Shown here piece by piece: positions 1 through 64,000 of a stretch of DNA of 64,000 bases. Made by a program: the position numbers and the translations under genes. Within the stretch, counting starts at the first letter, position 1; each line of letters opens with the position of its first letter. The notes beneath the pieces were generated by a model, which saw only the letters and a list, made by a program, of their open reading frames with translations, ran no database searches and was not told where the DNA came from. Source of the DNA: Thermodesulfovibrio sp. (GTDB taxonomy: Bacteria; Nitrospirota; Thermodesulfovibrionia; Thermodesulfovibrionales; UBA6898); NCBI GenBank assembly GCA_013824615.1, contig PNOC01000001.1, positions 62,001 through 126,000 of the forward strand. Direction: 5' to 3'.

Positions 1-1880
1 TCCTGATCAAAGGAAACAACGGCCGGCCCGGGAAGAATCCCCAATACCCCCACCGTCTTTGATGAGGCCACAAGGGGCAGATATAAGGCCTTTGACCCTG
101 GCAGGGTATCTGTCCCAAGACCTGCGCGCTGATGATGGTCAAAGGTCCACTGGGCCACACTCGCCTCCCGCCGGTCCGGCGCAAAGGCGTTCGGCCCCAT
201 AAACGGGACTTCCAGTATTCCTTTTTCGCCGGGGATGAGGACAACAGCCTTACTGGAGAAGACCTCGCCGATCTGTCGTATCGCGGCAGCGCTCAACCGG
301 TCAAAGCCCCGCTCATGCGCAAGTTCACGGCTCAGGCTATACAAGGCGGCTGTCCTCCTTTCCCTTTGACGGGCGGCAGATGCCTGCTCACGCACCCGAA
401 GGGTCAAGCTGCTGATCACCAGGGCAACAACAAACATGACGACAAATGAGACAAGATATTTTGCGTCACCAACGGCAAAAGTGAAAACAGGAGGAACAAA
501 AAAGAAGTCAAACGCAGCAATACTCAAAACGGTTGCCAGAAGTGACGGACCCCTGCTGGTGAGGCTCGACGTAACTACAATGCCAAGGATATATACCATG
601 GAAACGTCTACAAGAGTCACATACGGGGAAATAAGAGCGGCCAGCCCGGTGCTTCCTGCCACACCTCCAAGACTTAATAACCAGTCGCGAGTTCGCAACC
701 GTTGCAATGCGGGTTTTGGAACAGGCGCAGGCAGGGCCTCGGCAGACTCTCCTGAAATTACATAAACATCAATATTGCCGCTTTCGCGGACAACTTCGTC
801 CAGCAGAGAGCCGTAAATCCTGTCTTTCCAGCGGGGATGGGTGGGTTTTCCAACTATGAGCTTGGTGACATTTCTGGATCGGGCATAGTTCAGTATCTCC
901 TCGCTTGCCTTATGCCCCGAGAGTGTCACAGTTTCAGCCCCCAGGCTCTCGGCCAGCCTCATATGCTCTGCCAACTGTCTCATATCAGCCTCTGACGGTT
1001 TCACCATGGCAGGGGCCTCAATGTTGACCGCAAGCCATTGAGCATGCAGACCTGCAGCCATCCGTTTGGCCGAACGAATCAGCCGTATGGAGCGGGGGTT
1101 TGCCCCAACGCAAACCATGATACGTTCACCTGCAGGCCAGATCTCCCGGACACCCTTGACCTGCCGGTAATCCTGCATCTGCTCGTCAACGCATTCTGCT
1201 GTCCGGCGCAGTGCAAGCTCGCGCAAGGCAAGCAGATTTCCCCTGCGGAAGAAATGCTGCCTGGCCCGATCCGCAAGTTCGGCCACATAGACCTTCCCCT
1301 CTTTGAGGCGCTGCAGGAGATCTTCCGGAGGAAGGTCGATGAGTTCAACCTCGTCGGCACGGTCGAGGACCAGGTCAGGCAGGGTTTCCCTCACGACAAC
1401 TCCGGTGATCTGGGAGACGACATCGTTGAGGCTCTCAACGTGCTGTACGTTCAAGGAAGCGTATACATTAATCCCCGCTGCCAACAACTCGAAGACGTCC
1501 TGCCAGCGCTTTTTATGCCGGGACCCGGGAGCATTAGTATGCGCAAGTTCGTCAATCAGGATTAACCCGGGTTTACGCTTCAGTGCTGCATCGAGATCGA
1601 ATTCACGAAGGATCGTACCGCTGTATTCAATTTCGCGACGGGGGATGATTTCAAGCCCTTCGACAAGCGCCTCGGTCTCCCTGCGGCCGTGGGTCTCAAC
1701 GATCCCTGCAGCGACGTCAATCCCCTCAGACCGTTTCTCGCGTGCAGCCGCGAGCATGGCATAGGTTTTGCCGACACCGGGCGCAGCTCCAAAAAATATC
1801 TTCAGTTTTCCCTGTTGCTCGCGCTCCTCGTCAACCTTCAACTGCGCCAACAGTTCGTCAGGGCTGGGACGATTGTCCAT
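1..1880 (-). CDS. kdpD: KdpD sensor histidine kinase, C-terminus cut by window edge
   Basis: Membrane sensor kinase that, with the response regulator KdpE, controls the high-affinity K+ pump encoded next to it. About 626 residues are visible. The N-terminal KdpD domain carries the P-loop GAAPGVGKT (residues 31-39) and the segment ending in IDELAHTNAPGSRHKKRW. A universal-stress-protein-like domain follows (about 250-370), then a four-helix DUF4118 membrane block (about 400-490) and the start of a GAF-like domain. The histidine kinase core lies beyond base 1, so kinase residues cannot be checked. The start is the ATG at 1878-1880, preceded by GAGGAG six bases upstream. It is the last visible gene of the kdp operon, and kdpE would be expected just outside the window. 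Identification is secure. Confidence 0.96.
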   Translation of the reverse strand, partial: MDNRPSPDELLAQLKVDEEREQQGKLKIFFGAAPGVGKTYAMLAAAREKRSEGIDVAAGIVETHGRRETEALVEGLEIIPRREIEYSGTILREFDLDAALKRKPGLILIDELAHTNAPGSRHKKRWQDVFELLAAGINVYASLNVQHVESLNDVVSQITGVVVRETLPDLVLDRADEVELIDLPPEDLLQRLKEGKVYVAELADRARQHFFRRGNLLALRELALRRTAECVDEQMQDYRQVKGVREIWPAGERIMVCVGANPRSIRLIRSAKRMAAGLHAQWLAVNIEAPAMVKPSEADMRQLAEHMRLAESLGAETVTLSGHKASEEILNYARSRNVTKLIVGKPTHPRWKDRIYGSLLDEVVRESGNIDVYVISGESAEALPAPVPKPALQRLRTRDWLLSLGGVAGSTGLAALISPYVTLVDVSMVYILGIVVTSSLTSRGPSLLATVLSIAAFDFFFVPPVFTFAVGDAKYLVSFVVMFVVALVISSLTLRVREQASAARQRERRTAALYSLSRELAHERGFDRLSAAAIRQIGEVFSSKAVVLIPGEKGILEVPFMGPNAFAPDRREASVAQWTFDHHQRAGLGTDTLPGSKALYLPLVASSKTVGVLGILPGPAVVSFDQ

Positions 1881-1977
1881 TAATCACTCCTCAAATAACG
1901 CAAACAAATCCTCTTTGCCTTTCAAAGTCTTTATTGCCGCAGCGCTTCGTCGTGACAGAAAACTGTGCGCCATCACC

Positions 1978-2367
1978 TTAATGTTCACAAATCCCGGCAT
2001 AAATAACAAGGCATGACACGGATTTTATTTTTGCAATGTCATCCGGCCTAACCCACCCCTCGACGACCTCAGCTTTAACATAGGTATCTCCAACATATGC
2101 CAGCACCCTTACTTTCCCCACCTCAGTGGCCTCGCACGACGGACTGGTACGGTATACGGTAAGCAGATCGTTGATATGGATAGTCTTTCTGACATCAGCC
2201 GTTCCGCTATGAAACAGATGCACCGTATCGCCCTTTGCCGCAGTTTCGAGCTTACCCTGTCGGTGGTAAATATTAACCGGATATGAAACTGATAAAGCCG
2301 TCACGGGAAGAGAAACAGCGCCGATAAGCAGCAGGCTGATAGAAACGGATATTGATCTTTTCTTCAT
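1978..2367 (-). CDS. Small exported protein of unknown function between kdpC and kdpD
   Basis: A 129-aa protein with a clear signal peptide (MKKRS followed by a hydrophobic stretch ending near VTALS). The mature part is short, probably all-beta, and contains YVKAEVVEGWVRPDDIAK, which resembles the strand pattern of SH3-like periplasmic domains. That resemblance is only an impression. It has two Cys residues near the C-terminus and one in the middle. I chose the second ATG because AGGAG lies eight bases upstream of it but only two bases before the first ATG. It lies 17 bp after kdpC and 97 bp before kdpD, on the same strand, so it is probably co-transcribed with the K+ pump. It is not a standard Kdp subunit and I do not recognise the family. 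Confidence 0.75.
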   Translation of the reverse strand: MKKRSISVSISLLLIGAVSLPVTALSVSYPVNIYHRQGKLETAAKGDTVHLFHSGTADVRKTIHINDLLTVYRTSPSCEATEVGKVRVLAYVGDTYVKAEVVEGWVRPDDIAKIKSVSCLVIYAGICEH

Positions 2368-2384
2368 CGTCATCTCTCCTTCTG

Positions 2385-2957
2385 TTATTGAGGATCGTCC
2401 AATGCCAGATTAAGCCTGAGGACATTGACCCTTGGTTCTCCCAGAATTCCAAACTGCCGCCCTTCAGTATAAGCCGCAACAAGGGCACTAACCTTGGATT
2501 CTTCCATGCCGCGGTTCTTTGCCACCCTTTGAATCTGATACGCTGCGGCAGCGCGGCTTATGTGAGGATCAAGACCACTGCCTGATGCGGTAGCCAGGTC
2601 GGCAGGAACAGAGGCAGGTGCCTCAGCGTCGGCGTTTCTCAGTGCCTCTATCCTCCCTTTCGCCTGTTCCACAAGGGCCGGATTGGTCTGTGCCAGGTTG
2701 GAACCGGACGAAGAGGCAGAATTGTAAGGGAAAGGGGCTGTCGCAGAAAGTCTTCCCCAAAAATATTTGGGGTCGTCAAACGGCTGGCCGATAAGAGAAG
2801 AGCCGACCACCTTTCCGTCTTTCATGATAATGCTGCCGTTCGCCTGGCCAGGGAAGATCAGTTGCGCAATGCCTGTCACCGCAAGGGGATAGATTATTCC
2901 CGTAAGGACCGTAAAGACAATCATTGAAACAAGTGCGGGACGTATAATTTTCATCAT
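2385..2957 (-). CDS. kdpC: Potassium-transporting ATPase subunit KdpC
   Basis: Single-span inner-membrane subunit of the KdpFABC K+-importing P-type ATPase, which stabilises the KdpA-KdpB complex. The 190-aa product has the typical N-terminal transmembrane helix ([20 protein letters not shown]), the family signature GQANGSII just after it, and a soluble periplasmic domain with the conserved [10 protein letters not shown] segment and the DPHIS motif. An ATG at 2972 overlaps the kdpB stop, but the AGGAGA inside those first codons is well placed for the ATG at 2957, which gives the usual KdpC N-terminus, so I use that start. Length and motifs match the family. Confidence 0.97.
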
Positions 2958-2968
2958 CTCATGTCTCC

Positions 2969-5041
2969 TCATGCAAGATGCAGGGTGGTTATGATAATAT
3001 CAATCAACTTGATACCGACAAACGGAACAATCAAACCGCCAAGTCCATACACAAGAAGGTTGTTGCGCAGCACTACCCCGGCCCCCATAGGACGATAGGC
3101 AACACCGCGCAGGGCCAACGGGATCAGCGCAATGATTATCAGCGCGTTAAATATAACTGCCGACAGGATGGCGCTGTGCGGCGTCGAAAGTCTCATGATG
3201 TTGAGCGCTCCGAGTTGCGGGTAAATTGTAAGAAACGCCGCCGGAAGGATCGCAAAGTATTTGGCAACATCATTAGAGATGCTGAAGGTCGTCAGCGTGC
3301 CGCGCGTCATTAACAACTGCTTGCCGATCTCGACGACCTCGATCAATTTCGTGGGATTGGAGTCCAGGTCCACCATATTGCCGGCCTCCTTCGCAGCCTG
3401 TGTCCCCGTATTCATGGCAACGGCCACGTCCGCCTGAGCCAGAGCAGGGGCGTCATTGGTGCCGTCTCCTGTCATGGCTACAAGCCTGCCTCCTGCCTGG
3501 TGATCACGGATGAGTTTCAGCTTGGCCTCAGGAGTTGCCTGCGCAAGAAAATCATCGACACCTGCCTCTGCCGCAATCGCCGCTGCGGTCAGAGGGTTAT
3601 CACCGGTGATCATAATCGTCTTTATGCCCATGCGCCGGAGTTCAGCAAACCTTTCCTTCATCCCACCTTTGACAATGTCATTGAGTCGGATAGTACCAAG
3701 GACTTTCTTCCCTTCAGCAACGACCAGCGGAGTTCCTCCCTCACGGGCGATTTCATCGACAACAGCCCGCACATTCAGGGGAAAGGTGCCTCCCAGCTTG
3801 TTCACATATTCTTCTACAGCGTCCGCCGCACCCTTTCGGATCTCCCTGTCACCGAGATTCACCCCGCTCATCCGGGTATGCGCTGAAAAAGGGATCAGGG
3901 TTGCATCAAGCGCCTTGATGTCCCGTTCACGGAAACCGAATTTTTCTTTTGCAAGCACGACGATACTCCGACCCTCAGGTGTTTCATCAGCGAGGGAGGA
4001 AATCTGTGCAGCATCTGCCAGTGCCTTTCCATCAATGCCCTGTGCCGGAATAAACGCAGTGGCCTGCCTGTTCCCCAATGTTATCGTGCCGGTCTTGTCG
4101 AGCAGGAGCACATCAACGTCACCTGCCGCCTCTACAGCCCTGCCCGACATCGCTATAACATTGGCCTGGATCATGCGGTCCATACCTGCAATGCCGATAG
4201 CGGAGAGGAGTCCACCGATCGTCGTAGGGATAAGGCAGACGAGCAGCGATATGAGCACGGTTATCGAGACCGGGCTCCCCTGTCCTGCTGACTTTACGCT
4301 AAACAGGGAAAATGGCAACAAGGTTACTGTTGCCAGCAGAAAGATTATGGTCAATCCTGCAAGCAGGATGTCGAGCGCTATCTCATTTGGCGTCTTCTGC
4401 CGTTTAGCTCCTTCTACCATGGAGATCATCCTGTCAAGAAAGGTCTCTCCGGGGTTGGCAGTAATCCTTATCACAAGCCAGTCTGACAGAACCTGGGTGC
4501 CGCCGGTTACAGCGGACCTGTCACCCCCGCTTTCCCGAATAACCGGAGCGCTCTCTCCGGTTATGGCACTCTCATTGACTGATGCAACTCCGATAACCAC
4601 TTCTCCATCTCCCGGAACGATATCTCCGGCTTCTGCCAGTATAAAATCTCCTTTTCTCAATTGTGGGGACGGGACAACGGTTATAGCCGCTTCCCTTTCA
4701 GGTTTTGAAAGCCTTTTCGCCTGAATATCCTTACGGGATCCGCGCAGTGCATCGGCCTGAGCCTTGCCCCTGCCTTCTGCTACTGATTCGGCAAAATTGG
4801 AAAAAAGTACTGTAGCCCAAAGCCAGAGAGAGATGGCAAGGATAAAGCCTGGGGACTCGGCTCCGGGCACGAGGAGTGCATGCACATAGAGAAGCGAAGT
4901 CAGGATGCTTCCGACCTCAACCACAAACATGACCGGGTTGCGGAACTGATTTTTCGGATTGAGTTTAATCATCGAATCAAGCAGCGCGCGCCGGATGATC
5001 CGTGATTCAAAAAGTGAGTGCTTTTGCTTTTTTTGAGTCAT
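2969..5041 (-). CDS. kdpB: Potassium-transporting P-type ATPase catalytic subunit KdpB
   Basis: ATP-hydrolysing subunit of the KdpFABC pump in the inner membrane (690 aa, normal size). It contains the phosphorylation motif DKTGTIT, the TGES actuator loop (in [11 protein letters not shown]), the hinge motif [17 protein letters not shown] and the KdpB-typical [10 protein letters not shown] membrane helix. Seven hydrophobic segments are arranged as in P-type ATPases. It sits between kdpA (15 bp upstream) and kdpC (overlapping start codon) in the conserved order. A GGGGGA ribosome-binding sequence precedes the ATG. No key residue is missing. Confidence 0.98.
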
Positions 5042-5055
5042 TATTATAGTCCCCC

Positions 5056-6858
5056 TTACTTATACAACATCAGGTGCTCGGCTATGGGTCCCAACGCCAG
5101 ACCGGGAAAAAAAGTCAGCGCACCGACGATAATGATTATACTCGCCAGAAAAAGGACAAAAAGAGGCGTGTGTGTCGGCAATGTGCCGGCGCTCGGAGTC
5201 ACATACTTCTTCGAGGCCAGAGATCCGGCGATGGCGAGTATCGGCACCATAACCCAGAACCTGCCGAAAAGCATGGCTATGCCAAGCAGTATATTGTAAA
5301 ACGGCGTATTTGCGGAAAGTCCTCCAAAGGCGCTGCCGTTGTTGTTACCGGCCGATGAAAAGGCATAGAGTATCTCGGAAAAACCATGGGGACCGGGATT
5401 GGGCACTCCTGAGACACCGGCAGCTGTTACGGATGCGACTGCTGTTCCGAGCAGCACACATGCAGCCGGAACCAGAATCACCAGCGCAACCATCTTCATT
5501 TCAAAGGCCTCGATCTTCTTGCCGAGGTATTCCGGAGTCCGTCCGACCATGAGACCCGAAACAAAAACCGCTACGATGGCAAAAGCGAGCATGCCGTAGA
5601 GTCCTGAGCCGACCCCTCCGAAAACAACCTCACCAAGCTGCATCAGGACCATAGGTGCCAGCCCACCCAGCGGACTGAACGAATCGTGCATAGAATTCAC
5701 CGAGCCGTTTGAGGCTGCAGTTGTAGCTGTAGCCCAGAGCGCTGAATTCGCAATGCCAAAGCGCATCTCCTTGCCTTCCATATTACCGCCAGGCTGAAAA
5801 TAGCTTGCTGCCTGATCCACGCCTGCAGTCGTCAGGAGTGGATTCCCCGTCTGTTCACTGGAGTAACTCAGGATCAGGAACGGGATAAATATTATCAGCA
5901 TGACGGCAAGTAACGCCCAGCCCTGCTTTCTGTCACCGATCATCCTGCCAAAGGTATAGCAGAGAGATGCCGGAATGAGAAGAATCGCAAGCATTTCAAG
6001 AAAATTGGAAAACGGAGTAGGGTTTTCGAATGGATGGGCTGAGTTGACATTGAAAAAGCCGCCGCCGTTGGTGCCTAACTGCTTAATAGCAATCTGAGAG
6101 GCTGCAGGACCGAGCGGCAGTGTCTGTTCCAAAACTTTTGCAGGTTCAGTGATCGGCTTGTTATCAGCGGCTATGACTGCTTTGCCGTCAGCATCGAGTT
6201 TCGGCGTGTCGTACGTGAAGGTCTGAAGAAGCGGAATATTTTTGTATGGTTTGAAGTTCTGAACCACGCCCTGGGACACAAACATAACCGCCATGATAAT
6301 TGAAAGCGGCAACAGGATGTAAAGTGTCGAGCGTGTCAGATCCACCCAGAAATTGCCTATTGTCTCTGCAGAGCGCCGCGAAAAGCCGCGGATCAGGGCA
6401 ACAAGAACGGCCATTCCCTGGGCAGCGGAGACGAAGTTCTGTACGCTGAGTCCCATCATCTGGGTCAGGTAGCTCATCGTCGACTCACCGCCATAGGACT
6501 GCCAGTTGGTGTTTGTAATGAAACTAACCGCAGTGTTGAAGGCCAGATCAGGCGAAACACCTGCAAACCCCTGCGGATTCAGCGGCAATATGCCCTGCAG
6601 TCGAAGGATGAGATATAACAGGAAAAAAAATGCAAACTTGAAGGCAAGGGCAGCTACTGCATATGTCTTCCAGGACATCTCTTCATCTGCCTGTATGCCG
6701 AACAGTCGATAGATCAGCCTCTCTACGGGACCGAGGACGCGGCTGGACCAGAACGGTTTTCCCTCATATACCTTAGCCATATAACTGCCAAGCGGTTTTA
6801 CAAGGGCCAAAAGGACCACCAGGTACAACGCGATTTGAATTACGCCATTTGCTGTCAT
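5056..6858 (-). CDS. kdpA: Potassium-transporting ATPase K+-binding subunit KdpA
   Basis: The K+-selective channel-like subunit of KdpFABC, a polytopic inner-membrane protein (600 aa) related to the K+ transporter superfamily. Selectivity-filter-like loops are visible, for example [31 protein letters not shown] and [13 protein letters not shown]. The start is the ATG at 6856-6858 (MTANGVIQ), which overlaps the kdpF stop codon by four bases (ATGA). An in-frame extension to 6933 would overrun kdpF and has no family counterpart. Order and overlap indicate strict co-transcription and translational coupling with kdpF. Confidence 0.97.
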
Positions 6859-6947
6859 GAGAGTATCTCCGGTTTCATGAGGGCAACCGTCAGGTAGACA
6901 AGAAGCCCAAGGGCAATAATCCCACCTATCCAATAAAAAATTTCCAT
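6855..6947 (-). CDS. kdpF: KdpF, 30-aa accessory subunit of the Kdp K+ pump
   Basis: A 30-residue, single-helix membrane peptide: it starts MEIFYWIGGIIALGLLVYL and continues with [11 protein letters not shown]. This fits known KdpF peptides, which pack against KdpA and stabilise the complex. The stop codon overlaps the kdpA ATG (ATGA), and AGGAGGTAG lies upstream of the start. Position, size and the 'LVYLxxALxKPE' pattern make the assignment firm although the peptide is very short. Confidence 0.93.
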   Translation of the reverse strand: MEIFYWIGGIIALGLLVYLTVALMKPEILS

Positions 6948-6958
6948 ACTGCTACCTC

Positions 6959-7039
6959 CTACACCTTCTCAAAGAGTTTCACCAGCAGCGCGGTGGCTGC
7001 AAAAAAGACGACGATCATAACAAGATATAATCCATCCAT
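6959..7039 (-). CDS. 26-aa hydrophobic peptide, first gene of the kdp operon
   Basis: A 26-codon frame that begins ATG GAT GGA and ends TAG, preceded by a strong GGAGGTGAGACA ribosome-binding sequence. The product begins MDGLYLVMIVVFFAATALL and ends VKLFEKV: one transmembrane helix followed by a short basic and acidic tail. Its stop is 11 bp before the kdpF start, and the second ribosome-binding site (AGGAGGTAG) begins at its stop codon, so it is built into the operon. Similar tiny unannotated frames occur before kdpF in other bacteria as far as I recall, but I know of no assigned function. It could be a leader peptide or an additional subunit of the pump. Confidence 0.7.
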   Translation of the reverse strand: MDGLYLVMIVVFFAATALLVKLFEKV

Positions 7040-7060
7040 TGTCTCACCTCCGATATTTAC

Positions 7061-7130
7061 ATCCTATCACGCAAATGCGCAAAGTTGGTGTAAAAAGGCG
7101 GCAGTAAAGCGTAAAAAAAGTGTAAAAATA
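7061..7130 (-). promoter_or_regulatory. kdp operon promoter with KdpE-like operator
   Basis: Read on the minus strand, positions 7128 to 7109 give TTTTTACACTTTTTTTACGC, very similar to the T-rich KdpE site upstream of E. coli kdpFABC as I remember it (TTTATACTTTTTTTACAC). A further TTTTTACAC follows at 7088-7096. A possible -10 (TAGGAT, 7061-7066) has no good -35 at the right spacing, as expected for an activator-dependent promoter. It lies directly upstream of the first operon gene. Confidence 0.7.
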
Positions 7131-7202
7131 CCGAACGTGCAGGACTTTTTAGGAAGCTAAACTACGGGGGGACAGACCAATAGGAACTGAACTGGCAACA
7201 AT

Positions 7203-7490
7203 CTACTCAAAACACTCCATGCTGCGTTGTTTGTTTATCTCAAGATGCTTCTTTTCGCACCAGACATTCCCCAGTTGCGGGGCACCTCCTGAAGGTTTTG
7301 TTATTTTTGCTCTCTTGCAGTCAATACAGTGTTTGGTCTTGAGGGGGGCAATAGGGATAAAGCAGGGCATCTGACGATGTTTGGCCATCTGGATCTTGCG
7401 CTGGGCACACCATACAGTCCCGGAGGGAGGTCGCTGCCCGTCGGGTTTCAGTTCATGCCCGTGTTTGCATGTGCTGCAAGTGGTGCTCAT
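7203..7490 (-). CDS. Duplicated four-cysteine small protein, probably metal-binding
   Basis: A 95-aa protein made of two copies of one cysteine module. Copy 1 has C5, C8, C28 and C43; copy 2 has C55, C58, C78 and C93. The spacing is identical (CxxC, then 19 residues to WC, then 14 residues to CF), and the pattern CxxCK...G..W C..K.....K.R.M.CF is shared. There is no signal peptide, so a cytoplasmic zinc- or iron-binding role is likely; this is inference. The start ATG is preceded by GGGAGC. It lies 33 bp after the AMIN-domain gene and upstream of the kdp promoter. I do not recognise the family. Confidence 0.75.
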   Translation of the reverse strand: MSTTCSTCKHGHELKPDGQRPPSGTVWCAQRKIQMAKHRQMPCFIPIAPLKTKHCIDCKRAKITKPSGGAPQLGNVWCEKKHLEINKQRSMECFE

Positions 7491-7523
7491 GCTCCCTTGC
7501 TCCCGGACACCTCGACAGGAAGT

Positions 7524-9704
7524 TTATGGACGGGACAGGGTAACGATCAGGGTATTTCGAATGCGCTCAATATCAAACGTTACTCCTGCAGGGAGCAGTT
7601 CGATATAGATATTGACCGCATTCTGGCCCGTGCGGTCCTCCTCCACCAGAACGTCTCCCACAAAGGACGATTTGAACTTAAAAGCTTTTTCGGTTTTCCG
7701 GACCGCCGGCTTCAATGCCAGCTTCAGCCACTCTTTGCCAGAGCGCGTCTCGACAGCATCGCGGTATTCAAACTGGGACTGAACATCCGAAAGGTTGATC
7801 ACCAACATCGCCTTGTTCTTTGCCTCTATCGCGGCAATTTTGCTGACAGCCGTCAACTGGTCTGCTTTAGCTTCCGCTTTCACATCGGGCCTGATTTCAG
7901 GTTTAGGCTCTGTTTTCTTAGCCTCGATTTTCTTAGGCTCGGGCTTTTTAGGCTCGGGCTTCTTTTCCTCTTTTTTTGCAACTTCAACCGGTTTCAGCGG
8001 CTTAACCTCTTCAACAATCTTCTCGGGCTGTTTCGGCTTTTCCTGTTTCTGCTCAACCGGCTTTTTCTCGGCCTGCTTCACCTCAGGCTGCTGCAGAGGT
8101 TTTTCCTTCTTCTGCTCTGCAGGCTTCTGGACAACTTTTTCTTCCGGCTTCTTCTCTTCTGTTTTGGCAGGAACCTCTTTCCTCGGTTCTGCTTTCTTAG
8201 CTTCTGTTTTCTTTGGCTCGGACTTTTTCACCTCAGGTTTCCTGGCCTCCGGCCTCTTCTCTTCGGCCCTGGCAGGTGTTGTTTCAGCCATAGTCTTTTC
8301 CGTCGACCGGGGTTTTTCAACAACAGGCGTCACCGTCCTTTGGCTCACCGTCTCCCGCTTCTGCTCCTTTTCAGTGATCGTCATCTTTCCGGGTCTCTTC
8401 TCTCCGATCATCTTTGCAGAGATAGTGAATGACTCAGCCCGGTCATACAGAACATCTACAACAGCGATGCCGCTGATGAACTCGGTGGGCAGAATAACCG
8501 AAGGCGTAATATAGCTCGTCCCTGAGGTACTCAGAACCACCTCATTACCGGCGAGATTATAGTTTCTGACAACATTATTAAACCGGTCATAGGCTTCTAC
8601 CTTGATTTTGAACCTCTGGCCTGAAACAGCGCTGTCCGGGGTGACCACCACAAAGTGATCCGGGGCAGCATTGACGATCTGAATGTCTCCTGTTTTACCA
8701 AACCGGTCACTGTTGGCATCCTTCACAAGGACAGTAATATCCTCTGCCTTCTCATAGACGGCCCTGACCACTGCCTGCCCCTGTTTGAAGTCTGTCGGGG
8801 CAAGAGAGGAAGGCTCAATTTTTGTGCTGCCGGTCGTTGTCAGGGACGCACCTGCTCCTGATGAGGCGTATGTATTAATCAGATTGTCAAAGGCATCATA
8901 GGCAGAAATAATGAGGTCAAACGGCTCTCCGGCAGTCGCTGTTTTGGGGGCCTGGACCTTGAAGAGACTCAAAACAGACGGGGTAACCGCTACCTCGTTT
9001 GACCGGCCTCTGCTGCCGCTGGTCAACTCCTGCAGTTCTATGAAAGAATTTCCGGCTTTTTCCGAAATGAACGTTGCGACTGCAGTCCCGTTCTTGAAAT
9101 CAATGCCTGAACCGCCAATCATTCCCGGGGACGCAGTCCCTGATGCCGTGACTTTAAGGTTACGGCCTATCTCTACATCATCTACCGTGTTATCAAAAAG
9201 GTCCTTTGCGATAATCCGTATATCGAACCTGGTTCCTGCTCTGACCGTGGTCGGGGCCTGCAGAATAAAATGTTCCAGCTTATTCGGAGTTACCAGGACC
9301 TCCCTGGAAATAACCGGAACCGTGCCCCCTGCCTCGCGGATTGAGATAACAACTTTTTCTGCTTTTCTGCTGTTAATTGATATATTCGCTGAGCCGCCTG
9401 AAAACGAGGCTGCGCTGAGGGTCATGGGCTGGACTACTGCTGACCCGCCGGCATCAATCCTGAATTCCTTGCCTGAATCGATGAAATTGGTTATCAGGTT
9501 ATTGTTAAGGTCATAGGCCTGCACCTTTACAATAAAATTTTCTCCGGCAAGGGCCTTGTCAGGAAGCTGAACAGTAAAATGATCAAACTGCCCGGGCTTG
9601 ACAACGACCGTACCTGCCTGCGCCGGTTGATATAAAGCGCTGAGGAGGAAAAGAAATAAAAAAAGTACCATAAATAACCGTACAAAACGGCCGTGTATCT
9701 TCAT
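7524..9704 (-). CDS. Exported AMIN-domain protein with four Ig-like repeats
   Basis: A 726-aa secreted or periplasmic protein. After a signal peptide (residues 1-30, ending QPAQA) come four repeats of about 100 residues (roughly 38-140, 141-242, 243-346, 347-448). Each begins with a motif like 'xxHFxVxxP..AxAGxxFxIxVxAYDxxNNxI' typical of bacterial Ig-like or invasin-like beta-sandwich domains. A Lys/Glu/Pro-rich linker of about 160 residues follows, long enough to span the periplasm. The C-terminal 110 residues resemble an AMIN domain (ending VTFDIERIRNTLIVTLSRP), a beta-rich module that binds peptidoglycan or secretin-type complexes. A structural or anchoring role in the envelope is inferred. 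AGAGGG precedes the ATG. Confidence 0.85.
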   Translation of the reverse strand: MKIHGRFVRLFMVLFLFLFLLSALYQPAQAGTVVVKPGQFDHFTVQLPDKALAGENFIVKVQAYDLNNNLITNFIDSGKEFRIDAGGSAVVQPMTLSAASFSGGSANISINSRKAEKVVISIREAGGTVPVISREVLVTPNKLEHFILQAPTTVRAGTRFDIRIIAKDLFDNTVDDVEIGRNLKVTASGTASPGMIGGSGIDFKNGTAVATFISEKAGNSFIELQELTSGSRGRSNEVAVTPSVLSLFKVQAPKTATAGEPFDLIISAYDAFDNLINTYASSGAGASLTTTGSTKIEPSSLAPTDFKQGQAVVRAVYEKAEDITVLVKDANSDRFGKTGDIQIVNAAPDHFVVVTPDSAVSGQRFKIKVEAYDRFNNVVRNYNLAGNEVVLSTSGTSYITPSVILPTEFISGIAVVDVLYDRAESFTISAKMIGEKRPGKMTITEKEQKRETVSQRTVTPVVEKPRSTEKTMAETTPARAEEKRPEARKPEVKKSEPKKTEAKKAEPRKEVPAKTEEKKPEEKVVQKPAEQKKEKPLQQPEVKQAEKKPVEQKQEKPKQPEKIVEEVKPLKPVEVAKKEEKKPEPKKPEPKKIEAKKTEPKPEIRPDVKAEAKADQLTAVSKIAAIEAKNKAMLVINLSDVQSQFEYRDAVETRSGKEWLKLALKPAVRKTEKAFKFKSSFVGDVLVEEDRTGQNAVNIYIELLPAGVTFDIERIRNTLIVTLSRP

Positions 9705-9786
9705 GCGCTGAGCCCTCTTTGTCTGTTTTTTTTGCCTATTATGAATATCATATTTAGCAGTGTTATGTCAAAGAAAATATTTGTCA

Positions 9787-11283
9787 TCAATATGTTATGA
9801 CCTTCAGGCCAGGGTCAACGATATCTCTCAGCAGCTCTGTCTCCAGCTCAGAATCCGTGATAAAAAAAGTCCCCTTCTGAGTCTTAAGATAAACCCCCTG
9901 AAGAGCAAGCCGGTATTTGGCGTTACGGGGAGTGATATAAGCAGCAGAACTCTCCGGCGTATCAATATGAGCAACCCCGAGCAGATCAATCAGCTTTTTC
10001 AGCACCGCCTGGTCATCTTCACGGACATCTATACAAATAATATCAATACCCCGTTTGCGGGCAAAGGCAATTTCCTGCTCAGACAGATCGGCAAATTCTA
10101 CGACCTTTGTTCTGGGTCCCGAGGCAAAACTGATATCTGCGCGCAGTTTATACGTAAAATCCTTCCGGTCTGATAAGCTCAGAACAACGTCGCGGGAGGG
10201 TATATAGCCGAGTCTCGTGATGATACTTTCAACAAAAGCCCTGCTGTCTGTCAATCCCCTTAACTCTGCGACTTCTGCCTTCGCGCGGCCTGCGGATCCT
10301 TTTTCTGCAGTGGCAAGCTGAATCAGACGAATATCCCGCGCCCGGAACCATTGGACAAGACTTTCGGGCAGTTCACGGTCTTGGGGACTGATGAAGGTCA
10401 CTGCAGTGAGATCACCCTCCAGAAGTTCATCTTCCTTTCTGAATATGACAAAGTCGGCATGATACTCAATCTGAGAATGGCCCCCCGCAACAAGCGTCCT
10501 GTCGCGGCTGACCGTATAACCCAGGGAAACCAGAAGGTTGTCAATGACCGTCCGAAGGTCCTGGCCCTCCCTGTAGCTGGCAAACACATACTCAGGCCAG
10601 ACCATCCGGATCATCTGCCTGATTTCTGCTGGAAGCGCAGCTGACGGATCGAGGACCAGGACAACCCCATTGCTCAGCACCATCAGAGGAAAGGACGTCG
10701 TATCAAATGAAATCTCACTGCGCTGTCCGACAGAAAAATACTTAAGACCAGCCTGCTCCATAACGACGACACCGTAAAGCTCCTCTACAAGCCTTCTGAT
10801 AGCCTGAATAGTCTGCGGTCGTCTTGCTGAACTATGCTCCGGCAACATCACAGGCTCTGTGTTCCGCCGCGGAATCTCAACCGGGTCCGGGGCCTTCTTC
10901 TTTTGCGTTGCAGGCCGACGACTCTTCTGCGGCCTTGCCGGTGCAGTTGTGTCCTTTGCCAGATGAGACAGGGGAAGCCTGACGACAGTCCCTTTCTTAA
11001 TGCTGCTGATGCTTTTGAGCCCTTCGTTCAGGGTTGAAAATTCCGCAAGAAATACGGCCACGTCTTTATCAGCCAGGGAGTAACCTGCTTTTTGAATTAA
11101 CTGATGGAGGGAAGTGTCATCTGCGAGTCTGACCTGAAGGCTGTGAGCCGGGGAGGTCTGATTCCTCCGGGAGCGCACCGCGGAATCAGTAGCTGCAAAA
11201 GTCACGGTCAGCGTGACGAATATAAAAAAGAATAAAGCAACAGATGACACTAACCGACGCGAATTTGAGTATGTCAATCCCAC
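9787..11283 (-). CDS. Exported protein of unknown function
   Basis: A 498-aa protein with an N-terminal signal or anchor (VSSVALFFFIFVTLTVTFAA). Residues about 48-105 (SLHQLIQKAGYS...IKKGTVVRLPLSHLAK) have the look of a LysM-like or tail-protein-X repeat. A basic Pro-rich linker follows, then an alpha/beta region in two similar halves: KYFSVGQRSEISFDTTSF... and the later YTVSRDRTLVAGG / YIPSRDVVLSLSD segments suggest an internal duplication. The GTG start overlaps the end of the upstream TPR gene by 10 bp, so translation is coupled. No catalytic motif is recognisable. Context suggests an envelope role. Confidence 0.75.
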   Translation of the reverse strand: MGLTYSNSRRLVSSVALFFFIFVTLTVTFAATDSAVRSRRNQTSPAHSLQVRLADDTSLHQLIQKAGYSLADKDVAVFLAEFSTLNEGLKSISSIKKGTVVRLPLSHLAKDTTAPARPQKSRRPATQKKKAPDPVEIPRRNTEPVMLPEHSSARRPQTIQAIRRLVEELYGVVVMEQAGLKYFSVGQRSEISFDTTSFPLMVLSNGVVLVLDPSAALPAEIRQMIRMVWPEYVFASYREGQDLRTVIDNLLVSLGYTVSRDRTLVAGGHSQIEYHADFVIFRKEDELLEGDLTAVTFISPQDRELPESLVQWFRARDIRLIQLATAEKGSAGRAKAEVAELRGLTDSRAFVESIITRLGYIPSRDVVLSLSDRKDFTYKLRADISFASGPRTKVVEFADLSEQEIAFARKRGIDIICIDVREDDQAVLKKLIDLLGVAHIDTPESSAAYITPRNAKYRLALQGVYLKTQKGTFFITDSELETELLRDIVDPGLKVITY

Positions 11284-12503
11284 GTTATCGTTTCCGTAGC
11301 GCCTTTCTCGATCATTTTCACTGCGATCCCCCTGTGCTGCTGTCCCTTCGGGTGTGCGATAAAAATTTTCATGAACACAGCTTTATTCTCGCCGCAACCC
11401 GGTACGGTTGCTCTATACACCATCCTGCTCATACTCTCTAACCCCGGAACTCCGGCGGGTTTCGTTTCTGCGGCAGTTCCTCCGATAAATGATATCATCC
11501 GAAGGGGGTCACGCACAACCTCGTCCGGGATGCAACCTGTCGCAGCCTGAACAGTGACCGAGTAAAACTGATGTCCAGAGAAAGCCGCAGGTCCGACAGC
11601 CTTGTCCAGTCCACTATCCCCGGCACCGTCAGCCGATATCCTGGCGACCGCTATGGTTATGCCGCCGGCCTTTTTCATGCCTTCACCGGTACCCTGGGGC
11701 ACTGCAGGCTTCTGCTGCTTCTGCACGGTGATGTCTATCCCGCCCAGAATTTTCTTATACATAAAAAATCCGGTGCCAGCCGCCAGCGATATTAATAATA
11801 CCGTAATACCTATGATGAGATAAACCCTTTTATTGCGAACGACAGGAGGCGCTGCGCGGTCTTCCCATTCAGCCTGATCGGCATGAGACTCATCCGCGAG
11901 TGTGTCCACGGACCGCGGCGGACTCCAATCTTCGGACAGTTCCTCCTGCACAGATACGGCTGGCGGGCTTTCAGGAACAAACCCGGTCAGGTCACCAACC
12001 TCAGGGTGACCTGACAGAAGGGTCGCCATATCGCTCAGTTCGTGTTCGTCGTCCTTATCAATATCTGGAGATACGCCCGGCTTCCCCTTGCCAAAATATT
12101 TTGCAGCGATTTCGTTATCAGGGTCGATCAGGTGGATCCTGCGGTATACCTCATTGACCTTCTCATAATCCCCCCTGCTTTGATACACCTTGGTAATCAG
12201 TATGAGATGGTTGACCTCTTCCGCCACCAGCCCCATTTTGGCAAAAATATCAATCAGCCCTTTATATGCCCTTTCATCGCCCGGGGCAAGCTTGATGATC
12301 TTTTTGTAAATGGCAATCATCTTGTCCCGCTGTGACACATGCAATTTGCTTATGGAGTTGTAGAGACACTCAATCGCCAGATCTTTTTCTCCCTTGCGGA
12401 GATACAGGTCACTGAGGTAATTGAGGTTTTCAGCAGTCAGAGGCTTCAGCATCGCCTCTTTGATCTGACCGTCTATAGCTGCATGTATATTACGCCTGAA
12501 CAT
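11274..12503 (-). CDS. TPR-repeat membrane protein
   Basis: A 409-aa protein with tetratricopeptide-type helices in residues about 20-150 (for example LNYLSDLYLRKGEKDLAIE, AIYKKIIKLAPGDERAYKGL and VNEVYRRIHLIDPDNEIAAK), an acidic linker, one transmembrane helix (VYLIIGITVLLISLAAGTGF, near 230-250) and a C-terminal periplasmic domain containing several Cys. The TPR region has no signal peptide and should face the cytoplasm. I use the ATG at 12501-12503, which overlaps the upstream stop (TGATG) and has GGAG eight bases ahead; a GTG one codon earlier is possible. It probably links cytoplasmic partners to the envelope proteins of this cluster. Confidence 0.8.
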   Translation of the reverse strand: MFRRNIHAAIDGQIKEAMLKPLTAENLNYLSDLYLRKGEKDLAIECLYNSISKLHVSQRDKMIAIYKKIIKLAPGDERAYKGLIDIFAKMGLVAEEVNHLILITKVYQSRGDYEKVNEVYRRIHLIDPDNEIAAKYFGKGKPGVSPDIDKDDEHELSDMATLLSGHPEVGDLTGFVPESPPAVSVQEELSEDWSPPRSVDTLADESHADQAEWEDRAAPPVVRNKRVYLIIGITVLLISLAAGTGFFMYKKILGGIDITVQKQQKPAVPQGTGEGMKKAGGITIAVARISADGAGDSGLDKAVGPAAFSGHQFYSVTVQAATGCIPDEVVRDPLRMISFIGGTAAETKPAGVPGLESMSRMVYRATVPGCGENKAVFMKIFIAHPKGQQHRGIAVKMIEKGATETITWD

Positions 12504-15001
12504 CACCTGATCTCCTGAGCCTCTTTCCTTATTTTACTAAGCCACGGGCCCAGGACCTCTGAGGCGGCAAGGGAGTTCCTGATCTCATCTTTCACTGCAT
12601 CAAAATTCCTGAATCCACTCTCCGGAGGCATTGCCTGATAGATCATGTATTGATCATCAGTCGAAAGCACCGTACTTGTTTGACCGTCTTGCAGGTCCTC
12701 TATTTTTTCCTGGACCCAGCCGGGTAATTCGGCACGATATAATTCCTTGAGCAGCAGGCCGTCAGCGCCAGACTGATACAGCAGCTGCAGAGACTTCCCT
12801 GCTGCGGCCTCAGTCTGCACCTCGGTCATGCGGACAGCCCCCTCAAGCTGCGTTGCCAACGTAACCGGAAGTATGAGCGCTGCCACCCTTTGATCAGTCT
12901 TTGCCGTTGCATACAACCGCTTGTTATTTTCATAATAGTTTCTGACTTTAGCCTCGTCAATATACTGCTCCCGTATCTTTCTGCCGACGAACTCCTTAAT
13001 GGTCAGATATTTTATCAGATATTCCTTTTCTCTGGCGTCAAAATTAAACGTATGTACCATTTTGTCTATTTCGGACTGCCTTGCCTTGAATAATTTCCCG
13101 AGTAATTCCTTGCCCAGTCCCTCTCCGGCCTTATCATGCAACACCTGTTCAATTATAAAGTCCTCGTAAGGGTTACCGCGCCTCCAGGGTACGTCCCCGC
13201 TCTTCAGGCTGGAGAGGACCCTCGAGGAGATGAGGCTCTCTTCAACAATCTGCATCCGGGTGTACGGTCTGCCGCCTATCTTTACCGCCGGCGCATCGTA
13301 GGTGCTGAGGCTCCCTGCTGCAGAGCTTCGGGGCAGGCACTCCTGCCCTCTTTGCCTCAAAAGTTCATCATGCCTCAGCATCAATGCTTTATAATCGTCA
13401 TTCAGTATGCCCAAAAGCCGGTTTGATTCTGCCAGTTTCTTCAGAGTCTCCGCTCCGGCACCGGCATCAGATATCAACCGCCTGTTCTCCGACTGCAGCT
13501 TTTCCAGGCGGGCTATGAGGGCCTCCTTTTCCAGGAGCTTTTTTTCAGATACTGACCGGTCTTCGATCGCCTTCCGTACCTGGACCTCAAGTTCACTCTT
13601 CTGCAATTCTGCCATCCTGAGCCTTGACTGCAGCTGAACAGTTCCTTGTGTACTGTCCCGGGTTTCAGTCAACTGAGTCCGGAGCTGATCTCTTTCAACT
13701 TTCATTTTCTGGAGCGCTTCAGTTGTCTGCTGCAGCACAGCATTACTCGACCTGTCCTCCCGGGAAAGCCGGGTATTTTCCTGACGTATCCGCTCGATGG
13801 CCGCTACCAGTCCATCACGTTCTTTTATCAACGCCTCATTCCGGATGGTTTCTCCGGACGACTTCTTAGCCTGCGCCTCAGCTTCAGCCTTCCGGGCATC
13901 AGTGTCTCTCAGCTTTATTTCCAGTTCTGAAATCCTCTTTTCATAGCCCGACTTCTGCTTCTCCGCTTCTGACTGCTGCTTCTGGAGAAAGTGCTTCTCC
14001 TCCTCATATTTCTTGATTAAAGCGGCTGATTGCTCCTTGGCAGCATCTGTTGATCTGACCTCAGACTTGAACCGATCAGTCTCCTGTCGTAATCCCGCAA
14101 TCACAGAAACAAGGTTGTCACGCTCCTTCAGCAAGGCATCAGCACGCGCCCTGTCTGCTGCAAACACCTTTATCTGTTTGGTCAGGTCTTCCCGCTCACG
14201 CTGCAGGCCTGTCAGAGTCTCTTCATTCTTCTTCAGGACACCGGACAGTCTCACATTTTCTGCTTTCAGTCCCTCGTAGCCCTCTTTTGACTTTACTGCT
14301 TCCGGCAGCGACGCCTCATAGTCCCTGATTCTCTTTTCATATCCGGCCTTCTCAGCACTCACCTTCCTGAGCTGCTCTGCCAGCACGGTCTTCTGCTTCT
14401 CAGCCTCTGTCTGCTGCCGTTGCAGGGCCTCTTTCTCGTCTTTAAGTTTCTGCAGTTCTTCGCGGCTCAGCTTCGCCTGCGCCAGTGCCCTGCTGTGGTC
14501 AGCCAGTTGATGCTCCTTCTCCCCCTGGGCCTTCTGCAGTGCCGCAAGTGCCGCTTCCTTCTCCTTTAACTGCCCTTCTATCACTGCCCGGTCGGCAATA
14601 GCCTTCCTGGCCTGTATCTCTGTCTCTGACCTCTTCTGCTCGATCTCCGCCAGCCTCTTCTCTGTCTCCCCCTGCTTCTTGGTCAGTTCTGCATATCTCT
14701 TCTCTGCCTCTGTCTTTTTCTTCTCCGACTCCTGAAGCTTCCCGGCCAGCTCTCCTGTTGTTTTGTTCGCATCAGCAAACACCTTTATCTGTTTGGTCAG
14801 GTCTTCCCGCTCACGCTGCAGGCCTGTCAGAGTCTCTTCATTCTTCTTCAGGACACCGGACAGTCTCACATTTTCTGCTTTCAGTCCCTCGTAGCCCTCT
14901 TTTGACTTTACTGCTTCCGGCAGCGACGCCTCATAGTCCCTGATTCTCTTTTCATATCCGGCCTTCTCAGCACTCACCTTCCTGAGCTGCTCTGCCAGCA
15001 C
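12503..15001 (-). CDS. Coiled-coil protein with parvulin-like C-terminus (3' part of a frameshifted gene)
   Basis: An 832-codon frame. The first roughly 560 residues are a long Glu/Lys/Gln-rich coiled coil with internal repeats. The last roughly 270 (from about YDAPAVKIGGRPYTRMQIVEE) resemble SurA/PpiC-type proteins: a helical chaperone-like part, VRNYYENNKRLYA, and a degenerate parvulin domain. The frame starts at a GTG inside a repeat and has no signal peptide or ribosome-binding site. It stays open upstream to about 15052, where it meets the frame of the gene ending at 14974. The two are best read as one exported protein interrupted by a 118-bp out-of-frame deletion. Repeat collapse in the assembly is an alternative. 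Confidence 0.75.
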   Translation of the reverse strand: MLAEQLRKVSAEKAGYEKRIRDYEASLPEAVKSKEGYEGLKAENVRLSGVLKKNEETLTGLQREREDLTKQIKVFADANKTTGELAGKLQESEKKKTEAEKRYAELTKKQGETEKRLAEIEQKRSETEIQARKAIADRAVIEGQLKEKEAALAALQKAQGEKEHQLADHSRALAQAKLSREELQKLKDEKEALQRQQTEAEKQKTVLAEQLRKVSAEKAGYEKRIRDYEASLPEAVKSKEGYEGLKAENVRLSGVLKKNEETLTGLQREREDLTKQIKVFAADRARADALLKERDNLVSVIAGLRQETDRFKSEVRSTDAAKEQSAALIKKYEEEKHFLQKQQSEAEKQKSGYEKRISELEIKLRDTDARKAEAEAQAKKSSGETIRNEALIKERDGLVAAIERIRQENTRLSREDRSSNAVLQQTTEALQKMKVERDQLRTQLTETRDSTQGTVQLQSRLRMAELQKSELEVQVRKAIEDRSVSEKKLLEKEALIARLEKLQSENRRLISDAGAGAETLKKLAESNRLLGILNDDYKALMLRHDELLRQRGQECLPRSSAAGSLSTYDAPAVKIGGRPYTRMQIVEESLISSRVLSSLKSGDVPWRRGNPYEDFIIEQVLHDKAGEGLGKELLGKLFKARQSEIDKMVHTFNFDAREKEYLIKYLTIKEFVGRKIREQYIDEAKVRNYYENNKRLYATAKTDQRVAALILPVTLATQLEGAVRMTEVQTEAAAGKSLQLLYQSGADGLLLKELYRAELPGWVQEKIEDLQDGQTSTVLSTDDQYMIYQAMPPESGFRNFDAVKDEIRNSLAASEVLGPWLSKIRKEAQEIR

Positions 15002-15174
15002 GGTCTTCTGCTTCTCAGCCTCTGTCTGCTGCCGTTGCAGGGCCTCTTTCTCTCCTTCTCCTTTAACTGCCCTTCTATCACTGCCCGGTCGGCAATAGCC
15101 TTCCTGGCCTGTATCTCTGTCTCTGACCTCTTCTGCTCGATCTCCGCCAGCCTCTTCTCTGTCTCCCCCTGCTT
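14160..15174 (-). repeat. Imperfect tandem duplication with 118-bp deletion in one copy
   Basis: Bases 14160-14437 (278 bp) are identical to 14775-15052 (offset 615, a multiple of three). Bases 14556-14677 (122 bp) are identical to 15053-15174 (offset 497). The second copy therefore lacks the 118 bp present at 14438-14555. Since 118 is not a multiple of three, the reading frame shifts at 15052/15053. The exact identity points to a very recent duplication or to an assembly artefact. Confidence 0.93.
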
Positions 15175-15912
15175 AACTGAGGTGTCAGGGACGTCACGCG
15201 CTGGTTGCCTGGACAGTAATGCTCTGAGTTCCTGCTGCAGTCTTTCATTGTCTGCTTTCAGGAGAGCAACTTCTGCAGGACTCCTGGGAGCGCTTTGTCC
15301 GGCCTGTTTGAGTTCATCGATAACGCTTCGCAGATATTGCTTGTCTTTGATGGCAGCGGTCAACTCATTTTCAAGGGACTGGTTCTTCGCGTATGAATCT
15401 GCTACCTGGTCCTTAAGAGAACGCAGCCGGTCCTCTGTCTTCTTCATGTTTTCAGCGCAGGAATCAGGCTCCTTCTGCCGTTGCGTCCGGGTCTCTGCCA
15501 CGACTGACGGTATTTCAGTGCCTGAGGGAATTGTCTGCCTCATGACCTCGAGTTCCTGTCGGGCAAACCCGAGAAAGGTGCTATGGGGATAGTCATGAAG
15601 AAGCCTGTCGAGCAGCACTTTTGCGCTGTCTGTTTTTTTCAGCTGGATAAACGACTTGGCTTGCCAGAACAGCACCGAATCCAGTACCGAACTGCCAGGA
15701 TACTCCTTCAAAAAGATCCCAAACAGCTCGGTCGCCTTCTCATGGTCTCCGGACTGGTAAAGGCCGTAGGCCTTTTCGAATAGATCTGCCTCCCCCGGTA
15801 CAGCAGTATGCGCAGTGCCGGCAAAAAGGCAAAACCCGACAAGAACAATCAGTGCCGTGGCGCGGACTATTGAATACTTATGGATGATCTTTCCCACAGG
15901 GACCTGATCCAT
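14974..15912 (-). CDS. Exported TPR/coiled-coil protein (5' part of a frameshifted gene)
   Basis: A 312-codon frame with an N-terminal signal or anchor (ATALIVLVGFCLFAGTAHTA) and two TPR-like repeats (about 43-115: LFEKAYGLYQSGDHEKATELF, and FWQAKSFIQLKKTDSAKVLL), as in CpoB/YbgF-type periplasmic proteins. A coiled coil follows. The last 25 residues (from KEKERKRPCNG) are an unrelated out-of-frame tail; in the intact repeat copy the same DNA continues KEKEAALAALQ. Restoring 118 bp would fuse it to the next frame, giving a protein of about 1,170 aa: signal, TPR, coiled coil, parvulin-like domain. The start overlaps the upstream parvulin gene by 46 bp; a GTG at 15897 is an alternative. Confidence 0.75.
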   Translation of the reverse strand: MDQVPVGKIIHKYSIVRATALIVLVGFCLFAGTAHTAVPGEADLFEKAYGLYQSGDHEKATELFGIFLKEYPGSSVLDSVLFWQAKSFIQLKKTDSAKVLLDRLLHDYPHSTFLGFARQELEVMRQTIPSGTEIPSVVAETRTQRQKEPDSCAENMKKTEDRLRSLKDQVADSYAKNQSLENELTAAIKDKQYLRSVIDELKQAGQSAPRSPAEVALLKADNERLQQELRALLSRQPARDVPDTSVKQGETEKRLAEIEQKRSETEIQARKAIADRAVIEGQLKEKERKRPCNGSRQRLRSRRPCWQSSSGR

Positions 15913-16826
15913 TCGTTATATTTTTTCTCTTTCCTTTCATTCAGGAGTCTGGCCTCGAGCGTAGAGCTCACCTCACTAAGAGGAAGGAAGACTGCTGCCG
16001 TCCGTTTGACCAGCTTCAGAATGTAAACGCCCTCTTTTACCCAGACCGGATCACTTACCTCACCCTCTTTCAATGATGCAAGGGCAACCTCAAGGCCGGG
16101 GACGAGCTCTCCCTTTTTGAAATCCCCCAGGATTCCCTCCCTTTCACGGGAAGCGTCTTCAGAATGCAGCAAGGCCATTTTCCCAAAGAGCTCTCCCCTT
16201 CGGAGATCAGAGACGACCCGAAGTGATCTCATTTTAAGCCCCGTAATCTCCTCCGGAGACGGATTTTCGCTCAGCAGCATAACAATGGCTCCCACCGTTA
16301 TTTTTTCCGGTTCCTTCATGAAAAGTTGCCTGTTCTGACTATAGTAGTCCTCAACATCTTTTGCCTTTATGATTATTCCGCGGTCAACCTCAGCGCTGAC
16401 GATTCTGGCCAGGACCATAATATTTTCTTTCAGCCATTTTTTATACTCTCCAACCGTCATCCCGCGTGAAGTTATGGTTTTTTCAAACTCTCCGGCAGGA
16501 AGTTTATGCAGGGCAATGAACTCCCTGATGCCCTCCTCAACCTCCCGGTCCGTAACGATCACCCCTCTCTTCTTTGCCTCCTGAAGGATAAGCCTCTCCT
16601 CAACCAGCTTTTTCAAAAGATTGTCGTTTACAGGAGCATCTGACCTGGAGATGTCAGCCTTCAGCAAGAATCTGCGATAGTCGGCATCAGTAATCTGCTC
16701 TCCGTTCACCACCGCCAATATAGTACCCTCATCTCCGGCAAAACAGACCCCCGCAATACTTCCGGCAAACATGGTAATACAGAGAAAACACGCATGTAGA
16801 AGCCTCATTGCCATGCACAGGGACAT
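15867..16826 (-). CDS. Periplasmic peptidyl-prolyl isomerase, SurA/PpiC type
   Basis: A 319-aa exported folding factor. After a signal peptide (residues 1-30, ending VCFAGDEG) comes the SurA-type N-terminal helical domain (VVNGEQITDADYRRFLL, KLVEERLILQEAKKRGV). A single parvulin domain follows (about 180-285) with conserved segments such as FGKMALLHSEDAS, GILGDFKKGELVPGLEVALASLKEGEVSDPV and VYILKLVKR. It would act on outer-membrane or secreted proteins. An ATG overlapping the uracil-glycosylase stop exists at 16832, but AAGGA is correctly spaced only for the ATG at 16826. It is translationally linked to its neighbours. Confidence 0.9.
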   Translation of the reverse strand: MSLCMAMRLLHACFLCITMFAGSIAGVCFAGDEGTILAVVNGEQITDADYRRFLLKADISRSDAPVNDNLLKKLVEERLILQEAKKRGVIVTDREVEEGIREFIALHKLPAGEFEKTITSRGMTVGEYKKWLKENIMVLARIVSAEVDRGIIIKAKDVEDYYSQNRQLFMKEPEKITVGAIVMLLSENPSPEEITGLKMRSLRVVSDLRRGELFGKMALLHSEDASREREGILGDFKKGELVPGLEVALASLKEGEVSDPVWVKEGVYILKLVKRTAAVFLPLSEVSSTLEARLLNERKEKKYNEWIRSLWERSSISIQ

Positions 16827-16828
16827 TT

Positions 16829-17623
16829 TCATATCCTTCCGGCATGCATTCTCTCCAGGGCCTTTTGAGCATCTGCCCAGGTCTTCCATTTATCAGCCGG
16901 ATTTCTCAAAAGATAAGCAGGGTGGAATGTAGGCATTACAGGAATTCCCCGGAAATCGTAGAAATGGCCCCGCGCCGTTGTAATCCTCAGGGACGGATTG
17001 TTAAGAAGAGACTGAAGAGCCACGTTGCCGAGAGTTATGATGACCAGGGGCCTGATTATCTCAAGCTGCTGCTCAAGAAATGGTTTGCATATAGCAACTT
17101 CCGCCACCTCCGGCTCCCTGTTTTCCGGAGGCCTGCACTTGACGACATTTGCAATGTATACATCATTGCGCTGCAAATCCATCTTCTCAATAAGCTTGGT
17201 CAGCAGTATACCAGCCTTGCCGACAAAAGGTCTCGCCTGAATATCCTCTTCCTCCCCCGGCCCTTCACCTATGAACATTAATCGCGCATTCGGATTCCCC
17301 TCGCCGAATACAATATTTTTTCTCTGTGAAGACAGCGGGCACCGTTTACAGTCCCCTATTTCCTCTCGCAGTGACGTCAACCGCTGCTGCTTCTCGTGAG
17401 CAGTTGCCGGGCTGTCACCGGCAGGAGTATTTCCGGCCCCGGCATTCTCAGGTCGCTCCGCCGGTTTCGGCACAACAACTGGCGTCGCAGTCCTGACTGT
17501 CCGCTGAGATGCCTGAGGGAGGTCAAGAGGAAGCCGCTCCAGACCAAGCGCCTGAAAATATTCAAGAAGGGCTATTGCGTCGTCAACCGTACTGCTGTTC
17601 GGGGACGGCGTGCTGCCTGTCAT
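16829..17623 (-). CDS. Uracil-DNA glycosylase, family 4 (Fe-S type)
   Basis: Removes uracil from DNA as the first step of base-excision repair. The 264-aa protein has a roughly 85-residue variable N-terminus, then the family 4 core: CKRCPLSS (first two cluster cysteines), GEGPGEEEDIQARPFVGKAG (motif 1), two more cysteines 16 residues apart in CRPPENREPEVAEVAIC, and the HPAYLLRNP motif near the end. Four cysteines in this layout bind a 4Fe-4S cluster in the family. The gene ends overlapping the parvulin start region and begins 3 bp downstream of nadK. Confidence 0.93.
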   Translation of the reverse strand: MTGSTPSPNSSTVDDAIALLEYFQALGLERLPLDLPQASQRTVRTATPVVVPKPAERPENAGAGNTPAGDSPATAHEKQQRLTSLREEIGDCKRCPLSSQRKNIVFGEGNPNARLMFIGEGPGEEEDIQARPFVGKAGILLTKLIEKMDLQRNDVYIANVVKCRPPENREPEVAEVAICKPFLEQQLEIIRPLVIITLGNVALQSLLNNPSLRITTARGHFYDFRGIPVMPTFHPAYLLRNPADKWKTWADAQKALERMHAGRI

Positions 17624-17626
17624 CGC

Positions 17627-18478
17627 CTATCGCTCCCCCCATTTCAGCTTATTTCTGAGGACCTTGAAGTAATCCCTTTCGCAGGGCATCACCAGTTTTG
17701 TCTTATATTCCGCCTTCTGAATCTCTATAATATCATCGACCTGCAACGGCAGACCTACCTGTCCGTCCAATGTCAGATAGACCTCCTCGTTCGGGGTCTT
17801 AAGGGTTATCCTGATCTCAAAATCAGCCGGGATGACAATGGGTCTGTTCGTCAGCGTATGGGGACAGATAGGGGTCAGCACGATGCTGTCCAGAGTCGGA
17901 TACATGATCGGGCCTCCGGCAGCAAGTGAGTAGGCAGTGGACCCGGTCGGGGTGGATATGATAAGACCATCGGCCTTAAAACTTGTTACATACGTCTCAT
18001 GGACAAACGTCTCAAGGTCGATAATTCTTGCCAGCGCACTCTTTGCAATGACCGCGTCATTCAGTACCGTATATTCGGCGACCGCGTCCCCGTCCCTGAT
18101 AACCCGGGTGGTAAGCATAAGCCGCTCCTCTGTGCTGCAGCGTCCGGCAATCAGGTTTTCCAGAGACTGATAAATTTCATTGCGGTTGACTTCGGTTATG
18201 AAGCCAAGCGTACCGAGATTGACTCCCAGGATAGGAGTACCTTTTTCAGCAACAAGCCGGCTGGCACGCAGCATGGTGCCGTCTCCGCCCAGGACGAGGA
18301 TGGTGTCTGAAGATTTTGCAATCTCCTCATGCGAAAAACCCCTGAGACCGATATGCCCTGCGGTCGCCTCCTCAACAAGCACCTGCCAGCCTCTCTGCTC
18401 CAGCCACGGAACCAGTTCACGTGCGATTTCAGCAGTCTCTGTCCGCCATCGCTTACAGATTATTCCAAGTGTCTGCAT
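17627..18478 (-). CDS. nadK: NAD kinase
   Basis: Phosphorylates NAD+ to NADP+ in the cytoplasm. The 283-aa product has the diagnostic GGDGTMLRASRL motif, NLGTLGF, the NAD-binding LNDAVI segment and STPTGSTAYSLAAGGP. The start MQTLGIICKR matches the first beta strand of the family. It overlaps the 3' end of tsaE by 26 bp, which implies translational coupling. Nothing is unusual. Confidence 0.97.
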   Translation of the reverse strand: MQTLGIICKRWRTETAEIARELVPWLEQRGWQVLVEEATAGHIGLRGFSHEEIAKSSDTILVLGGDGTMLRASRLVAEKGTPILGVNLGTLGFITEVNRNEIYQSLENLIAGRCSTEERLMLTTRVIRDGDAVAEYTVLNDAVIAKSALARIIDLETFVHETYVTSFKADGLIISTPTGSTAYSLAAGGPIMYPTLDSIVLTPICPHTLTNRPIVIPADFEIRITLKTPNEEVYLTLDGQVGLPLQVDDIIEIQKAEYKTKLVMPCERDYFKVLRNKLKWGER

Positions 18479-18899
18479 GTATTCCTTCCATGGTAATTTC
18501 CCTGACGCCCTCGCCGCAGTCAGACAGCCAGATGCTGATGATGCCCTGCCTCTGCCCGGACAGTTCGCCCAGGTTCTCTGCCCATTCTATCACCGATACA
18601 GAGGCTCCCCCGATCAGGTCCCATATGCCCGTGCTGTCAAGGTCGTCCCTGTTTCTGATGCGGTACAGGTCTATGTGGTAAAAAAAAGGATCAACGGGAT
18701 ATTCTGCAATGACCGTGAAACTGGCGCTGGTAATGTCCCTGCCCGGGATACCGAAGGTTGACGCGATTCCCCTGACCAGCGTTGTCTTTCCGGTTCCCAG
18801 ATCACCGTACAGGCAGACTATGTCCCCGGGATTCAGGCATCTGCCGATTCTCTGTCCGATCTGCTCAGTCCCTTCAGCGCTACTGCTTCTGAACCTCAC
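18453..18899 (-). CDS. tsaE: tRNA threonylcarbamoyladenosine biosynthesis ATPase TsaE
   Basis: Small P-loop ATPase (148 aa) that works with TsaB and TsaD to make the t6A modification of ANN-decoding tRNAs. The Walker A motif GDLGTGKTTLVRG is near residues 32-44, followed by the family features FTVIAEYP, FYHIDLYRI and VIEWAENLGE. It overlaps both neighbours (CBS gene by 20 bp, nadK by 26 bp), so it is part of the same transcript. Confidence 0.95.
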   Translation of the reverse strand: MRFRSSSAEGTEQIGQRIGRCLNPGDIVCLYGDLGTGKTTLVRGIASTFGIPGRDITSASFTVIAEYPVDPFFYHIDLYRIRNRDDLDSTGIWDLIGGASVSVIEWAENLGELSGQRQGIISIWLSDCGEGVREITMEGIHADTWNNL

Positions 18900-19344
18900 C
18901 CATCGTACCTTTGATCAGATCTATCTTGCCGATTACCCCGGACAATTTACCATCCTGAAGAACAGGTATGAGATGGACGCCCCGGTCGGACATGATAGTG
19001 GCTACATCCTGCAGGCTGGCATCAGGAGCTACGGTGACTACCTGCCTGGTACAGATATCAGACACCTTGGACGCCGACATCAGCCGGATCTCCTCTTCAA
19101 TGGAGGAAGTCCCCTCCAGCGTAATAAAGGCATCAAAAAGCCTGAAGACCGTAGGTATATGGAAACGCCTGTTCTGACGGATCAGATCGTTTTCAGTCAC
19201 GATGCCATAGAGACGCCCTTCCGCATCCAGAACAGGGGCTCCGCTGATGCCCTTGTCGACAAACAGCCTTCCCAGTTCTTCCACAGTCGTCTCGGGCGTC
19301 ACTGAAATAACCTCAGTGTTCATAATATCCCTTGCAGTTTTCAT
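18880..19344 (-). CDS. Tandem CBS-domain protein
   Basis: A 154-aa protein consisting only of a CBS pair: AKDIM-type opening (TARDIMNTEVISVTPETTVEEL), then GAPVLDAEGRLYGIVTENDLI, and a second module (VSDICTRQVVTVAPDASLQDVATIMSDRGVHLIPVL followed by SGVIGKIDLIKG). Such proteins usually bind adenine nucleotides and regulate partners. The target here is unknown. It lies between leuA (5 bp) and tsaE (overlap), so its stoichiometry is tied to the operon rather than to a visible partner enzyme. Confidence 0.9.
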   Translation of the reverse strand: MKTARDIMNTEVISVTPETTVEELGRLFVDKGISGAPVLDAEGRLYGIVTENDLIRQNRRFHIPTVFRLFDAFITLEGTSSIEEEIRLMSASKVSDICTRQVVTVAPDASLQDVATIMSDRGVHLIPVLQDGKLSGVIGKIDLIKGTMGEVQKQ

Positions 19345-19349
19345 TGTCT

Positions 19350-20852
19350 CTACCGCTTTCTTGCCGCGAGTTTATTCAGTGCGTTGACGTACGCCTTTGC
19401 CGCGGCAACAATAATATCCGTGTCTGCGCCCTGCCCCCTGGCCTTCCGGCTGCCCTCTTCGAGCGAAACCAGCACCTCACCAAGGGCGTCTGTTCCTCCT
19501 GTAATGCTCTTGACTTCGAACTTCAGAAGCCTGCTTTTTGTCTTCGTGACAGCCACAATGGCCCGATAAACCGCATCGACAGGACCGTCGCCATGTTCAA
19601 CACTGTCGATAATCTTGTCCTTAACCTTCAATTTCAGCGCTGCAGTAGGCCTGACACTCATGCCACTGGTTATCGACAGATCGACAAGACTGTAGACCGC
19701 AGGAATCCTGCCCACGCCCTCAGACACCAGAGCCTCTATATCCTCATCAAAAATATCCTTTTTCTGATCAGCAAGGCGCTTGAACTTGTCAAAGGCTGTT
19801 TCTATCTCCTCGCTGGTAAGCTCATACCCCAGCTCCTTGATTCTGGTCTTGAATGCATGCCGGCCCGAATGCTTGCCGAGTACCAGTTCTGTCTCTTTTA
19901 ACCCTATGTCAGAGGGCTTGATAATCTCATACGTCATCTTCTCTTTGAGAAGCCCGTCCTGATGGATCCCTGATTCATGAGCAAAGGCATTTGCACCGAC
20001 AATAGCCTTGTTCGGCTGGACCTGCATGCCGGTTATCCGGGTCAGCAGACGACTTGTCCGGATGATCTCCTTCGTCCTGATATTCGTCTTCGCCTTATAG
20101 AAATCTTTCCGGGTGACGAGGTTCATCACGACCTCTTCCATTGAACAGTTCCCGGCCCTTTCACCTATGCCGTTTATCGTGCACTCAACCTGCCCTGCCC
20201 CGTTCTGTATAGCTGCCAGAGAGTTGGCAACCGACAGGCCAAGGTCATTATGGCAGTGGACGGAGATGACCGCTTTCTCCCCAATCTTCTCCTTAATAGC
20301 CTTGATAAGGCGTCCGAATTCCTCTGGGCTGGTGTAACCGACCGTATCAGGAATATTGACGGTTGATGCACCGGCCCTGATCACCGCCTCTACCACCTCG
20401 ATAAGATAGGGGATGTCTGTCCGGGTTGCGTCCATCGGAGAAAATTCCACGTCGTCCACGAGGCTTCGCGCGTATTTAACCATTTCGATTGAGCGTTTCA
20501 AAGCCTCTTCCCTGCTGACCTTGAACTGATATTTCAGGTGTATGTCCGAGGTGGAGTGAAAGGTGTGGATGCGCCGCTTAGGTGCATCCCTGATAGCCTC
20601 CCAGGCCCGTTTGATATCTTCTTCCCTGGCACGCGCAAGCCCGGCGATAACCGCTCCCGGCACTTCATTCGCTATCCGTTTGACCGCGTCAAAGTCGCCA
20701 GGGGAAGCTATCGGAAAACCGGCCTCAATAATATCCACGCCCAGCTTGACCAGTTGCCGCGCAATCTGGATCTTCTCTTCAACATTCATGGACGCTCCGG
20801 GCGACTGTTCACCGTCCCGCAGCGTCGTATCAAATATCCTGATGACTCTCAT
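19350..20852 (-). CDS. leuA: 2-isopropylmalate synthase
   Basis: Catalyses the first committed step of leucine synthesis, condensing acetyl-CoA with 2-oxoisovalerate. The 500-aa protein has the TIM-barrel HMGL-like catalytic half (IFDTTLRDGEQSPGASM, the metal-binding VHCHNDLGLSVAN, GIGERAGNCSMEEVVM and ANAFAHESGIHQDG), then the C-terminal allosteric LeuA domain with GGTDALGEVLVSLEEG. Citramalate synthase is a related alternative, but length and motifs favour LeuA. It starts at an ATG with AGGAG upstream, 4 bp after pssA, close to ilvC in a branched-chain amino-acid neighbourhood. Confidence 0.93.
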   Translation of the reverse strand: MRVIRIFDTTLRDGEQSPGASMNVEEKIQIARQLVKLGVDIIEAGFPIASPGDFDAVKRIANEVPGAVIAGLARAREEDIKRAWEAIRDAPKRRIHTFHSTSDIHLKYQFKVSREEALKRSIEMVKYARSLVDDVEFSPMDATRTDIPYLIEVVEAVIRAGASTVNIPDTVGYTSPEEFGRLIKAIKEKIGEKAVISVHCHNDLGLSVANSLAAIQNGAGQVECTINGIGERAGNCSMEEVVMNLVTRKDFYKAKTNIRTKEIIRTSRLLTRITGMQVQPNKAIVGANAFAHESGIHQDGLLKEKMTYEIIKPSDIGLKETELVLGKHSGRHAFKTRIKELGYELTSEEIETAFDKFKRLADQKKDIFDEDIEALVSEGVGRIPAVYSLVDLSITSGMSVRPTAALKLKVKDKIIDSVEHGDGPVDAVYRAIVAVTKTKSRLLKFEVKSITGGTDALGEVLVSLEEGSRKARGQGADTDIIVAAAKAYVNALNKLAARKR

Positions 20853-20855
20853 GTC

Positions 20856-21626
20856 CTATGCTCCTGTCTGCCTTTCTTCACGTTTTGTTCTCAACTTTCT
20901 AAAGATAAGCACGCTATTTTCAATTATACCCCAAACCAGATACACCATTGCAAAGATAAACATGGCAGAGGAGGCATGGATAAGGAATACGAATAGTATG
21001 AGAACAAAGACAATAAGCACCCAGAAAGGCTTGCGCTCCCTGAAGTCAATCTCCTTCACCCCGTGAAACCGGAGCGTGCTGACCATGAGCAGCGCAAGAA
21101 TAATGGTAAACAGCGGATAAAAAATATTTTTTTCCGGCGGACCTACCCGGACCTCATACCCGTAATAGAAAATGACAACCGAGGACAGGACTGCTGCAGC
21201 GCCCGGAATCGGCATGCCCTTGAAGGCCTTGGAACCGGAAGAGCCTGTCTGAACATTGAAACGGGCCAACCTTAGCGCACCGCAGGCCACGAAGAGAAAG
21301 GCAGCTGCCCAGCCGAGCCTGCCAAACGGCATCAGGGTCCATTTGTACATCATGACAGATGGTGCTACGCCAAACGCAACCAGGTCTGACAACGAGTCAA
21401 GCTCAACGCCAAAACGCGTTGACGTGTTCGTCAAACGGGCAATCCAGCCGTCCAGACCATCAAAGATGATGGCGACGATGATGGCCCAGGCTGCATAGAT
21501 ATAATTGCCGTTGATCGCCGACATAATCGCAAAAAAACCGCAATACATACCGCAGAGCGTCAGCGTATTGGGAAGAAGATACACACCTTTTTTGGGTACT
21601 TTATCAGGCAGTGCTTTATGTTCCAT
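20856..21626 (-). CDS. pssA: CDP-diacylglycerol-serine O-phosphatidyltransferase
   Basis: Integral membrane enzyme making phosphatidylserine from CDP-diacylglycerol and serine (256 aa). The CDP-alcohol phosphatidyltransferase motif D-G-x2-A-R-x8-G-x3-D-x3-D is present as DGLDGWIARLTNTSTRFGVELDSLSD. Several transmembrane helices are visible, and the N-terminal LLPNTLTLCGMYCGFFAI is typical of the type II family. I chose the ATG at 21626; an in-frame extension to 21689 would overlap psd. It sits directly after psd, whose product uses its product, giving phosphatidylethanolamine. Confidence 0.94.
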   Translation of the reverse strand: MEHKALPDKVPKKGVYLLPNTLTLCGMYCGFFAIMSAINGNYIYAAWAIIVAIIFDGLDGWIARLTNTSTRFGVELDSLSDLVAFGVAPSVMMYKWTLMPFGRLGWAAAFLFVACGALRLARFNVQTGSSGSKAFKGMPIPGAAAVLSSVVIFYYGYEVRVGPPEKNIFYPLFTIILALLMVSTLRFHGVKEIDFRERKPFWVLIVFVLILFVFLIHASSAMFIFAMVYLVWGIIENSVLIFRKLRTKREERQTGA

Positions 21627-21633
21627 TTTAGGT

Positions 21634-22269
21634 TTACCCCTGTAGGCACTCAGCGATAACAGTCTCTCCGGCCTTGACGGTCTGATCAAGTCCTACCTTG
21701 ATAATAGCATCTTTGGGCAGGTAGATATCGACCCGGGAACTGAATTTGATCATGCCGTACCGCGCGCCGCGCGTAAGCTTTTCGCCCTCACTCACCCTGC
21801 AGACCGCCCGCCGCGCTACAAACCCTGCAACCTGTCTCAGAAGAAGGTCACCGTACCGGGTCCCGAAGACCATCTCTATATTTTCATTCTGGACAGATGC
21901 CTCGTCCTTATAGGCAGCAAAAAACCGGCCTTTATTATGTCGCACCGTTTTCACAACTCCCTCGCAGGGGACGCGGTTCACATGAACATTCAAAGGCGAC
22001 ATGAAGATACTTACCTGGATCACATCGGCCTGCAGATACCGGTCTTCTCTGACCTCCCTTACCACGATGATCCTGCCATCAGCAGGTGAGACCAAAACGT
22101 CTTTCTCCTGAGGAATGGGGCGGTCAGGATCTCTGAAAAACCAGAGCATGAAGAGCACAAGGGGGGCCGGCATGAAGGCATAAAGCGGTCCGAACAGAAA
22201 GAATACGGCAGCAGTAAGCAGGCTGGATGAGACAATAAAAGGATACCCCTCGGGGGCCAGCTTAAGCAT
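21634..22269 (-). CDS. psd: Phosphatidylserine decarboxylase, short pyruvoyl type
   Basis: Converts phosphatidylserine to phosphatidylethanolamine and is membrane-associated. The 211-aa product matches the short Psd family: two N-terminal hydrophobic segments, FFRDPDRPIPQ, VLVSPADGRI, VSIFMSPLNVHVNRVP, GRFFAAYKDEAS and RVDIYLP. The family cleaves itself at Gly-Ser to form a pyruvoyl group, normally F-G-S-R-V-D; here the sequence reads F-S-S-R-V-D, so the glycine is a serine. I use the ATG at 22269, since the longer frame starts at TTG inside the terminator region. pssA follows after 7 bp. Confidence 0.92.
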   Translation of the reverse strand: MLKLAPEGYPFIVSSSLLTAAVFFLFGPLYAFMPAPLVLFMLWFFRDPDRPIPQEKDVLVSPADGRIIVVREVREDRYLQADVIQVSIFMSPLNVHVNRVPCEGVVKTVRHNKGRFFAAYKDEASVQNENIEMVFGTRYGDLLLRQVAGFVARRAVCRVSEGEKLTRGARYGMIKFSSRVDIYLPKDAIIKVGLDQTVKAGETVIAECLQG

Positions 22270-22309
22270 CAAAATTCGAACCGTGGAAGGTGAAAAAACC
22301 TGAGACAAG

Positions 22310-22343
22310 CAGATACCCTGCGGCAGTAACCGCAGGGTATCTG
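22310..22343 (-). terminator. 14-bp hairpin between ilvC and psd
   Basis: A perfect inverted repeat: CAGATACCCTGCGG at 22310-22323, loop CAGTAA, then CCGCAGGGTATCTG at 22330-22343. On the minus strand a T6 run follows after about ten bases. It probably terminates or attenuates transcription leaving ilvC before psd. It could also be an mRNA-stability hairpin. Confidence 0.65.
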
Positions 22344-22399
22344 TTATTTTGAATACTAATGTTTATCGTCATTCCTGCAAGCAAGGTGCATTCTGTATA

Positions 22400-23437
<1,038 letters not shown>

Positions 23438-23505
23438 TTAAACAGCTTTTTATTATATTACAATAATGTTTTATTTTTCTATTGAGTCTGCCGGCAGTGA
23501 CTGTT

Positions 23506-24681
23506 TTATAGAAGTTTCCTGATCCGGGAAAATGCCTCTTCAATGACCTTCGGCTCGGGCAGAAAGGTGCTTCTGAAATAGACCCCGTCCTCCTGCCTTC
23601 CGAAACCGGACCCGGGGACAAAGACAACCCCTTCTTTGAGCGCAGCCCGCACAAAATCCAGGTCTTTCTTCCATTTGTCCGTCTCTATCTTCATAAAGGC
23701 ATAAAAAGCACCCTTAGGAACCGGAAAAGAAACCGGCAGCTTACTGGCCATTTTCACGAAAGTGTCTCTCCGCTCTATAAGCTTCAGCTTCATGTCCGAG
23801 ATATATGCCGGATATGCCTTATCCACCAAAGCCGCGGCCGCAGCCTTCTGAAACTCCCAGTTCACGGAGAGACGCTGGTTGCAGAGCAGGAAAAAAGCAT
23901 TCTTCACCTCAGCCCACTTGTCCCCGTGAAACGTGACCCACCCTATTCTGGAACCGGTATAGCAGAAATCCTTGGAAAGTGAACTCCCATAGATGAAGGG
24001 GATTTTATTCCGGGCTATTTTTCTGAAATCGACCTGCTTACCTTCAAGTATCAGCTGGTCGTATGACCCATCGTAAAAAATGGGGACATCGTACTCTGCG
24101 CATAGCGCGATTACCTCTTTAAGATTCTTCTCGGAATAGACCGACCCCAGCGGATTATTGGGGTTGATGATCACCATGGCCTTGGCGCCCTCAATCTTTT
24201 TTGCAAGGTTGCCGACATCTATCTGTCCCTCTGCATCATGCCGGTAAAAAACGCTGTCCCCCTCAAACTGCTTCGCCTTGCTCAGGTAAAGGGGGTATAC
24301 CGGGTTGGGCAGCAGAACCTTTTCACCAAAACCGATGAACGAATGGAAAAAGAAATCGATTCCCTCGGTGAGACCTGCCACGGCGAAGACGTCTTCAGGC
24401 CTGCATTTCTCGATTCTTGCGATAGTTGTCCTGAGCTCTTCGTCCCCTTCTGAAGGTGCGTAGCCCTTCCAGTTCTCATCGAGTGCGCTTTTTACCCGGT
24501 CTGCTATTACCTGGAAAGGCTCAAAGCCATACTGGGGCGGATCTCCGATGTTAAGATAAATCATCTGCCTGCCCTTAGCCTCTTCGCGCTTTGCCTCCAT
24601 CACGATATCCCTGATGGGGTAACTCACGACATTCATTCTCTCTGTAGGCTTATAAGGAAGCTTTCGTCTCAAGTGGATCAT
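23506..24681 (-). CDS. PLP-dependent class I aminotransferase, alanine-transaminase-like
   Basis: A 391-aa fold-type I transaminase. It has the substrate loop LNIGDPPQYGFEP, GLTEGIDFFFHSF, INPNNPLGSVYS, the Asp/Tyr pair that binds PLP (FYDGSYDQLI), and the Schiff-base lysine in SLSKDFCYTGSRIGW. The NIGDP N-terminus and context next to ilvC point to an AlaA/AlaT-like enzyme making alanine or transaminating branched-chain keto acids; the exact substrate cannot be fixed from sequence. The ATG at 24681 has AGGA seven bases upstream. Confidence 0.88.
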   Translation of the reverse strand: MIHLRRKLPYKPTERMNVVSYPIRDIVMEAKREEAKGRQMIYLNIGDPPQYGFEPFQVIADRVKSALDENWKGYAPSEGDEELRTTIARIEKCRPEDVFAVAGLTEGIDFFFHSFIGFGEKVLLPNPVYPLYLSKAKQFEGDSVFYRHDAEGQIDVGNLAKKIEGAKAMVIINPNNPLGSVYSEKNLKEVIALCAEYDVPIFYDGSYDQLILEGKQVDFRKIARNKIPFIYGSSLSKDFCYTGSRIGWVTFHGDKWAEVKNAFFLLCNQRLSVNWEFQKAAAAALVDKAYPAYISDMKLKLIERRDTFVKMASKLPVSFPVPKGAFYAFMKIETDKWKKDLDFVRAALKEGVVFVPGSGFGRQEDGVYFRSTFLPEPKVIEEAFSRIRKLL

Positions 24682-24861
24682 GTCATCATCCTGTTATTTT
24701 TTTTGCCGGGAGAGTACCCTCTCCTGTTTCCAACCCATACAGTGTTCGTGTTTGCCCTGAAAGCATAACATTTGAAAATGATTTTAACAATAAAGGGTGC
24801 TCTATATCATGGGAATTTACCGACATGCATCCGGCATGCAACGGGAAGAAATCAATGTTAT

Positions 24862-24899
24862 AAAAAAAAACGGGCCGGCGACTATTCATCGCCGACCCG
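24862..24899 (-). terminator. Rho-independent terminator of the Lys/Ala-rich gene
   Basis: On the minus strand, CGGGTCGGCGA, loop TGAATAG, TCGCCGGCCCG, then nine T residues (24862-24870). The stem has 11 positions, ten of them Watson-Crick pairs. It lies 15 bp after the gene ending at 24915. The 180 bases between it and the aminotransferase start show no gene. Confidence 0.92.
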
Positions 24900-24914
24900 C
24901 ATATGAAAACAAAT

Positions 24915-25436
24915 TTACTTCTTAGGAGCGTCTGCCTTCGGAGCTGCCTTAGCGTCTGCCTTCGGGGCTGCCTTAGCGTCAGGAGCCTTGTCAGCTGCCT
25001 TAGCTGCCTCAGGAGCCTTCTTCTCAGCTGCCTTAGCGTCAGCTGCAGTCTTCTTGGCTGCTGCCTTTTCCTCAGCTGCCTTCTTCTTGGCTGCTGCTTT
25101 TTCCTCAGCTGCCAGCTTCTTGGCTGCCTTCTTCTCGTCAGCTGCCTTCTTCTTGGCTGCCTTCTTCTCAGCTGCAGTCATCTTCTTGGCATCTGCCTTC
25201 TCGTCAACTGCAGTCTTCTTAGCTGCTGCCTTATCCTCAACAACAACCTTCTTGGCTGCTGCCTTGTCGTCAACGACAACCTTCTTAGCGGCTGCCTTGT
25301 CGTCAGCTACCTTCTTGTCTGCTGCGGCTGCCTTAGGAGCAGTTGCATCAGCCTTCGGAGCGTCAGCTGCAAAAGCAACAATTGAAAGAGAAAGAACAAA
25401 CATTATTGCGGTTACGATAGAGATCATCTTTTTCAT
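24915..25436 (-). CDS. Exported Lys/Ala-rich low-complexity protein
   Basis: A 173-aa protein with a signal peptide (MKKMISIVTAIMFVLSLSI...AFA) followed by about 150 residues almost entirely of Ala, Lys, Asp, Glu and Pro, in repeats such as DDKAAAKKVVV and EEKAAAKKKA, ending in APKADAKAAPK repeats. It looks like histone H1-type or PHA-phasin-like tails, but the signal peptide argues for periplasm or surface. A helical, highly charged fibre or polyanion binder is possible; this is inference. The start is the ATG at 25436, with AGGTGGTG upstream; GTG codons just ahead are less likely. It is monocistronic with its own terminator. Confidence 0.82.
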   Translation of the reverse strand: MKKMISIVTAIMFVLSLSIVAFAADAPKADATAPKAAAADKKVADDKAAAKKVVVDDKAAAKKVVVEDKAAAKKTAVDEKADAKKMTAAEKKAAKKKAADEKKAAKKLAAEEKAAAKKKAAEEKAAAKKTAADAKAAEKKAPEAAKAADKAPDAKAAPKADAKAAPKADAPKK

Positions 25437-25721
25437 TAAATTCACCACCTTTCCTTTTGTAAATTTTTATATCTGAAAGATTTATATATCTGATATAGTT
25501 CATATACAATAAGCATGCCAACTTTAGACAGCCAACAAAACAGCCATTCCGGAACTCACCGGTGCGCTATACAATCCTGATTAGGGCAACCTTTTTACAT
25601 TTTGGGGAAATTCATGGTCTAGCGCACGCCTCATTCAGGATCTCCAGACAAGAACAGCCTGGAAGCAGGAGGCACGAATACTCACCATCAGCCGACAAAA
25701 GTCCTGTTCGTGATTATTCAA
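25437..25721. other. Intergenic stretch without a recognisable gene
   Basis: The first 60 bases are very A/T rich and repeat TATATCTGA, and probably hold the promoter of the Lys/Ala-rich gene on the minus strand (candidate -35 TTGGCA near 25518 and -10 TATATC, spacing 18; weak). I see nothing else convincing up to the tRNA terminator. Confidence 0.4.
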
Positions 25722-25766
25722 CTGAAAATAAATGAAGGCCCTGCGAACCTCTCGCAGGGCCTTCAT
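25722..25766 (-). terminator. Rho-independent terminator of tRNA-Pro transcript
   Basis: A perfect 15-bp stem (ATGAAGGCCCTGCGA and its complement, 25732-25766, loop of five) followed on the minus strand by TTATTTTCAGT. It begins 6 bp after the tRNA CCA end and terminates the ihfA-merR-tRNA transcript. Confidence 0.9.
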
Positions 25767-25772
25767 CCTATA

Positions 25773-25849
25773 TGGTCGGGGCGACCTGATTTGAACAGGC
25801 GACCACTCGCACCCCAAGCGAGTGCGCTACCAGGCTGCGCTACGCCCCG
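25773..25849 (-). tRNA. tRNA-Pro (anticodon GGG)
   Basis: 77 nt with encoded CCA. The acceptor stem CGGGGCG pairs with CGCCCCG, with discriminator A. The anticodon stem CTCGC/GCGAG encloses the loop TTGGGGT, giving anticodon GGG at positions 34-36. The T-arm is CCTGTTCAAATCAGG. It lies 16 bp downstream of the merR-type gene and is probably processed from the same transcript. Confidence 0.96.
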
Positions 25850-25865
25850 ATTTTAAGCTTTTTGT

Positions 25866-26264
25866 TTAACGAATCTGGTTAAGAATGTCTTGAAGTTTTT
25901 TTCTGATAAAACCAATAGCATCCTGCTGTGACCTTGAAATCTTCGGTTTACTTTCCGGTATTGTTCTTACCTCAACAGTTTTTGCCGCTCCCTCGCCAAA
26001 ACGCTTTCTGACGCCTTCAATAGTATACCGCTCCTGGTACAACATTTTCTTGACCTGCAAAATCAGCTCAAGTTCTTTTTTGGTATATACCCTTTGACCA
26101 GACTTATTCTTGCGCGGCTTCAGAAACGGAAACTCAGTCTCCCAGTATCGCAGTACATATGATTCAATGCCCGTAATCCGGCTGACTTCCCCGATTTTAT
26201 AAAACAGTTTATCCGGGAGAGGCAATGCAGGCCTCGGATTATCAACAGCATGATTATGCATCAA
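25866..26264 (-). CDS. MerR-family transcriptional regulator
   Basis: A 132-aa DNA-binding protein. The N-terminal winged helix-turn-helix (FYKIGEVSRITGIESYVLRYWETEFPFLKPRKNKSGQRVYTKKELE, quoted in part) is typical MerR. The C-terminal part is short, without the cysteines of metal sensors, so no ligand can be named. It overlaps the end of ihfA by 11 bp and precedes tRNA-Pro, an arrangement common near translation genes in many Gram-negatives. The target genes are unknown. Confidence 0.9.
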   Translation of the reverse strand: MMHNHAVDNPRPALPLPDKLFYKIGEVSRITGIESYVLRYWETEFPFLKPRKNKSGQRVYTKKELELILQVKKMLYQERYTIEGVRKRFGEGAAKTVEVRTIPESKPKISRSQQDAIGFIRKKLQDILNQIR

Positions 26265-26538
26265 GCTTCTCGAGCTCTTTCTTCAGCTGATTGCTTACCC
26301 GAAATGTTATCACTCTGCGGGGAGTAATTTCAAGGTCCTGCCCTGTTTTAGGATTCCTTCCTCTTCTGGCAAGCTTTTTTCTGACATTAAATGTTCCGAA
26401 GCCCGATATCTTTATCGATTCTCCTTCAACAAAGGTCTGCTTCATCGTCTCGAAGAGATACTCCACTATATCCTGAGCCTCTTTCTTGGAAAGACCGACC
26501 TTTTCAAAGATTGTGTCAACAATATCAGCTTTTGTCAT
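26254..26538 (-). CDS. ihfA: Integration host factor alpha-type DNA-bending protein
   Basis: A 94-aa HU/IHF-family nucleoid protein that binds and bends DNA as a dimer. Family features include MTKADIVDTIFEKVGLSKKEA, VEGESIKISGFGTFNVRKK and the intercalating-proline arm GRNPKTGQDLEITPRRVITF. The ATG at 26538 is chosen because the longer frame begins inside the -35 box of its promoter. HU is the alternative, but length, sequence and linkage to a merR-type gene favour IhfA. Confidence 0.9.
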   Translation of the reverse strand: MTKADIVDTIFEKVGLSKKEAQDIVEYLFETMKQTFVEGESIKISGFGTFNVRKKLARRGRNPKTGQDLEITPRRVITFRVSNQLKKELEKLDA

Positions 26539-26566
26539 CTCAACCGCCCCAAATATAATTTTCTTA

Positions 26567-26595
26567 ATTATATTAAGGAGATACACTCTTGTCAA
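26567..26595 (-). promoter_or_regulatory. Perfect sigma70-type promoter of ihfA-merR-tRNA-Pro
   Basis: TTGACA (26590-26595), 17-bp spacer, TATAAT (26567-26572) on the minus strand: both hexamers are exact consensus at optimal spacing. It lies 28 bp upstream of the ihfA ATG. Confidence 0.93.
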
Positions 26596-26644
26596 GGATA
26601 AAGTAGTTCAAGTAAATTATATTTAGAATATTTTACTCCTCTTT

Positions 26645-26705
26645 TCTGAATCTTCTACCCTGTTCTCTGAATCTTCTTGCGATGTTGTATTGACTTTAGT
26701 ATGAT
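26645..26705 (+). promoter_or_regulatory. Promoter and direct repeats upstream of acyl-CoA synthetase
   Basis: TTGCGA (26677-26682), 17-bp spacer, TATGAT (26700-26705). Only five bases separate the -10 from the GTG start at 26711, so the transcript should start at or next to the start codon (leaderless), and there is no ribosome-binding site. Two copies of TCTGAATCTTCT (26645-26656 and 26666-26677), 21 bp apart, abut the -35 and could bind a regulator on one face of the helix. Confidence 0.65.
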
Positions 26706-26710
26706 GTACT

Positions 26711-28813
26711 GTGCTGAATTCACTATTTTATCCCCGCTCTGTTGCCGTTATAGGCGCATCGGCCGACCAGCATAAGGTTGGCTATTCCCTGCTCAACAAC
26801 CTCCTGAGGTTTTCATATCAGGGAACAATCTATCCGGTCAACCCTAAAACCGAAGAAATCCTCGGTCTGAAGACCTACGCAGACCTGAACTCCATACCGG
26901 GGGAGGTAGACCTTGCCGTCATTGCAATCCCCGCGGTCCATGTGCCGCAGGCGGTCAGAGACTGCATCAGAAAGAAGATCCCTTCGGCTGTAATAGTCAG
27001 CGCCGGATTCAAGGAAGCCGGGTCGGCAGGCATTCTGCTTGAGGAAGAACTGAAGTCGCTCGTCCGTGGCAATGAAATACGGATCCTGGGGCCTAATTGC
27101 CTCGGAGTGATCAACACCTCCGGTTCCCTTAATGCGACCTTTGCTGCAGGCATGCTTCCACCGGGCAGGATAGCTTTTTTCTCTCAGTCCGGTGCCCTCG
27201 GTATCGCTATCCTGGACTGGGCCATCGGAAATAAAGTCGGTTTTTCAAAGTTTATCAGCCTCGGCAACAAGGCTGACCTGAATGAAACCGACTTTATCGA
27301 GTACTTTATCAATGACGATGAAACAGACATCATACTTGGCTATATAGAAGATGTTGTTCAGGGGCGGCGGTTTCTGGAGGTAGCCAGAAAAGCAACAAAG
27401 ATAAAACCGATCCTCCTCGTAAAATCAGGAGGCACACAGGCAGGTGCCCGTGCCGCATCGTCTCATACCGGTGCCCTTGCCGGATCGGAACATGCCTTCA
27501 ATGCGGCCTTCAGGCAATGCGGGATCATGCGGGCCGAGGGGATTGAAGACCTTTTTGAAACGGCGAAGGCCTTTAATTCAAAGAAAATACCCTGCGGCAA
27601 CAATCTCCTTATTATTACAAATGCCGGAGGCCCCGGCATCATAGCCGCCGACACTGCCGAACGGCTGGGAATAAACCTGCCCCAGCTGTCTAAGGCCACA
27701 ACAGAAACGCTTGCAGCCCTTCTTCCAAAGACCGCCTCACTTTACAATCCGGTTGATATCATCGGTGACGCCACCTCTGACCGCTACAAGACCGTATTTG
27801 AGCATGCCCTGGCCGATCCTGCTGTGGATGGGTTCCTGGTCATACTGACACCCCAGGCCACGATTAATGTCGACGACACGGCTCAGGAGGTCATTCAAAC
27901 ATCGCAGAAAACAGACAAACCTTTTATCACGAGTTTCATGGGCATGGAGCGCGTGCGGTCTTCCATTGATCTGCTGAAGGCAGCGTCGATTCCGAATTTT
28001 TCATATCCGGAACCTGCGGTCGGGGCCTTCAAGAAACTCTATGACTACGGCGCTTGGACACGGCAGACTGATGCGGTACTTCCTGATATTCCGATCGATC
28101 GGGCACCGATAGCGGCCAGGATACAGGAAGCTGTCAGCCGGGGGCAGTTTCAGTTTGCCGAGGATGATTCCCGTGATATACTCACCTCCTGCGGATTCAG
28201 ATTCCCGTCAAAGGAACTGGCCTCAACGCCGCGGGCGGCGGCGGCGGCAGCCAACCGCATCGGATTTCCGGTGGTCATGAAAATTTCCTCCCCCGATATT
28301 CTGCACAAGACAGATATAGGAGGCGTGAAGGTCGGGGTAGGTTCCAGAAAAGAGGCAGAAGAGGCCTTCAGCCTGTTAACCATGAACGCAAAGAAATTTA
28401 TGCCCCAGGCGTTCATCAATGGCGTGACTGTCTATGAGATGGTGCCTAAAGGCAAAGAGGTGATCCTCGGTATCAGCTATGACAGGACCTTCGGACATAT
28501 GATCATGTTCGGCCTCGGCGGGATTTATGTGGAGGTACTTAAGGACATCTCCTTCAGAATAGTACCCCTTACAGAAAGAGATGCGACGGAGATGGTCCAG
28601 GAGATAAAAACCTATCAGCTCCTGAAGGGCGCACGGGGGGAAAAGCCGGTTGATCTTGAAGCGATCACTGATGCCATCCTCAGGCTTTCCCGTCTGGCAA
28701 CTGAATTCCCGGAAGTGATTGAGCTGGATATCAATCCCCTCGTGGTAACCGAGAAGGGCGCAACAGCCCTGGACGCCCGCATAATACTGAGCCAACCAAA
28801 AGGAGGAGTCTAA
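26711..28813 (+). CDS. ADP-forming acyl-CoA synthetase (acetate-CoA ligase type), fused alpha-beta
   Basis: A 700-aa enzyme of the NDP-forming acyl-CoA synthetase superfamily, which interconverts an acyl-CoA plus ADP and phosphate with the free acid plus ATP. Order: CoA-binding domain (YPRSVAVIGASADQHKVG), succinyl-CoA-synthetase-like flavodoxin domains with the phosphohistidine region SSHTGALAGSEHAF, then an ATP-grasp half (GFPVVMKISSPDILHKTDIGGVKVG, and ELDINPLVV near the end). In anaerobes it can conserve energy by making ATP from acetyl-CoA; substrate specificity is not readable. The start is GTG at 26711, with a -10 box only five bases upstream. The next gene starts right after its stop. 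Confidence 0.9.
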   Translation: MLNSLFYPRSVAVIGASADQHKVGYSLLNNLLRFSYQGTIYPVNPKTEEILGLKTYADLNSIPGEVDLAVIAIPAVHVPQAVRDCIRKKIPSAVIVSAGFKEAGSAGILLEEELKSLVRGNEIRILGPNCLGVINTSGSLNATFAAGMLPPGRIAFFSQSGALGIAILDWAIGNKVGFSKFISLGNKADLNETDFIEYFINDDETDIILGYIEDVVQGRRFLEVARKATKIKPILLVKSGGTQAGARAASSHTGALAGSEHAFNAAFRQCGIMRAEGIEDLFETAKAFNSKKIPCGNNLLIITNAGGPGIIAADTAERLGINLPQLSKATTETLAALLPKTASLYNPVDIIGDATSDRYKTVFEHALADPAVDGFLVILTPQATINVDDTAQEVIQTSQKTDKPFITSFMGMERVRSSIDLLKAASIPNFSYPEPAVGAFKKLYDYGAWTRQTDAVLPDIPIDRAPIAARIQEAVSRGQFQFAEDDSRDILTSCGFRFPSKELASTPRAAAAAANRIGFPVVMKISSPDILHKTDIGGVKVGVGSRKEAEEAFSLLTMNAKKFMPQAFINGVTVYEMVPKGKEVILGISYDRTFGHMIMFGLGGIYVEVLKDISFRIVPLTERDATEMVQEIKTYQLLKGARGEKPVDLEAITDAILRLSRLATEFPEVIELDINPLVVTEKGATALDARIILSQPKGGV

Positions 28814-29893
28814 ATGGTGCACCTGTATATAGCTTCTATGTCCGGCTTTTCAGGCAAAAGTCTTGTCACTCTCGGGCTTGGGCTGCTTATGAAGGAAAGA
28901 GGGTTCCGGATCGGATACATTAAACCCTACGGCAATATTCCCTCCAGATATGAGGGCAAACTGGTCGATGCTGACGCTGAGTTCATGAGAAAAGCCCTCG
29001 ACCTGCCGGAGACCCCTGAGGCGGTCTCGCCCTTTGTGGTCACCTTCGAACTGCAGAGCAGCGCGCTCAAGGGCAGAGCGGCCGACAAGTTCAAGGTCGT
29101 CAACGAAGCCATAGAAATGATCACGGAGAAGGACGTCGTGCTCATCGGAGGAGCGGCAAATCTTTTTGAAGGTTCTGTCTTTGGTCTAAGCGGACTCAGA
29201 CTCATCAATCACCTCAGGGCGAAGACTCTGGTCGTAGAGCCATGGAGCGGCGACAGCTCTATCGATTCCCTGATCGGCTCCAAGGAACTGCTCGGAGAGC
29301 ATTTTGCCGGGGCGGTCATTAACAAGATCCCGCAGGCTGCCCACGATTACGTGAATACATCAGTCAGGCCTTATCTCGAAAAGAGAAGCATCCCGATATT
29401 TGCCTGCCTGCACCGGGACATACTCCTCGACTCAATCACGGTCCGCCAATTGAACGAAATACTGAACGGAAAAGTGCTCTGCTGCGAAGAAGGGCTTGAT
29501 GAGTTCATCGAGAGCTTCTCCGTCGGTGCCATGGACGTGGACAGCGCCCTGAAGTACTTCAGGAGGACCCCCAACAAGGCAGTCATCACCGGGGCCCATC
29601 GTTCCGACATCCAGCTGGCGGCGCTCGAGACGTCAACCAGATGCGTCATACTCACCGGAGGTATGCATACCAATGACGTTATACTCGGCAAGGCAAAACA
29701 GGCCGGAGTCCCCTTCCTCTCCGTGCATGACGATACGTATTCCACGGTCGAAAAGATCGAGGCAGTCCTCGGCAAGATACGCATCCGTGAACAGAAAAAA
29801 GTTCAGAAAACCAGGGAGATCATGGAAAAGGAATTCGATTTCAACAGGCTGGTCAGAACACTCAATATCAACAGCAGTTCAGGGAAGCCATAA
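28814..29893 (+). CDS. P-loop (BioD-like) plus DRTGG domain protein
   Basis: A 359-aa cytoplasmic protein. It has a P-loop SGFSGKS at residues 10-16 in a BioD/CobQ-like NTPase domain (about 1-215), then a DRTGG-type domain (about 215-340, with KAVITGAHRSDIQLAALETSTRCVILTGG). The same pair makes up the N-terminal regulatory half of long phosphotransacetylases, but the catalytic acetyltransferase half is absent here. Located immediately after an ADP-forming acyl-CoA synthetase, it may sense nucleotides or regulate acetyl-CoA metabolism; this is inference. It begins one base after the upstream stop codon. Confidence 0.85.
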   Translation: MVHLYIASMSGFSGKSLVTLGLGLLMKERGFRIGYIKPYGNIPSRYEGKLVDADAEFMRKALDLPETPEAVSPFVVTFELQSSALKGRAADKFKVVNEAIEMITEKDVVLIGGAANLFEGSVFGLSGLRLINHLRAKTLVVEPWSGDSSIDSLIGSKELLGEHFAGAVINKIPQAAHDYVNTSVRPYLEKRSIPIFACLHRDILLDSITVRQLNEILNGKVLCCEEGLDEFIESFSVGAMDVDSALKYFRRTPNKAVITGAHRSDIQLAALETSTRCVILTGGMHTNDVILGKAKQAGVPFLSVHDDTYSTVEKIEAVLGKIRIREQKKVQKTREIMEKEFDFNRLVRTLNINSSSGKP

Positions 29894-30567
29894 TGGAAGA
29901 CCTGAAAACCTCCGAGACCTGGCGGGTCTTCAGAATACAGTCTGAACTGGTTGAAGGTTTTGAAACGCTCAATGATCTTGGACCCGCAGTCACTATTTTC
30001 GGAAGCGCGCGCCTGACTCCGGAGAACAAATATTATCAGGAGGCCGAACAGGTAGCTCGCCTGCTTGCTGACGACGGCTTTGCGGTCATCACCGGAGGCG
30101 GGCCGGGTGTTATGGAGGGCGCCAATAAGGGCGCCAAACTCGGGAAGGCACATTCAGTCGGGCTCAATATTGAACTGCCGGCTGAACAGGTCCCAAACCC
30201 GTATCATGACATCAGCCTCCATTTCAGATATTTCTTTATCCGCAAGCTGATGTTTATAAAATATGCGATGGCCTTCATCATCTTTCCCGGCGGCTTCGGA
30301 ACCATGGATGAACTGTTCGAGGCACTGACCCTGACGCAAACCAAAAGGATCCAGTCCTTTCCCATCATCCTTTACGGGTCTGAATACTGGGGAGGCCTTA
30401 TCGACTGGATGAGGAAGACCCTGGTTAAGCACGAGACCATAGAAAACGGGGACTTCTCACTCTTCTCTCTGGTGGATACACCGGAAGAGGTGCTTTTTCT
30501 GATCAACGAGCATTACCGTGTTTTCGGCAGTATCATGCCGGAGCGCAAGAGACGCAAGACGGATTAG
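29893..30567 (+). CDS. LOG-family nucleoside 5'-monophosphate phosphoribohydrolase
   Basis: A 224-aa Rossmann-like protein of the LOG (lonely guy) family, with both signatures: GGGPGVMEGANKGAKLG and PGGFGTMDELFEALTL. The family hydrolyses nucleoside monophosphates to base and ribose-5-phosphate; the cytokinin role of plant homologues need not apply. Its ATG overlaps the previous stop by one base (TAATG), so it is the third gene of the acyl-CoA synthetase operon. The bacterial role is probably purine nucleotide turnover. Confidence 0.9.
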   Translation: MEDLKTSETWRVFRIQSELVEGFETLNDLGPAVTIFGSARLTPENKYYQEAEQVARLLADDGFAVITGGGPGVMEGANKGAKLGKAHSVGLNIELPAEQVPNPYHDISLHFRYFFIRKLMFIKYAMAFIIFPGGFGTMDELFEALTLTQTKRIQSFPIILYGSEYWGGLIDWMRKTLVKHETIENGDFSLFSLVDTPEEVLFLINEHYRVFGSIMPERKRRKTD

Positions 30568-30588
30568 GGCTTAAAAACCGCCAAAGGA

Positions 30589-32409
30589 TCAGAGCTTTCC
30601 GAGCTTCTTTGCAAGCGCTGTTGTTTCATCAAGCAGAGCTTCCACCTCATCAAGTCCGCCGCCCCAGAAGGTGCTGTCAGCTATATTGATACCGAGTTTC
30701 TCGAATATCGCCTGCGGTGAATCCGAGAGCCCCGCAGACAGAAACCCCTTGACCCTCCCGGTAAACGCAGGGTCCTTTTTTACAGAGCGCTGCAAAGACT
30801 TGGAGATAAGCAGTCCACTCGCATAGGAGTATACATAAAAGAAATACCGTATATGACTCCAGTAGACCCACCAGAAACGTGAACCTTTTGACTGTTCCAC
30901 TGCGTTCCCCATGTAGGCGGCCATATGCCGCTGAAAAAGACTGCCTATCTCATCCTTTGAGAGGTATCCCTTCTGCCGGAACACCTGGTGCAGCTCCTGC
31001 TCGAACCGGTAACAGGCAACCTGTCTGAATATAGTCGATATGTCGTCGTTCAGCTTCATCATCATGATCGGCAGGCGGACCCGGTCATCCGAATGCGCCA
31101 GAATCTCCTGCAGGACAAAATCCTCCATAAAGGTACTGGCAACCTCAGCGGTAGAAGTCGGCGTTCCGAAATAAAGGGCAGGCTGCCGAGATCGGACCAG
31201 CTCATTGTTTATGCCATGCCCCACTTCATGGGCTATCGTCAGCACGTCACGCAACGTGTCCGTGTGATTCAACAGTATGTAGGTAGGCTGCGATGCAAGA
31301 TGATGGACACAAAAGGCACCGCCGCTCTTGCCTTTCCTGGGTGAAACATCTATCTGCCCGCGGCTGATAAAGCCCTGAAAGATAGAGGAAAAGTCCTTGT
31401 CCAGGTCAGTCATGACTTTACCGGTGAGCGCCAGGGCTTTCCGGTAGGGATATTTGACATCAATGTCGCCATATTCCACATTGCGTTCGTGATAGGCAAG
31501 CTTCCTAACCTTCAGCAGCCTGGCCTTTAACCGGTAAAACCGCGCCGAAATATCGAACCGAGAGGAGACGGTGCTGAGCAGGGCATCGACCACCTCGGTC
31601 TCAATGTCATCGCTCAGATGCCGGGCATGATCAGGGCGGCCGAAACCCCGCAGATCATCATCAACCTTCTTGTGGGCCAGGACAGCATTTATTTCTGCCT
31701 CGGCCACGTCAGCGTGCTGCTCCATTATGCTGTCAAAGGCCGCGGCAGCAACGTCTCTGATATTCTTGTTCTTATGGCTTGAAAGTGTGGCTATCTCCGA
31801 AAGCGTCCGCAACCCTTTTCTGTTTTTTTCAAGGAGCACGGTCCTTTCCTCTTTTGCCAGGAACCCTGCGGTCATGCGCGTCCACTGGGCATAGGAAGTC
31901 GAGGACTTGAGGTTCAGAATCTTCTCTTCCGGTTCGCTCAGCAAGTAGGCAGCTTCAGCAAAAATCCTGGAGAGAAAATGCCGGTATTTCCGGAGCCCCT
32001 CATAGGCCAGGAATCTCTTCTGCCGGGCCTTTGGGATTTTCGCAATTCTGAGATGAAAAAACTGGATATCGTTTTCTATCTTCCGGCTGAACTCCTCGAT
32101 GCGGTTAAAGCGGGCCCGGAGTTCTGCATCGTTCATGTCCTGCTGAGTCCGCAGCCAATAGTAATAGCCGGCATCACCGTCCGCGCCCCAGCTTTTTTTC
32201 CAGTGCTCATAGGCTTCCAGGGCTTCCTGCATCACCGCGGGCTCATGCAGATAGTCCGACCGGTCTTTCCAGGTATTTATAAAGGCATAACTTTTCTTTT
32301 CAACCTGTTTTAAATTCTCTTCGATACCAGGGTCGTCATCAGACCTGAATAAGGGGGTAAGGTTCCAGACTAATCCCGAATTCTTATTTTCTGCTCTTTT
32401 TTTTGTCAT
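30589..32409 (-). CDS. pepF: M3B-family oligoendopeptidase F
   Basis: Cytoplasmic zinc metallopeptidase (606 aa) that cleaves short peptides. The active-site helix HEVGHGINNEL supplies the two His and catalytic Glu, with the third ligand Glu in the downstream TAEVASTFMEDF segment. The rest is the all-helical M3 fold, including GAFCVHHLASQPTYILLNHT. The start is the ATG at 32409, overlapping the upstream methyltransferase stop (ATGA) with GGAG upstream. Convergent with the LOG gene; the 21-bp gap holds no clear hairpin. Confidence 0.92.
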   Translation of the reverse strand: MTKKRAENKNSGLVWNLTPLFRSDDDPGIEENLKQVEKKSYAFINTWKDRSDYLHEPAVMQEALEAYEHWKKSWGADGDAGYYYWLRTQQDMNDAELRARFNRIEEFSRKIENDIQFFHLRIAKIPKARQKRFLAYEGLRKYRHFLSRIFAEAAYLLSEPEEKILNLKSSTSYAQWTRMTAGFLAKEERTVLLEKNRKGLRTLSEIATLSSHKNKNIRDVAAAAFDSIMEQHADVAEAEINAVLAHKKVDDDLRGFGRPDHARHLSDDIETEVVDALLSTVSSRFDISARFYRLKARLLKVRKLAYHERNVEYGDIDVKYPYRKALALTGKVMTDLDKDFSSIFQGFISRGQIDVSPRKGKSGGAFCVHHLASQPTYILLNHTDTLRDVLTIAHEVGHGINNELVRSRQPALYFGTPTSTAEVASTFMEDFVLQEILAHSDDRVRLPIMMMKLNDDISTIFRQVACYRFEQELHQVFRQKGYLSKDEIGSLFQRHMAAYMGNAVEQSKGSRFWWVYWSHIRYFFYVYSYASGLLISKSLQRSVKKDPAFTGRVKGFLSAGLSDSPQAIFEKLGINIADSTFWGGGLDEVEALLDETTALAKKLGKL

Positions 32410-33590
32410 CTCGACTCCGTATTCGTCCCGCTTTCGCATTTCCCTGCTTTCCTGGTTCCCTCATACAGCTCATATTCAAGCAGCCGGCACTCGATATCGG
32501 CATTGAAAAAAGGTATTCTTCTTTTCGGTCTGAGCCCAACTTTTTTTGCAAGTGCCGTATTGCCGGTAAAAATATACCCGGTATACCCCTTGCACCGCTG
32601 CTTGAAAAAATCGCCGATGGCCCCATAGGTATGCTGCAGGGTCTCTTCATTACCCAGCCTCTCGCCATACTCGGGGTTCAGCAGGACGATACCTCCTCTT
32701 CCGGGCAGATCGGTCTCTGCAAAGTCGCAGACATCAAAGAGAATGTCCTCCCGGACACCTGCAGCAAGCGCGTTCTTTCCGGCGGCATCAACAGCATCAG
32801 GGTCGATGTCGCTGGCAATAATGCTGACTTCAGGGTTTGCCCGGACCATTTTTTCGGCCTCCAGGCGCATGGCCTCCCAGTTCGCGGCCCGGTAGCCGCG
32901 ATAATGCATAAAACCAAAATTTGTTCTCAGGAGACCAGGGGCCTTACCAACTGCCATAAGCGCCGCCTCAATGGCCAGGGTCCCGCTGCCGCACATGGGA
33001 TTAACAAAATCGGTCCCGCCCTGCCAGCCGGTGGCCATAATTACTGCGGCAGCAAGGGTTTCCTGCATCGGCGCCTTCACCGGAAGCTTCCGGTAACCCC
33101 TCTTTGACAAGGGTTCCCCCGAAGTGTCGAGATAGACAATACAGACACTGTCTTTCCAGTAGAGATAGACCACACACCGGTCACGGTCCGGACCGGAATC
33201 AGGTCTTCTGCCGCAGACATGCAGCATCCGGTCCACGACGGCGTCTTTGCATTTAAGGTTGGCGTAACGGGAATCATTAATGGTACGGTTGTCAACGCTT
33301 GAAGTGACGCAGAGATAGCTGTCTTCCGGTATATACTCTTCCCAACGTATATCGAAGAGTTCGCGGTAGAGTTCATCAGCATTCTGCGCCGTAAACTCTT
33401 TCAGCATCAACAGCACCCGGTGCCCTGTCCGCAGAAATAAATTTAACCGCATGGCCACGTCCATATCTCCCCGGGTCATGACGCTCGCTGTCGTCTCTGC
33501 CACAACCGGCAAGCCAAGAGACTCAATTTCCTGCTTCAGATACGGGGTGATACCTTTGGCACAGGTAACGACTATAGAATTATTCTTCAT
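32406..33590 (-). CDS. THUMP-domain rRNA guanine-N2 methyltransferase, RlmL type
   Basis: A 394-aa SAM-dependent enzyme: a THUMP RNA-binding domain (about 1-160, containing NADELYRELFDIRWEEY and DNRTINDSRYANLKCKDAVVD), then a methyltransferase domain with SAM motif DFVNPMCGSGTLAIEAALMA and catalytic-loop NPEYGERLG. This matches the N-terminal half of E. coli RlmKL, which makes m2G2445 in 23S rRNA; the RlmK half is absent, as in many bacteria. No ribosome-binding site is visible, and a -10 hexamer sits only five bases before the ATG. Confidence 0.9.
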   Translation of the reverse strand: MKNNSIVVTCAKGITPYLKQEIESLGLPVVAETTASVMTRGDMDVAMRLNLFLRTGHRVLLMLKEFTAQNADELYRELFDIRWEEYIPEDSYLCVTSSVDNRTINDSRYANLKCKDAVVDRMLHVCGRRPDSGPDRDRCVVYLYWKDSVCIVYLDTSGEPLSKRGYRKLPVKAPMQETLAAAVIMATGWQGGTDFVNPMCGSGTLAIEAALMAVGKAPGLLRTNFGFMHYRGYRAANWEAMRLEAEKMVRANPEVSIIASDIDPDAVDAAGKNALAAGVREDILFDVCDFAETDLPGRGGIVLLNPEYGERLGNEETLQHTYGAIGDFFKQRCKGYTGYIFTGNTALAKKVGLRPKRRIPFFNADIECRLLEYELYEGTRKAGKCESGTNTESR

Positions 33591-33595
33591 GGAAT

Positions 33596-33601
33596 ATTAT
33601 A
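33596..33601 (-). promoter_or_regulatory. -10 box five bases before the methyltransferase ATG
   Basis: TATAAT at 33596-33601 on the minus strand, then ATTCC, then ATG at 33588-33590. The -35 region is weak. The geometry is the same as at the acyl-CoA synthetase gene and predicts a leaderless mRNA. Confidence 0.55.
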
Positions 33602-33705
33602 GACAAACGCAGCGAAACAATAGTACAAATCAGCCTCCTTGCATTATAATAAAAAAAGGAGTGCAGGCCATTCCGTCAATAAATCCATTTATCAGGAGTG
33701 ATTGT

Positions 33706-34461
33706 ATGAAAAAATGCAGCACGAAGATGTTACTTGCAGGATCTGTCATCGCACTCTGTCTGGTCACGGCGCAGACAGGCTTTGCAGCGAAAAAGGAGCC
33801 TGCCAAAAAGGCACCAAAGACGCAGGAGCAGCCGGAGACTGCCGCAATAAGCGGCAAGGTTGTTCAGACCATGAACAGCGGCGGTTATACGTATGTCGAG
33901 ATCGAAAACAAAGGCAAGAAGATATGGGTCGCAATCGGTGAGACAAAGATAAAAAAGGGAGAAACCGTATCCTTCAAGCCTGGAGCCGTTATGGAGAATT
34001 TTGAGAGCAAGACGCTCAAACGCAAGTTTGACCGTATCATCTTCAGTGATGGACTGGCAACTCCCCAGGCAGCAGGTGCCGAAGCAAAGCCTACCGGAAG
34101 CAAGGACAAGGTTGTTGCCTCAAAGGAAAAAATCAAGATCGATAAACCCGCAGTTGCAAACGCCTATACGGTCGAGGAACTTTATAAAAAGAGGGCCACA
34201 CTGAACCACAAAACCGTTACGGTGAAGGGTAAAGTGGTCAAGGTATCAACCGGCATTATGCAGCGGAACTGGGTGCATATCCAGGATGGTACCGGCGATG
34301 CTGCCAAGGGTACTCATAACCTGGTCGTAACCTCCACAGCTGAAACAGTCCCTTCAAAAGGAGATACGCTTACCGCCACCGGTACTTTTTTTAATGACAA
34401 GGACTTTGGTGCGGGCTACAAGTATGATGCGATTATCGAAAATGCGACCTTCGCAAAATAA
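33706..34461 (+). CDS. Exported protein with two OB-fold domains
   Basis: A 251-aa secreted protein with a signal peptide (MKKCSTKMLLAGSVIALCL...GFA) and a basic Lys/Pro linker. Two OB-like beta-barrels follow: about 45-90 (SGKVVQTMNSGGYTYVEIENKGKKIWVAIG) and about 160-250 (VTVKGKVVKVSTGIMQRNWVHIQDGTG...). OB folds in the periplasm usually bind small ligands or metals rather than nucleic acid, and the role is unknown. The ATG at 33706 has AGGAG at good spacing. It is convergent with the FKBP gene across a shared terminator. Confidence 0.85.
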   Translation: MKKCSTKMLLAGSVIALCLVTAQTGFAAKKEPAKKAPKTQEQPETAAISGKVVQTMNSGGYTYVEIENKGKKIWVAIGETKIKKGETVSFKPGAVMENFESKTLKRKFDRIIFSDGLATPQAAGAEAKPTGSKDKVVASKEKIKIDKPAVANAYTVEELYKKRATLNHKTVTVKGKVVKVSTGIMQRNWVHIQDGTGDAAKGTHNLVVTSTAETVPSKGDTLTATGTFFNDKDFGAGYKYDAIIENATFAK

Positions 34462-34481
34462 ATTGCGCTCAACATAACCAT

Positions 34482-34526
34482 TTCCATAAAGAAAGGCCGG
34501 CTTCACGCCGGCCTTTCTTTATGGAA
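34482..34526. terminator. Bidirectional terminator, perfect 20-bp stem
   Basis: 34482-34501 is exactly complementary to 34507-34526, with loop TTCAC. The core is GGCCGGC/GCCGGCC flanked by A and T runs, so it works on both strands. It separates the convergent OB-fold and FKBP genes. Confidence 0.95.
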
Positions 34527-34553
34527 TCTGTCCCGAAGATCGGGCTGCCACAC

Positions 34554-35267
34554 CTATTTTGCCGGCTGTTTTGCTCCCTCTTTTATAGCAACCAGTTCAA
34601 CCTCAAATACCAGGGAAGCATTCGGCCCAATGGCACCACCTGCCCCTCTTTCCCCGTATGCGATATTCGATGGAAGAACAATCAGCCATTTTGCACCTTC
34701 CTGCATTAACTGCAAGGCCTCTGTCCAGCCCGGAATAACACCGTTGACCGGGAATGTCGCGGACTGACCCCGTTTATAGGAACTGTCAAATTCAGTGCCG
34801 TCAATCAGGGTACCGCGATAGTTGACCACAACGGTGTCCGTCGCCTTTGGAGACTTTCCTGAACCCTCTGTAATTACCTTGTACTGCAGGCCGCTCGGAA
34901 GGACCTTCACGCCTTCTTTCTTGCTGTTGGCGGCCAGGTAGGCCTCGCCTTCTTTCTTGTTCTTTTCTCCCTGCACCTTAGTTGCCTCCGCCTGTTTTGT
35001 CATCATTTCCTGCCTGTAGGCAGTCATTATGTCTGTGGTCTCTTTTTCGCCCAGGAGCGGTTTGTTGCCGCCGAGTGCGTCCTTGAGCCCTTTCATGAGA
35101 ATGTCAGGCTCTATCTCAATGCCCTGTTTCTTGAAATTATTGCCGATATCCGTACCGATAATATAGCTGATCTTCTCCTTCTGCGTCTTCAGTGCCTGAG
35201 CTTCTTCGGCAAACGCCGACCCCGCAAGCAAAGCCAAACAAACAACGGTACAACAGACTACCCTCAT
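34554..35267 (-). CDS. Periplasmic FKBP-type peptidyl-prolyl isomerase (FkpA/Mip-like)
   Basis: A 237-aa exported folding catalyst: a signal peptide (MRVVCCTVVCLALLAGSAFA), an N-terminal helical dimerisation domain (about 22-120) and a C-terminal FKBP domain with VVVNYRGTLIDGTEFDSSYKRG, NGVIPGWTEALQLM, LPSNIAYGERGAG and LVFEVELVAI. All common active-site aromatics and Asp are present. The start at 35267 follows AGGAG by seven bases; upstream codons in frame are not plausible. Divergent from the flavoprotein gene. Confidence 0.94.
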   Translation of the reverse strand: MRVVCCTVVCLALLAGSAFAEEAQALKTQKEKISYIIGTDIGNNFKKQGIEIEPDILMKGLKDALGGNKPLLGEKETTDIMTAYRQEMMTKQAEATKVQGEKNKKEGEAYLAANSKKEGVKVLPSGLQYKVITEGSGKSPKATDTVVVNYRGTLIDGTEFDSSYKRGQSATFPVNGVIPGWTEALQLMQEGAKWLIVLPSNIAYGERGAGGAIGPNASLVFEVELVAIKEGAKQPAK

Positions 35268-35427
35268 AGTGTGTCTCCTTTCTCTACTTTTGAAATATAA
35301 CTGCAATAAAATATAGGTATATTTTAGACAGTGTATACAACGGAATGCAACCTGTTCATACCGATCTTTTGCAGCGCAGAATGCAGCGATGATATATACT
35401 ATAGCATCTCCAATGGGCCAATAAAAA

Positions 35428-36594
35428 ATGAATAAAGAAGTGATAATACTTGGTGCCGGAGCCTCCGGACTGATTGCAGCTATTGAGTCTGCCCGCAGAA
35501 AACGGTCAGTACTCGTGATCGATCATATGAAGCGGATCGGAAACAAGATCCGGATCTCGGGAGGGGGACGCTGCAACTTTACGAATCTGCACGTCACTGC
35601 GGAGAACTACATTTCCCTGAACAGCCACTTCTGCAAATCAGCCCTGACACAGTTTACCCCGGCGGATTTCATGGCACTGCTCGACCGCCACCATATAAGA
35701 TACGGGGAGAGGTCCGAGGGGCAGCTTTTCTGTATAAGGACAGCCGAGGACATTATCTCCGCGCTGCAAAAGGAAGCAACCGCCGGCGGTGTTGATTTCT
35801 CCCTGGGGACGGTGATCAAAAAGATGAGGAAGCAGAAAACCTTTGAGCTTGTGACCGACAAGGGACTTTTCACCGCAGACTCCGTGATAGTCGCCACCGG
35901 TGGTCTCTCCTATCCGGATATCGGCGCCACAAATCTCGGGTATACGATAGCAAAGGAATTCGGGTTGAAGGTCACCAGACTTCGTCCCGGCCTGGTTCCC
36001 CTGCTCTTCGATAAAAACACCGCACGCCAGTTCCAGGACCTCAGCGGGACCTCACTGAATGTTGAAATCAGCTGCAAGGGGATCCGGGTATCCGGGGGCA
36101 TGCTCATGACGCATACCGGACTGAGCGGACCCGCTGTCCTGCAGGCATCGCTCTACTGGGAGGAAGGGGAAAGTATTGCCATAAATCTGCTGCCGGAAAC
36201 AGACCTGCTCGGATTTCTGACTGATCATAGCCAGTCACGGGCCCAGCTTGCAAACGTGCTTGCATCTTTTTTGCCAAAGCGCTTTGCTCAGCGGTGGACG
36301 GAAATGAACGATCTCGCCCGCCCCCTCTGTCAATTCAGCCCCCGAGAAATCGGGCATATAGCCCACAACCTCCAGAACTGGGAGATCCGGCCGGCCGGCA
36401 CAGCTGGTTTTTCAAAGGCCGAAGTTACCCTGGGCGGCGTCGACACGGGCGAGTTGTCGTCAAAGACCATGGAGTCAAAAAAAGTGCCCGGACTCTATTT
36501 CATCGGAGAGGTCATCGACGTCACCGGACAACTCGGCGGTTTTAATCTTCAGTGGGCCTGGTCTTCAGGCTATGCAGCAGGCCAGCATGCATAG
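35428..36594 (+). CDS. NAD(P)/FAD-dependent oxidoreductase, BaiN/HI0933 family
   Basis: A 388-aa flavoprotein: the FAD-binding GAGASGLIAAIESARRKRSV near the N-terminus, the family signature RIGNKIRISGGGRCNFTN, and a C-terminal GLYFIGEVIDVTGQLGGFNLQWAWSSG. One family member (BaiN) reduces bile-acid enones, but most, including this one, have no established substrate. maf follows with a short overlap. The ATG at 35428 lies about 30 bp after a possible TATACT -10. Confidence 0.92.
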   Translation: MNKEVIILGAGASGLIAAIESARRKRSVLVIDHMKRIGNKIRISGGGRCNFTNLHVTAENYISLNSHFCKSALTQFTPADFMALLDRHHIRYGERSEGQLFCIRTAEDIISALQKEATAGGVDFSLGTVIKKMRKQKTFELVTDKGLFTADSVIVATGGLSYPDIGATNLGYTIAKEFGLKVTRLRPGLVPLLFDKNTARQFQDLSGTSLNVEISCKGIRVSGGMLMTHTGLSGPAVLQASLYWEEGESIAINLLPETDLLGFLTDHSQSRAQLANVLASFLPKRFAQRWTEMNDLARPLCQFSPREIGHIAHNLQNWEIRPAGTAGFSKAEVTLGGVDTGELSSKTMESKKVPGLYFIGEVIDVTGQLGGFNLQWAWSSGYAAGQHA

Positions 36595-37210
36595 TACGCA
36601 GGCGCCCCGACGGATCATTCTGGCCTCAGCGTCTCCGCGCCGGAAAGAACTGCTGGAACTGATCGGCGTAAGGTTTGAGGTTGTTCCGAGCAGCTACAAC
36701 GAGGACATGACGCTGAGGATGAGTCCCCGAAGACTCGCCTGCTTTCTCTCCGCAAAAAAAGCCGAAGACGTTGCCTTGCGGTGTGCCGAGGCACTGGTCA
36801 TCGCTGCTGACACCTTTATCGACCTCGACGGCCATCTTCTCGGCAAACCGCAGACAACTGCAGAAGCGATAAAAATGCTCCGGTCGCTGAACAACCGATC
36901 CCACCGTGTCATTACAGGGTTTACCGTTCTGCATACAGCCTCCGGCAGATCAATCTCCAAGGCAGTCGTAACAACGGTCTATTTCAAAAATCTTACCCAG
37001 AGGGAAATTAATGCCTATGTAGCCTCCGGAGAGCCTATGGACAAGGCCGGCGCCTATGCAATACAGGGTCTCGGGTCTGTCATAGTCAATAAAATCGACG
37101 GCGATTACTTCAATGTCATAGGTCTGCCGCTCAACGCCCTTGTACCGGTGCTGCAGGGATTCGGCGTCAAGGTCCTTAAGGACAGCCCTGCTTCAGACTC
37201 TCGACCATGA
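36587..37210 (+). CDS. maf: Maf-family nucleotide pyrophosphatase
   Basis: A 207-aa house-cleaning nucleoside triphosphate pyrophosphatase, acting on dTTP/UTP-type or modified nucleotides. Family motifs: ILASASPRRKELLELIGVRFEVVPS, AADTFIDLDGHLLGKP, MDKAGAYAIQGLG and GDYFNVIGLPL. The start is uncertain: ATG at 36587 overlaps the upstream gene by eight bases, and ATG at 36572 by more. Its 3' end overlaps that of htpG, on the other strand, by 35 bp. Confidence 0.92.
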   Translation: MHSTQAPRRIILASASPRRKELLELIGVRFEVVPSSYNEDMTLRMSPRRLACFLSAKKAEDVALRCAEALVIAADTFIDLDGHLLGKPQTTAEAIKMLRSLNNRSHRVITGFTVLHTASGRSISKAVVTTVYFKNLTQREINAYVASGEPMDKAGAYAIQGLGSVIVNKIDGDYFNVIGLPLNALVPVLQGFGVKVLKDSPASDSRP

Positions 37211-39092
37211 GCTTTGAAACCGTCTTTGCAAACGCTGCCGGGTCGCGGGGCTTCGATCCCTCAAGAATCAATGCCTGGTTATAGAGCATCTCGGTATATT
37301 CCCTGAGCTGATCTTTCTTTGCCTCGTCACCCAGCATGGCATTCATGGCATCGAAAACCGGATGTACCGGATTGATCTCAAAAATCTTCAGGCTGGCAGG
37401 AACGTCCTGTCCCATGGCCTTCATCAGCTTCTCCATATTCGGGTCCATACCGCCCTCGTCTGTCACAAGGCAGCAGGCAGAGTCCCGGAGTCTGCCTGAA
37501 AGCCGCACGTCCTTGACTTCATCCTTCAGAAAATCTTTCATCGCGGCGCGCAGTCTCTCCATGGTGACTTCGGCCTCTTTTGCCTCGGGGGCTTTTTCTT
37601 TGTCCAGGCTTATATCACCCCGGATAACCGACTTCAGCTTCTTCCCTTTGTACTCATGCAGGCTGCCCATGATGATATCGTCAACTTCATCAGGCATGAT
37701 AAGAACCTCATAGCCTTTTTCTTTAAACGCCTCAAGGTACGGGGACTTCAGGATCTCGTCCCGGTCAGTACCGGTTATATAATAGATCTCTTCCTGGGCA
37801 GGCGGCATGTTCCCGAGATATTCCGAAAAAGTGGTCAATTGGTCGTTCTCTGTCTTGGTCGAAGAAAAAAGCAGCAGTTCAGCAATCTGTTCTTTCCGTG
37901 CAAAGTCAAAATGGATGCCTTCTTTCAGGATTCGGCCGAACTCTTTAAAAAACAGCCGGTATTTCTCCGGTTCGTTCTTCTTCATCTCCGCAAGGGTATC
38001 AAGGACTTTCTTGGTGAGACTTTTTTTGATGGTATCTATCTGGCGGTTTGACTGCAAAATCTCCCTGGAAACATTCAGCGGCAGGTCAGATGAGTCAACG
38101 ACCCCCTTGATGAACCGCAGATACGGCGGTATCAGCTCTTCGCAGTGGTCCATGATCTGGACACGCCTCACATACAGCGTCGGGCCTATCTTGAAATCTT
38201 TGAAGAAAATGCCGTAGGGCACCTTTGCCGGCAAAAAGAGCAGCGCGGTAAACTCTGACGTCCCCTCTGCTTTATAGTGGATTACCTGCGAGGGATCGGA
38301 ATAATCGTGGGAGACATGCTTGTAGAACTCAAAATATTCAGCATCCGTAATTTCTGCCTTGTCCTTGAGCCAGAGGGCCTTCCTTGAATTCAGAGTCTCA
38401 TCTTCCTTTACCGTAATGGTCTTCTCTTTGTCAAAGGCATCAGGCTTTTTCCTCTCGACCTCCATGACCACCGGGTGATCTATATAGTCGGAATACTTTG
38501 TAACGATATTACGTAATTCCCATTCGTCGAGATATTTCTTCTCGTCGTCCTTTATATGCAGGACAACTTCGGTCCCGGGAGCTGTCTTCTCGGCATTGTC
38601 AATGGTAAAAGATCCGTCGGCAGCCGACTCCCATTTGACTGCCTGGCTGTCAGACAGGCCCGCCTTCTTCGTCAGCACCGTAACCCTGTCGGCCACCATA
38701 AAAGCAGAATAAAAACCAACACCGAACTGACCGATAAGTTCAGGGTTTGCCTGTTTGTCGCGGTCCTGAAGAGACTTGAGAAACTCCTTGGTCCCCGAAT
38801 GGGCAATAGTCCCCAGGGCCTGGACCACCTCATCTTTTGTCATGCCTATACCGTTGTCGCTTACGGTCAGAGTCCCTGCTGTCTTGTCTGCGGTAATCCG
38901 GATCTGCCACTCACCTGCATCTGACCCAATCTCCTTATTCGTAAGAGCTTCATACCGCGCCTTGTCTATTGCATCAGAAGCGTTCGATATCAATTCGCGC
39001 AGAAATATCTCCTTATGCGAATAAAGTGAATGGATCATCAGATCCAGGAGTTGTTTTACTTCGGTCTTGAATTCCATCTGTTCAACGGTCAT
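37176..39092 (-). CDS. htpG: Chaperone HtpG (bacterial Hsp90)
   Basis: A 638-aa ATP-dependent chaperone. The GHKL ATPase motifs are in place (FLRELISNASDAIDKARY, DNGIGMTKDEV, GQFGVGFYSAFMVADRV). The middle domain has LNVSREILQSNRQI, and the C-terminal dimerisation domain is complete. The ATG at 39092 has GAGGTG eight bases upstream. It lies 55 bp after aat; a TTGACT within that gap could give it a separate promoter. It shares the strand with clpS-clpA-aat, linking protein folding and N-degron degradation. Confidence 0.97.
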   Translation of the reverse strand: MTVEQMEFKTEVKQLLDLMIHSLYSHKEIFLRELISNASDAIDKARYEALTNKEIGSDAGEWQIRITADKTAGTLTVSDNGIGMTKDEVVQALGTIAHSGTKEFLKSLQDRDKQANPELIGQFGVGFYSAFMVADRVTVLTKKAGLSDSQAVKWESAADGSFTIDNAEKTAPGTEVVLHIKDDEKKYLDEWELRNIVTKYSDYIDHPVVMEVERKKPDAFDKEKTITVKEDETLNSRKALWLKDKAEITDAEYFEFYKHVSHDYSDPSQVIHYKAEGTSEFTALLFLPAKVPYGIFFKDFKIGPTLYVRRVQIMDHCEELIPPYLRFIKGVVDSSDLPLNVSREILQSNRQIDTIKKSLTKKVLDTLAEMKKNEPEKYRLFFKEFGRILKEGIHFDFARKEQIAELLLFSSTKTENDQLTTFSEYLGNMPPAQEEIYYITGTDRDEILKSPYLEAFKEKGYEVLIMPDEVDDIIMGSLHEYKGKKLKSVIRGDISLDKEKAPEAKEAEVTMERLRAAMKDFLKDEVKDVRLSGRLRDSACCLVTDEGGMDPNMEKLMKAMGQDVPASLKIFEINPVHPVFDAMNAMLGDEAKKDQLREYTEMLYNQALILEGSKPRDPAAFAKTVSKLMVESLKQGCP

Positions 39093-39147
39093 TATGTTTC
39101 ACCTCTATGAGAGTTTTATTATTTTTAGTATACGGCAAAAGCAAAAG

Positions 39148-39846
39148 TCAACCCATCAATGCTGTTTTTGCATCCCATGGCGCATCCACCGGCAACAGCC
39201 CGACGACCCGTCTCAGGATTTTTCTGAATTCGTCTCCAGAAATCTCGCGGGCTCCGAAACTCTGCAGATGCCGTGTCTTCACCTGGCAATCTATCAATGC
39301 ATAACCGGCTGCCGTGAGTCTTTCGACAAGAGCTGCAAAGGCCACTTTTGAGCTGTTGGGTCTGGTTGCAAACATCGATTCTCCGAAAAATATACGCCCA
39401 AGACTTATGCCATACAGCCCTCCTGCCAGTTCATCTCCATACCAGCTCTCGACAGAATGAGCATAACCCTGCTCGTGCAGCAGGCAGTAGGCGTGCATCA
39501 TATCCTCCGTAATCCAGGTCCCGTCTTCATGCCCACGTTTCACCGAGGCGCAGCCCGTAATAACGTCTTTGAAGGCCGTATCAAAGGTCACCCGGAAGTC
39601 ATCCCTCCTGATCACCTGCCTCAGGCTCCGTGAAAGCTTCAGTTCCCCGGGAAACAAGACCAGGCGGGGGTCAGGAGACCACCAGAGAATTGGAGAGTCC
39701 TCCGAATACCAGGGGAAGATTCCTCTGGTATAGGCCTGTATAATCCGCTCGGGACTGAGGTCGCCTCCAACCGCAAGAAGCCCGTCAGGATCAGCCAGTT
39801 CCGGCGGGGGGAAAACAGGATCTTCCCCGAGTGCAAAAACAGGCAT
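39148..39846 (-). CDS. aat: Leucyl/phenylalanyl-tRNA-protein transferase
   Basis: Transfers Leu or Phe from aminoacyl-tRNA to the N-terminus of proteins beginning with Arg or Lys, creating type 2 N-degrons. The 232-aa product has the family hallmarks FPPPELADPDGLLAVGGDLS, AYTRGIFPWYS, PILWWSPDPR, VESWYGDELAGGLYGISLG and SKVAFAALVERL, ending with IDCQVKTRHLQSFGAREI. It begins 4 bp after clpA, whose product degrades the proteins it tags. Confidence 0.97.
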   Translation of the reverse strand: MPVFALGEDPVFPPPELADPDGLLAVGGDLSPERIIQAYTRGIFPWYSEDSPILWWSPDPRLVLFPGELKLSRSLRQVIRRDDFRVTFDTAFKDVITGCASVKRGHEDGTWITEDMMHAYCLLHEQGYAHSVESWYGDELAGGLYGISLGRIFFGESMFATRPNSSKVAFAALVERLTAAGYALIDCQVKTRHLQSFGAREISGDEFRKILRRVVGLLPVDAPWDAKTALMG

Positions 39847-39850
39847 GGGG

Positions 39851-42112
39851 TTAGGACTGAACGCTGAAGTCCAGTTTGTCGTTCAACAGTCTGATGACAA
39901 CCCTGCCGCCCCTGGTCAGGCGCCCGAATAAAATCTCATCTGAAAGCGGGTCCTGAATCTCTGTCTGGACCAGGCGGGCCAACGGACGTGCGCCAAATAC
40001 GGGATCGTACCCCTTAAGGCTGAGCCAGTCGACAGCCTCATCTTCCATATCGAGGACCACCTTCTTCTGTCTCAATTGTTCTGAAACCGCTGAGATGAAC
40101 TTCTTCACGATCATCCGCATGACTTCCCTGGTCAGGGGAGCAAAGGTCATGATTGCATCGAGCCGGTTCCTAAATTCAGGATTGAAGAGTTTCACGAGGG
40201 CATCCGTGCCCTTCGAAAGAGCATCTCCCGCGCGCTCTCCAAAGCCGATAACACTTCCTGACATCTCCTTGGCTCCGGCGTTCGAGGTCATAATCAGGAC
40301 GACATTTCTGAAATCAGCCTTCTTCCCGTTGTTGTCCGTAAGTGTGGCATAGTCCATCACCTGCAGCAGAATGCTGAATATATCAGGGTGGGCCTTCTCT
40401 ATCTCGTCAAGAAGCAGTACGCAGAAGGGATGCTTTCTGACCGCCTCGGTCAGCAGGCCCCCCTGGTCAAAGCCTACATAGCCGGGCGGAGCACCGATGA
40501 GGCGGGCAACCGTGTGTTTTTCCATGTATTCGCTCATGTCAAATCGGACAAACCGGCTCCCCAGGACAGCTGCAAGCTGCTTGGAGACTTCTGTCTTTCC
40601 CACACCCGTAGGTCCGGTAAAGAGAAATGAACCGATCGGCCTCCCCTCGGGACCAAGCCCTGCCCTGGACCGCTTTATCGCGGCAGAAAGTACACGAATC
40701 GCCTCATCCTGACCAAAGACGGTCTGACGCAGATCATCTTCGAGATGCCTCAGCTTTTCGACATCAGATGTTGATACGGTCCGGACAGGCACACGGGCAA
40801 TCTCAGCCACCACCCTTTCTATGTCGCGGACCCCGATAGCCTTTTTCCTTCCGCTGCCCGTCGACAAACGGGCCCGGGCACCGGCTTCATCCAGAACGTC
40901 GATAGCCTTATCCGGCAGAAACTTGTCATTGACATACTTCACCGACAGTTCAGCTGCAGACCTCACTGCCCCGTCGCTGTAGCGGACACCGTGAAACTTC
41001 TCATAATATGACCTCAAACCATTGAGAATCTCCACGGCTTCAGCAAGCGACGGCTCCTGCAGCTCGATCTTCTGAAAACGCCTTGACAGAGCACGGTCCT
41101 TTTCAAAGTAGTTGCGGTACTCCTCGTAGGTGCTGGCGCCTATGCACCGTATCCGTCCGGAGTTAAGGACGGGTTTCAGAATGTTCGAGGCGTCCATGGA
41201 ACCGCCGCTGGTAGCGCCGGCCCCCACCAGAGTATGGATCTCATCGATAAAAAGCACAGCATCCGGGATCTTCTCAATGGCCTGTATGGTTGCCTTCAGC
41301 CGTGACTCGAAGTCACCGCGGTATTTCGTCCCGGCAAGCAGGGCGCCCATATCGAGAGAAAAGATCCGTGTTTTTTTCAGAAGATCAGGCACCTGGGCAT
41401 TATGAATGTTGAGGGCCAGACCCTCGACAATCGCTGTTTTGCCGACACCGGGCTCCCCGACAAACACCACATTGTTTTTTCTGCGTCTGCAAAGCACCTG
41501 TATCGTTCTTTTCAGTTCCGCAGCACGTCCGATAAGAGGGTCAATCTTGCCGGCGGCAGCCAGTGCGGTCAAATCCACGGTAAATACCTTCAGAGGATCA
41601 TGGTGAGCTGCCCTTCCCTGGTCGCGCTTCTCTCCGTCCTGCTGTTCAGAAAGGTACTCCTCCGGGAGCGGCTCCTGCAGAGACTTCACCGTCCCGTGCG
41701 ACAGGTAGTCCAGAACATCCAGCCTGGTAATACCTTCCGACTCAAGAAGATACACTGCCTGGGATTCTTCTTCAAGAAAAATTGAGGCAAGCAGGTCTCC
41801 GGCGTTCGTTTCCTGCCTGGAGGATGATTGTGTATGGAACAGGGCTCGCTGTATCACATTCTGAAAACCCGGTGTCGGATGGGGAAACTCATCAGAATGC
41901 TTCTGCAGCTTCGGAAGGTCCTTGCTGAAATACTTGTCCAAAGCACCCTTCAGCCGGAAGACATCGCCGCCGCAACTCGTAATGATTTCAATGCCGGTTT
42001 CGTCATGCAGCAGGGCATAGAGAATATGCTCGACCGTAAGATATTCATGACGACGCGTCCGTGCCTCGCGAATAGTGGCCTCAAGCGTAAGTTCCAATTC
42101 CTTGTTAATCAT
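39851..42112 (-). CDS. clpA: ATP-dependent Clp protease ATPase subunit ClpA
   Basis: A 753-aa AAA+ unfoldase that feeds substrates to the ClpP peptidase. It has an N-domain (about 1-140, the ClpS docking site), a first ATPase domain with [15 protein letters not shown] and [13 protein letters not shown], and a second with [16 protein letters not shown] and [14 protein letters not shown]. The absence of a middle coiled coil separates it from ClpB and ClpC. It is 4 bp downstream of clpS. clpP is not in the window. Confidence 0.96.
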
Positions 42113-42116
42113 ACCG

Positions 42117-42431
42117 TTACTCTTTCTCCATAGTGCACCTGAGAGGGAAGCCCTGAACCCGGGCCTGCTCGTGCACCTCGGTTATCTTTGCCTCGGCAAT
42201 CTGCCTCTCATACATACCGGCAAGCCCCCTGCCCTGCTTATGGACAAAGAGCATTATGCGCGTTGCCTCGACGGCATTCTTATGAAAAACCGTCTCCAGC
42301 ACCTGAACCACAAACTCCATGGTTGTATAGTCGTCATTCAGAAGATATACCCGGTACAGGGGCGGCTTTCTGGTCTGACGTCGTTCCCTGACACCGGACT
42401 CAGCTCCTGATTTCAGCCCAGGGACAGGCAC
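42117..42431 (-). CDS. clpS: ATP-dependent Clp protease adaptor ClpS
   Basis: A 104-aa adaptor that binds N-degrons and delivers them to ClpA. The core YRVYLLNDDYTTMEFVVQVL, with the NDD motif and the helix that forms the N-degron pocket, is intact, followed by VHKQGRGLAGMY. The start is a GTG with GAGGT six bases upstream. It is the first gene of the clpS-clpA-aat-htpG run and divergent from the cytochrome operon. Confidence 0.95.
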   Translation of the reverse strand: MPVPGLKSGAESGVRERRQTRKPPLYRVYLLNDDYTTMEFVVQVLETVFHKNAVEATRIMLFVHKQGRGLAGMYERQIAEAKITEVHEQARVQGFPLRCTMEKE

Positions 42432-42545
42432 GGAATACCTCTAAAAAAATAAACGGGCATATACATCATTAATATTACTTTACCATATCCGGATCACGCA
42501 CCGGTCAGGAGAAGGCCTCTGCAGCACAAGGCAGGAGCAAAGTCA

Positions 42546-42574
42546 TTGACATAAAATGAAAATATTTATATTAT
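42546..42574 (+). promoter_or_regulatory. Strong sigma70-type promoter of the cytochrome operon
   Basis: TTGACA (42546-42551), 17-bp spacer, TATTAT (42569-42574): consensus -35 and near-consensus -10. It lies 29 bp before the cytochrome ATG, in an A/T-rich stretch between divergent operons. Confidence 0.88.
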
Positions 42575-42603
42575 GTATGACTATTAAATCAGGGAGGGCA
42601 GTA

Positions 42604-43614
42604 ATGAAACCAAGAAATATTATTCTTTATCTTACTCTGGCAGTGCTCGTTTCAACAGGGTTGCTTCTTGCCGGTTGTGAGACCCTGAAAACCTCTAAAC
42701 CGATCCTGCCCCTTAAGGAATATGAAAAGATGATTGCAGGGCGTCTTGATGCCAACTATATTGGGACAAACAACTGCCTTGCTGCCTGCCACGTCCATGA
42801 TAAGATCAAGCAGGATTTTGATGCCAGCACTATGGGAGTCCAGCTTTCAAAAAAATCCGGCATGCCGCTGGTCGACTGCGAGTCCTGTCACGGTCCGGGT
42901 AGCCTGGCCGTCGAAGGGCTTACCCCCGAGAAAGTTGCCGAAGACGCCAAGGCAGGCAAAAAGACTGCGTGCGATTATAAAACCCTGATCGATATACGAA
43001 ACCTGCCGGCCCAGGCGAAATCGCTTATCTGCCTTAAATGTCATACAGCAAACGCAACCTTCAACCTCCATAACTGGAATGCCGGAACGCATGCGATCAG
43101 TGATGTCTCCTGCTCTGACTGTCATAAGCTGCACGGGGGTTCTGACCTGAAGGTCAAACCGACTGAAATCGGTGAAATGTGCGAAAAATGCCATCTTGAA
43201 ACAAAGGCAGAATTTGCACTTCCCAGTCATCACCCCGTTCCCGAAAAACGCGTCTTCTGCAACGATTGCCATGACCCACACGGCTCAACGACCGACAAAA
43301 TGCTCAGAAAGATTACCGTCAAAGAGACCTGTACGCAATGTCATGCAGACAAGGAAGGGCCATTTACCTTTCAGCATGCGGAAAATATGGAGGACTGCAG
43401 AACCTGCCACAGTCCCCACGGGTCCCCATTTAATAATCTGCTGAATGTCCCGGGACCTTTTTTATGCCTGCAGTGTCATGCCGGACATCGGACAGGGGCA
43501 ACTACCACTGAGGAAAACAGGGCTGCCAGGAATACCCGATGCACCGATTGTCATTCAACAATACACGGAACAGATCTACCCTCTGCCAGCGGCAAGGGCA
43601 GATTTATACAGTAG
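42604..43614 (+). CDS. Decaheme c-type cytochrome lipoprotein, DmsE/MtrA-like
   Basis: A 336-aa exported multiheme cytochrome, probable electron carrier across the periplasm and outer membrane. The lipobox LLAG-C25 predicts a lipid-anchored protein. Nine canonical CXXCH sites begin at C92, C143, C170, C193, C219, C243, C265, C288 and C313. A tenth, C58-LAA-C62-H63, has one extra residue (CX3CH). Ten heme sites in about 330 residues is typical of the MtrA, PioA and DmsE group, which sits inside an outer-membrane beta-barrel. A matching barrel gene follows 8 bp later. GGGAGG precedes the ATG, 29 bp after a strong promoter. Confidence 0.93.
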   Translation: MKPRNIILYLTLAVLVSTGLLLAGCETLKTSKPILPLKEYEKMIAGRLDANYIGTNNCLAACHVHDKIKQDFDASTMGVQLSKKSGMPLVDCESCHGPGSLAVEGLTPEKVAEDAKAGKKTACDYKTLIDIRNLPAQAKSLICLKCHTANATFNLHNWNAGTHAISDVSCSDCHKLHGGSDLKVKPTEIGEMCEKCHLETKAEFALPSHHPVPEKRVFCNDCHDPHGSTTDKMLRKITVKETCTQCHADKEGPFTFQHAENMEDCRTCHSPHGSPFNNLLNVPGPFLCLQCHAGHRTGATTTEENRAARNTRCTDCHSTIHGTDLPSASGKGRFIQ

Positions 43615-43622
43615 GAGGAGAC

Positions 43623-45620
43623 ATGAAGAAATCCTTTTTCATCATTATGGTATCAATACTGATATTGTCGTCTCCGGCTTTCATGGCTTTTTCGGCTGCG
43701 GCGCCAGAACAGGCAACGGCAGCAGAGGAGGCAGCCCCGGCTGATGAGGCATATGTCTTTCCGTCTATCGCCCCGGAGGCTTCATTTTCTGCCGGTTATC
43801 GCCATGTCGATTTCAGCGGTTCGTCCCGTGTCGATGAATATGAATATCTGAAAAAATCCCTTGCAGTCGCCGGGGAGTACCGCCTCTTCAGATTTCCCCA
43901 TCGTTTTCATCTCGATATATCGGCAAAAAACAGCAAGGACTATTTCGGGGACATCAATTATTCATATGAAGATGTTGTGCTGTTCAGAGGACTGTTCAGG
44001 GGTCTGTATCATAACCTTGACACTCTCAGCCTGATTGACCTTAATCCTGCAACGCCGTCACCGGGGGTTCTTCAGCGCGATACCGACCTGAGTTACGGGG
44101 TGCGCTGGAATATGAGTAATGTCTTTCTGAGGTTTAAGACTCATGATTTTCCCTTTCATGTCTATTTTGACGGCACATCCATTATTAGAAAAGGTTCTCA
44201 ACAACAGAGGTTCCTGCTCGGGTCCGGCGGCAATAGCAGTATTATCAGAACTTCACAGGCAAGAGAGATAGACTGGAAGACGCAGAATCTCGTCGTCGGC
44301 ATAAACAGTCATCTCGGCCCGCTGGAACTTGATATATCCCACGGGGAGAAGAGATTTGACTCGGGAAACAGTAATGTTTTTTTTGATTCCTATACGGCTG
44401 TTACAGGCACGCCGGCACGGGCCGCCGGCATATATCCCCATAATCTCATTCCTGATTTTAAGGGGTCAACCAACGCAGTCAAACTGCATACGTCCTATAC
44501 AGGGGGACTTGTCGCCTCCATGACTCTCTCCAACTATAGCAGCGAAAACCAGTACAGCGGTGCCAAGGCAGACTATCTGGTGGGAGCGGGAGATATCATC
44601 TGGACCCTGAAGCCAAATCTGCAGGCCTATCTGAAATACCGGCACAAGGAAGTCAGCATCGACAACCCCGAGTCGGCCACGATGACAGATACCACAAACC
44701 CTGCCAACACCTATACCTATGCCGTTGAGCACGCAGTCACCTCTATCACGGACACCGTAAACGCCGGGATAAAATACCGGCCGTTCAAGGGAGTTTCCGT
44801 AAGAGCAGACTATGCCTATGACGACATCAGGCGCGATCACGTTGCTACATTGGCCATACCGGAGGGGACCAGAAAACATACTGCATCTTTGAGTGCCGAC
44901 ATAAGGCCCGTCAGGGGACTGATCCTGCAAGCGCGGTATGCTCACAAGGAGATTGACAACCCTGCGTACAATATCGACCCCAGCCGCTCTGATGAGGGAA
45001 AGATCTCTGCTACCTGGCTCCCGTTTCCTGTCGTGAGTACGACGATCAGTTACGGAATCTCCAGTGAACACCGGAACGATATCCATTGGCTTGAGACGGA
45101 TGGCTCCACAACGCATGGAGATGAACGAAACGTTAACAGAAACAGGCTGGTCGGAAGCGTAACGCTCACGGCTTTGAAGAACGTCGCCATAACCGGCAGT
45201 TTTGTCTACATACATAACAAAATCGAGCAGGACATTGAATACCACAGCGCCACCGGAACCCCTCAGGTATATCCGTCCGCACTGAACCGGGACATGGTGC
45301 AGAGCTACTCTCTGGATATGACCTATACTCCAGGTCGTAAGACGAGCATTACCGGAGGGATAACGCACTCCATAAGCTCCGGGTCCTTTAATCCTCTGAG
45401 CCCCGTTCTGCTGCAGCCGGTTTCAGTAGCATCCTTTTCCGAGATGAAGATGCGTGAAACTGTCCTGTCGACGAGCGGAGAGTACAGGATCAACAAAGGG
45501 ACCTCCATTGGTCTGCAGTATAAGTTCAGCGAGATCAGGGACGCACTGAACAATCCTTATGATGATATTGAAAACGGCAGAGCGCATATCGTGCTGCTGA
45601 CACTCTCAAAAAAATGGTAA
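43623..45620 (+). CDS. Outer-membrane beta-barrel, MtrB/PioB-like porin partner
   Basis: A 665-aa exported protein: a signal peptide (residues 1-28), an acidic Ala-rich linker, then a long series of alternating beta strands such as FHLDISAKNSKDYFGDINYSY, GVRWNMSNVFLRFKTHDF and TVNAGIKYRPFKGVSVRADYAY, ending in an aromatic residue (LLTLSKKW) as outer-membrane proteins do. It resembles the MtrB/PioB and Geobacter-type barrels of extracellular electron-transfer conduits. No CXXC motif is present near the N-terminus, unlike Shewanella MtrB. It is 8 bp after the decaheme gene, with AGGAGGAGAC upstream. Confidence 0.85.
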   Translation: MKKSFFIIMVSILILSSPAFMAFSAAAPEQATAAEEAAPADEAYVFPSIAPEASFSAGYRHVDFSGSSRVDEYEYLKKSLAVAGEYRLFRFPHRFHLDISAKNSKDYFGDINYSYEDVVLFRGLFRGLYHNLDTLSLIDLNPATPSPGVLQRDTDLSYGVRWNMSNVFLRFKTHDFPFHVYFDGTSIIRKGSQQQRFLLGSGGNSSIIRTSQAREIDWKTQNLVVGINSHLGPLELDISHGEKRFDSGNSNVFFDSYTAVTGTPARAAGIYPHNLIPDFKGSTNAVKLHTSYTGGLVASMTLSNYSSENQYSGAKADYLVGAGDIIWTLKPNLQAYLKYRHKEVSIDNPESATMTDTTNPANTYTYAVEHAVTSITDTVNAGIKYRPFKGVSVRADYAYDDIRRDHVATLAIPEGTRKHTASLSADIRPVRGLILQARYAHKEIDNPAYNIDPSRSDEGKISATWLPFPVVSTTISYGISSEHRNDIHWLETDGSTTHGDERNVNRNRLVGSVTLTALKNVAITGSFVYIHNKIEQDIEYHSATGTPQVYPSALNRDMVQSYSLDMTYTPGRKTSITGGITHSISSGSFNPLSPVLLQPVSVASFSEMKMRETVLSTSGEYRINKGTSIGLQYKFSEIRDALNNPYDDIENGRAHIVLLTLSKKW

Positions 45621-45631
45621 GAGGAATTTGA

Positions 45632-46567
45632 ATGATACCCAGACAGTCAGTTAATTTTTTTGCGCTTATCGCCTTCTGCTTTTTGCTGTTTACTGCATCT
45701 TCCGTTGGTGCAGCTGAAAAAACGGTAGGCGTCATTATGACCGGAAATATCCCGTATTACCGGGAAATACATAAGGCATTCACTGAGGGTCTTGCGGCAG
45801 AGGGTATCGGCCACGGTACTGTTGAAATCATACAGCAGACCCCGAATCCGGAGCCGATGTCCTGGACCAACGCTGCGAGAAAACTCGTGGCGGTCGGTGC
45901 TGATATTATTGTATCCTACGGGGCGCCTGCTACACTTTCTGTTCTGAATGAGACCACCGATATTCCCGTTGTTTTCGCAGGTGTTTATGACCCTCAGGGC
46001 ATTGGAGTGCTTGGGAAAAACGGGACGGGAGTCAGTTCTAAGGTTCCGGTTGGGAGCCTGCTGAAAAACTTCAAGAGCATAGCGGGGTTTTCAAATCTCG
46101 GCGTGGTCTACAGTGAATCAGAAAAGGATACGGTCATTCAAATGAACGAAGCTAAACAGCTGGAGGGCACCCTGAATTTCAAGATGACAAAGTTCAACAT
46201 CAAGAAATCTGACGATGCAGCCAGGATTGCGAATGTCGACGCCCTGTTTCTTACCACGGGTTGTGCTGCCCAGCACTGTGTCAGCAATATCCTCGGTCTG
46301 GCACGGAAAGCCAAACTGCCCACGGCAACCACCATCGGCGGAGGTGAAACCAGCGGGGTGATTCTCACCATAGCAGCCAATCCTCAGGAACAGGGCCGTG
46401 AAGCAGCAAGGATTGTTGCCAAGGTGGTCAAGGGAGCAAAGATAGCCACTATTCCGCTCCAAATGCCCAGGAAAATTGACATGATTATCAACCTGAAAGA
46501 GGCAAATGAATTGGGACTGAAAGTACCCTTCGACCTGCTCACCTCAGCCACGCGGGTAATTAAATGA
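45632..46567 (+). CDS. Periplasmic ABC-type substrate-binding protein (ABC_sub_bind family)
   Basis: A 311-aa periplasmic binding protein of the type I fold: a signal peptide (about 1-28, ending SSVGAAEK), then VGVIMTGNIPYYREIHKAFTEGL, GADIIVSYGAPATLSVLN, IPVVFAGVYDPQGIGV, FSNLGVVYSESEKDT and TTIGGGETSGVILTIAANP. No permease or ATPase gene accompanies it, so uptake is unlikely. Its stop overlaps the start of the chemoreceptor gene (ATGA), so it is more likely a ligand-sensing partner of that receptor. The ligand is unknown; two Cys (TTGCAAQHC) are unusual for the family. Confidence 0.88.
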   Translation: MIPRQSVNFFALIAFCFLLFTASSVGAAEKTVGVIMTGNIPYYREIHKAFTEGLAAEGIGHGTVEIIQQTPNPEPMSWTNAARKLVAVGADIIVSYGAPATLSVLNETTDIPVVFAGVYDPQGIGVLGKNGTGVSSKVPVGSLLKNFKSIAGFSNLGVVYSESEKDTVIQMNEAKQLEGTLNFKMTKFNIKKSDDAARIANVDALFLTTGCAAQHCVSNILGLARKAKLPTATTIGGGETSGVILTIAANPQEQGREAARIVAKVVKGAKIATIPLQMPRKIDMIINLKEANELGLKVPFDLLTSATRVIK

Positions 46568-48639
46568 ATAACAACCTGAACCTGCAGCAGAAGTCACTTG
46601 GCATAGTTGCGGGTATACTGTTTATTATTCTGGCCATCAATACTGCTGTCCTTACGTATATTGCATCGAATAAATATGAAACCGCCATCCTTTCCAAAAC
46701 CTCTGCCATTGGGGAAGGCATGCAGCGTGAACTGGCCAAGGTGCTGACGCTGGGGGTGCCGGTTGAATCACTGGAGGGAGTCAGTGAGAAACTGAAAGAT
46801 CTGGTCGCCCGGGACAAGGCGATAGCCTATGCAATGATTACAGACACCACAGGAAAAGTGTTGCATCATAATGATGCCGGCATCGTGGGAAAAGAACTGA
46901 AGGACACCGCTGCAAAGAACAGTGCAACCTCTGACAAGCAGCTCGTACAGACGGTAGATTCTTTTTACGATCTGTCCTTCCCGCTGCTGAGCGCGGAAAA
47001 TAAAGTGGTCGGGGCCCTTCGTGTAGGAGTTTACCTCAAGGCAATAAAGGCGCAGATTTATCAGCTCCTGCTCTGGGCCTTCGGTATCTCATCCTTCTGT
47101 TTCTTGCTCTCGCTGGGGCTGGTGCATGTTTCTATCAGAAAATTTATTACCCGGCCCATTCTCACGATGGAAAAGGCAGCAGACCGGATGGCCTCAGGAG
47201 ATCTGACCTATGTGGTCCATGTCGAGGGACGGGATGAACTCGCCTCTCTCGGCAAGGCCATCAACCGGATGTCGCTGAACCTCACCGATATGTTGTCGAA
47301 AGTCGGCAGTGTCACCAACAGCGTCTCCGGGGTGACTTCGGAAATCGCAGGCCTTGCGCATAATGTTATGGCTGCCGTGGATGTTCAGAAAAAAGCACTT
47401 GAGGACACTGCCCAGACGATAGAGGGCATGGACAACTCTATCACTGAGGTGGCAACCAGTGCCGAAAGTCTTTCAGAGCTTGCGAATGATACCTCCTCAT
47501 CTATCATGCAGATGACCGCATCCATCGAGAGGGTCGCCGAGAATAGCAACATTTTCAGCGAAACAGCACATGACACTGCTTCATCTATCGAGGAGATGAT
47601 TTCAACGATTAAGCAGATCGCAGAGAGTATTGACACCCTGTCGTCGGCATCGGATGCCATTGCCTCGTCCATTGACGAAGTCAATGCCACCACAAAAGAT
47701 ATTGAGAGCCGCGCCAATGACTCGGTCGGACTGGCCGAGGCGGTTATGGTCAAAGCTTCTGACAGGGGTATGCAGGCTGCCAATGCAGCCATACAGGGCA
47801 TCGAGAATATCAAGAAAAGCGTAGTGGCCCTGTCGGAAGTAATTAATATGCTGGGCATGCGCACCAATGACATCGGGAAAATCCTGAACGTCATCGACGA
47901 CGTTGCAGACCAGACCAACCTCCTTGCCCTGAATGCTGCAATCCTCGCTTCTAAGGCAGGCGAGCACGGAAAGGGTTTTACGATTGTTGCCGATGAAATC
48001 AAAAATCTGGCCGAACGTGCATCCGTCTCAACGAATGAAATAGCAACACTGATCAGATCTTTTCAGGACGTTACCAAGTCAAGCATCCGCATGGCCTCCG
48101 ACGGGATACAAACCGTTGAAAGCGGGCTGCTTCTCGTGCGCGATGTCAATACTGCTTTACAGGATATATCTGCAAGTTCCCGGGAGTCAACCGAGATGGC
48201 CCGTGCAATTCAGCGGGCAACGGCCGAGGAATCCATTGTAATCAAGCAGATCACCGATGCCGTAGGCAACATGGCTGAACAGACCGATAATATTTCACGC
48301 GCCATTCAGGAACAATCCAAGGGAAGCAGATTCATCATCGAGGCAACCGACAGGGTCAAGGAACTTTCAAGTCAGGTCAAGAAAGCCACAAATGAGCAGA
48401 GGGACGGCAGCAGGCAAATTGCCCATGTTATTGAAAACGTAACGGATAAGGCCTCCAAGATTGCCGGCGCAACAGGCAAGCAGAAGGAGAAGAGCATCGA
48501 AATTGTCCGGTCCATGGAAAAGATCCTGAACACGACCAGCAACCTGATTCAATCGTCAAACGAAATGAACTCGGTCATCACTTCTCTTAAAGAAGAAGCG
48601 GTAAACCTCATTGAGGAGCTTCAAAAATTTAAGGTATAA
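46564..48639 (+). CDS. Methyl-accepting chemotaxis protein
   Basis: A 691-aa transmembrane chemoreceptor: TM1 (about 12-35), a periplasmic single-Cache-like domain (about 36-165, YAMITDTTGKVLHHND), TM2 (about 166-192), HAMP (about 195-245, PILTMEKAADRMASGDLTY) and a long cytoplasmic signalling coil. The hairpin tip reads DQTNLLALNAAILASKAGEHGKGF, the variant seen in many delta-type bacteria in place of NAAIEAARAGE. There is no C-terminal NWETF-type pentapeptide. Translation is coupled to the binding-protein gene. It probably directs movement in response to that protein's ligand or to redox state. Confidence 0.93.
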   Translation: MNNNLNLQQKSLGIVAGILFIILAINTAVLTYIASNKYETAILSKTSAIGEGMQRELAKVLTLGVPVESLEGVSEKLKDLVARDKAIAYAMITDTTGKVLHHNDAGIVGKELKDTAAKNSATSDKQLVQTVDSFYDLSFPLLSAENKVVGALRVGVYLKAIKAQIYQLLLWAFGISSFCFLLSLGLVHVSIRKFITRPILTMEKAADRMASGDLTYVVHVEGRDELASLGKAINRMSLNLTDMLSKVGSVTNSVSGVTSEIAGLAHNVMAAVDVQKKALEDTAQTIEGMDNSITEVATSAESLSELANDTSSSIMQMTASIERVAENSNIFSETAHDTASSIEEMISTIKQIAESIDTLSSASDAIASSIDEVNATTKDIESRANDSVGLAEAVMVKASDRGMQAANAAIQGIENIKKSVVALSEVINMLGMRTNDIGKILNVIDDVADQTNLLALNAAILASKAGEHGKGFTIVADEIKNLAERASVSTNEIATLIRSFQDVTKSSIRMASDGIQTVESGLLLVRDVNTALQDISASSRESTEMARAIQRATAEESIVIKQITDAVGNMAEQTDNISRAIQEQSKGSRFIIEATDRVKELSSQVKKATNEQRDGSRQIAHVIENVTDKASKIAGATGKQKEKSIEIVRSMEKILNTTSNLIQSSNEMNSVITSLKEEAVNLIEELQKFKV

Positions 48640-48709
48640 ACGCTGCAGTGCCCTTCTTCCGGCAGGCAGCCCCTTCCAGGCATAAGAGACATAGAGACCT
48701 TGTTAGCGG

Positions 48710-49387
48710 CTATTTCGGTTTTCTGGCAGTAAGCAGTTTCTTGGAAGCGAGTCTGACCGCCTCGGAAACATTCTTGTTCTTTTCAAGCATGAACAGATCC
48801 TTGGTTTTGAGGCCGCTGACAAAGGTAACTGCAATGCCCGGAGGAGTCTTGGGGTTGGTAACCAGGCCCTGAACAATCGCATAGCTTCTCATCCATTCCC
48901 TGTTCCTGGAGATCCGGCGCAGGGCCTCTTCCAGCGCCGAGCGCGATTTTACTATCAGTTCAATTTCAGGATTCGTGATCTTTGGATTGTCGAGTACACT
49001 GAACATAACCTCCTTGTTTGAGTCCCGGGCAAGTATACCGCGAATCTCCCTGCCGCCCTTAATGGCCAGCTGAATTCTGGCTGAAATTGTCAGACGCTGT
49101 ATTTTTCCGGTGAGACTCTCACGTTTGACCTCATGGGGCACCTCACTTATTTCCTTGGTTATTATCGGCACCGGAACCTGAAGGAGCCCGGTAACAAACG
49201 ACCGTACCTGCTCAGGAGTATCCGGATGATGCAGGACCATCGAAAGGATCTCGGGCCGGTGCGTGTTCGTCCTGGCGATCTCGTCAAACGTTGCAGGGTC
49301 CTCGATATCGTCCATAAGGATTTCGAGCACCTCCAGCGAAGCAAGTGCATAGTCAAATCCTATGAGTATCTGCTGATCTTCTTCCAT
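48710..49387 (-). CDS. Helical-repeat protein of unknown function
   Basis: A 225-aa soluble protein with no signal peptide. It looks like an irregular alpha-solenoid: short helix pairs such as LASLEVLEILMDD, PEILSMVLHHPDTPEQVRSFV, KEVMFSVLDNPKITNPEIELIVKSRS and EWMRSYAIVQGLVTNPKTPP, reminiscent of leucine-rich-repeat-variant or HEAT proteins. Its ATG is directly adjacent to the tlyA stop, with GAGGT ahead. I do not recognise a named family. Probably a protein-interaction module. Confidence 0.8.
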   Translation of the reverse strand: MEEDQQILIGFDYALASLEVLEILMDDIEDPATFDEIARTNTHRPEILSMVLHHPDTPEQVRSFVTGLLQVPVPIITKEISEVPHEVKRESLTGKIQRLTISARIQLAIKGGREIRGILARDSNKEVMFSVLDNPKITNPEIELIVKSRSALEEALRRISRNREWMRSYAIVQGLVTNPKTPPGIAVTFVSGLKTKDLFMLEKNKNVSEAVRLASKKLLTARKPK

Positions 49388-50122
49388 TTAACCTCTCTTT
49401 AAATATATAAAGTATTCGACATTGCCTTTTTGTCCTGTGATGGAAGATTGCACCACCCCCTGAACATGGAACCCAAGTGCTTCAGCACCCTGCTTTACAC
49501 AGTCAACAGCTGCAAGCCTGTCTGCCTCATCTTTCACAATCCCGCCCTTACCTACCTGCCCCCTGCCTACCTCGAACTGGGGCTTGATGAGTGCGAGCAC
49601 GATGCCTTCCGGTGCCAGAAACTCACGAACCGCGGGCAGCACCTTCAGCAGGGATATAAAGGAAACATCTATAACCGCACAATCTATGCGCTCACCAATT
49701 TTACCCTGCTCGAGGTAGCGTATATTCGTCTTCTCCATCAGAATAACTCTCGGATCGTTTCTGAGACTCCAGTCAAACTGCCCGTAACCGACATCTATAG
49801 CATACACGTTTCGGGCATTTTTTTTGAGTACACAGTCAGTAAATCCGCCGGTGGAACAGCCCACATCCATGACCACCTTACCGGCGAGCTCAACAGAAAA
49901 ATGTTCAATCGCCCCCTCAAGCTTAACCCCTCCCCTGCCCACAAACGGGATGTCGTCCTCTTTCAGGACTATTGAGGAGCCTGGATCAACAAGCGAACCT
50001 GCCTTGAGTGCCGGAAGACCGGAAACGCTGACTTTGCCCTCCATGATCAGGGCCTTGGCACGCTCCCGGCTCTTGACGAGCCCCGTGTCAACAAGCACCT
50101 TGTCCAGCCTCTCTTTCTTCAT
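49388..50122 (-). CDS. tlyA: TlyA-family rRNA 2'-O-methyltransferase
   Basis: A 244-aa protein with an N-terminal S4 RNA-binding domain (KERLDKVLVDTGLVKSRERAKALI) and an FtsJ-like SAM-binding domain (VMDVGCSTGGFTDCVLKK, AIDVGYGQFDWSLRNDPRV, SFISLLKVLPA, LIKPQFEVGRGQVGKGG). The family methylates 16S and 23S rRNA riboses; older 'hemolysin A' annotations are historical. It lies between ispA and the helical-repeat gene, a common arrangement in the ispA-dxs-tlyA-nadK neighbourhood, here without dxs. Confidence 0.94.
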   Translation of the reverse strand: MKKERLDKVLVDTGLVKSRERAKALIMEGKVSVSGLPALKAGSLVDPGSSIVLKEDDIPFVGRGGVKLEGAIEHFSVELAGKVVMDVGCSTGGFTDCVLKKNARNVYAIDVGYGQFDWSLRNDPRVILMEKTNIRYLEQGKIGERIDCAVIDVSFISLLKVLPAVREFLAPEGIVLALIKPQFEVGRGQVGKGGIVKDEADRLAAVDCVKQGAEALGFHVQGVVQSSITGQKGNVEYFIYLKRG

Positions 50123-50144
50123 CCTGCAGCTATCCGGCCAAAGT

Positions 50145-51026
50145 TCAGTGGGTCCTGCTCAGAAGATACGACGCTATCCCCCTGAGCGGGTCTGCCTCAG
50201 GACCAAAATATCCGAGGCTTTGAAGCGCCTCTTCAATGAGTCCCCCGGCAATAGCACGCGATTTTTCGATGCCGTAGAGGCGGGGATACGTCAGCTTCTT
50301 TTTCCTTTCATCTGAACCCTGGGGCTTGCCTATGACCTCTGTCTCGCCGACAATATCAAGGATATCATCAATTACCTGAAAGGCAAGGCCTATCCGGTCA
50401 CCGTACAGGGAAAGGGACTCGAAGACGCCGGAACGGGCACCCGCCAGCAGGGCACCAATCCTGACAGAAGCAGAAAGAAGCGCGGCGGTCTTATGGCGGT
50501 GTATAAACCTGAGCGTTTCCTCATCAGGCTCTGCATTTTCAGAGAGCATATCCTGGACCTGTCCGGCAACCATACCCTTCATCCCGGAAGCAGCAGCCAA
50601 TTCTCTTACTGCAGCCATCTGAGACTCGGCATGAACACCTGGCACCGTCGCAGCAAAAATACTGAAGGCCTCGGTCAAAAGTGCATCTCCTGCAAGTATG
50701 GCGATCGCTTCTCCATAAATCTTGTGGTTTGTAGGTTTTCCGCGCCGGAGGTCATCATTGTCCATAGCCGGCAGATCATCATGGATCAGGGAGTAGGTGT
50801 GGACCATCTCAAGAGCTGAAGCAAAGGAAACAATATCGGCTGAATTACGGCCACAGGCCTCGCATGCAGCGAGACAAAGGATAGGACGAATCCTTTTCCC
50901 ACCGGCCTGCAATGAATAGTTCATCGCCGCGGAAAGCACAGCAGGCCGTATCTCTCCGCTAAAATAATCAGAGAGGAAGGTATCAATGAGGCACTTCCCG
51001 GCTCTGAGGTATTCCTTTATATCCAT
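50145..51026 (-). CDS. ispA: Polyprenyl (farnesyl/geranylgeranyl) diphosphate synthase
   Basis: A 293-aa isoprenoid chain-elongation enzyme in the cytoplasm. The first Asp-rich motif is LIHDDLPAMDNDDLRRGKPTNH and the second is FQVIDDILDIVGE. The GGKRIRPILCLAACEACG segment is the usual diphosphate-binding region. The two residues between the Asp pair and the last Asp of motif 1 (DDLPAMD) are the bacterial type I FPP pattern. The start is ATG at 51026; a GTG at 51050 is possible. It follows guaA after about 36 bp. Confidence 0.92.
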   Translation of the reverse strand: MDIKEYLRAGKCLIDTFLSDYFSGEIRPAVLSAAMNYSLQAGGKRIRPILCLAACEACGRNSADIVSFASALEMVHTYSLIHDDLPAMDNDDLRRGKPTNHKIYGEAIAILAGDALLTEAFSIFAATVPGVHAESQMAAVRELAAASGMKGMVAGQVQDMLSENAEPDEETLRFIHRHKTAALLSASVRIGALLAGARSGVFESLSLYGDRIGLAFQVIDDILDIVGETEVIGKPQGSDERKKKLTYPRLYGIEKSRAIAGGLIEEALQSLGYFGPEADPLRGIASYLLSRTH

Positions 51027-51062
51027 ATAACCTGGTCCGGCAGCCGTCACCCGCTCAGGCTG

Positions 51063-52601
51063 CTATTCCCACTCTATGGTGCCGGGGGGCTTAGAGGTGA
51101 TGTCATAGACGACGCGGTTGACACCCTTGACCTCGTTGATGATCCTGTTCGATATCCGCCCGAGAATATCGTGCGGAATTGCAGCCCAGTCTGCGGTCAT
51201 CCCATCGACACTTGTCACCGCGCGAACGCCGACAACGCTGTCATAGGTCCGTTCATCGCCCATAACCCCAACACTCCTGATCGGAAGGATTACCGCAAAC
51301 GCCTGCCAGATAATCCGGTAAAGCCCGGCCGCCTTTATCTCTTCCAGCACGATTGCGTCAGACTCCCTGAGGATATGAAGCCTTTCTTCCGTGATCTCTC
51401 CAATGCACCTGATGGCAAGCCCTGGACCGGGAAAGGGGTGTCTCCAGCAGATCTCCTCGGGTAGGCCAAGCTCCTCACCCATCACCCGCACCTCATCTTT
51501 GAAGAGCTCACGCAGGGGCTCCACCAGTTTCAGCTTCATCTTCTCGGGCAGACCGCCGACATTGTGATGGCTCTTGATGACAGCGGATGGACCCTTGAAG
51601 GAAACGCTTTCAATAACGTCCGGATACAGGGTCCCCTGAGCCAGGAAATCCGCATCCTTGATCTTTTTTGCTTCATCCTCAAAAACAGCAATAAATTCAT
51701 TCCCTATAATCTTGCGCTTCTTTTCGGGATCGGTTACCCCAGCCAGCTTCTCAAGAAACCGCTTGCGCGCATCAACATAGATCAGCTTCATCTGAAAGTG
51801 GCCCTCAAAAGTCTTTTTTACCTTTTCGGCCTCACCCTTCCGGAGCAGTCCATTGTCGACAAAAATGCAGGTCAGATTGTCTTTAATCGCCCGGTGGATG
51901 AGGAGGGCGACAACAGACGAGTCAACCCCGCCGCTCAGGGCACAGATCACTTTTCTGTCGCCAACCTGTTTTCTGGTTTCTGCCATGGCCCATTCAATAA
52001 ATGAAGCCATCTCCCACGTAGCCTGGCAGCCGCAGACGTTATAGACAAAATTATTCAGCAGCCGCGTCCCCTCGTCGGTGTGTACCACCTCGGGGTGGAA
52101 CTGCAGGGCATAAAAACGTTTTTTCCGGTTCGCCATGGCAGCAACCGGAGAATTCTCGGTATGGGCGATAACAAAAAAACCCTCGGGCATTCTGTCGATA
52201 CGGTCACCGTGGCTCATCCAGACCCTCGTCTGCTGCGATATGCCCCAGAGAAAATCTGCGTCATCATCAATTGTCAGCTCGGCACTGCCATATTCTCTCT
52301 TGGCAGACCGTGAAACCTCACCACCCAGATGACGTGCCATAAGCTGCATGCCGTAACAGATGCCCAACACCGGAATTCCCAGGTTGAAGACCTCCAGGTC
52401 GGGCACCGGGGCGCCTTCATCATATACGCTCGACGGACCTCCGGAGAGTATTATCCCTTTCGGATTAAAAGCCCGGATTTTTTCTATAGGAACATTATAG
52501 GGAAATATCTCTGAATAGACCTTGCCCTCTCTGATTCTGCGTGCAATCAACTGCGTATACTGTGAGCCGAAATCCAGAACAAGAATTTTATCGTCAAGCA
52601 T
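51063..52601 (-). CDS. guaA: GMP synthase (glutamine-hydrolysing)
   Basis: Converts XMP to GMP (512 aa). The class I glutamine amidotransferase domain has [10 protein letters not shown], the nucleophile in [16 protein letters not shown] and the His-Glu pair in [11 protein letters not shown]. The ATP pyrophosphatase domain has the P-loop [17 protein letters not shown], and the C-terminal dimerisation domain ends IEWE as usual. It forms a pair with guaB immediately upstream, the two steps from IMP to GMP. Confidence 0.97.
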
Positions 52602-52639
52602 AAGCTATGATGTTTCTCCTCTCGGGGTGCGAATTCCTG

Positions 52640-54115
<1,476 letters not shown>

Positions 54116-54164
54116 TCAAAAATTGTACCACGCGGGTCCTGCTGATTGCAACGAAAGCGGGTAT

Positions 54165-54788
54165 TTACGGCGTATATGCTGATTTGTCGCCGATGTCGTA
54201 ATGGAGCGGCATGAAGACCTTTCTGAGGGTGAAGAAGACCAGCATCACCGCGATGACGATGATACCCTGCAGCGCGCCTTTCGGTGAAAACGCACCCAGA
54301 GCATAGAAGAGGAGATAAAGAGGCAGAAGGGCAAACAGGATATAGCCTTCATACAGCCTGAAACAGAAGGCCTCCTTGGCCGTCACAAAACCAAGGCAGA
54401 AGGCAGCAGGAACCAGAAGCAGGGCACCATAAGCCGGCCTGGAAAAGAGAGGGAGTATCGGGTTCCCGTTGCCGAGGATCACCAGCCCGACAAGGCAGAC
54501 TGCTGCCAGATAGTAAATCCGCTTCAGAAAACGGTATAATTTTCCAACATAGAGGTGGATAAAAAAAACAGAGAGTCCGATGCTGAAATACAGCTTGAAG
54601 AGCAGGACGGTCAGGGTAAAGTTACTCTGAAGAAACGGAACGGTCGCTTCCGGAGCGTAGAGGTTCTGAAAGGCAAGGAATCCCAGGAGCCCGATGATGC
54701 CGGACGAAAGCACAATCCCGGTCCGGTAGAGGACAACGGTCACCTTGTCGTTCTTCGTCAGCGGCTGATATGCATTTGTTTCACCCAT
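54165..54788 (-). CDS. Integral membrane protein, probably DUF2301 family
   Basis: A 207-aa protein with about six or seven transmembrane helices ([99 protein letters not shown]). The segment [16 protein letters not shown] between helices resembles the conserved loop of DUF2301 proteins as I remember it; this needs a profile search. Function unknown. Divergent from panB, with which it shares a 40-bp gap. Confidence 0.75.
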
Positions 54789-54828
54789 AACAATCAGTCA
54801 AAAGTATAACATAGTGCGGAGGAGAGAT

Positions 54829-55629
54829 ATGCCGAAGATAACCATACAGGACTTTTTAAGGAAAAAAGAGCAGGGAACAAAAATCACGATGCTCACTGCT
54901 TATGATTTCCCGTTCGCCCAAATGATCGACGAGGCGGGAGTTGACTGCATCCTGGTCGGAGATTCTCTCGGGATGGTGGTCCAGGGGCTCGAAAACACCC
55001 TGCCGGTGACGATGGATGAAATGATCTACCATACCCGGCTTGTCACCCGGGCAGTCAAAAATGCGCTGGTGATAGGCGACATGCCCTTCATGTCATACCA
55101 CGCAGGCATTGATGACGCCGTCAGGAATGCCGGACGGTTTCTGAAAGATGCAGGGGCTTCCGCCATAAAACTTGAAGGAGGCGCAGAGGTTGCCGACCAG
55201 ATCCGGGCGATGACCCGGGCCGACATCCCTGTCATGGCGCATATAGGACTCAGGCCTCAGTCCATCCATCGGATGGGCGGCTATAAAGTCCAGGGAAAGA
55301 CTGAAGAGGCCGCTAAAAGACTGGTTGAGGAAGCGCATATCGCAGAGCAGGCCGGGGCCTTTGCCGTGCTGATTGAATCAGTCCCGCTGGAACTGGCTAA
55401 AAAGATAACCGCTGAACTCGCCGTACCCACAATTGGGATCGGCGCGGGCCCACACTGCGACGGCCAGGTACTCGTGCTGCATGACGTCCTCGGCATCTTC
55501 GACCGGTTCGTCCCGAAATTCGTGAAGCAGTATGCGCATCTGAAGGCCGACGCCATCGACGCAGTCAAAAAATATAAGGAGGAAGTCGAAACAGGGGTAT
55601 TCCCGTCAGAGAAAGAAAGCTTTAAATAG
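54829..55629 (+). CDS. panB: 3-methyl-2-oxobutanoate hydroxymethyltransferase
   Basis: First enzyme of pantothenate and CoA synthesis (266 aa). It shows the family motifs [55 protein letters not shown]-type [20 protein letters not shown] and [20 protein letters not shown]. The ATG at 54829 follows GGAGGAGAG; an ATG 15 bases earlier lacks a site. It is a single gene closed by a hairpin terminator. Confidence 0.95.
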
Positions 55630-55700
55630 CGACTAGAGAGAACGTAAAACTCCTGCGCTCTGTCATACCCTGACCTGGTCGGGGACTCCAGTATTGTTAG

Positions 55701-55768
55701 TCGGTTCTGGCCGGTTCTGGCCGGTTCTGGATTGTCCGGTCAAGCCGGACAATGACAAATATTTTTTT
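55701..55768 (+). terminator. Short tandem repeat and hairpin after panB
   Basis: Three direct copies of CGGTTCTGG spaced at 10 bp (55702-55730) precede a perfect 9-bp stem, ATTGTCCGG (55731-55739), loop TCAAG, CCGGACAAT (55745-55753). A T7 run follows at 55762-55768. The hairpin probably terminates panB. The repeats are unexplained. Confidence 0.7.
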
Positions 55769-55790
55769 ATAACCGGACCCGCCGGCGAGA

Positions 55791-57113
55791 CTATTGCTCC
55801 GGACCTGTATCCCCCAGCTCGTCCACTGCAGGCACGGGTTCTACCTTGATCTTCAGCACCCGCCGGCCTTTCATCGTTACGATCATGAATTTATGCGTCT
55901 CCGTGGAAAAAACATCCCCGACAGAAGGCAGACGCTGCAGATGAGAGATCAGAAAGCCGCCAAGCGTATCATACTCATTCGACTCGGGTATCTCGAAGTT
56001 ATGGTCTTCATTGAGGTCCCGGATAGCCAGTGAGGCATCGACAAGCAGGGCCCCGTCGCGAAGGGCCTGGACGGGGGTTTCGGTATCGTATTCATCCTGA
56101 ATCTCACCGACAATCTCCTCGATCAGGTCCTCGAACGTAACCAGCCCGGCAACTGAACCATATTCGTCAATGACAATCGCCATGTGCTGTCTTTTTTTCT
56201 GCATCTCCCTCAGGAGAGTACTGATCTTCATGGTCTCAGGGGCAAAGAGCACGGGATGCAGCAGCCGGCTGACCATTATCTCACGTTTATGGGCGAGCTC
56301 GTTAAATACATCCTTGTTATACAAAATACCCTTGATATCCGACCGGTCCCGGTCAAAAACAGGATAGCGCGAAAAATTCTCCTCAGAGATAGTACGGACA
56401 ATCGTATCGGGTGTATCCTTTATGTTGAAGGCCACCATCGAGGTGACCGGTACCATGACGCCTTTTACCGATATATCGGTAAACCTGAAGACACTATGGA
56501 TCAACTCATGTTCCGTTGCTTCAAAAATGCCCTTGTCCTTGCCCTCTTCTATCAACAACTTGATCTCTTCTTCGCTGATAAACGACCGCTCTGAAAAAGC
56601 CTTTGCACCAAAAGGTTTCAGCACAAAATTGGTACTTGCGGTCAGGATAGTCACAAAGAATGAGGCAAAATGAGATATGAAGGTGATCGGGCCGGCCACA
56701 AAAAGCCCGACCTTCTCCGGGTTTCTGAGCGCCACCGACTTGGGCACCAGTTCCCCGATGATCAGAGAGAAATACGAGATGACCACAACTACAATGCCGA
56801 TCGAAATCAGAGACGCCCACCGTGCAATAAACGGTACGGGTAGTGCGGCAATCAGGGGTTCCAGCGTCGTAACAGAGGCAGCGCCGCCGATGGCAGAGGT
56901 GAGCGCACCCAGCAGGGTAACCCCCACCTGTACGGTTGCCAGGAATTTATCAGGCTCTGACTGAAGCTTCAGGAGTTTGTTTGCGGCAGCGCTTCCCTTT
57001 TCCGCGATCTTGTTGATATAGGACTTACGGGAGGTTACAACCGCAATCTCCGAGGCAGCAAAAAAACCTGAGAGCAGCAGCAGGAAAAAGATAATTGTCA
57101 GTTCAAGTATCAT
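55791..57113 (-). CDS. CNNM/CorC-type transport-associated membrane protein (hemolysin C family)
   Basis: A 440-aa inner-membrane protein: a DUF21 membrane domain with four helices (about 1-195), a CBS pair (about 205-330, VMVPVTSMVAFNIKD and VIDEYGSVAGLVTFEDLIEEIVGEIQDEYD), and a C-terminal CorC_HlyC domain (about 350-430, YDTLGGFLISHLQRLP). Family members are linked to Mg2+ or Co2+ export; the 'hemolysin' name is historical. It lies downstream of rsmE and may be read through from the heat-shock operon. Confidence 0.92.
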   Translation of the reverse strand: MILELTIIFFLLLLSGFFAASEIAVVTSRKSYINKIAEKGSAAANKLLKLQSEPDKFLATVQVGVTLLGALTSAIGGAASVTTLEPLIAALPVPFIARWASLISIGIVVVVISYFSLIIGELVPKSVALRNPEKVGLFVAGPITFISHFASFFVTILTASTNFVLKPFGAKAFSERSFISEEEIKLLIEEGKDKGIFEATEHELIHSVFRFTDISVKGVMVPVTSMVAFNIKDTPDTIVRTISEENFSRYPVFDRDRSDIKGILYNKDVFNELAHKREIMVSRLLHPVLFAPETMKISTLLREMQKKRQHMAIVIDEYGSVAGLVTFEDLIEEIVGEIQDEYDTETPVQALRDGALLVDASLAIRDLNEDHNFEIPESNEYDTLGGFLISHLQRLPSVGDVFSTETHKFMIVTMKGRRVLKIKVEPVPAVDELGDTGPEQ

Positions 57114-57157
57114 TGTCAGCTATAGCAGTATTATACACGATTCAGGCGAGATACCCT

Positions 57158-57880
57158 TCAACCCAGGTCGCCTAGTTCATACTGGCAGAGAGCAACGGCA
57201 ACCATGGCGGCCGTCTCGGCCCGCAGAACCCGTCTACCGAGTGTTGCAGAGACAAACCCTGCATCATGTGCACGCCCAACCTCATCTGCCGAGAACCCGC
57301 CCTCCGGACCGGTCAGAAGATCAATATGCCGTGCTGTGCGTAGTCTTTCAAATACAGGCTTCAGGGCTTCTCCCCCCGCCTCCCAGAAGATAATACCACG
57401 CGCAGCGGACTGATTCAGCGGGGCCAGAACTTCAGAGAGGTCAGCCACTTCATGCACAGCAGGAATAACAGGACGCCCGCACTGGCGTGCCGCCTCCTCA
57501 GAAATCTTCTGCCAGCGCAGCAGTTTCCTCGTCTCCCGGATCTGACTCCGCTCCGTTACCACAGGCACAATCTCATTCACCCCAAGCTCTACGGTCTTCT
57601 GTATCACCAGGTCCATCTTTTCACCCTTGAGGATTCCCTGAAAAAGACGGAGGCGGATGGAGGACTCAGGGACTGCAGCAAGCTGCTCCTGCACGGCCGC
57701 TACGACCTCTTTCCGTGCCGAACTGAGGATAGTCGCAGAAAAGACCTTTCCGGTATTATCATGGATGATAAGGGTATCTCCCGTCTTTAAGCGCAATACC
57801 AGAGAAATATATCCGGCCTTCTCACCGGTGATAACGACTTTTTCATGGACAGGCTGATCAGGGAGAAAAATACGGTGCAT
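57158..57880 (-). CDS. rsmE: 16S rRNA m3U1498 methyltransferase
   Basis: A 240-aa SPOUT-fold enzyme that methylates U1498 in the ribosomal decoding region. It has an N-terminal PUA-like domain (MHRIFLPDQP...LRLKTGDTLIIHD), then KMDLVIQKTVELGVNEIVPVVTERSQ and the knot motif LTGPEGGFSADEV...LGRRVLRAETA. It follows dnaJ by 6 bp, as in several bacteria where rsmE closes the dnaK operon. Confidence 0.94.
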   Translation of the reverse strand: MHRIFLPDQPVHEKVVITGEKAGYISLVLRLKTGDTLIIHDNTGKVFSATILSSARKEVVAAVQEQLAAVPESSIRLRLFQGILKGEKMDLVIQKTVELGVNEIVPVVTERSQIRETRKLLRWQKISEEAARQCGRPVIPAVHEVADLSEVLAPLNQSAARGIIFWEAGGEALKPVFERLRTARHIDLLTGPEGGFSADEVGRAHDAGFVSATLGRRVLRAETAAMVAVALCQYELGDLG

Positions 57881-57886
57881 CGGAAA

Positions 57887-58996
57887 TCAGTTTTCAACAC
57901 CGGTAAAAAGATCCTTCAGTTTATCCTTGAAACCCTTGGCGACCTCTTCACCACCGATAGCGGCAAATTCTTCGAGGAGTTCCTTCTGCCTGGCAGTCAT
58001 TTTTTTAGGAACATCGATAAATATTCTTACCACCTGATTACCGCGGGCGCTGGAGCCGATCCGGGGAGCTCCCTTGCCCTTCAGATAAAAAACCTTGCCG
58101 GAAGGTGTCCCTGCCGGTATCTTGAGCCTGGCCGAGCCGTCAAGGGTCGGCACTTCAACCTCTGCACCCAAAGCAGCCTGAGGGAACGTGACCGGCATCT
58201 CGCAGATAATCTCGGTGCCGTCTCTTTTGAAAAAGGGATGCTCCTCGACATGCAGGACAATGTAAAGGTCTCCGCGCGGTCCTCCGTGCATCCCGGGTTC
58301 TCCCTCGCCGTTGATCTTAAGGCGTGACCCGGTGTCAACACCCGCTGGAAATTTCACGGTGATGCTCTTTTGTTTTTGGGTCTTTCCTCTGCCGTGGCAG
58401 GCCTTGCAGGGATTGGTAATCACCCTGCCCTCGCCGGAACAGCGGCCGCAGGTCTTGGCTACGCTGAAAAAGCCCTGCTGAAAACGCATCTGCCCGGTGC
58501 CGTTGCAGGAGGTGCAGACCTCAGGGTCCTTGCCGGGCTCAGACCCTGTTCCCCTGCATTCAGCACAGTCATCCCATCGTGGGAAATCTATAGTCTTGTC
58601 AGTTCCGAAGACCGCCTCTACCAGATTAATGGACAGATCATAGCGCAGGTCACTGCCCCTGGCCGGCCGGCGTCCACGAGAGCCGCTGGAACCTCCGAAA
58701 AAATCACCGAAGATATCCTCAAAAATATCGCCAAATCCTGCCCCCGCTCCAAAGGGACTCTGCCCATAGCCCTGCCCCGCACCGTCGGCAGTGCCATAGC
58801 GGTCGTAATGAGCCCTCTTGTTCTGATCACTCAGGCAGGAGTAGGCCTCGTTAATCTCCTTGAACTTTTCCTCCGAGGCCTTGTCTCCATGGTTCCTGTC
58901 CGGGTGATACTTCATCGCCAACTGGCGGAAAGCCTTCTTTAACTCAACGTCAGTCGCCTCGCGCGAAACACCCAGAAGTTCGTAATAATCTTTCAC
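57887..58996 (-). CDS. dnaJ: Chaperone DnaJ
   Basis: Hsp40 co-chaperone (369 aa). The J-domain has HPD (LAMKYHPDRNHG), then a Gly/Phe-rich linker. The zinc-finger region has four CxxCxG-type pairs (CAECRGTG, CTSCNGTG, CGRCSGEG, CKACHGRG), followed by the C-terminal substrate domains. It stimulates DnaK ATPase. It is 5 bp downstream of dnaK. Confidence 0.97.
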   Translation of the reverse strand: MKDYYELLGVSREATDVELKKAFRQLAMKYHPDRNHGDKASEEKFKEINEAYSCLSDQNKRAHYDRYGTADGAGQGYGQSPFGAGAGFGDIFEDIFGDFFGGSSGSRGRRPARGSDLRYDLSINLVEAVFGTDKTIDFPRWDDCAECRGTGSEPGKDPEVCTSCNGTGQMRFQQGFFSVAKTCGRCSGEGRVITNPCKACHGRGKTQKQKSITVKFPAGVDTGSRLKINGEGEPGMHGGPRGDLYIVLHVEEHPFFKRDGTEIICEMPVTFPQAALGAEVEVPTLDGSARLKIPAGTPSGKVFYLKGKGAPRIGSSARGNQVVRIFIDVPKKMTARQKELLEEFAAIGGEEVAKGFKDKLKDLFTGVEN

Positions 58997-59001
58997 AATG
59001 C

Positions 59002-60924
59002 TTATTTCTTGTCCTTGTCAACATCCTCAAATTCAGCCTCAACCACCTCTTCCTCGGCAGGCTTTGCAGACGCACCCTCAGCCCCCGGGCCGGCTTCTGC
59101 TCCGGGCTGCTGCGCTCCGGCGGATTTATAGATATGCTCCGCCATCTTATGCGAAACCGTTGTAAGGCGGTCGGTCGTCTTCTTGATCTCCTCAGCGTCC
59201 GAGCTTGAGTCCTTGACGCGCTTGCACTCAGCAAGAGCATCCTCGATATCACGCTTCTCATCCGGGCTGAGCTTATCCGCATAATCGCCCAGGGATTTCT
59301 CCACGCTGTAGACCAGGGTATCGGCAATGTTTCTGGCCTCAGCCAGCACCTTCTTCTTCTTGTCTTCATCCCCGTGTGACTCTGCATCGCGTACCATATT
59401 TTTTATCTCGTCCTCATTCAGTCCGCTGGAGGCAGTGATCCTGATCGACTGCTCCTTGTTCGTTCCGAGGTCCTTGGCAGAGACATGCAGGATGCCGTTG
59501 GCATCGATATCAAACGTCACCTCAACCTGCGGAATACCGCGGGGCGCCGGAGGAATACCGATCAGTTCAAAGTTGCCGAGCAATTTGTTGTCTGACGCCA
59601 TCTCACGCTCCCCCTGACAGATCTTGATAGTCACTGCCGGCTGGTTGTCGGTTGCGGTCGAGAAGACCTGGCTCTTCTTCGTCGGAATCGTCGTATTCCG
59701 GTCAATAATCCTGGTGAAAATACCTCCAAGCGTCTCGATGCCGAGGGACAGAGGCGTAACGTCGAGCAGCAGGACCTCTTTAACGTCGCCCTTGAGAACT
59801 GCGGCCTGAATCGCTGCGCCGACCGCAACCACTTCATCAGGGTTCACGGTACGGTTGGGCTCTTTGCCGAAATAGCTCTGAACAATCTGCTGTACTTTCG
59901 GAGTCCTCGTCTGACCGCCGACCAGCAGGACCTCATCTATATCAGAGGGGGAGAGGCCAGAGTCCTTCAGCGCATTCTTGCACGGACCTGTCGTGTTCTC
60001 CACGAGATCGCCAACGAGCTGCTCAAACTTGGAACGACTGATCTTGTTCAGAAGATGCTTTGGGCCGGTTGCGTCTGCCGTAATGAACGGCAGGTTTATC
60101 TCGGTTTCCGTGGCGGTGGAGAGCTCAATTTTAGCCCTTTCACCGGCCTCTTTAAGCCGCTGCAGCGCCATCTTGTCCTTTTTAAGGTCGATGCCCTGGT
60201 CCTTGAGGAACTCCTCCACCAGCCAATCGATTATCCTCAGATCGAAGTCATCACCGCCAAGGTACGTGTCACCGTTCGTGGATTTGACCTCGATGACCCC
60301 TTCCCCAATCTCCAGGATCGATACGTCGAACGTACCACCGCCCAGATCGTAAACGGCCACTTTCTCTTCCTTCTTTTTGTCCATACCGTAAGCCAGGGCT
60401 GCGGCGGTCGGCTCGTTAATGATTCTCAGGACGTTCAGGCCTGCGATCCTGCCGGCATCTTTGGTCGCCTGGCGCTGACTGTCATCAAAATAGGCAGGGA
60501 CCGTAATGACCGCCTCGGTCACCTTCTCGCCCAGATAATCTTCAGCTGACTGTTTAAGTTTCTGCAGGATCATGGCCGAAATCTCAGGGGGAGAATATTT
60601 TTTGCCGAGAATCTCGACATGTGCATCACCGTTTGAAGCACTGACGATCTGATATGGCAGCCTCTTCTTTGCATGACTCACCTCATCAGAGGTGTACTTC
60701 CTGCCCATCAGCCTCTTTATCGAAAAAATCGTATTCTCAGGGTTTGTGATCGACTGCCTCTTGGCTATCTGCCCGACCAGCCGTTCCCCTTTCTCAGTGA
60801 TTGCGACAACCGAGGGCGTTGTCCTGTTGCCCTCCTGGTTCGGGATAACAACCGCCTCTCCACCCTGCACAACGGCCACGCAGGAGTTTGTTGTTCCCAG
60901 ATCAATTCCTATTGCTTTTCCCAT
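59002..60924 (-). CDS. dnaK: Chaperone DnaK (Hsp70)
   Basis: A 640-aa Hsp70. The nucleotide-binding domain has [34 protein letters not shown] and [12 protein letters not shown]. The substrate-binding domain has the linker region [19 protein letters not shown] and a lid, ending in an acidic tail. Just 1 bp separates it from grpE and 5 bp from dnaJ, in the order hrcA-grpE-dnaK-dnaJ. Confidence 0.98.
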
Positions 60925-60925
60925 A

Positions 60926-61564
60926 TCATTCCTCCTCGGTTATTCTGTTTATTTTTATCTCATGCCCGTCGCGGTCTGCCGCAGAATATTCTGCAGACCC
61001 CGGAGCATCGGATGCTTTCTGCGGCCTCACGGAAACCGAAACCAGCGCAGGTCTGAGCACTTTATCCCGGTAAACATAACCCGGACGCATCTCCTCGGCC
61101 ACCATCTTCTCGTCCATATCGTCACGCTCTACCTGTACCATGGCATGGTGGAGTGCCGGGTCAAAAACCATACCTGCTGCACTGATCCTGGTCAGCCCGA
61201 ATTTCTCAAGAGTCCTGAGCAACTCCTTAAGGGTCATTTCGACTCCCTGTACCAGCCCGCTCTGCGACTCGCCGGTGGCATGCTTCAGGGCAAGATCGAG
61301 ACTGTCCAGAATCGGCAGCAGTTCATATATCAGCGACTCATTACCGAAGCGGACCAGCTCTTCTTTGTCCTTATTGACCCTTTTGCGGTAGTTTTCAAAA
61401 TCCGCGTACAGTCTCAGGTATTTATCATTCAGTTCCTTTGCGTCAGCATCGACAGCCCCTTCCTGGGCCCCCTTCTGCTGCTCCAGACTTTCCTTCACCT
61501 CTTTCAGCGCGTCTTCGAGGCTCTCGTTCTCATCTATCTCAAAATCACTTTTTGGCTCTTCCAC
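60926..61564 (-). CDS. grpE: Nucleotide exchange factor GrpE
   Basis: A 212-aa co-chaperone that releases ADP from DnaK. A long N-terminal coiled coil (about 10-100) leads to [24 protein letters not shown] and a C-terminal beta domain with [15 protein letters not shown] and [16 protein letters not shown]. It lies between hrcA (14 bp) and dnaK (1 bp). Confidence 0.97.
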
Positions 61565-61578
61565 GTTATAGCGACCTC

Positions 61579-62604
61579 CTATCTGTACGACAGCATCGTG
61601 GTAATATATTTTGCCGTCATATCAACTATCGTAATTGCGTGCTGATAATTCATTCTTGTAGGGCCGATGATACCGACCGTCCCAATTGGCCGGCTGCCTT
61701 CTTTATACGTGGCCGCCACCAGACTGAGTTTCTTCATTTCATCCAGGGGGTTTTCAGAGCCGATAAAGATCTGTGTACCCTCGGCATCAGCAATCCTGTC
61801 AAGAAAATTCACCATAATCTGCTTGTCTTCAATCGCAGACATCAGGTCCTTGATCCGGGCAATATCGCAGAAATCAGGAAGACTCAGCATCCCTGAGAGC
61901 CCGGAGATATATACATTCCCGGGTGCGGCAGAGAAAATGTCCCTGCATATCCTGATCGCCTCGTCAATGAGGCTGTCACAGAGCACCTTTTCTTTCATCA
62001 TTTCGCCAAGGATCAACCGCTTGATCTCATCCAGCGTCGAACCTGAAAAACGGTCGTTGATATATTCGGCTATTCGGTTCAGATCCGCCTGTGTCACCTC
62101 AGGAGAAATAGGAACAATCTTGTTTCGGATAATCCCCTCGTCGCTGAAAAGAATGACTGCGACCTGGTCGTCCCGGTACTTAATAAGGTCAATCCGGTTC
62201 AGTAATGCTGAACTCGTATTGGGAGACAGCGCTATTCCGATATAGTGAGACATTACAGAGAGCATCCTGGATGCATCGTCGAGAAAAAGGTTTATATCCT
62301 TCCCCAGCAGCTCAAGTCTCCTGTTCAGATCAGACGCCAACCCGCTCTCCAGAGACTGCTTCTCAGCCGTTATAGCATCGACATAATATCGGTACCCGGT
62401 ATCCGTCGGCACCCTGCCGGCTGACGTATGCGGCTGCTTTAGAAAGCCTATCTCCTCAAGATCAGCCATGATATTACGAATAGTTGCCGGGGAGAGACCG
62501 AAGGCATACTGCTTGGTCACCACCCTTGAACCCACTGGGCCGGGAGAATTTATATAGCAATCTATTACAGCAAATAAAACCTGTCTGCTTCTCTCATCGA
62601 GCAT
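61579..62604 (-). CDS. hrcA: Heat-inducible transcription repressor HrcA
   Basis: A 341-aa repressor that binds CIRCE operators and needs the GroE chaperonin for activity in known systems. The N-terminal winged helix is LDERSRQVLFAVIDCYI...PVGSRVV and FGLSPATIRNIMADLEEIGFLKQPHTSAGRVPTD. The C-terminal domain has VGIIGPTRMNY. The start is the ATG at 62604, whose ribosome-binding site GGAGAG lies inside the CIRCE element. It is the first gene of its own regulated operon. Confidence 0.97.
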   Translation of the reverse strand: MLDERSRQVLFAVIDCYINSPGPVGSRVVTKQYAFGLSPATIRNIMADLEEIGFLKQPHTSAGRVPTDTGYRYYVDAITAEKQSLESGLASDLNRRLELLGKDINLFLDDASRMLSVMSHYIGIALSPNTSSALLNRIDLIKYRDDQVAVILFSDEGIIRNKIVPISPEVTQADLNRIAEYINDRFSGSTLDEIKRLILGEMMKEKVLCDSLIDEAIRICRDIFSAAPGNVYISGLSGMLSLPDFCDIARIKDLMSAIEDKQIMVNFLDRIADAEGTQIFIGSENPLDEMKKLSLVAATYKEGSRPIGTVGIIGPTRMNYQHAITIVDMTAKYITTMLSYR

Positions 62605-62606
62605 TA

Positions 62607-62633
62607 TTAGCACTCTCCATCATCGAGTGCTAA
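62607..62633 (-). promoter_or_regulatory. CIRCE operator (HrcA binding site)
   Basis: TTAGCACTC, nine bases, GAGTGCTAA: a perfect match to the consensus inverted repeat. It ends two bases before the hrcA start codon and carries that gene's GGAGAG ribosome-binding sequence in the spacer and right arm, so HrcA or the RNA hairpin could also affect translation. Confidence 0.98.
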
Positions 62634-62635
62634 TA

Positions 62636-62664
62636 ATTTAACAGGTATCAAATTCACCTGTCAA
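62636..62664 (-). promoter_or_regulatory. Sigma70-type promoter of the hrcA-grpE-dnaK-dnaJ operon
   Basis: TTGACA (62659-62664), 17-bp spacer, TTAAAT (62636-62641). Transcription should start at about the first bases of the CIRCE element, the usual geometry for HrcA repression. Confidence 0.9.
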
Positions 62665-62699
62665 GCTTTCACTGATTTATTGTTTAATATCAAGGAGAT

Positions 62700-63536
62700 T
62701 TACCAGCCCAATTTTCCATTGAGAAGTCTGGTATACATCTCCCCGGGGAGAAAGCAGGACTTATGAATATCCGGGGAGTAATATTTTGTTTTGAGGCGCC
62801 CTTTTCCGCGAATCTCCCTCGGGTTCAGCCCCATGGAACCCACAGAAAAGGTCCACCAGTTTCCGGCATAAGTAGCCAGCGGTGCTGTATAGAGGTCCAC
62901 AACCGGAAAGACAGCCTGAAGCGTTTTCTGGACACTGACGACTATCTCCTGGTGAAAATGCAGCGACTCAGACAGCGACACAAACATGCCGTCCGGGGTA
63001 AGGCAGTCACTGATTGAAGAGAAAAACTTCTTCGTGAACAGACTCTTCGCAAAACCGACAATATCCGTTGAATCAACGATCACCAGGTCAATGTCATGCT
63101 TGCGGCTCTTCACAAATTCAGCACCGTCCATGCACTTAATCTCAACCCGTCTGTCCCCGATGCCGGAGGCAACCCGGGGAAAGAATTTCCTTGAAACATT
63201 GATCACCTCTTCATCTATCTCGATGAAATAAACCCTTTCAACTGTTTTATGCCGCAGCACTTCCCTGACCGTGCCCCCGTCCCCGCCGCCGATGACCACG
63301 ACTGTCTTTGGGGCAGGGTGTGCCTTAAGGACGACATGGGCAAGCATTTCATGGTAGAAAAACTCGTCTTTTTCGGTTATCTGCACAACGCCGTCCAGTA
63401 TCATCATCCTGCCGAAGAATGGGTTTTCAAAGACGACAATGTCCTGGAATTTACTCCTGCCACGGTATAATATCCTGGAGACCTCATAGCTGTACTGAAT
63501 AGGCGCATAAGGATCTTTTTCATGAAATCGGATCAT
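62700..63536 (-). CDS. speE: Spermidine synthase (polyamine aminopropyltransferase)
   Basis: Transfers an aminopropyl group from decarboxylated S-adenosylmethionine to putrescine (278 aa). Motifs: YSYEVSRILYRGRSKFQDI, DGVVQITEKDEFFYHEMLAHV, VIGGGDGGTVREVLRHK, IEIDEEVINVSRKFFP and VIVDSTDIVGFAKSLF, where the family usually has DSTDPVGPA. The Ile-Val and Phe-Ala changes in this gatekeeper loop may alter substrate preference. It starts 8 bp after the upstream decarboxylase stop. Confidence 0.93.
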   Translation of the reverse strand: MIRFHEKDPYAPIQYSYEVSRILYRGRSKFQDIVVFENPFFGRMMILDGVVQITEKDEFFYHEMLAHVVLKAHPAPKTVVVIGGGDGGTVREVLRHKTVERVYFIEIDEEVINVSRKFFPRVASGIGDRRVEIKCMDGAEFVKSRKHDIDLVIVDSTDIVGFAKSLFTKKFFSSISDCLTPDGMFVSLSESLHFHQEIVVSVQKTLQAVFPVVDLYTAPLATYAGNWWTFSVGSMGLNPREIRGKGRLKTKYYSPDIHKSCFLPGEMYTRLLNGKLGW

Positions 63537-63544
63537 CAGAAGCC

Positions 63545-64000
63545 TCAGATGAGAATGGTTTTCGGAATGGCAAAACCGTTGAATTCGGAGGCGTAGGACA
63601 TGGTATAAGCTCCACTGGAGAGTATTAGAATAAGGCTGCCAATCTCAGGCTCCGGGAGCACCACATCCCTGTCAATGACATCCATACTGTCACAGCTTGG
63701 GCCGGTCAGCGTCCATTTTTTTGTATGCTTCGCTCCTTCGACAATATAACGGTAGCGTATCCCGCCGATGCTCTCCATCAGACCGTTAAAGACCCCTACC
63801 TCAATGTAGAGCCAGTCTTCATCCCCGCGGGACGCCTTGCCCGCGACCCGCGAAACATAGATGCCCGCGTCACCGACCACTGCCCTGCCGGGCTCGATGA
63901 ACACACGCGTCTTCTTTGGAAATTTCTCGCTGATAAGCCCGCTGATATTGCGGTCGATAGACTGGATGTCCACAACATTCTTCGTGTACCGGATCGGGTA
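63545..64000 (-). CDS. PLP-dependent basic amino-acid decarboxylase (ornithine/lysine, fold III), N-terminus outside window
   Basis: The C-terminal roughly 151 residues of an alanine-racemase-fold decarboxylase. The frame is open at the window edge (YPIRYTKNV). Visible motifs: RVFIEPGRAVVGDAG (phosphate-binding Gly and Arg region), GPSCDSMDVI with the catalytic Cys-Asp, and GAYTMSYASEFNGF near the C-terminus. These match ornithine decarboxylase-like enzymes; the lysine or carboxynorspermidine variants cannot be excluded. With speE directly downstream it should supply putrescine. Confidence 0.9.
   Translation of the reverse strand, partial: YPIRYTKNVVDIQSIDRNISGLISEKFPKKTRVFIEPGRAVVGDAGIYVSRVAGKASRGDEDWLYIEVGVFNGLMESIGGIRYRYIVEGAKHTKKWTLTGPSCDSMDVIDRDVVLPEPEIGSLILILSSGAYTMSYASEFNGFAIPKTILI

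Follow-up and report, generated by a model that had tools for sequence, protein, structure and literature searches.

Most work on how bacteria find, recognise and commit themselves to an extracellular electron acceptor has been done with Shewanella and Geobacter, whose genes for sensing and for the electron conduit lie apart. In Thermodesulfovibrio sp. (GCA_013824615.1), an operon found in a 64,000-nucleotide stretch of DNA, the whole of which is called here the window, seems to carry both. The question raised by this locus is what a periplasmic binding protein and a chemoreceptor are doing beside a decaheme cytochrome and its barrel, and where the signal of such a receptor would go.

Organisation of the operon

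The preliminary description placed four genes behind one strong promoter, and this layout was confirmed from the sequence and its open reading frames (Table 1), with gaps of 8 bp between cytochrome and barrel and of 11 bp between barrel and binding protein (SBP), and a 4-bp ATGA overlap between SBP and receptor. Alternative, longer reading frames begin at 42556 for the cytochrome and at 43539 for the barrel. Both starts are probably poorer choices; the one at 42556 is disfavoured because the lipobox cysteine (Cys25) fits the start at 42604 and the -10 hexamer falls within the longer frame. The promoter is kept about 46-70 bp 5' of the start in 12 relatives from the same and a neighbouring lineage, and the flanking upstream DNA has diverged.

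Table 1. Promoter and genes of the conduit operon in the window
Feature	Position	Strand	Length	Evidence
sigma-70-type promoter, TTGACA-17-TATTAT	42546..42574	+		11/12 consensus match
Decaheme outer-membrane lipoprotein cytochrome, DmsE/MtrA type	42604..43614	+	336 aa	TIGR03508, ten haem sites, lipobox Cys, 6r2q chain A
MtrB/PioB-type outer-membrane beta-barrel	43623..45620	+	665 aa	PF11854, fold match 6r2q chain B
Periplasmic ABC_sub_bind (TrpX-fold) binding protein (SBP)	45632..46567	+	311 aa	PF04392, fold match 3lft
Transmembrane receptor sCache-HAMP-MCPsignal, long '64H-type' arms, tip NAAILASKAGEHGKGF	46564..48639	+	691 aa	Pfam, arm lengths, tip

Near-consensus sigma-70 promoters were also observed 5' of the conduit in most of the close loci that carry a receptor of the window's type, and they were mostly absent from the loci of kinase type and of surface-cytochrome type described below.

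The cytochrome and the barrel

The cytochrome scored 238.7 bits against the DmsE family TIGR03508, for which the curated cut-off is 192.2. Its haem motifs are nine CXXCH and one CX3CH (CLAACH), and all ten haem-binding sites, as well as the lipobox cysteine, are invariant across 40 homologues. Its profile matches chain A of PDB entry 6r2q (2.8e-53), which we take to be MtrA of the Mtr complex; the sequence file calls this chain 'Cystathionine beta-synthase', which is probably a mislabelling. The barrel lies above the gathering cut-off of MtrB_PioB (PF11854; 31.5 bits against 23) and is only remotely related to characterised MtrB (11% identity). Its AlphaFold2 model (pLDDT 87) gave as top fold match chain B of the same entry ('Structure of the Mtr complex'; E 5.7e-20, TM 0.72/0.74), the runner-up (5e-9) being about eleven orders of magnitude behind. 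Since the profile and fold matches fall on chains A and B of one solved Mtr complex, the predicted assignment of the pair to the porin-cytochrome conduits of Mtr type is solid, as the preliminary description had supposed from the decaheme lipoprotein and the MtrB/PioB-like barrel.

Like the MtrCAB/MtrAB conduits of Shewanella (6r2q), the pair consists of a decaheme cytochrome and a large barrel; unlike them, its cytochrome is a lipoprotein, and an SBP and a receptor are added. The window operon also differs from a three-part Pcc/Mtr cluster in the absence of a surface multiheme cytochrome, which is present in one type of relative (type C, below) and in some others. The nearest named families for both proteins are those of OmcK (GSU2203) and GSU2204 of Geobacter sulfurreducens, likewise an adjacent decaheme-barrel pair, which is up-regulated with iron oxides (PMC4070692), but the window proteins score below both cut-offs (NF041028, 222 of 325 bits; NF041027, 113 of 350 bits). 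The host genome encodes other multiheme cytochromes, among them two ten-haem lipoprotein cytochromes that are clustered on contig 4; this second probable electron-transfer locus (L218:3700-10413) further contains a gene for a 407-aa protein with a signal peptide and one for a nine-haem protein.

Conservation of the sensing genes beside the conduit

The fate of the SBP and receptor genes was followed in loci collected by similarity to the cytochrome or the barrel, and not via the sensor. Neighbours were read on both sides, including 80 loci from named genomes, and partner genes were identified by Pfam. The barrel is present in 65 of 200 genomes of the class, and 97 distinct barrel loci from Nitrospirota and Desulfobacterota were retained after removal of duplicates; these counts reflect the relatives reachable by the searches and come mostly from MAGs, so that absences are uncertain. 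In 79 of the 88 loci readable past the barrel the next gene encodes the SBP, and in nine it does not. Beyond the SBP, 77 loci could be read, and in 74 of these a gene of a sensor cassette follows the SBP or, at two loci, an MCP precedes the cytochrome. Several types could be distinguished. A receptor like that of the window follows the SBP at 36 loci and lies upstream of the cytochrome, still linked, at 2 more (G038/G127). At 27 loci a PhnD-like binding protein comes next, usually followed by a HisKA kinase, a few of these type B loci showing the PhnD gene alone. A surface multiheme cytochrome and then a different MCP are found at 8 loci (type C), and two other MCPs at 1 locus.

Chance adjacency of the SBP to the conduit is ruled out by its retention in 79 of 88 loci and by the presence of a sensor in most. 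The preliminary description had asked whether the SBP and receptor genes separate freely from the cytochrome-barrel pair in related genomes, and they do not. As judged from family assignments, the same kind of SBP stays with the conduit across two phyla, and the output protein gives way to a histidine kinase or to another class of receptor. Such linkage lets the conduit name its own sensor.

The SBP and the receptor

The SBP matches ABC_sub_bind (PF04392) with 104.9 bits for a cut-off of 25.9. Its model has a pLDDT of 91.5 and resembles best 3lft, an L-Trp complex (TM 0.85). In spite of this fold, the protein reaches just 126.7 of the 390 bits set for the TrpX equivalog NF041285, so tryptophan should not be assumed to be its ligand. 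No transporter gene adjoins the window operon, in agreement with the earlier reading of a binding protein deprived of transporter, and none was found among the Pfam-identified neighbours in the relatives. The host genome contains only one other PF04392 match. This gene, on contig 79 (about L219:1107-2276), stands beside a gene for a membrane protein that is truncated where the contig ends.

In the receptor, sCache_3_2, HAMP and MCPsignal domains were all found above their Pfam cut-offs, together with two transmembrane segments. The SBP gene thus adjoins a membrane sensor gene, as in a TorT/TorS-like pair at the gene level. SBP-activated kinases are usually gene-linked to their SBP: 10 of 11 characterised cases are so, and of the chemoreceptors that pair with an SBP 3 of 11 (PMC11113362). 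A ligand-sensing pair in the operon of the conduit, as first proposed, is supported, and the pair is kept together across relatives. Among receptor-type loci, the distances between SBPs correlate with those between MCP signalling domains beyond what the conduit accounts for (partial r 0.74, permutation p 0.0005); no coevolution of the SBP specific to the sensor domain was found in these loci after controlling for the signalling domain (partial r -0.02).

Class and likely output of the receptor

The arms of the receptor measure 231 and 224 aa, against 132 for the N-terminal arm of Tsr by the same rule, and on these predicted lengths the receptor belongs to the long, 64H-type class. Its tip reads NAAILA.KAGE in place of the usual NAAIEAARAGE of most MCPs in the host genome. 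The MCPs of a che cluster on contig 62 of the host (C62) share this tip, and the length of their C-terminal arm agrees where measurable. C62 lies outside the flagellar genes, in the order CheA, ATPase, CheW. Class-specific receptor signalling has been argued for Geobacter (PMC2577667), and by class and tip we infer that the receptor would pair with the C62 CheA. A CheA of C62 type is encoded in 29 of the 31 genomes carrying the window-type operon. C62-type CheA genes with in-frame stop codons were noted at G107:C104 and G119:C27. The flagellar gene flhA is found in 6 of these 31 carriers, the host among them, and in 16 of the 21 carriers of other versions (Fisher p 6e-5). The comparisons of CheA and of flhA treat related genomes as independent, are not corrected for shared ancestry and draw mostly on MAGs, in which an absence is uncertain. 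A PilT-family ATPase is encoded in all 28 carriers tested. The match of tip and class to C62, the distribution of C62-type CheA and flhA and the constancy of the PilT family make surface behaviour the better guess, and probably a more likely output than swimming.

The preliminary description had the operon couple respiration of an external acceptor to movement toward it. The sensing receptor of this proposal stands, whereas swimming taxis as the general output does not. A receptor that steers flagellar swimming (energy taxis) toward the external acceptor of the conduit is unlikely, even though the host has flhA, with an adjoining che locus on contig 88, and the type C relatives carry MCPs with the NAAIEAARAGE tip beside their conduit, flhA being present in 7 of the 9 type C/D genomes. 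A precedent exists in Shewanella, where the Cache-domain MCP SO_2240 and the Mtr genes mtrBC/omcA are both required for congregation at minerals (PMC5789149); in that case the loci are separate by their gene numbers, no SBP has been described and the behaviour is flagellar. Against this reading, flhA is missing from 25 of the 31 genomes with the receptor version, among them two congeners with a completeness rating of 100% (G066 and G134), the class and tip of the receptor match the non-flagellar C62 cluster, and a kinase replaces the receptor in many relatives. As a general output, flagellar taxis was rejected on the flhA distribution. In this host, which carries flhA, swimming taxis is possible, without being the general function.

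Exchange of the SBP and sensor under a constant conduit

The position of five Nitrospirota loci of kinase type (L065, L067, L072, L076 and L078) depends on the tree: by cytochrome and by barrel they fall within the receptor-type loci, and by SBP they branch outside them. In AU tests, for which the groups were named only after the trees had been inspected, the SBP data rejected the conduit clade (p-AU 9.6e-6) and the barrel data rejected the SBP clade (p-AU 1.9e-4). The conflict shows that the SBP is exchanged as a unit with the sensor, and both remain with a conduit that does not change.

In several relatives a HisKA kinase and an NtrC-type regulator close the cassette within one gene run, which favours another reading, in which the cassette would sense the acceptor and control expression of the conduit, as TorT/TorS/TorR do for torCAD. 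For the window we consider such autoregulation quite improbable, its version having as output an MCP without DNA-binding regulator, under a near-consensus and apparently basal sigma-70 promoter. Control by sigma-54, on which the NtrC-type regulators found in some relatives might act, was rejected, since no convincing site was found 5' of the conduit in loci of the kinase/NtrC kind. Least probable, and very doubtful, is a role of the SBP as an orphan scavenger of solutes (an amino acid or an anion, with a distant permease) that hitch-hikes in the operon while the receptor senses its own ligand through sCache: its fold is that of the uptake proteins TrpX and CD0873 and sCache domains usually bind ligands directly, but transporter genes are lacking from both sets of neighbours, the SBP lineage changes with the type of sensor and not with the conduit, and the host has its single further PF04392 match and an SBP far below the TrpX cut-off.

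Proposed mechanism and relation to known systems

We return to the reading preferred here, to which we give a probability of roughly 0.6: the operon would wire a TorT/TorS-like sensing cassette into an extracellular electron conduit, with an output that passes through a C62-type CheA array and bears on surface behaviour rather than on swimming. The decaheme lipoprotein, lodged inside the MtrB-type barrel, would conduct electrons across the outer membrane and be encoded with its dedicated sensing cassette. In the periplasm the SBP would bind a small soluble ligand that probably relates to what the conduit uses as electron acceptor, donor or shuttle, and may hand it to the sCache domain of the receptor, much as TMAO reaches TorS through TorT. 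Signalling would then continue from the receptor to a separate array with the 64H-type CheA of contig 62, and this array would more likely act on surface behaviour, by type IV pili, matrix or a second messenger, than on flagellar swimming. The wider proposal, of a modular in-operon sensing arm across both phyla, with an interchangeable output (long-class MCP, other MCP or histidine kinase) fitted to the array of the host and steering surface colonisation or pili, not swimming, in mostly non-flagellated bacteria, is tentative, and we put it somewhat below even odds.

Judged by analogy, TorT/TorS is the closest working analogue, with a binding protein beside a membrane sensor in the service of a respiratory system, that of TMAO (PMC6814406). 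The present case differs in that the genes of the cassette form part of the conduit operon and that MCP and kinase classes replace one another as output protein. A word search of three surveys of porin-cytochrome or multiheme clusters (PMC12133095, PMC4245776, PMC11475568) returned none of the terms for sensor genes that were looked for, and no description of the conduit with an SBP-sensor, or of the exchange of sensor types, was found in the open-licence papers searched, a scope that does not prove novelty. The parts are known; a conduit joined with an SBP and an exchangeable sensor is apparently a new arrangement. Extracellular respiration seems to bring a built-in sensor, though probably not for swimming. 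The ligand of one soluble protein, the SBP, would hint at what the largely uncultured carriers respire, and the natural swaps between receptor and kinase are ready-made comparisons.

For the array itself, the Esn network of Geobacter (MCP, CheW, CheA and cyclase) links an MCP system to growth on electrodes, for which Esn is needed (PMC5585712). The CheA-ATPase-CheW order of C62 is that of the annotated GSU2222-2220, the two being compared by gene order only; unlike the window receptor, EsnA belongs to class 40H, has a GAF domain and lacks a periplasmic sensor. Contig 62 (L208:5630-8485) also encodes a 951-aa MCP that carries a PhnD-like domain (PF12974) after its signalling domain. This protein has no further transmembrane segment, so that the PhnD-like domain is predicted to be cytoplasmic, and the genes that follow encode a binding protein of the PBP_like_2 type and another MCP.
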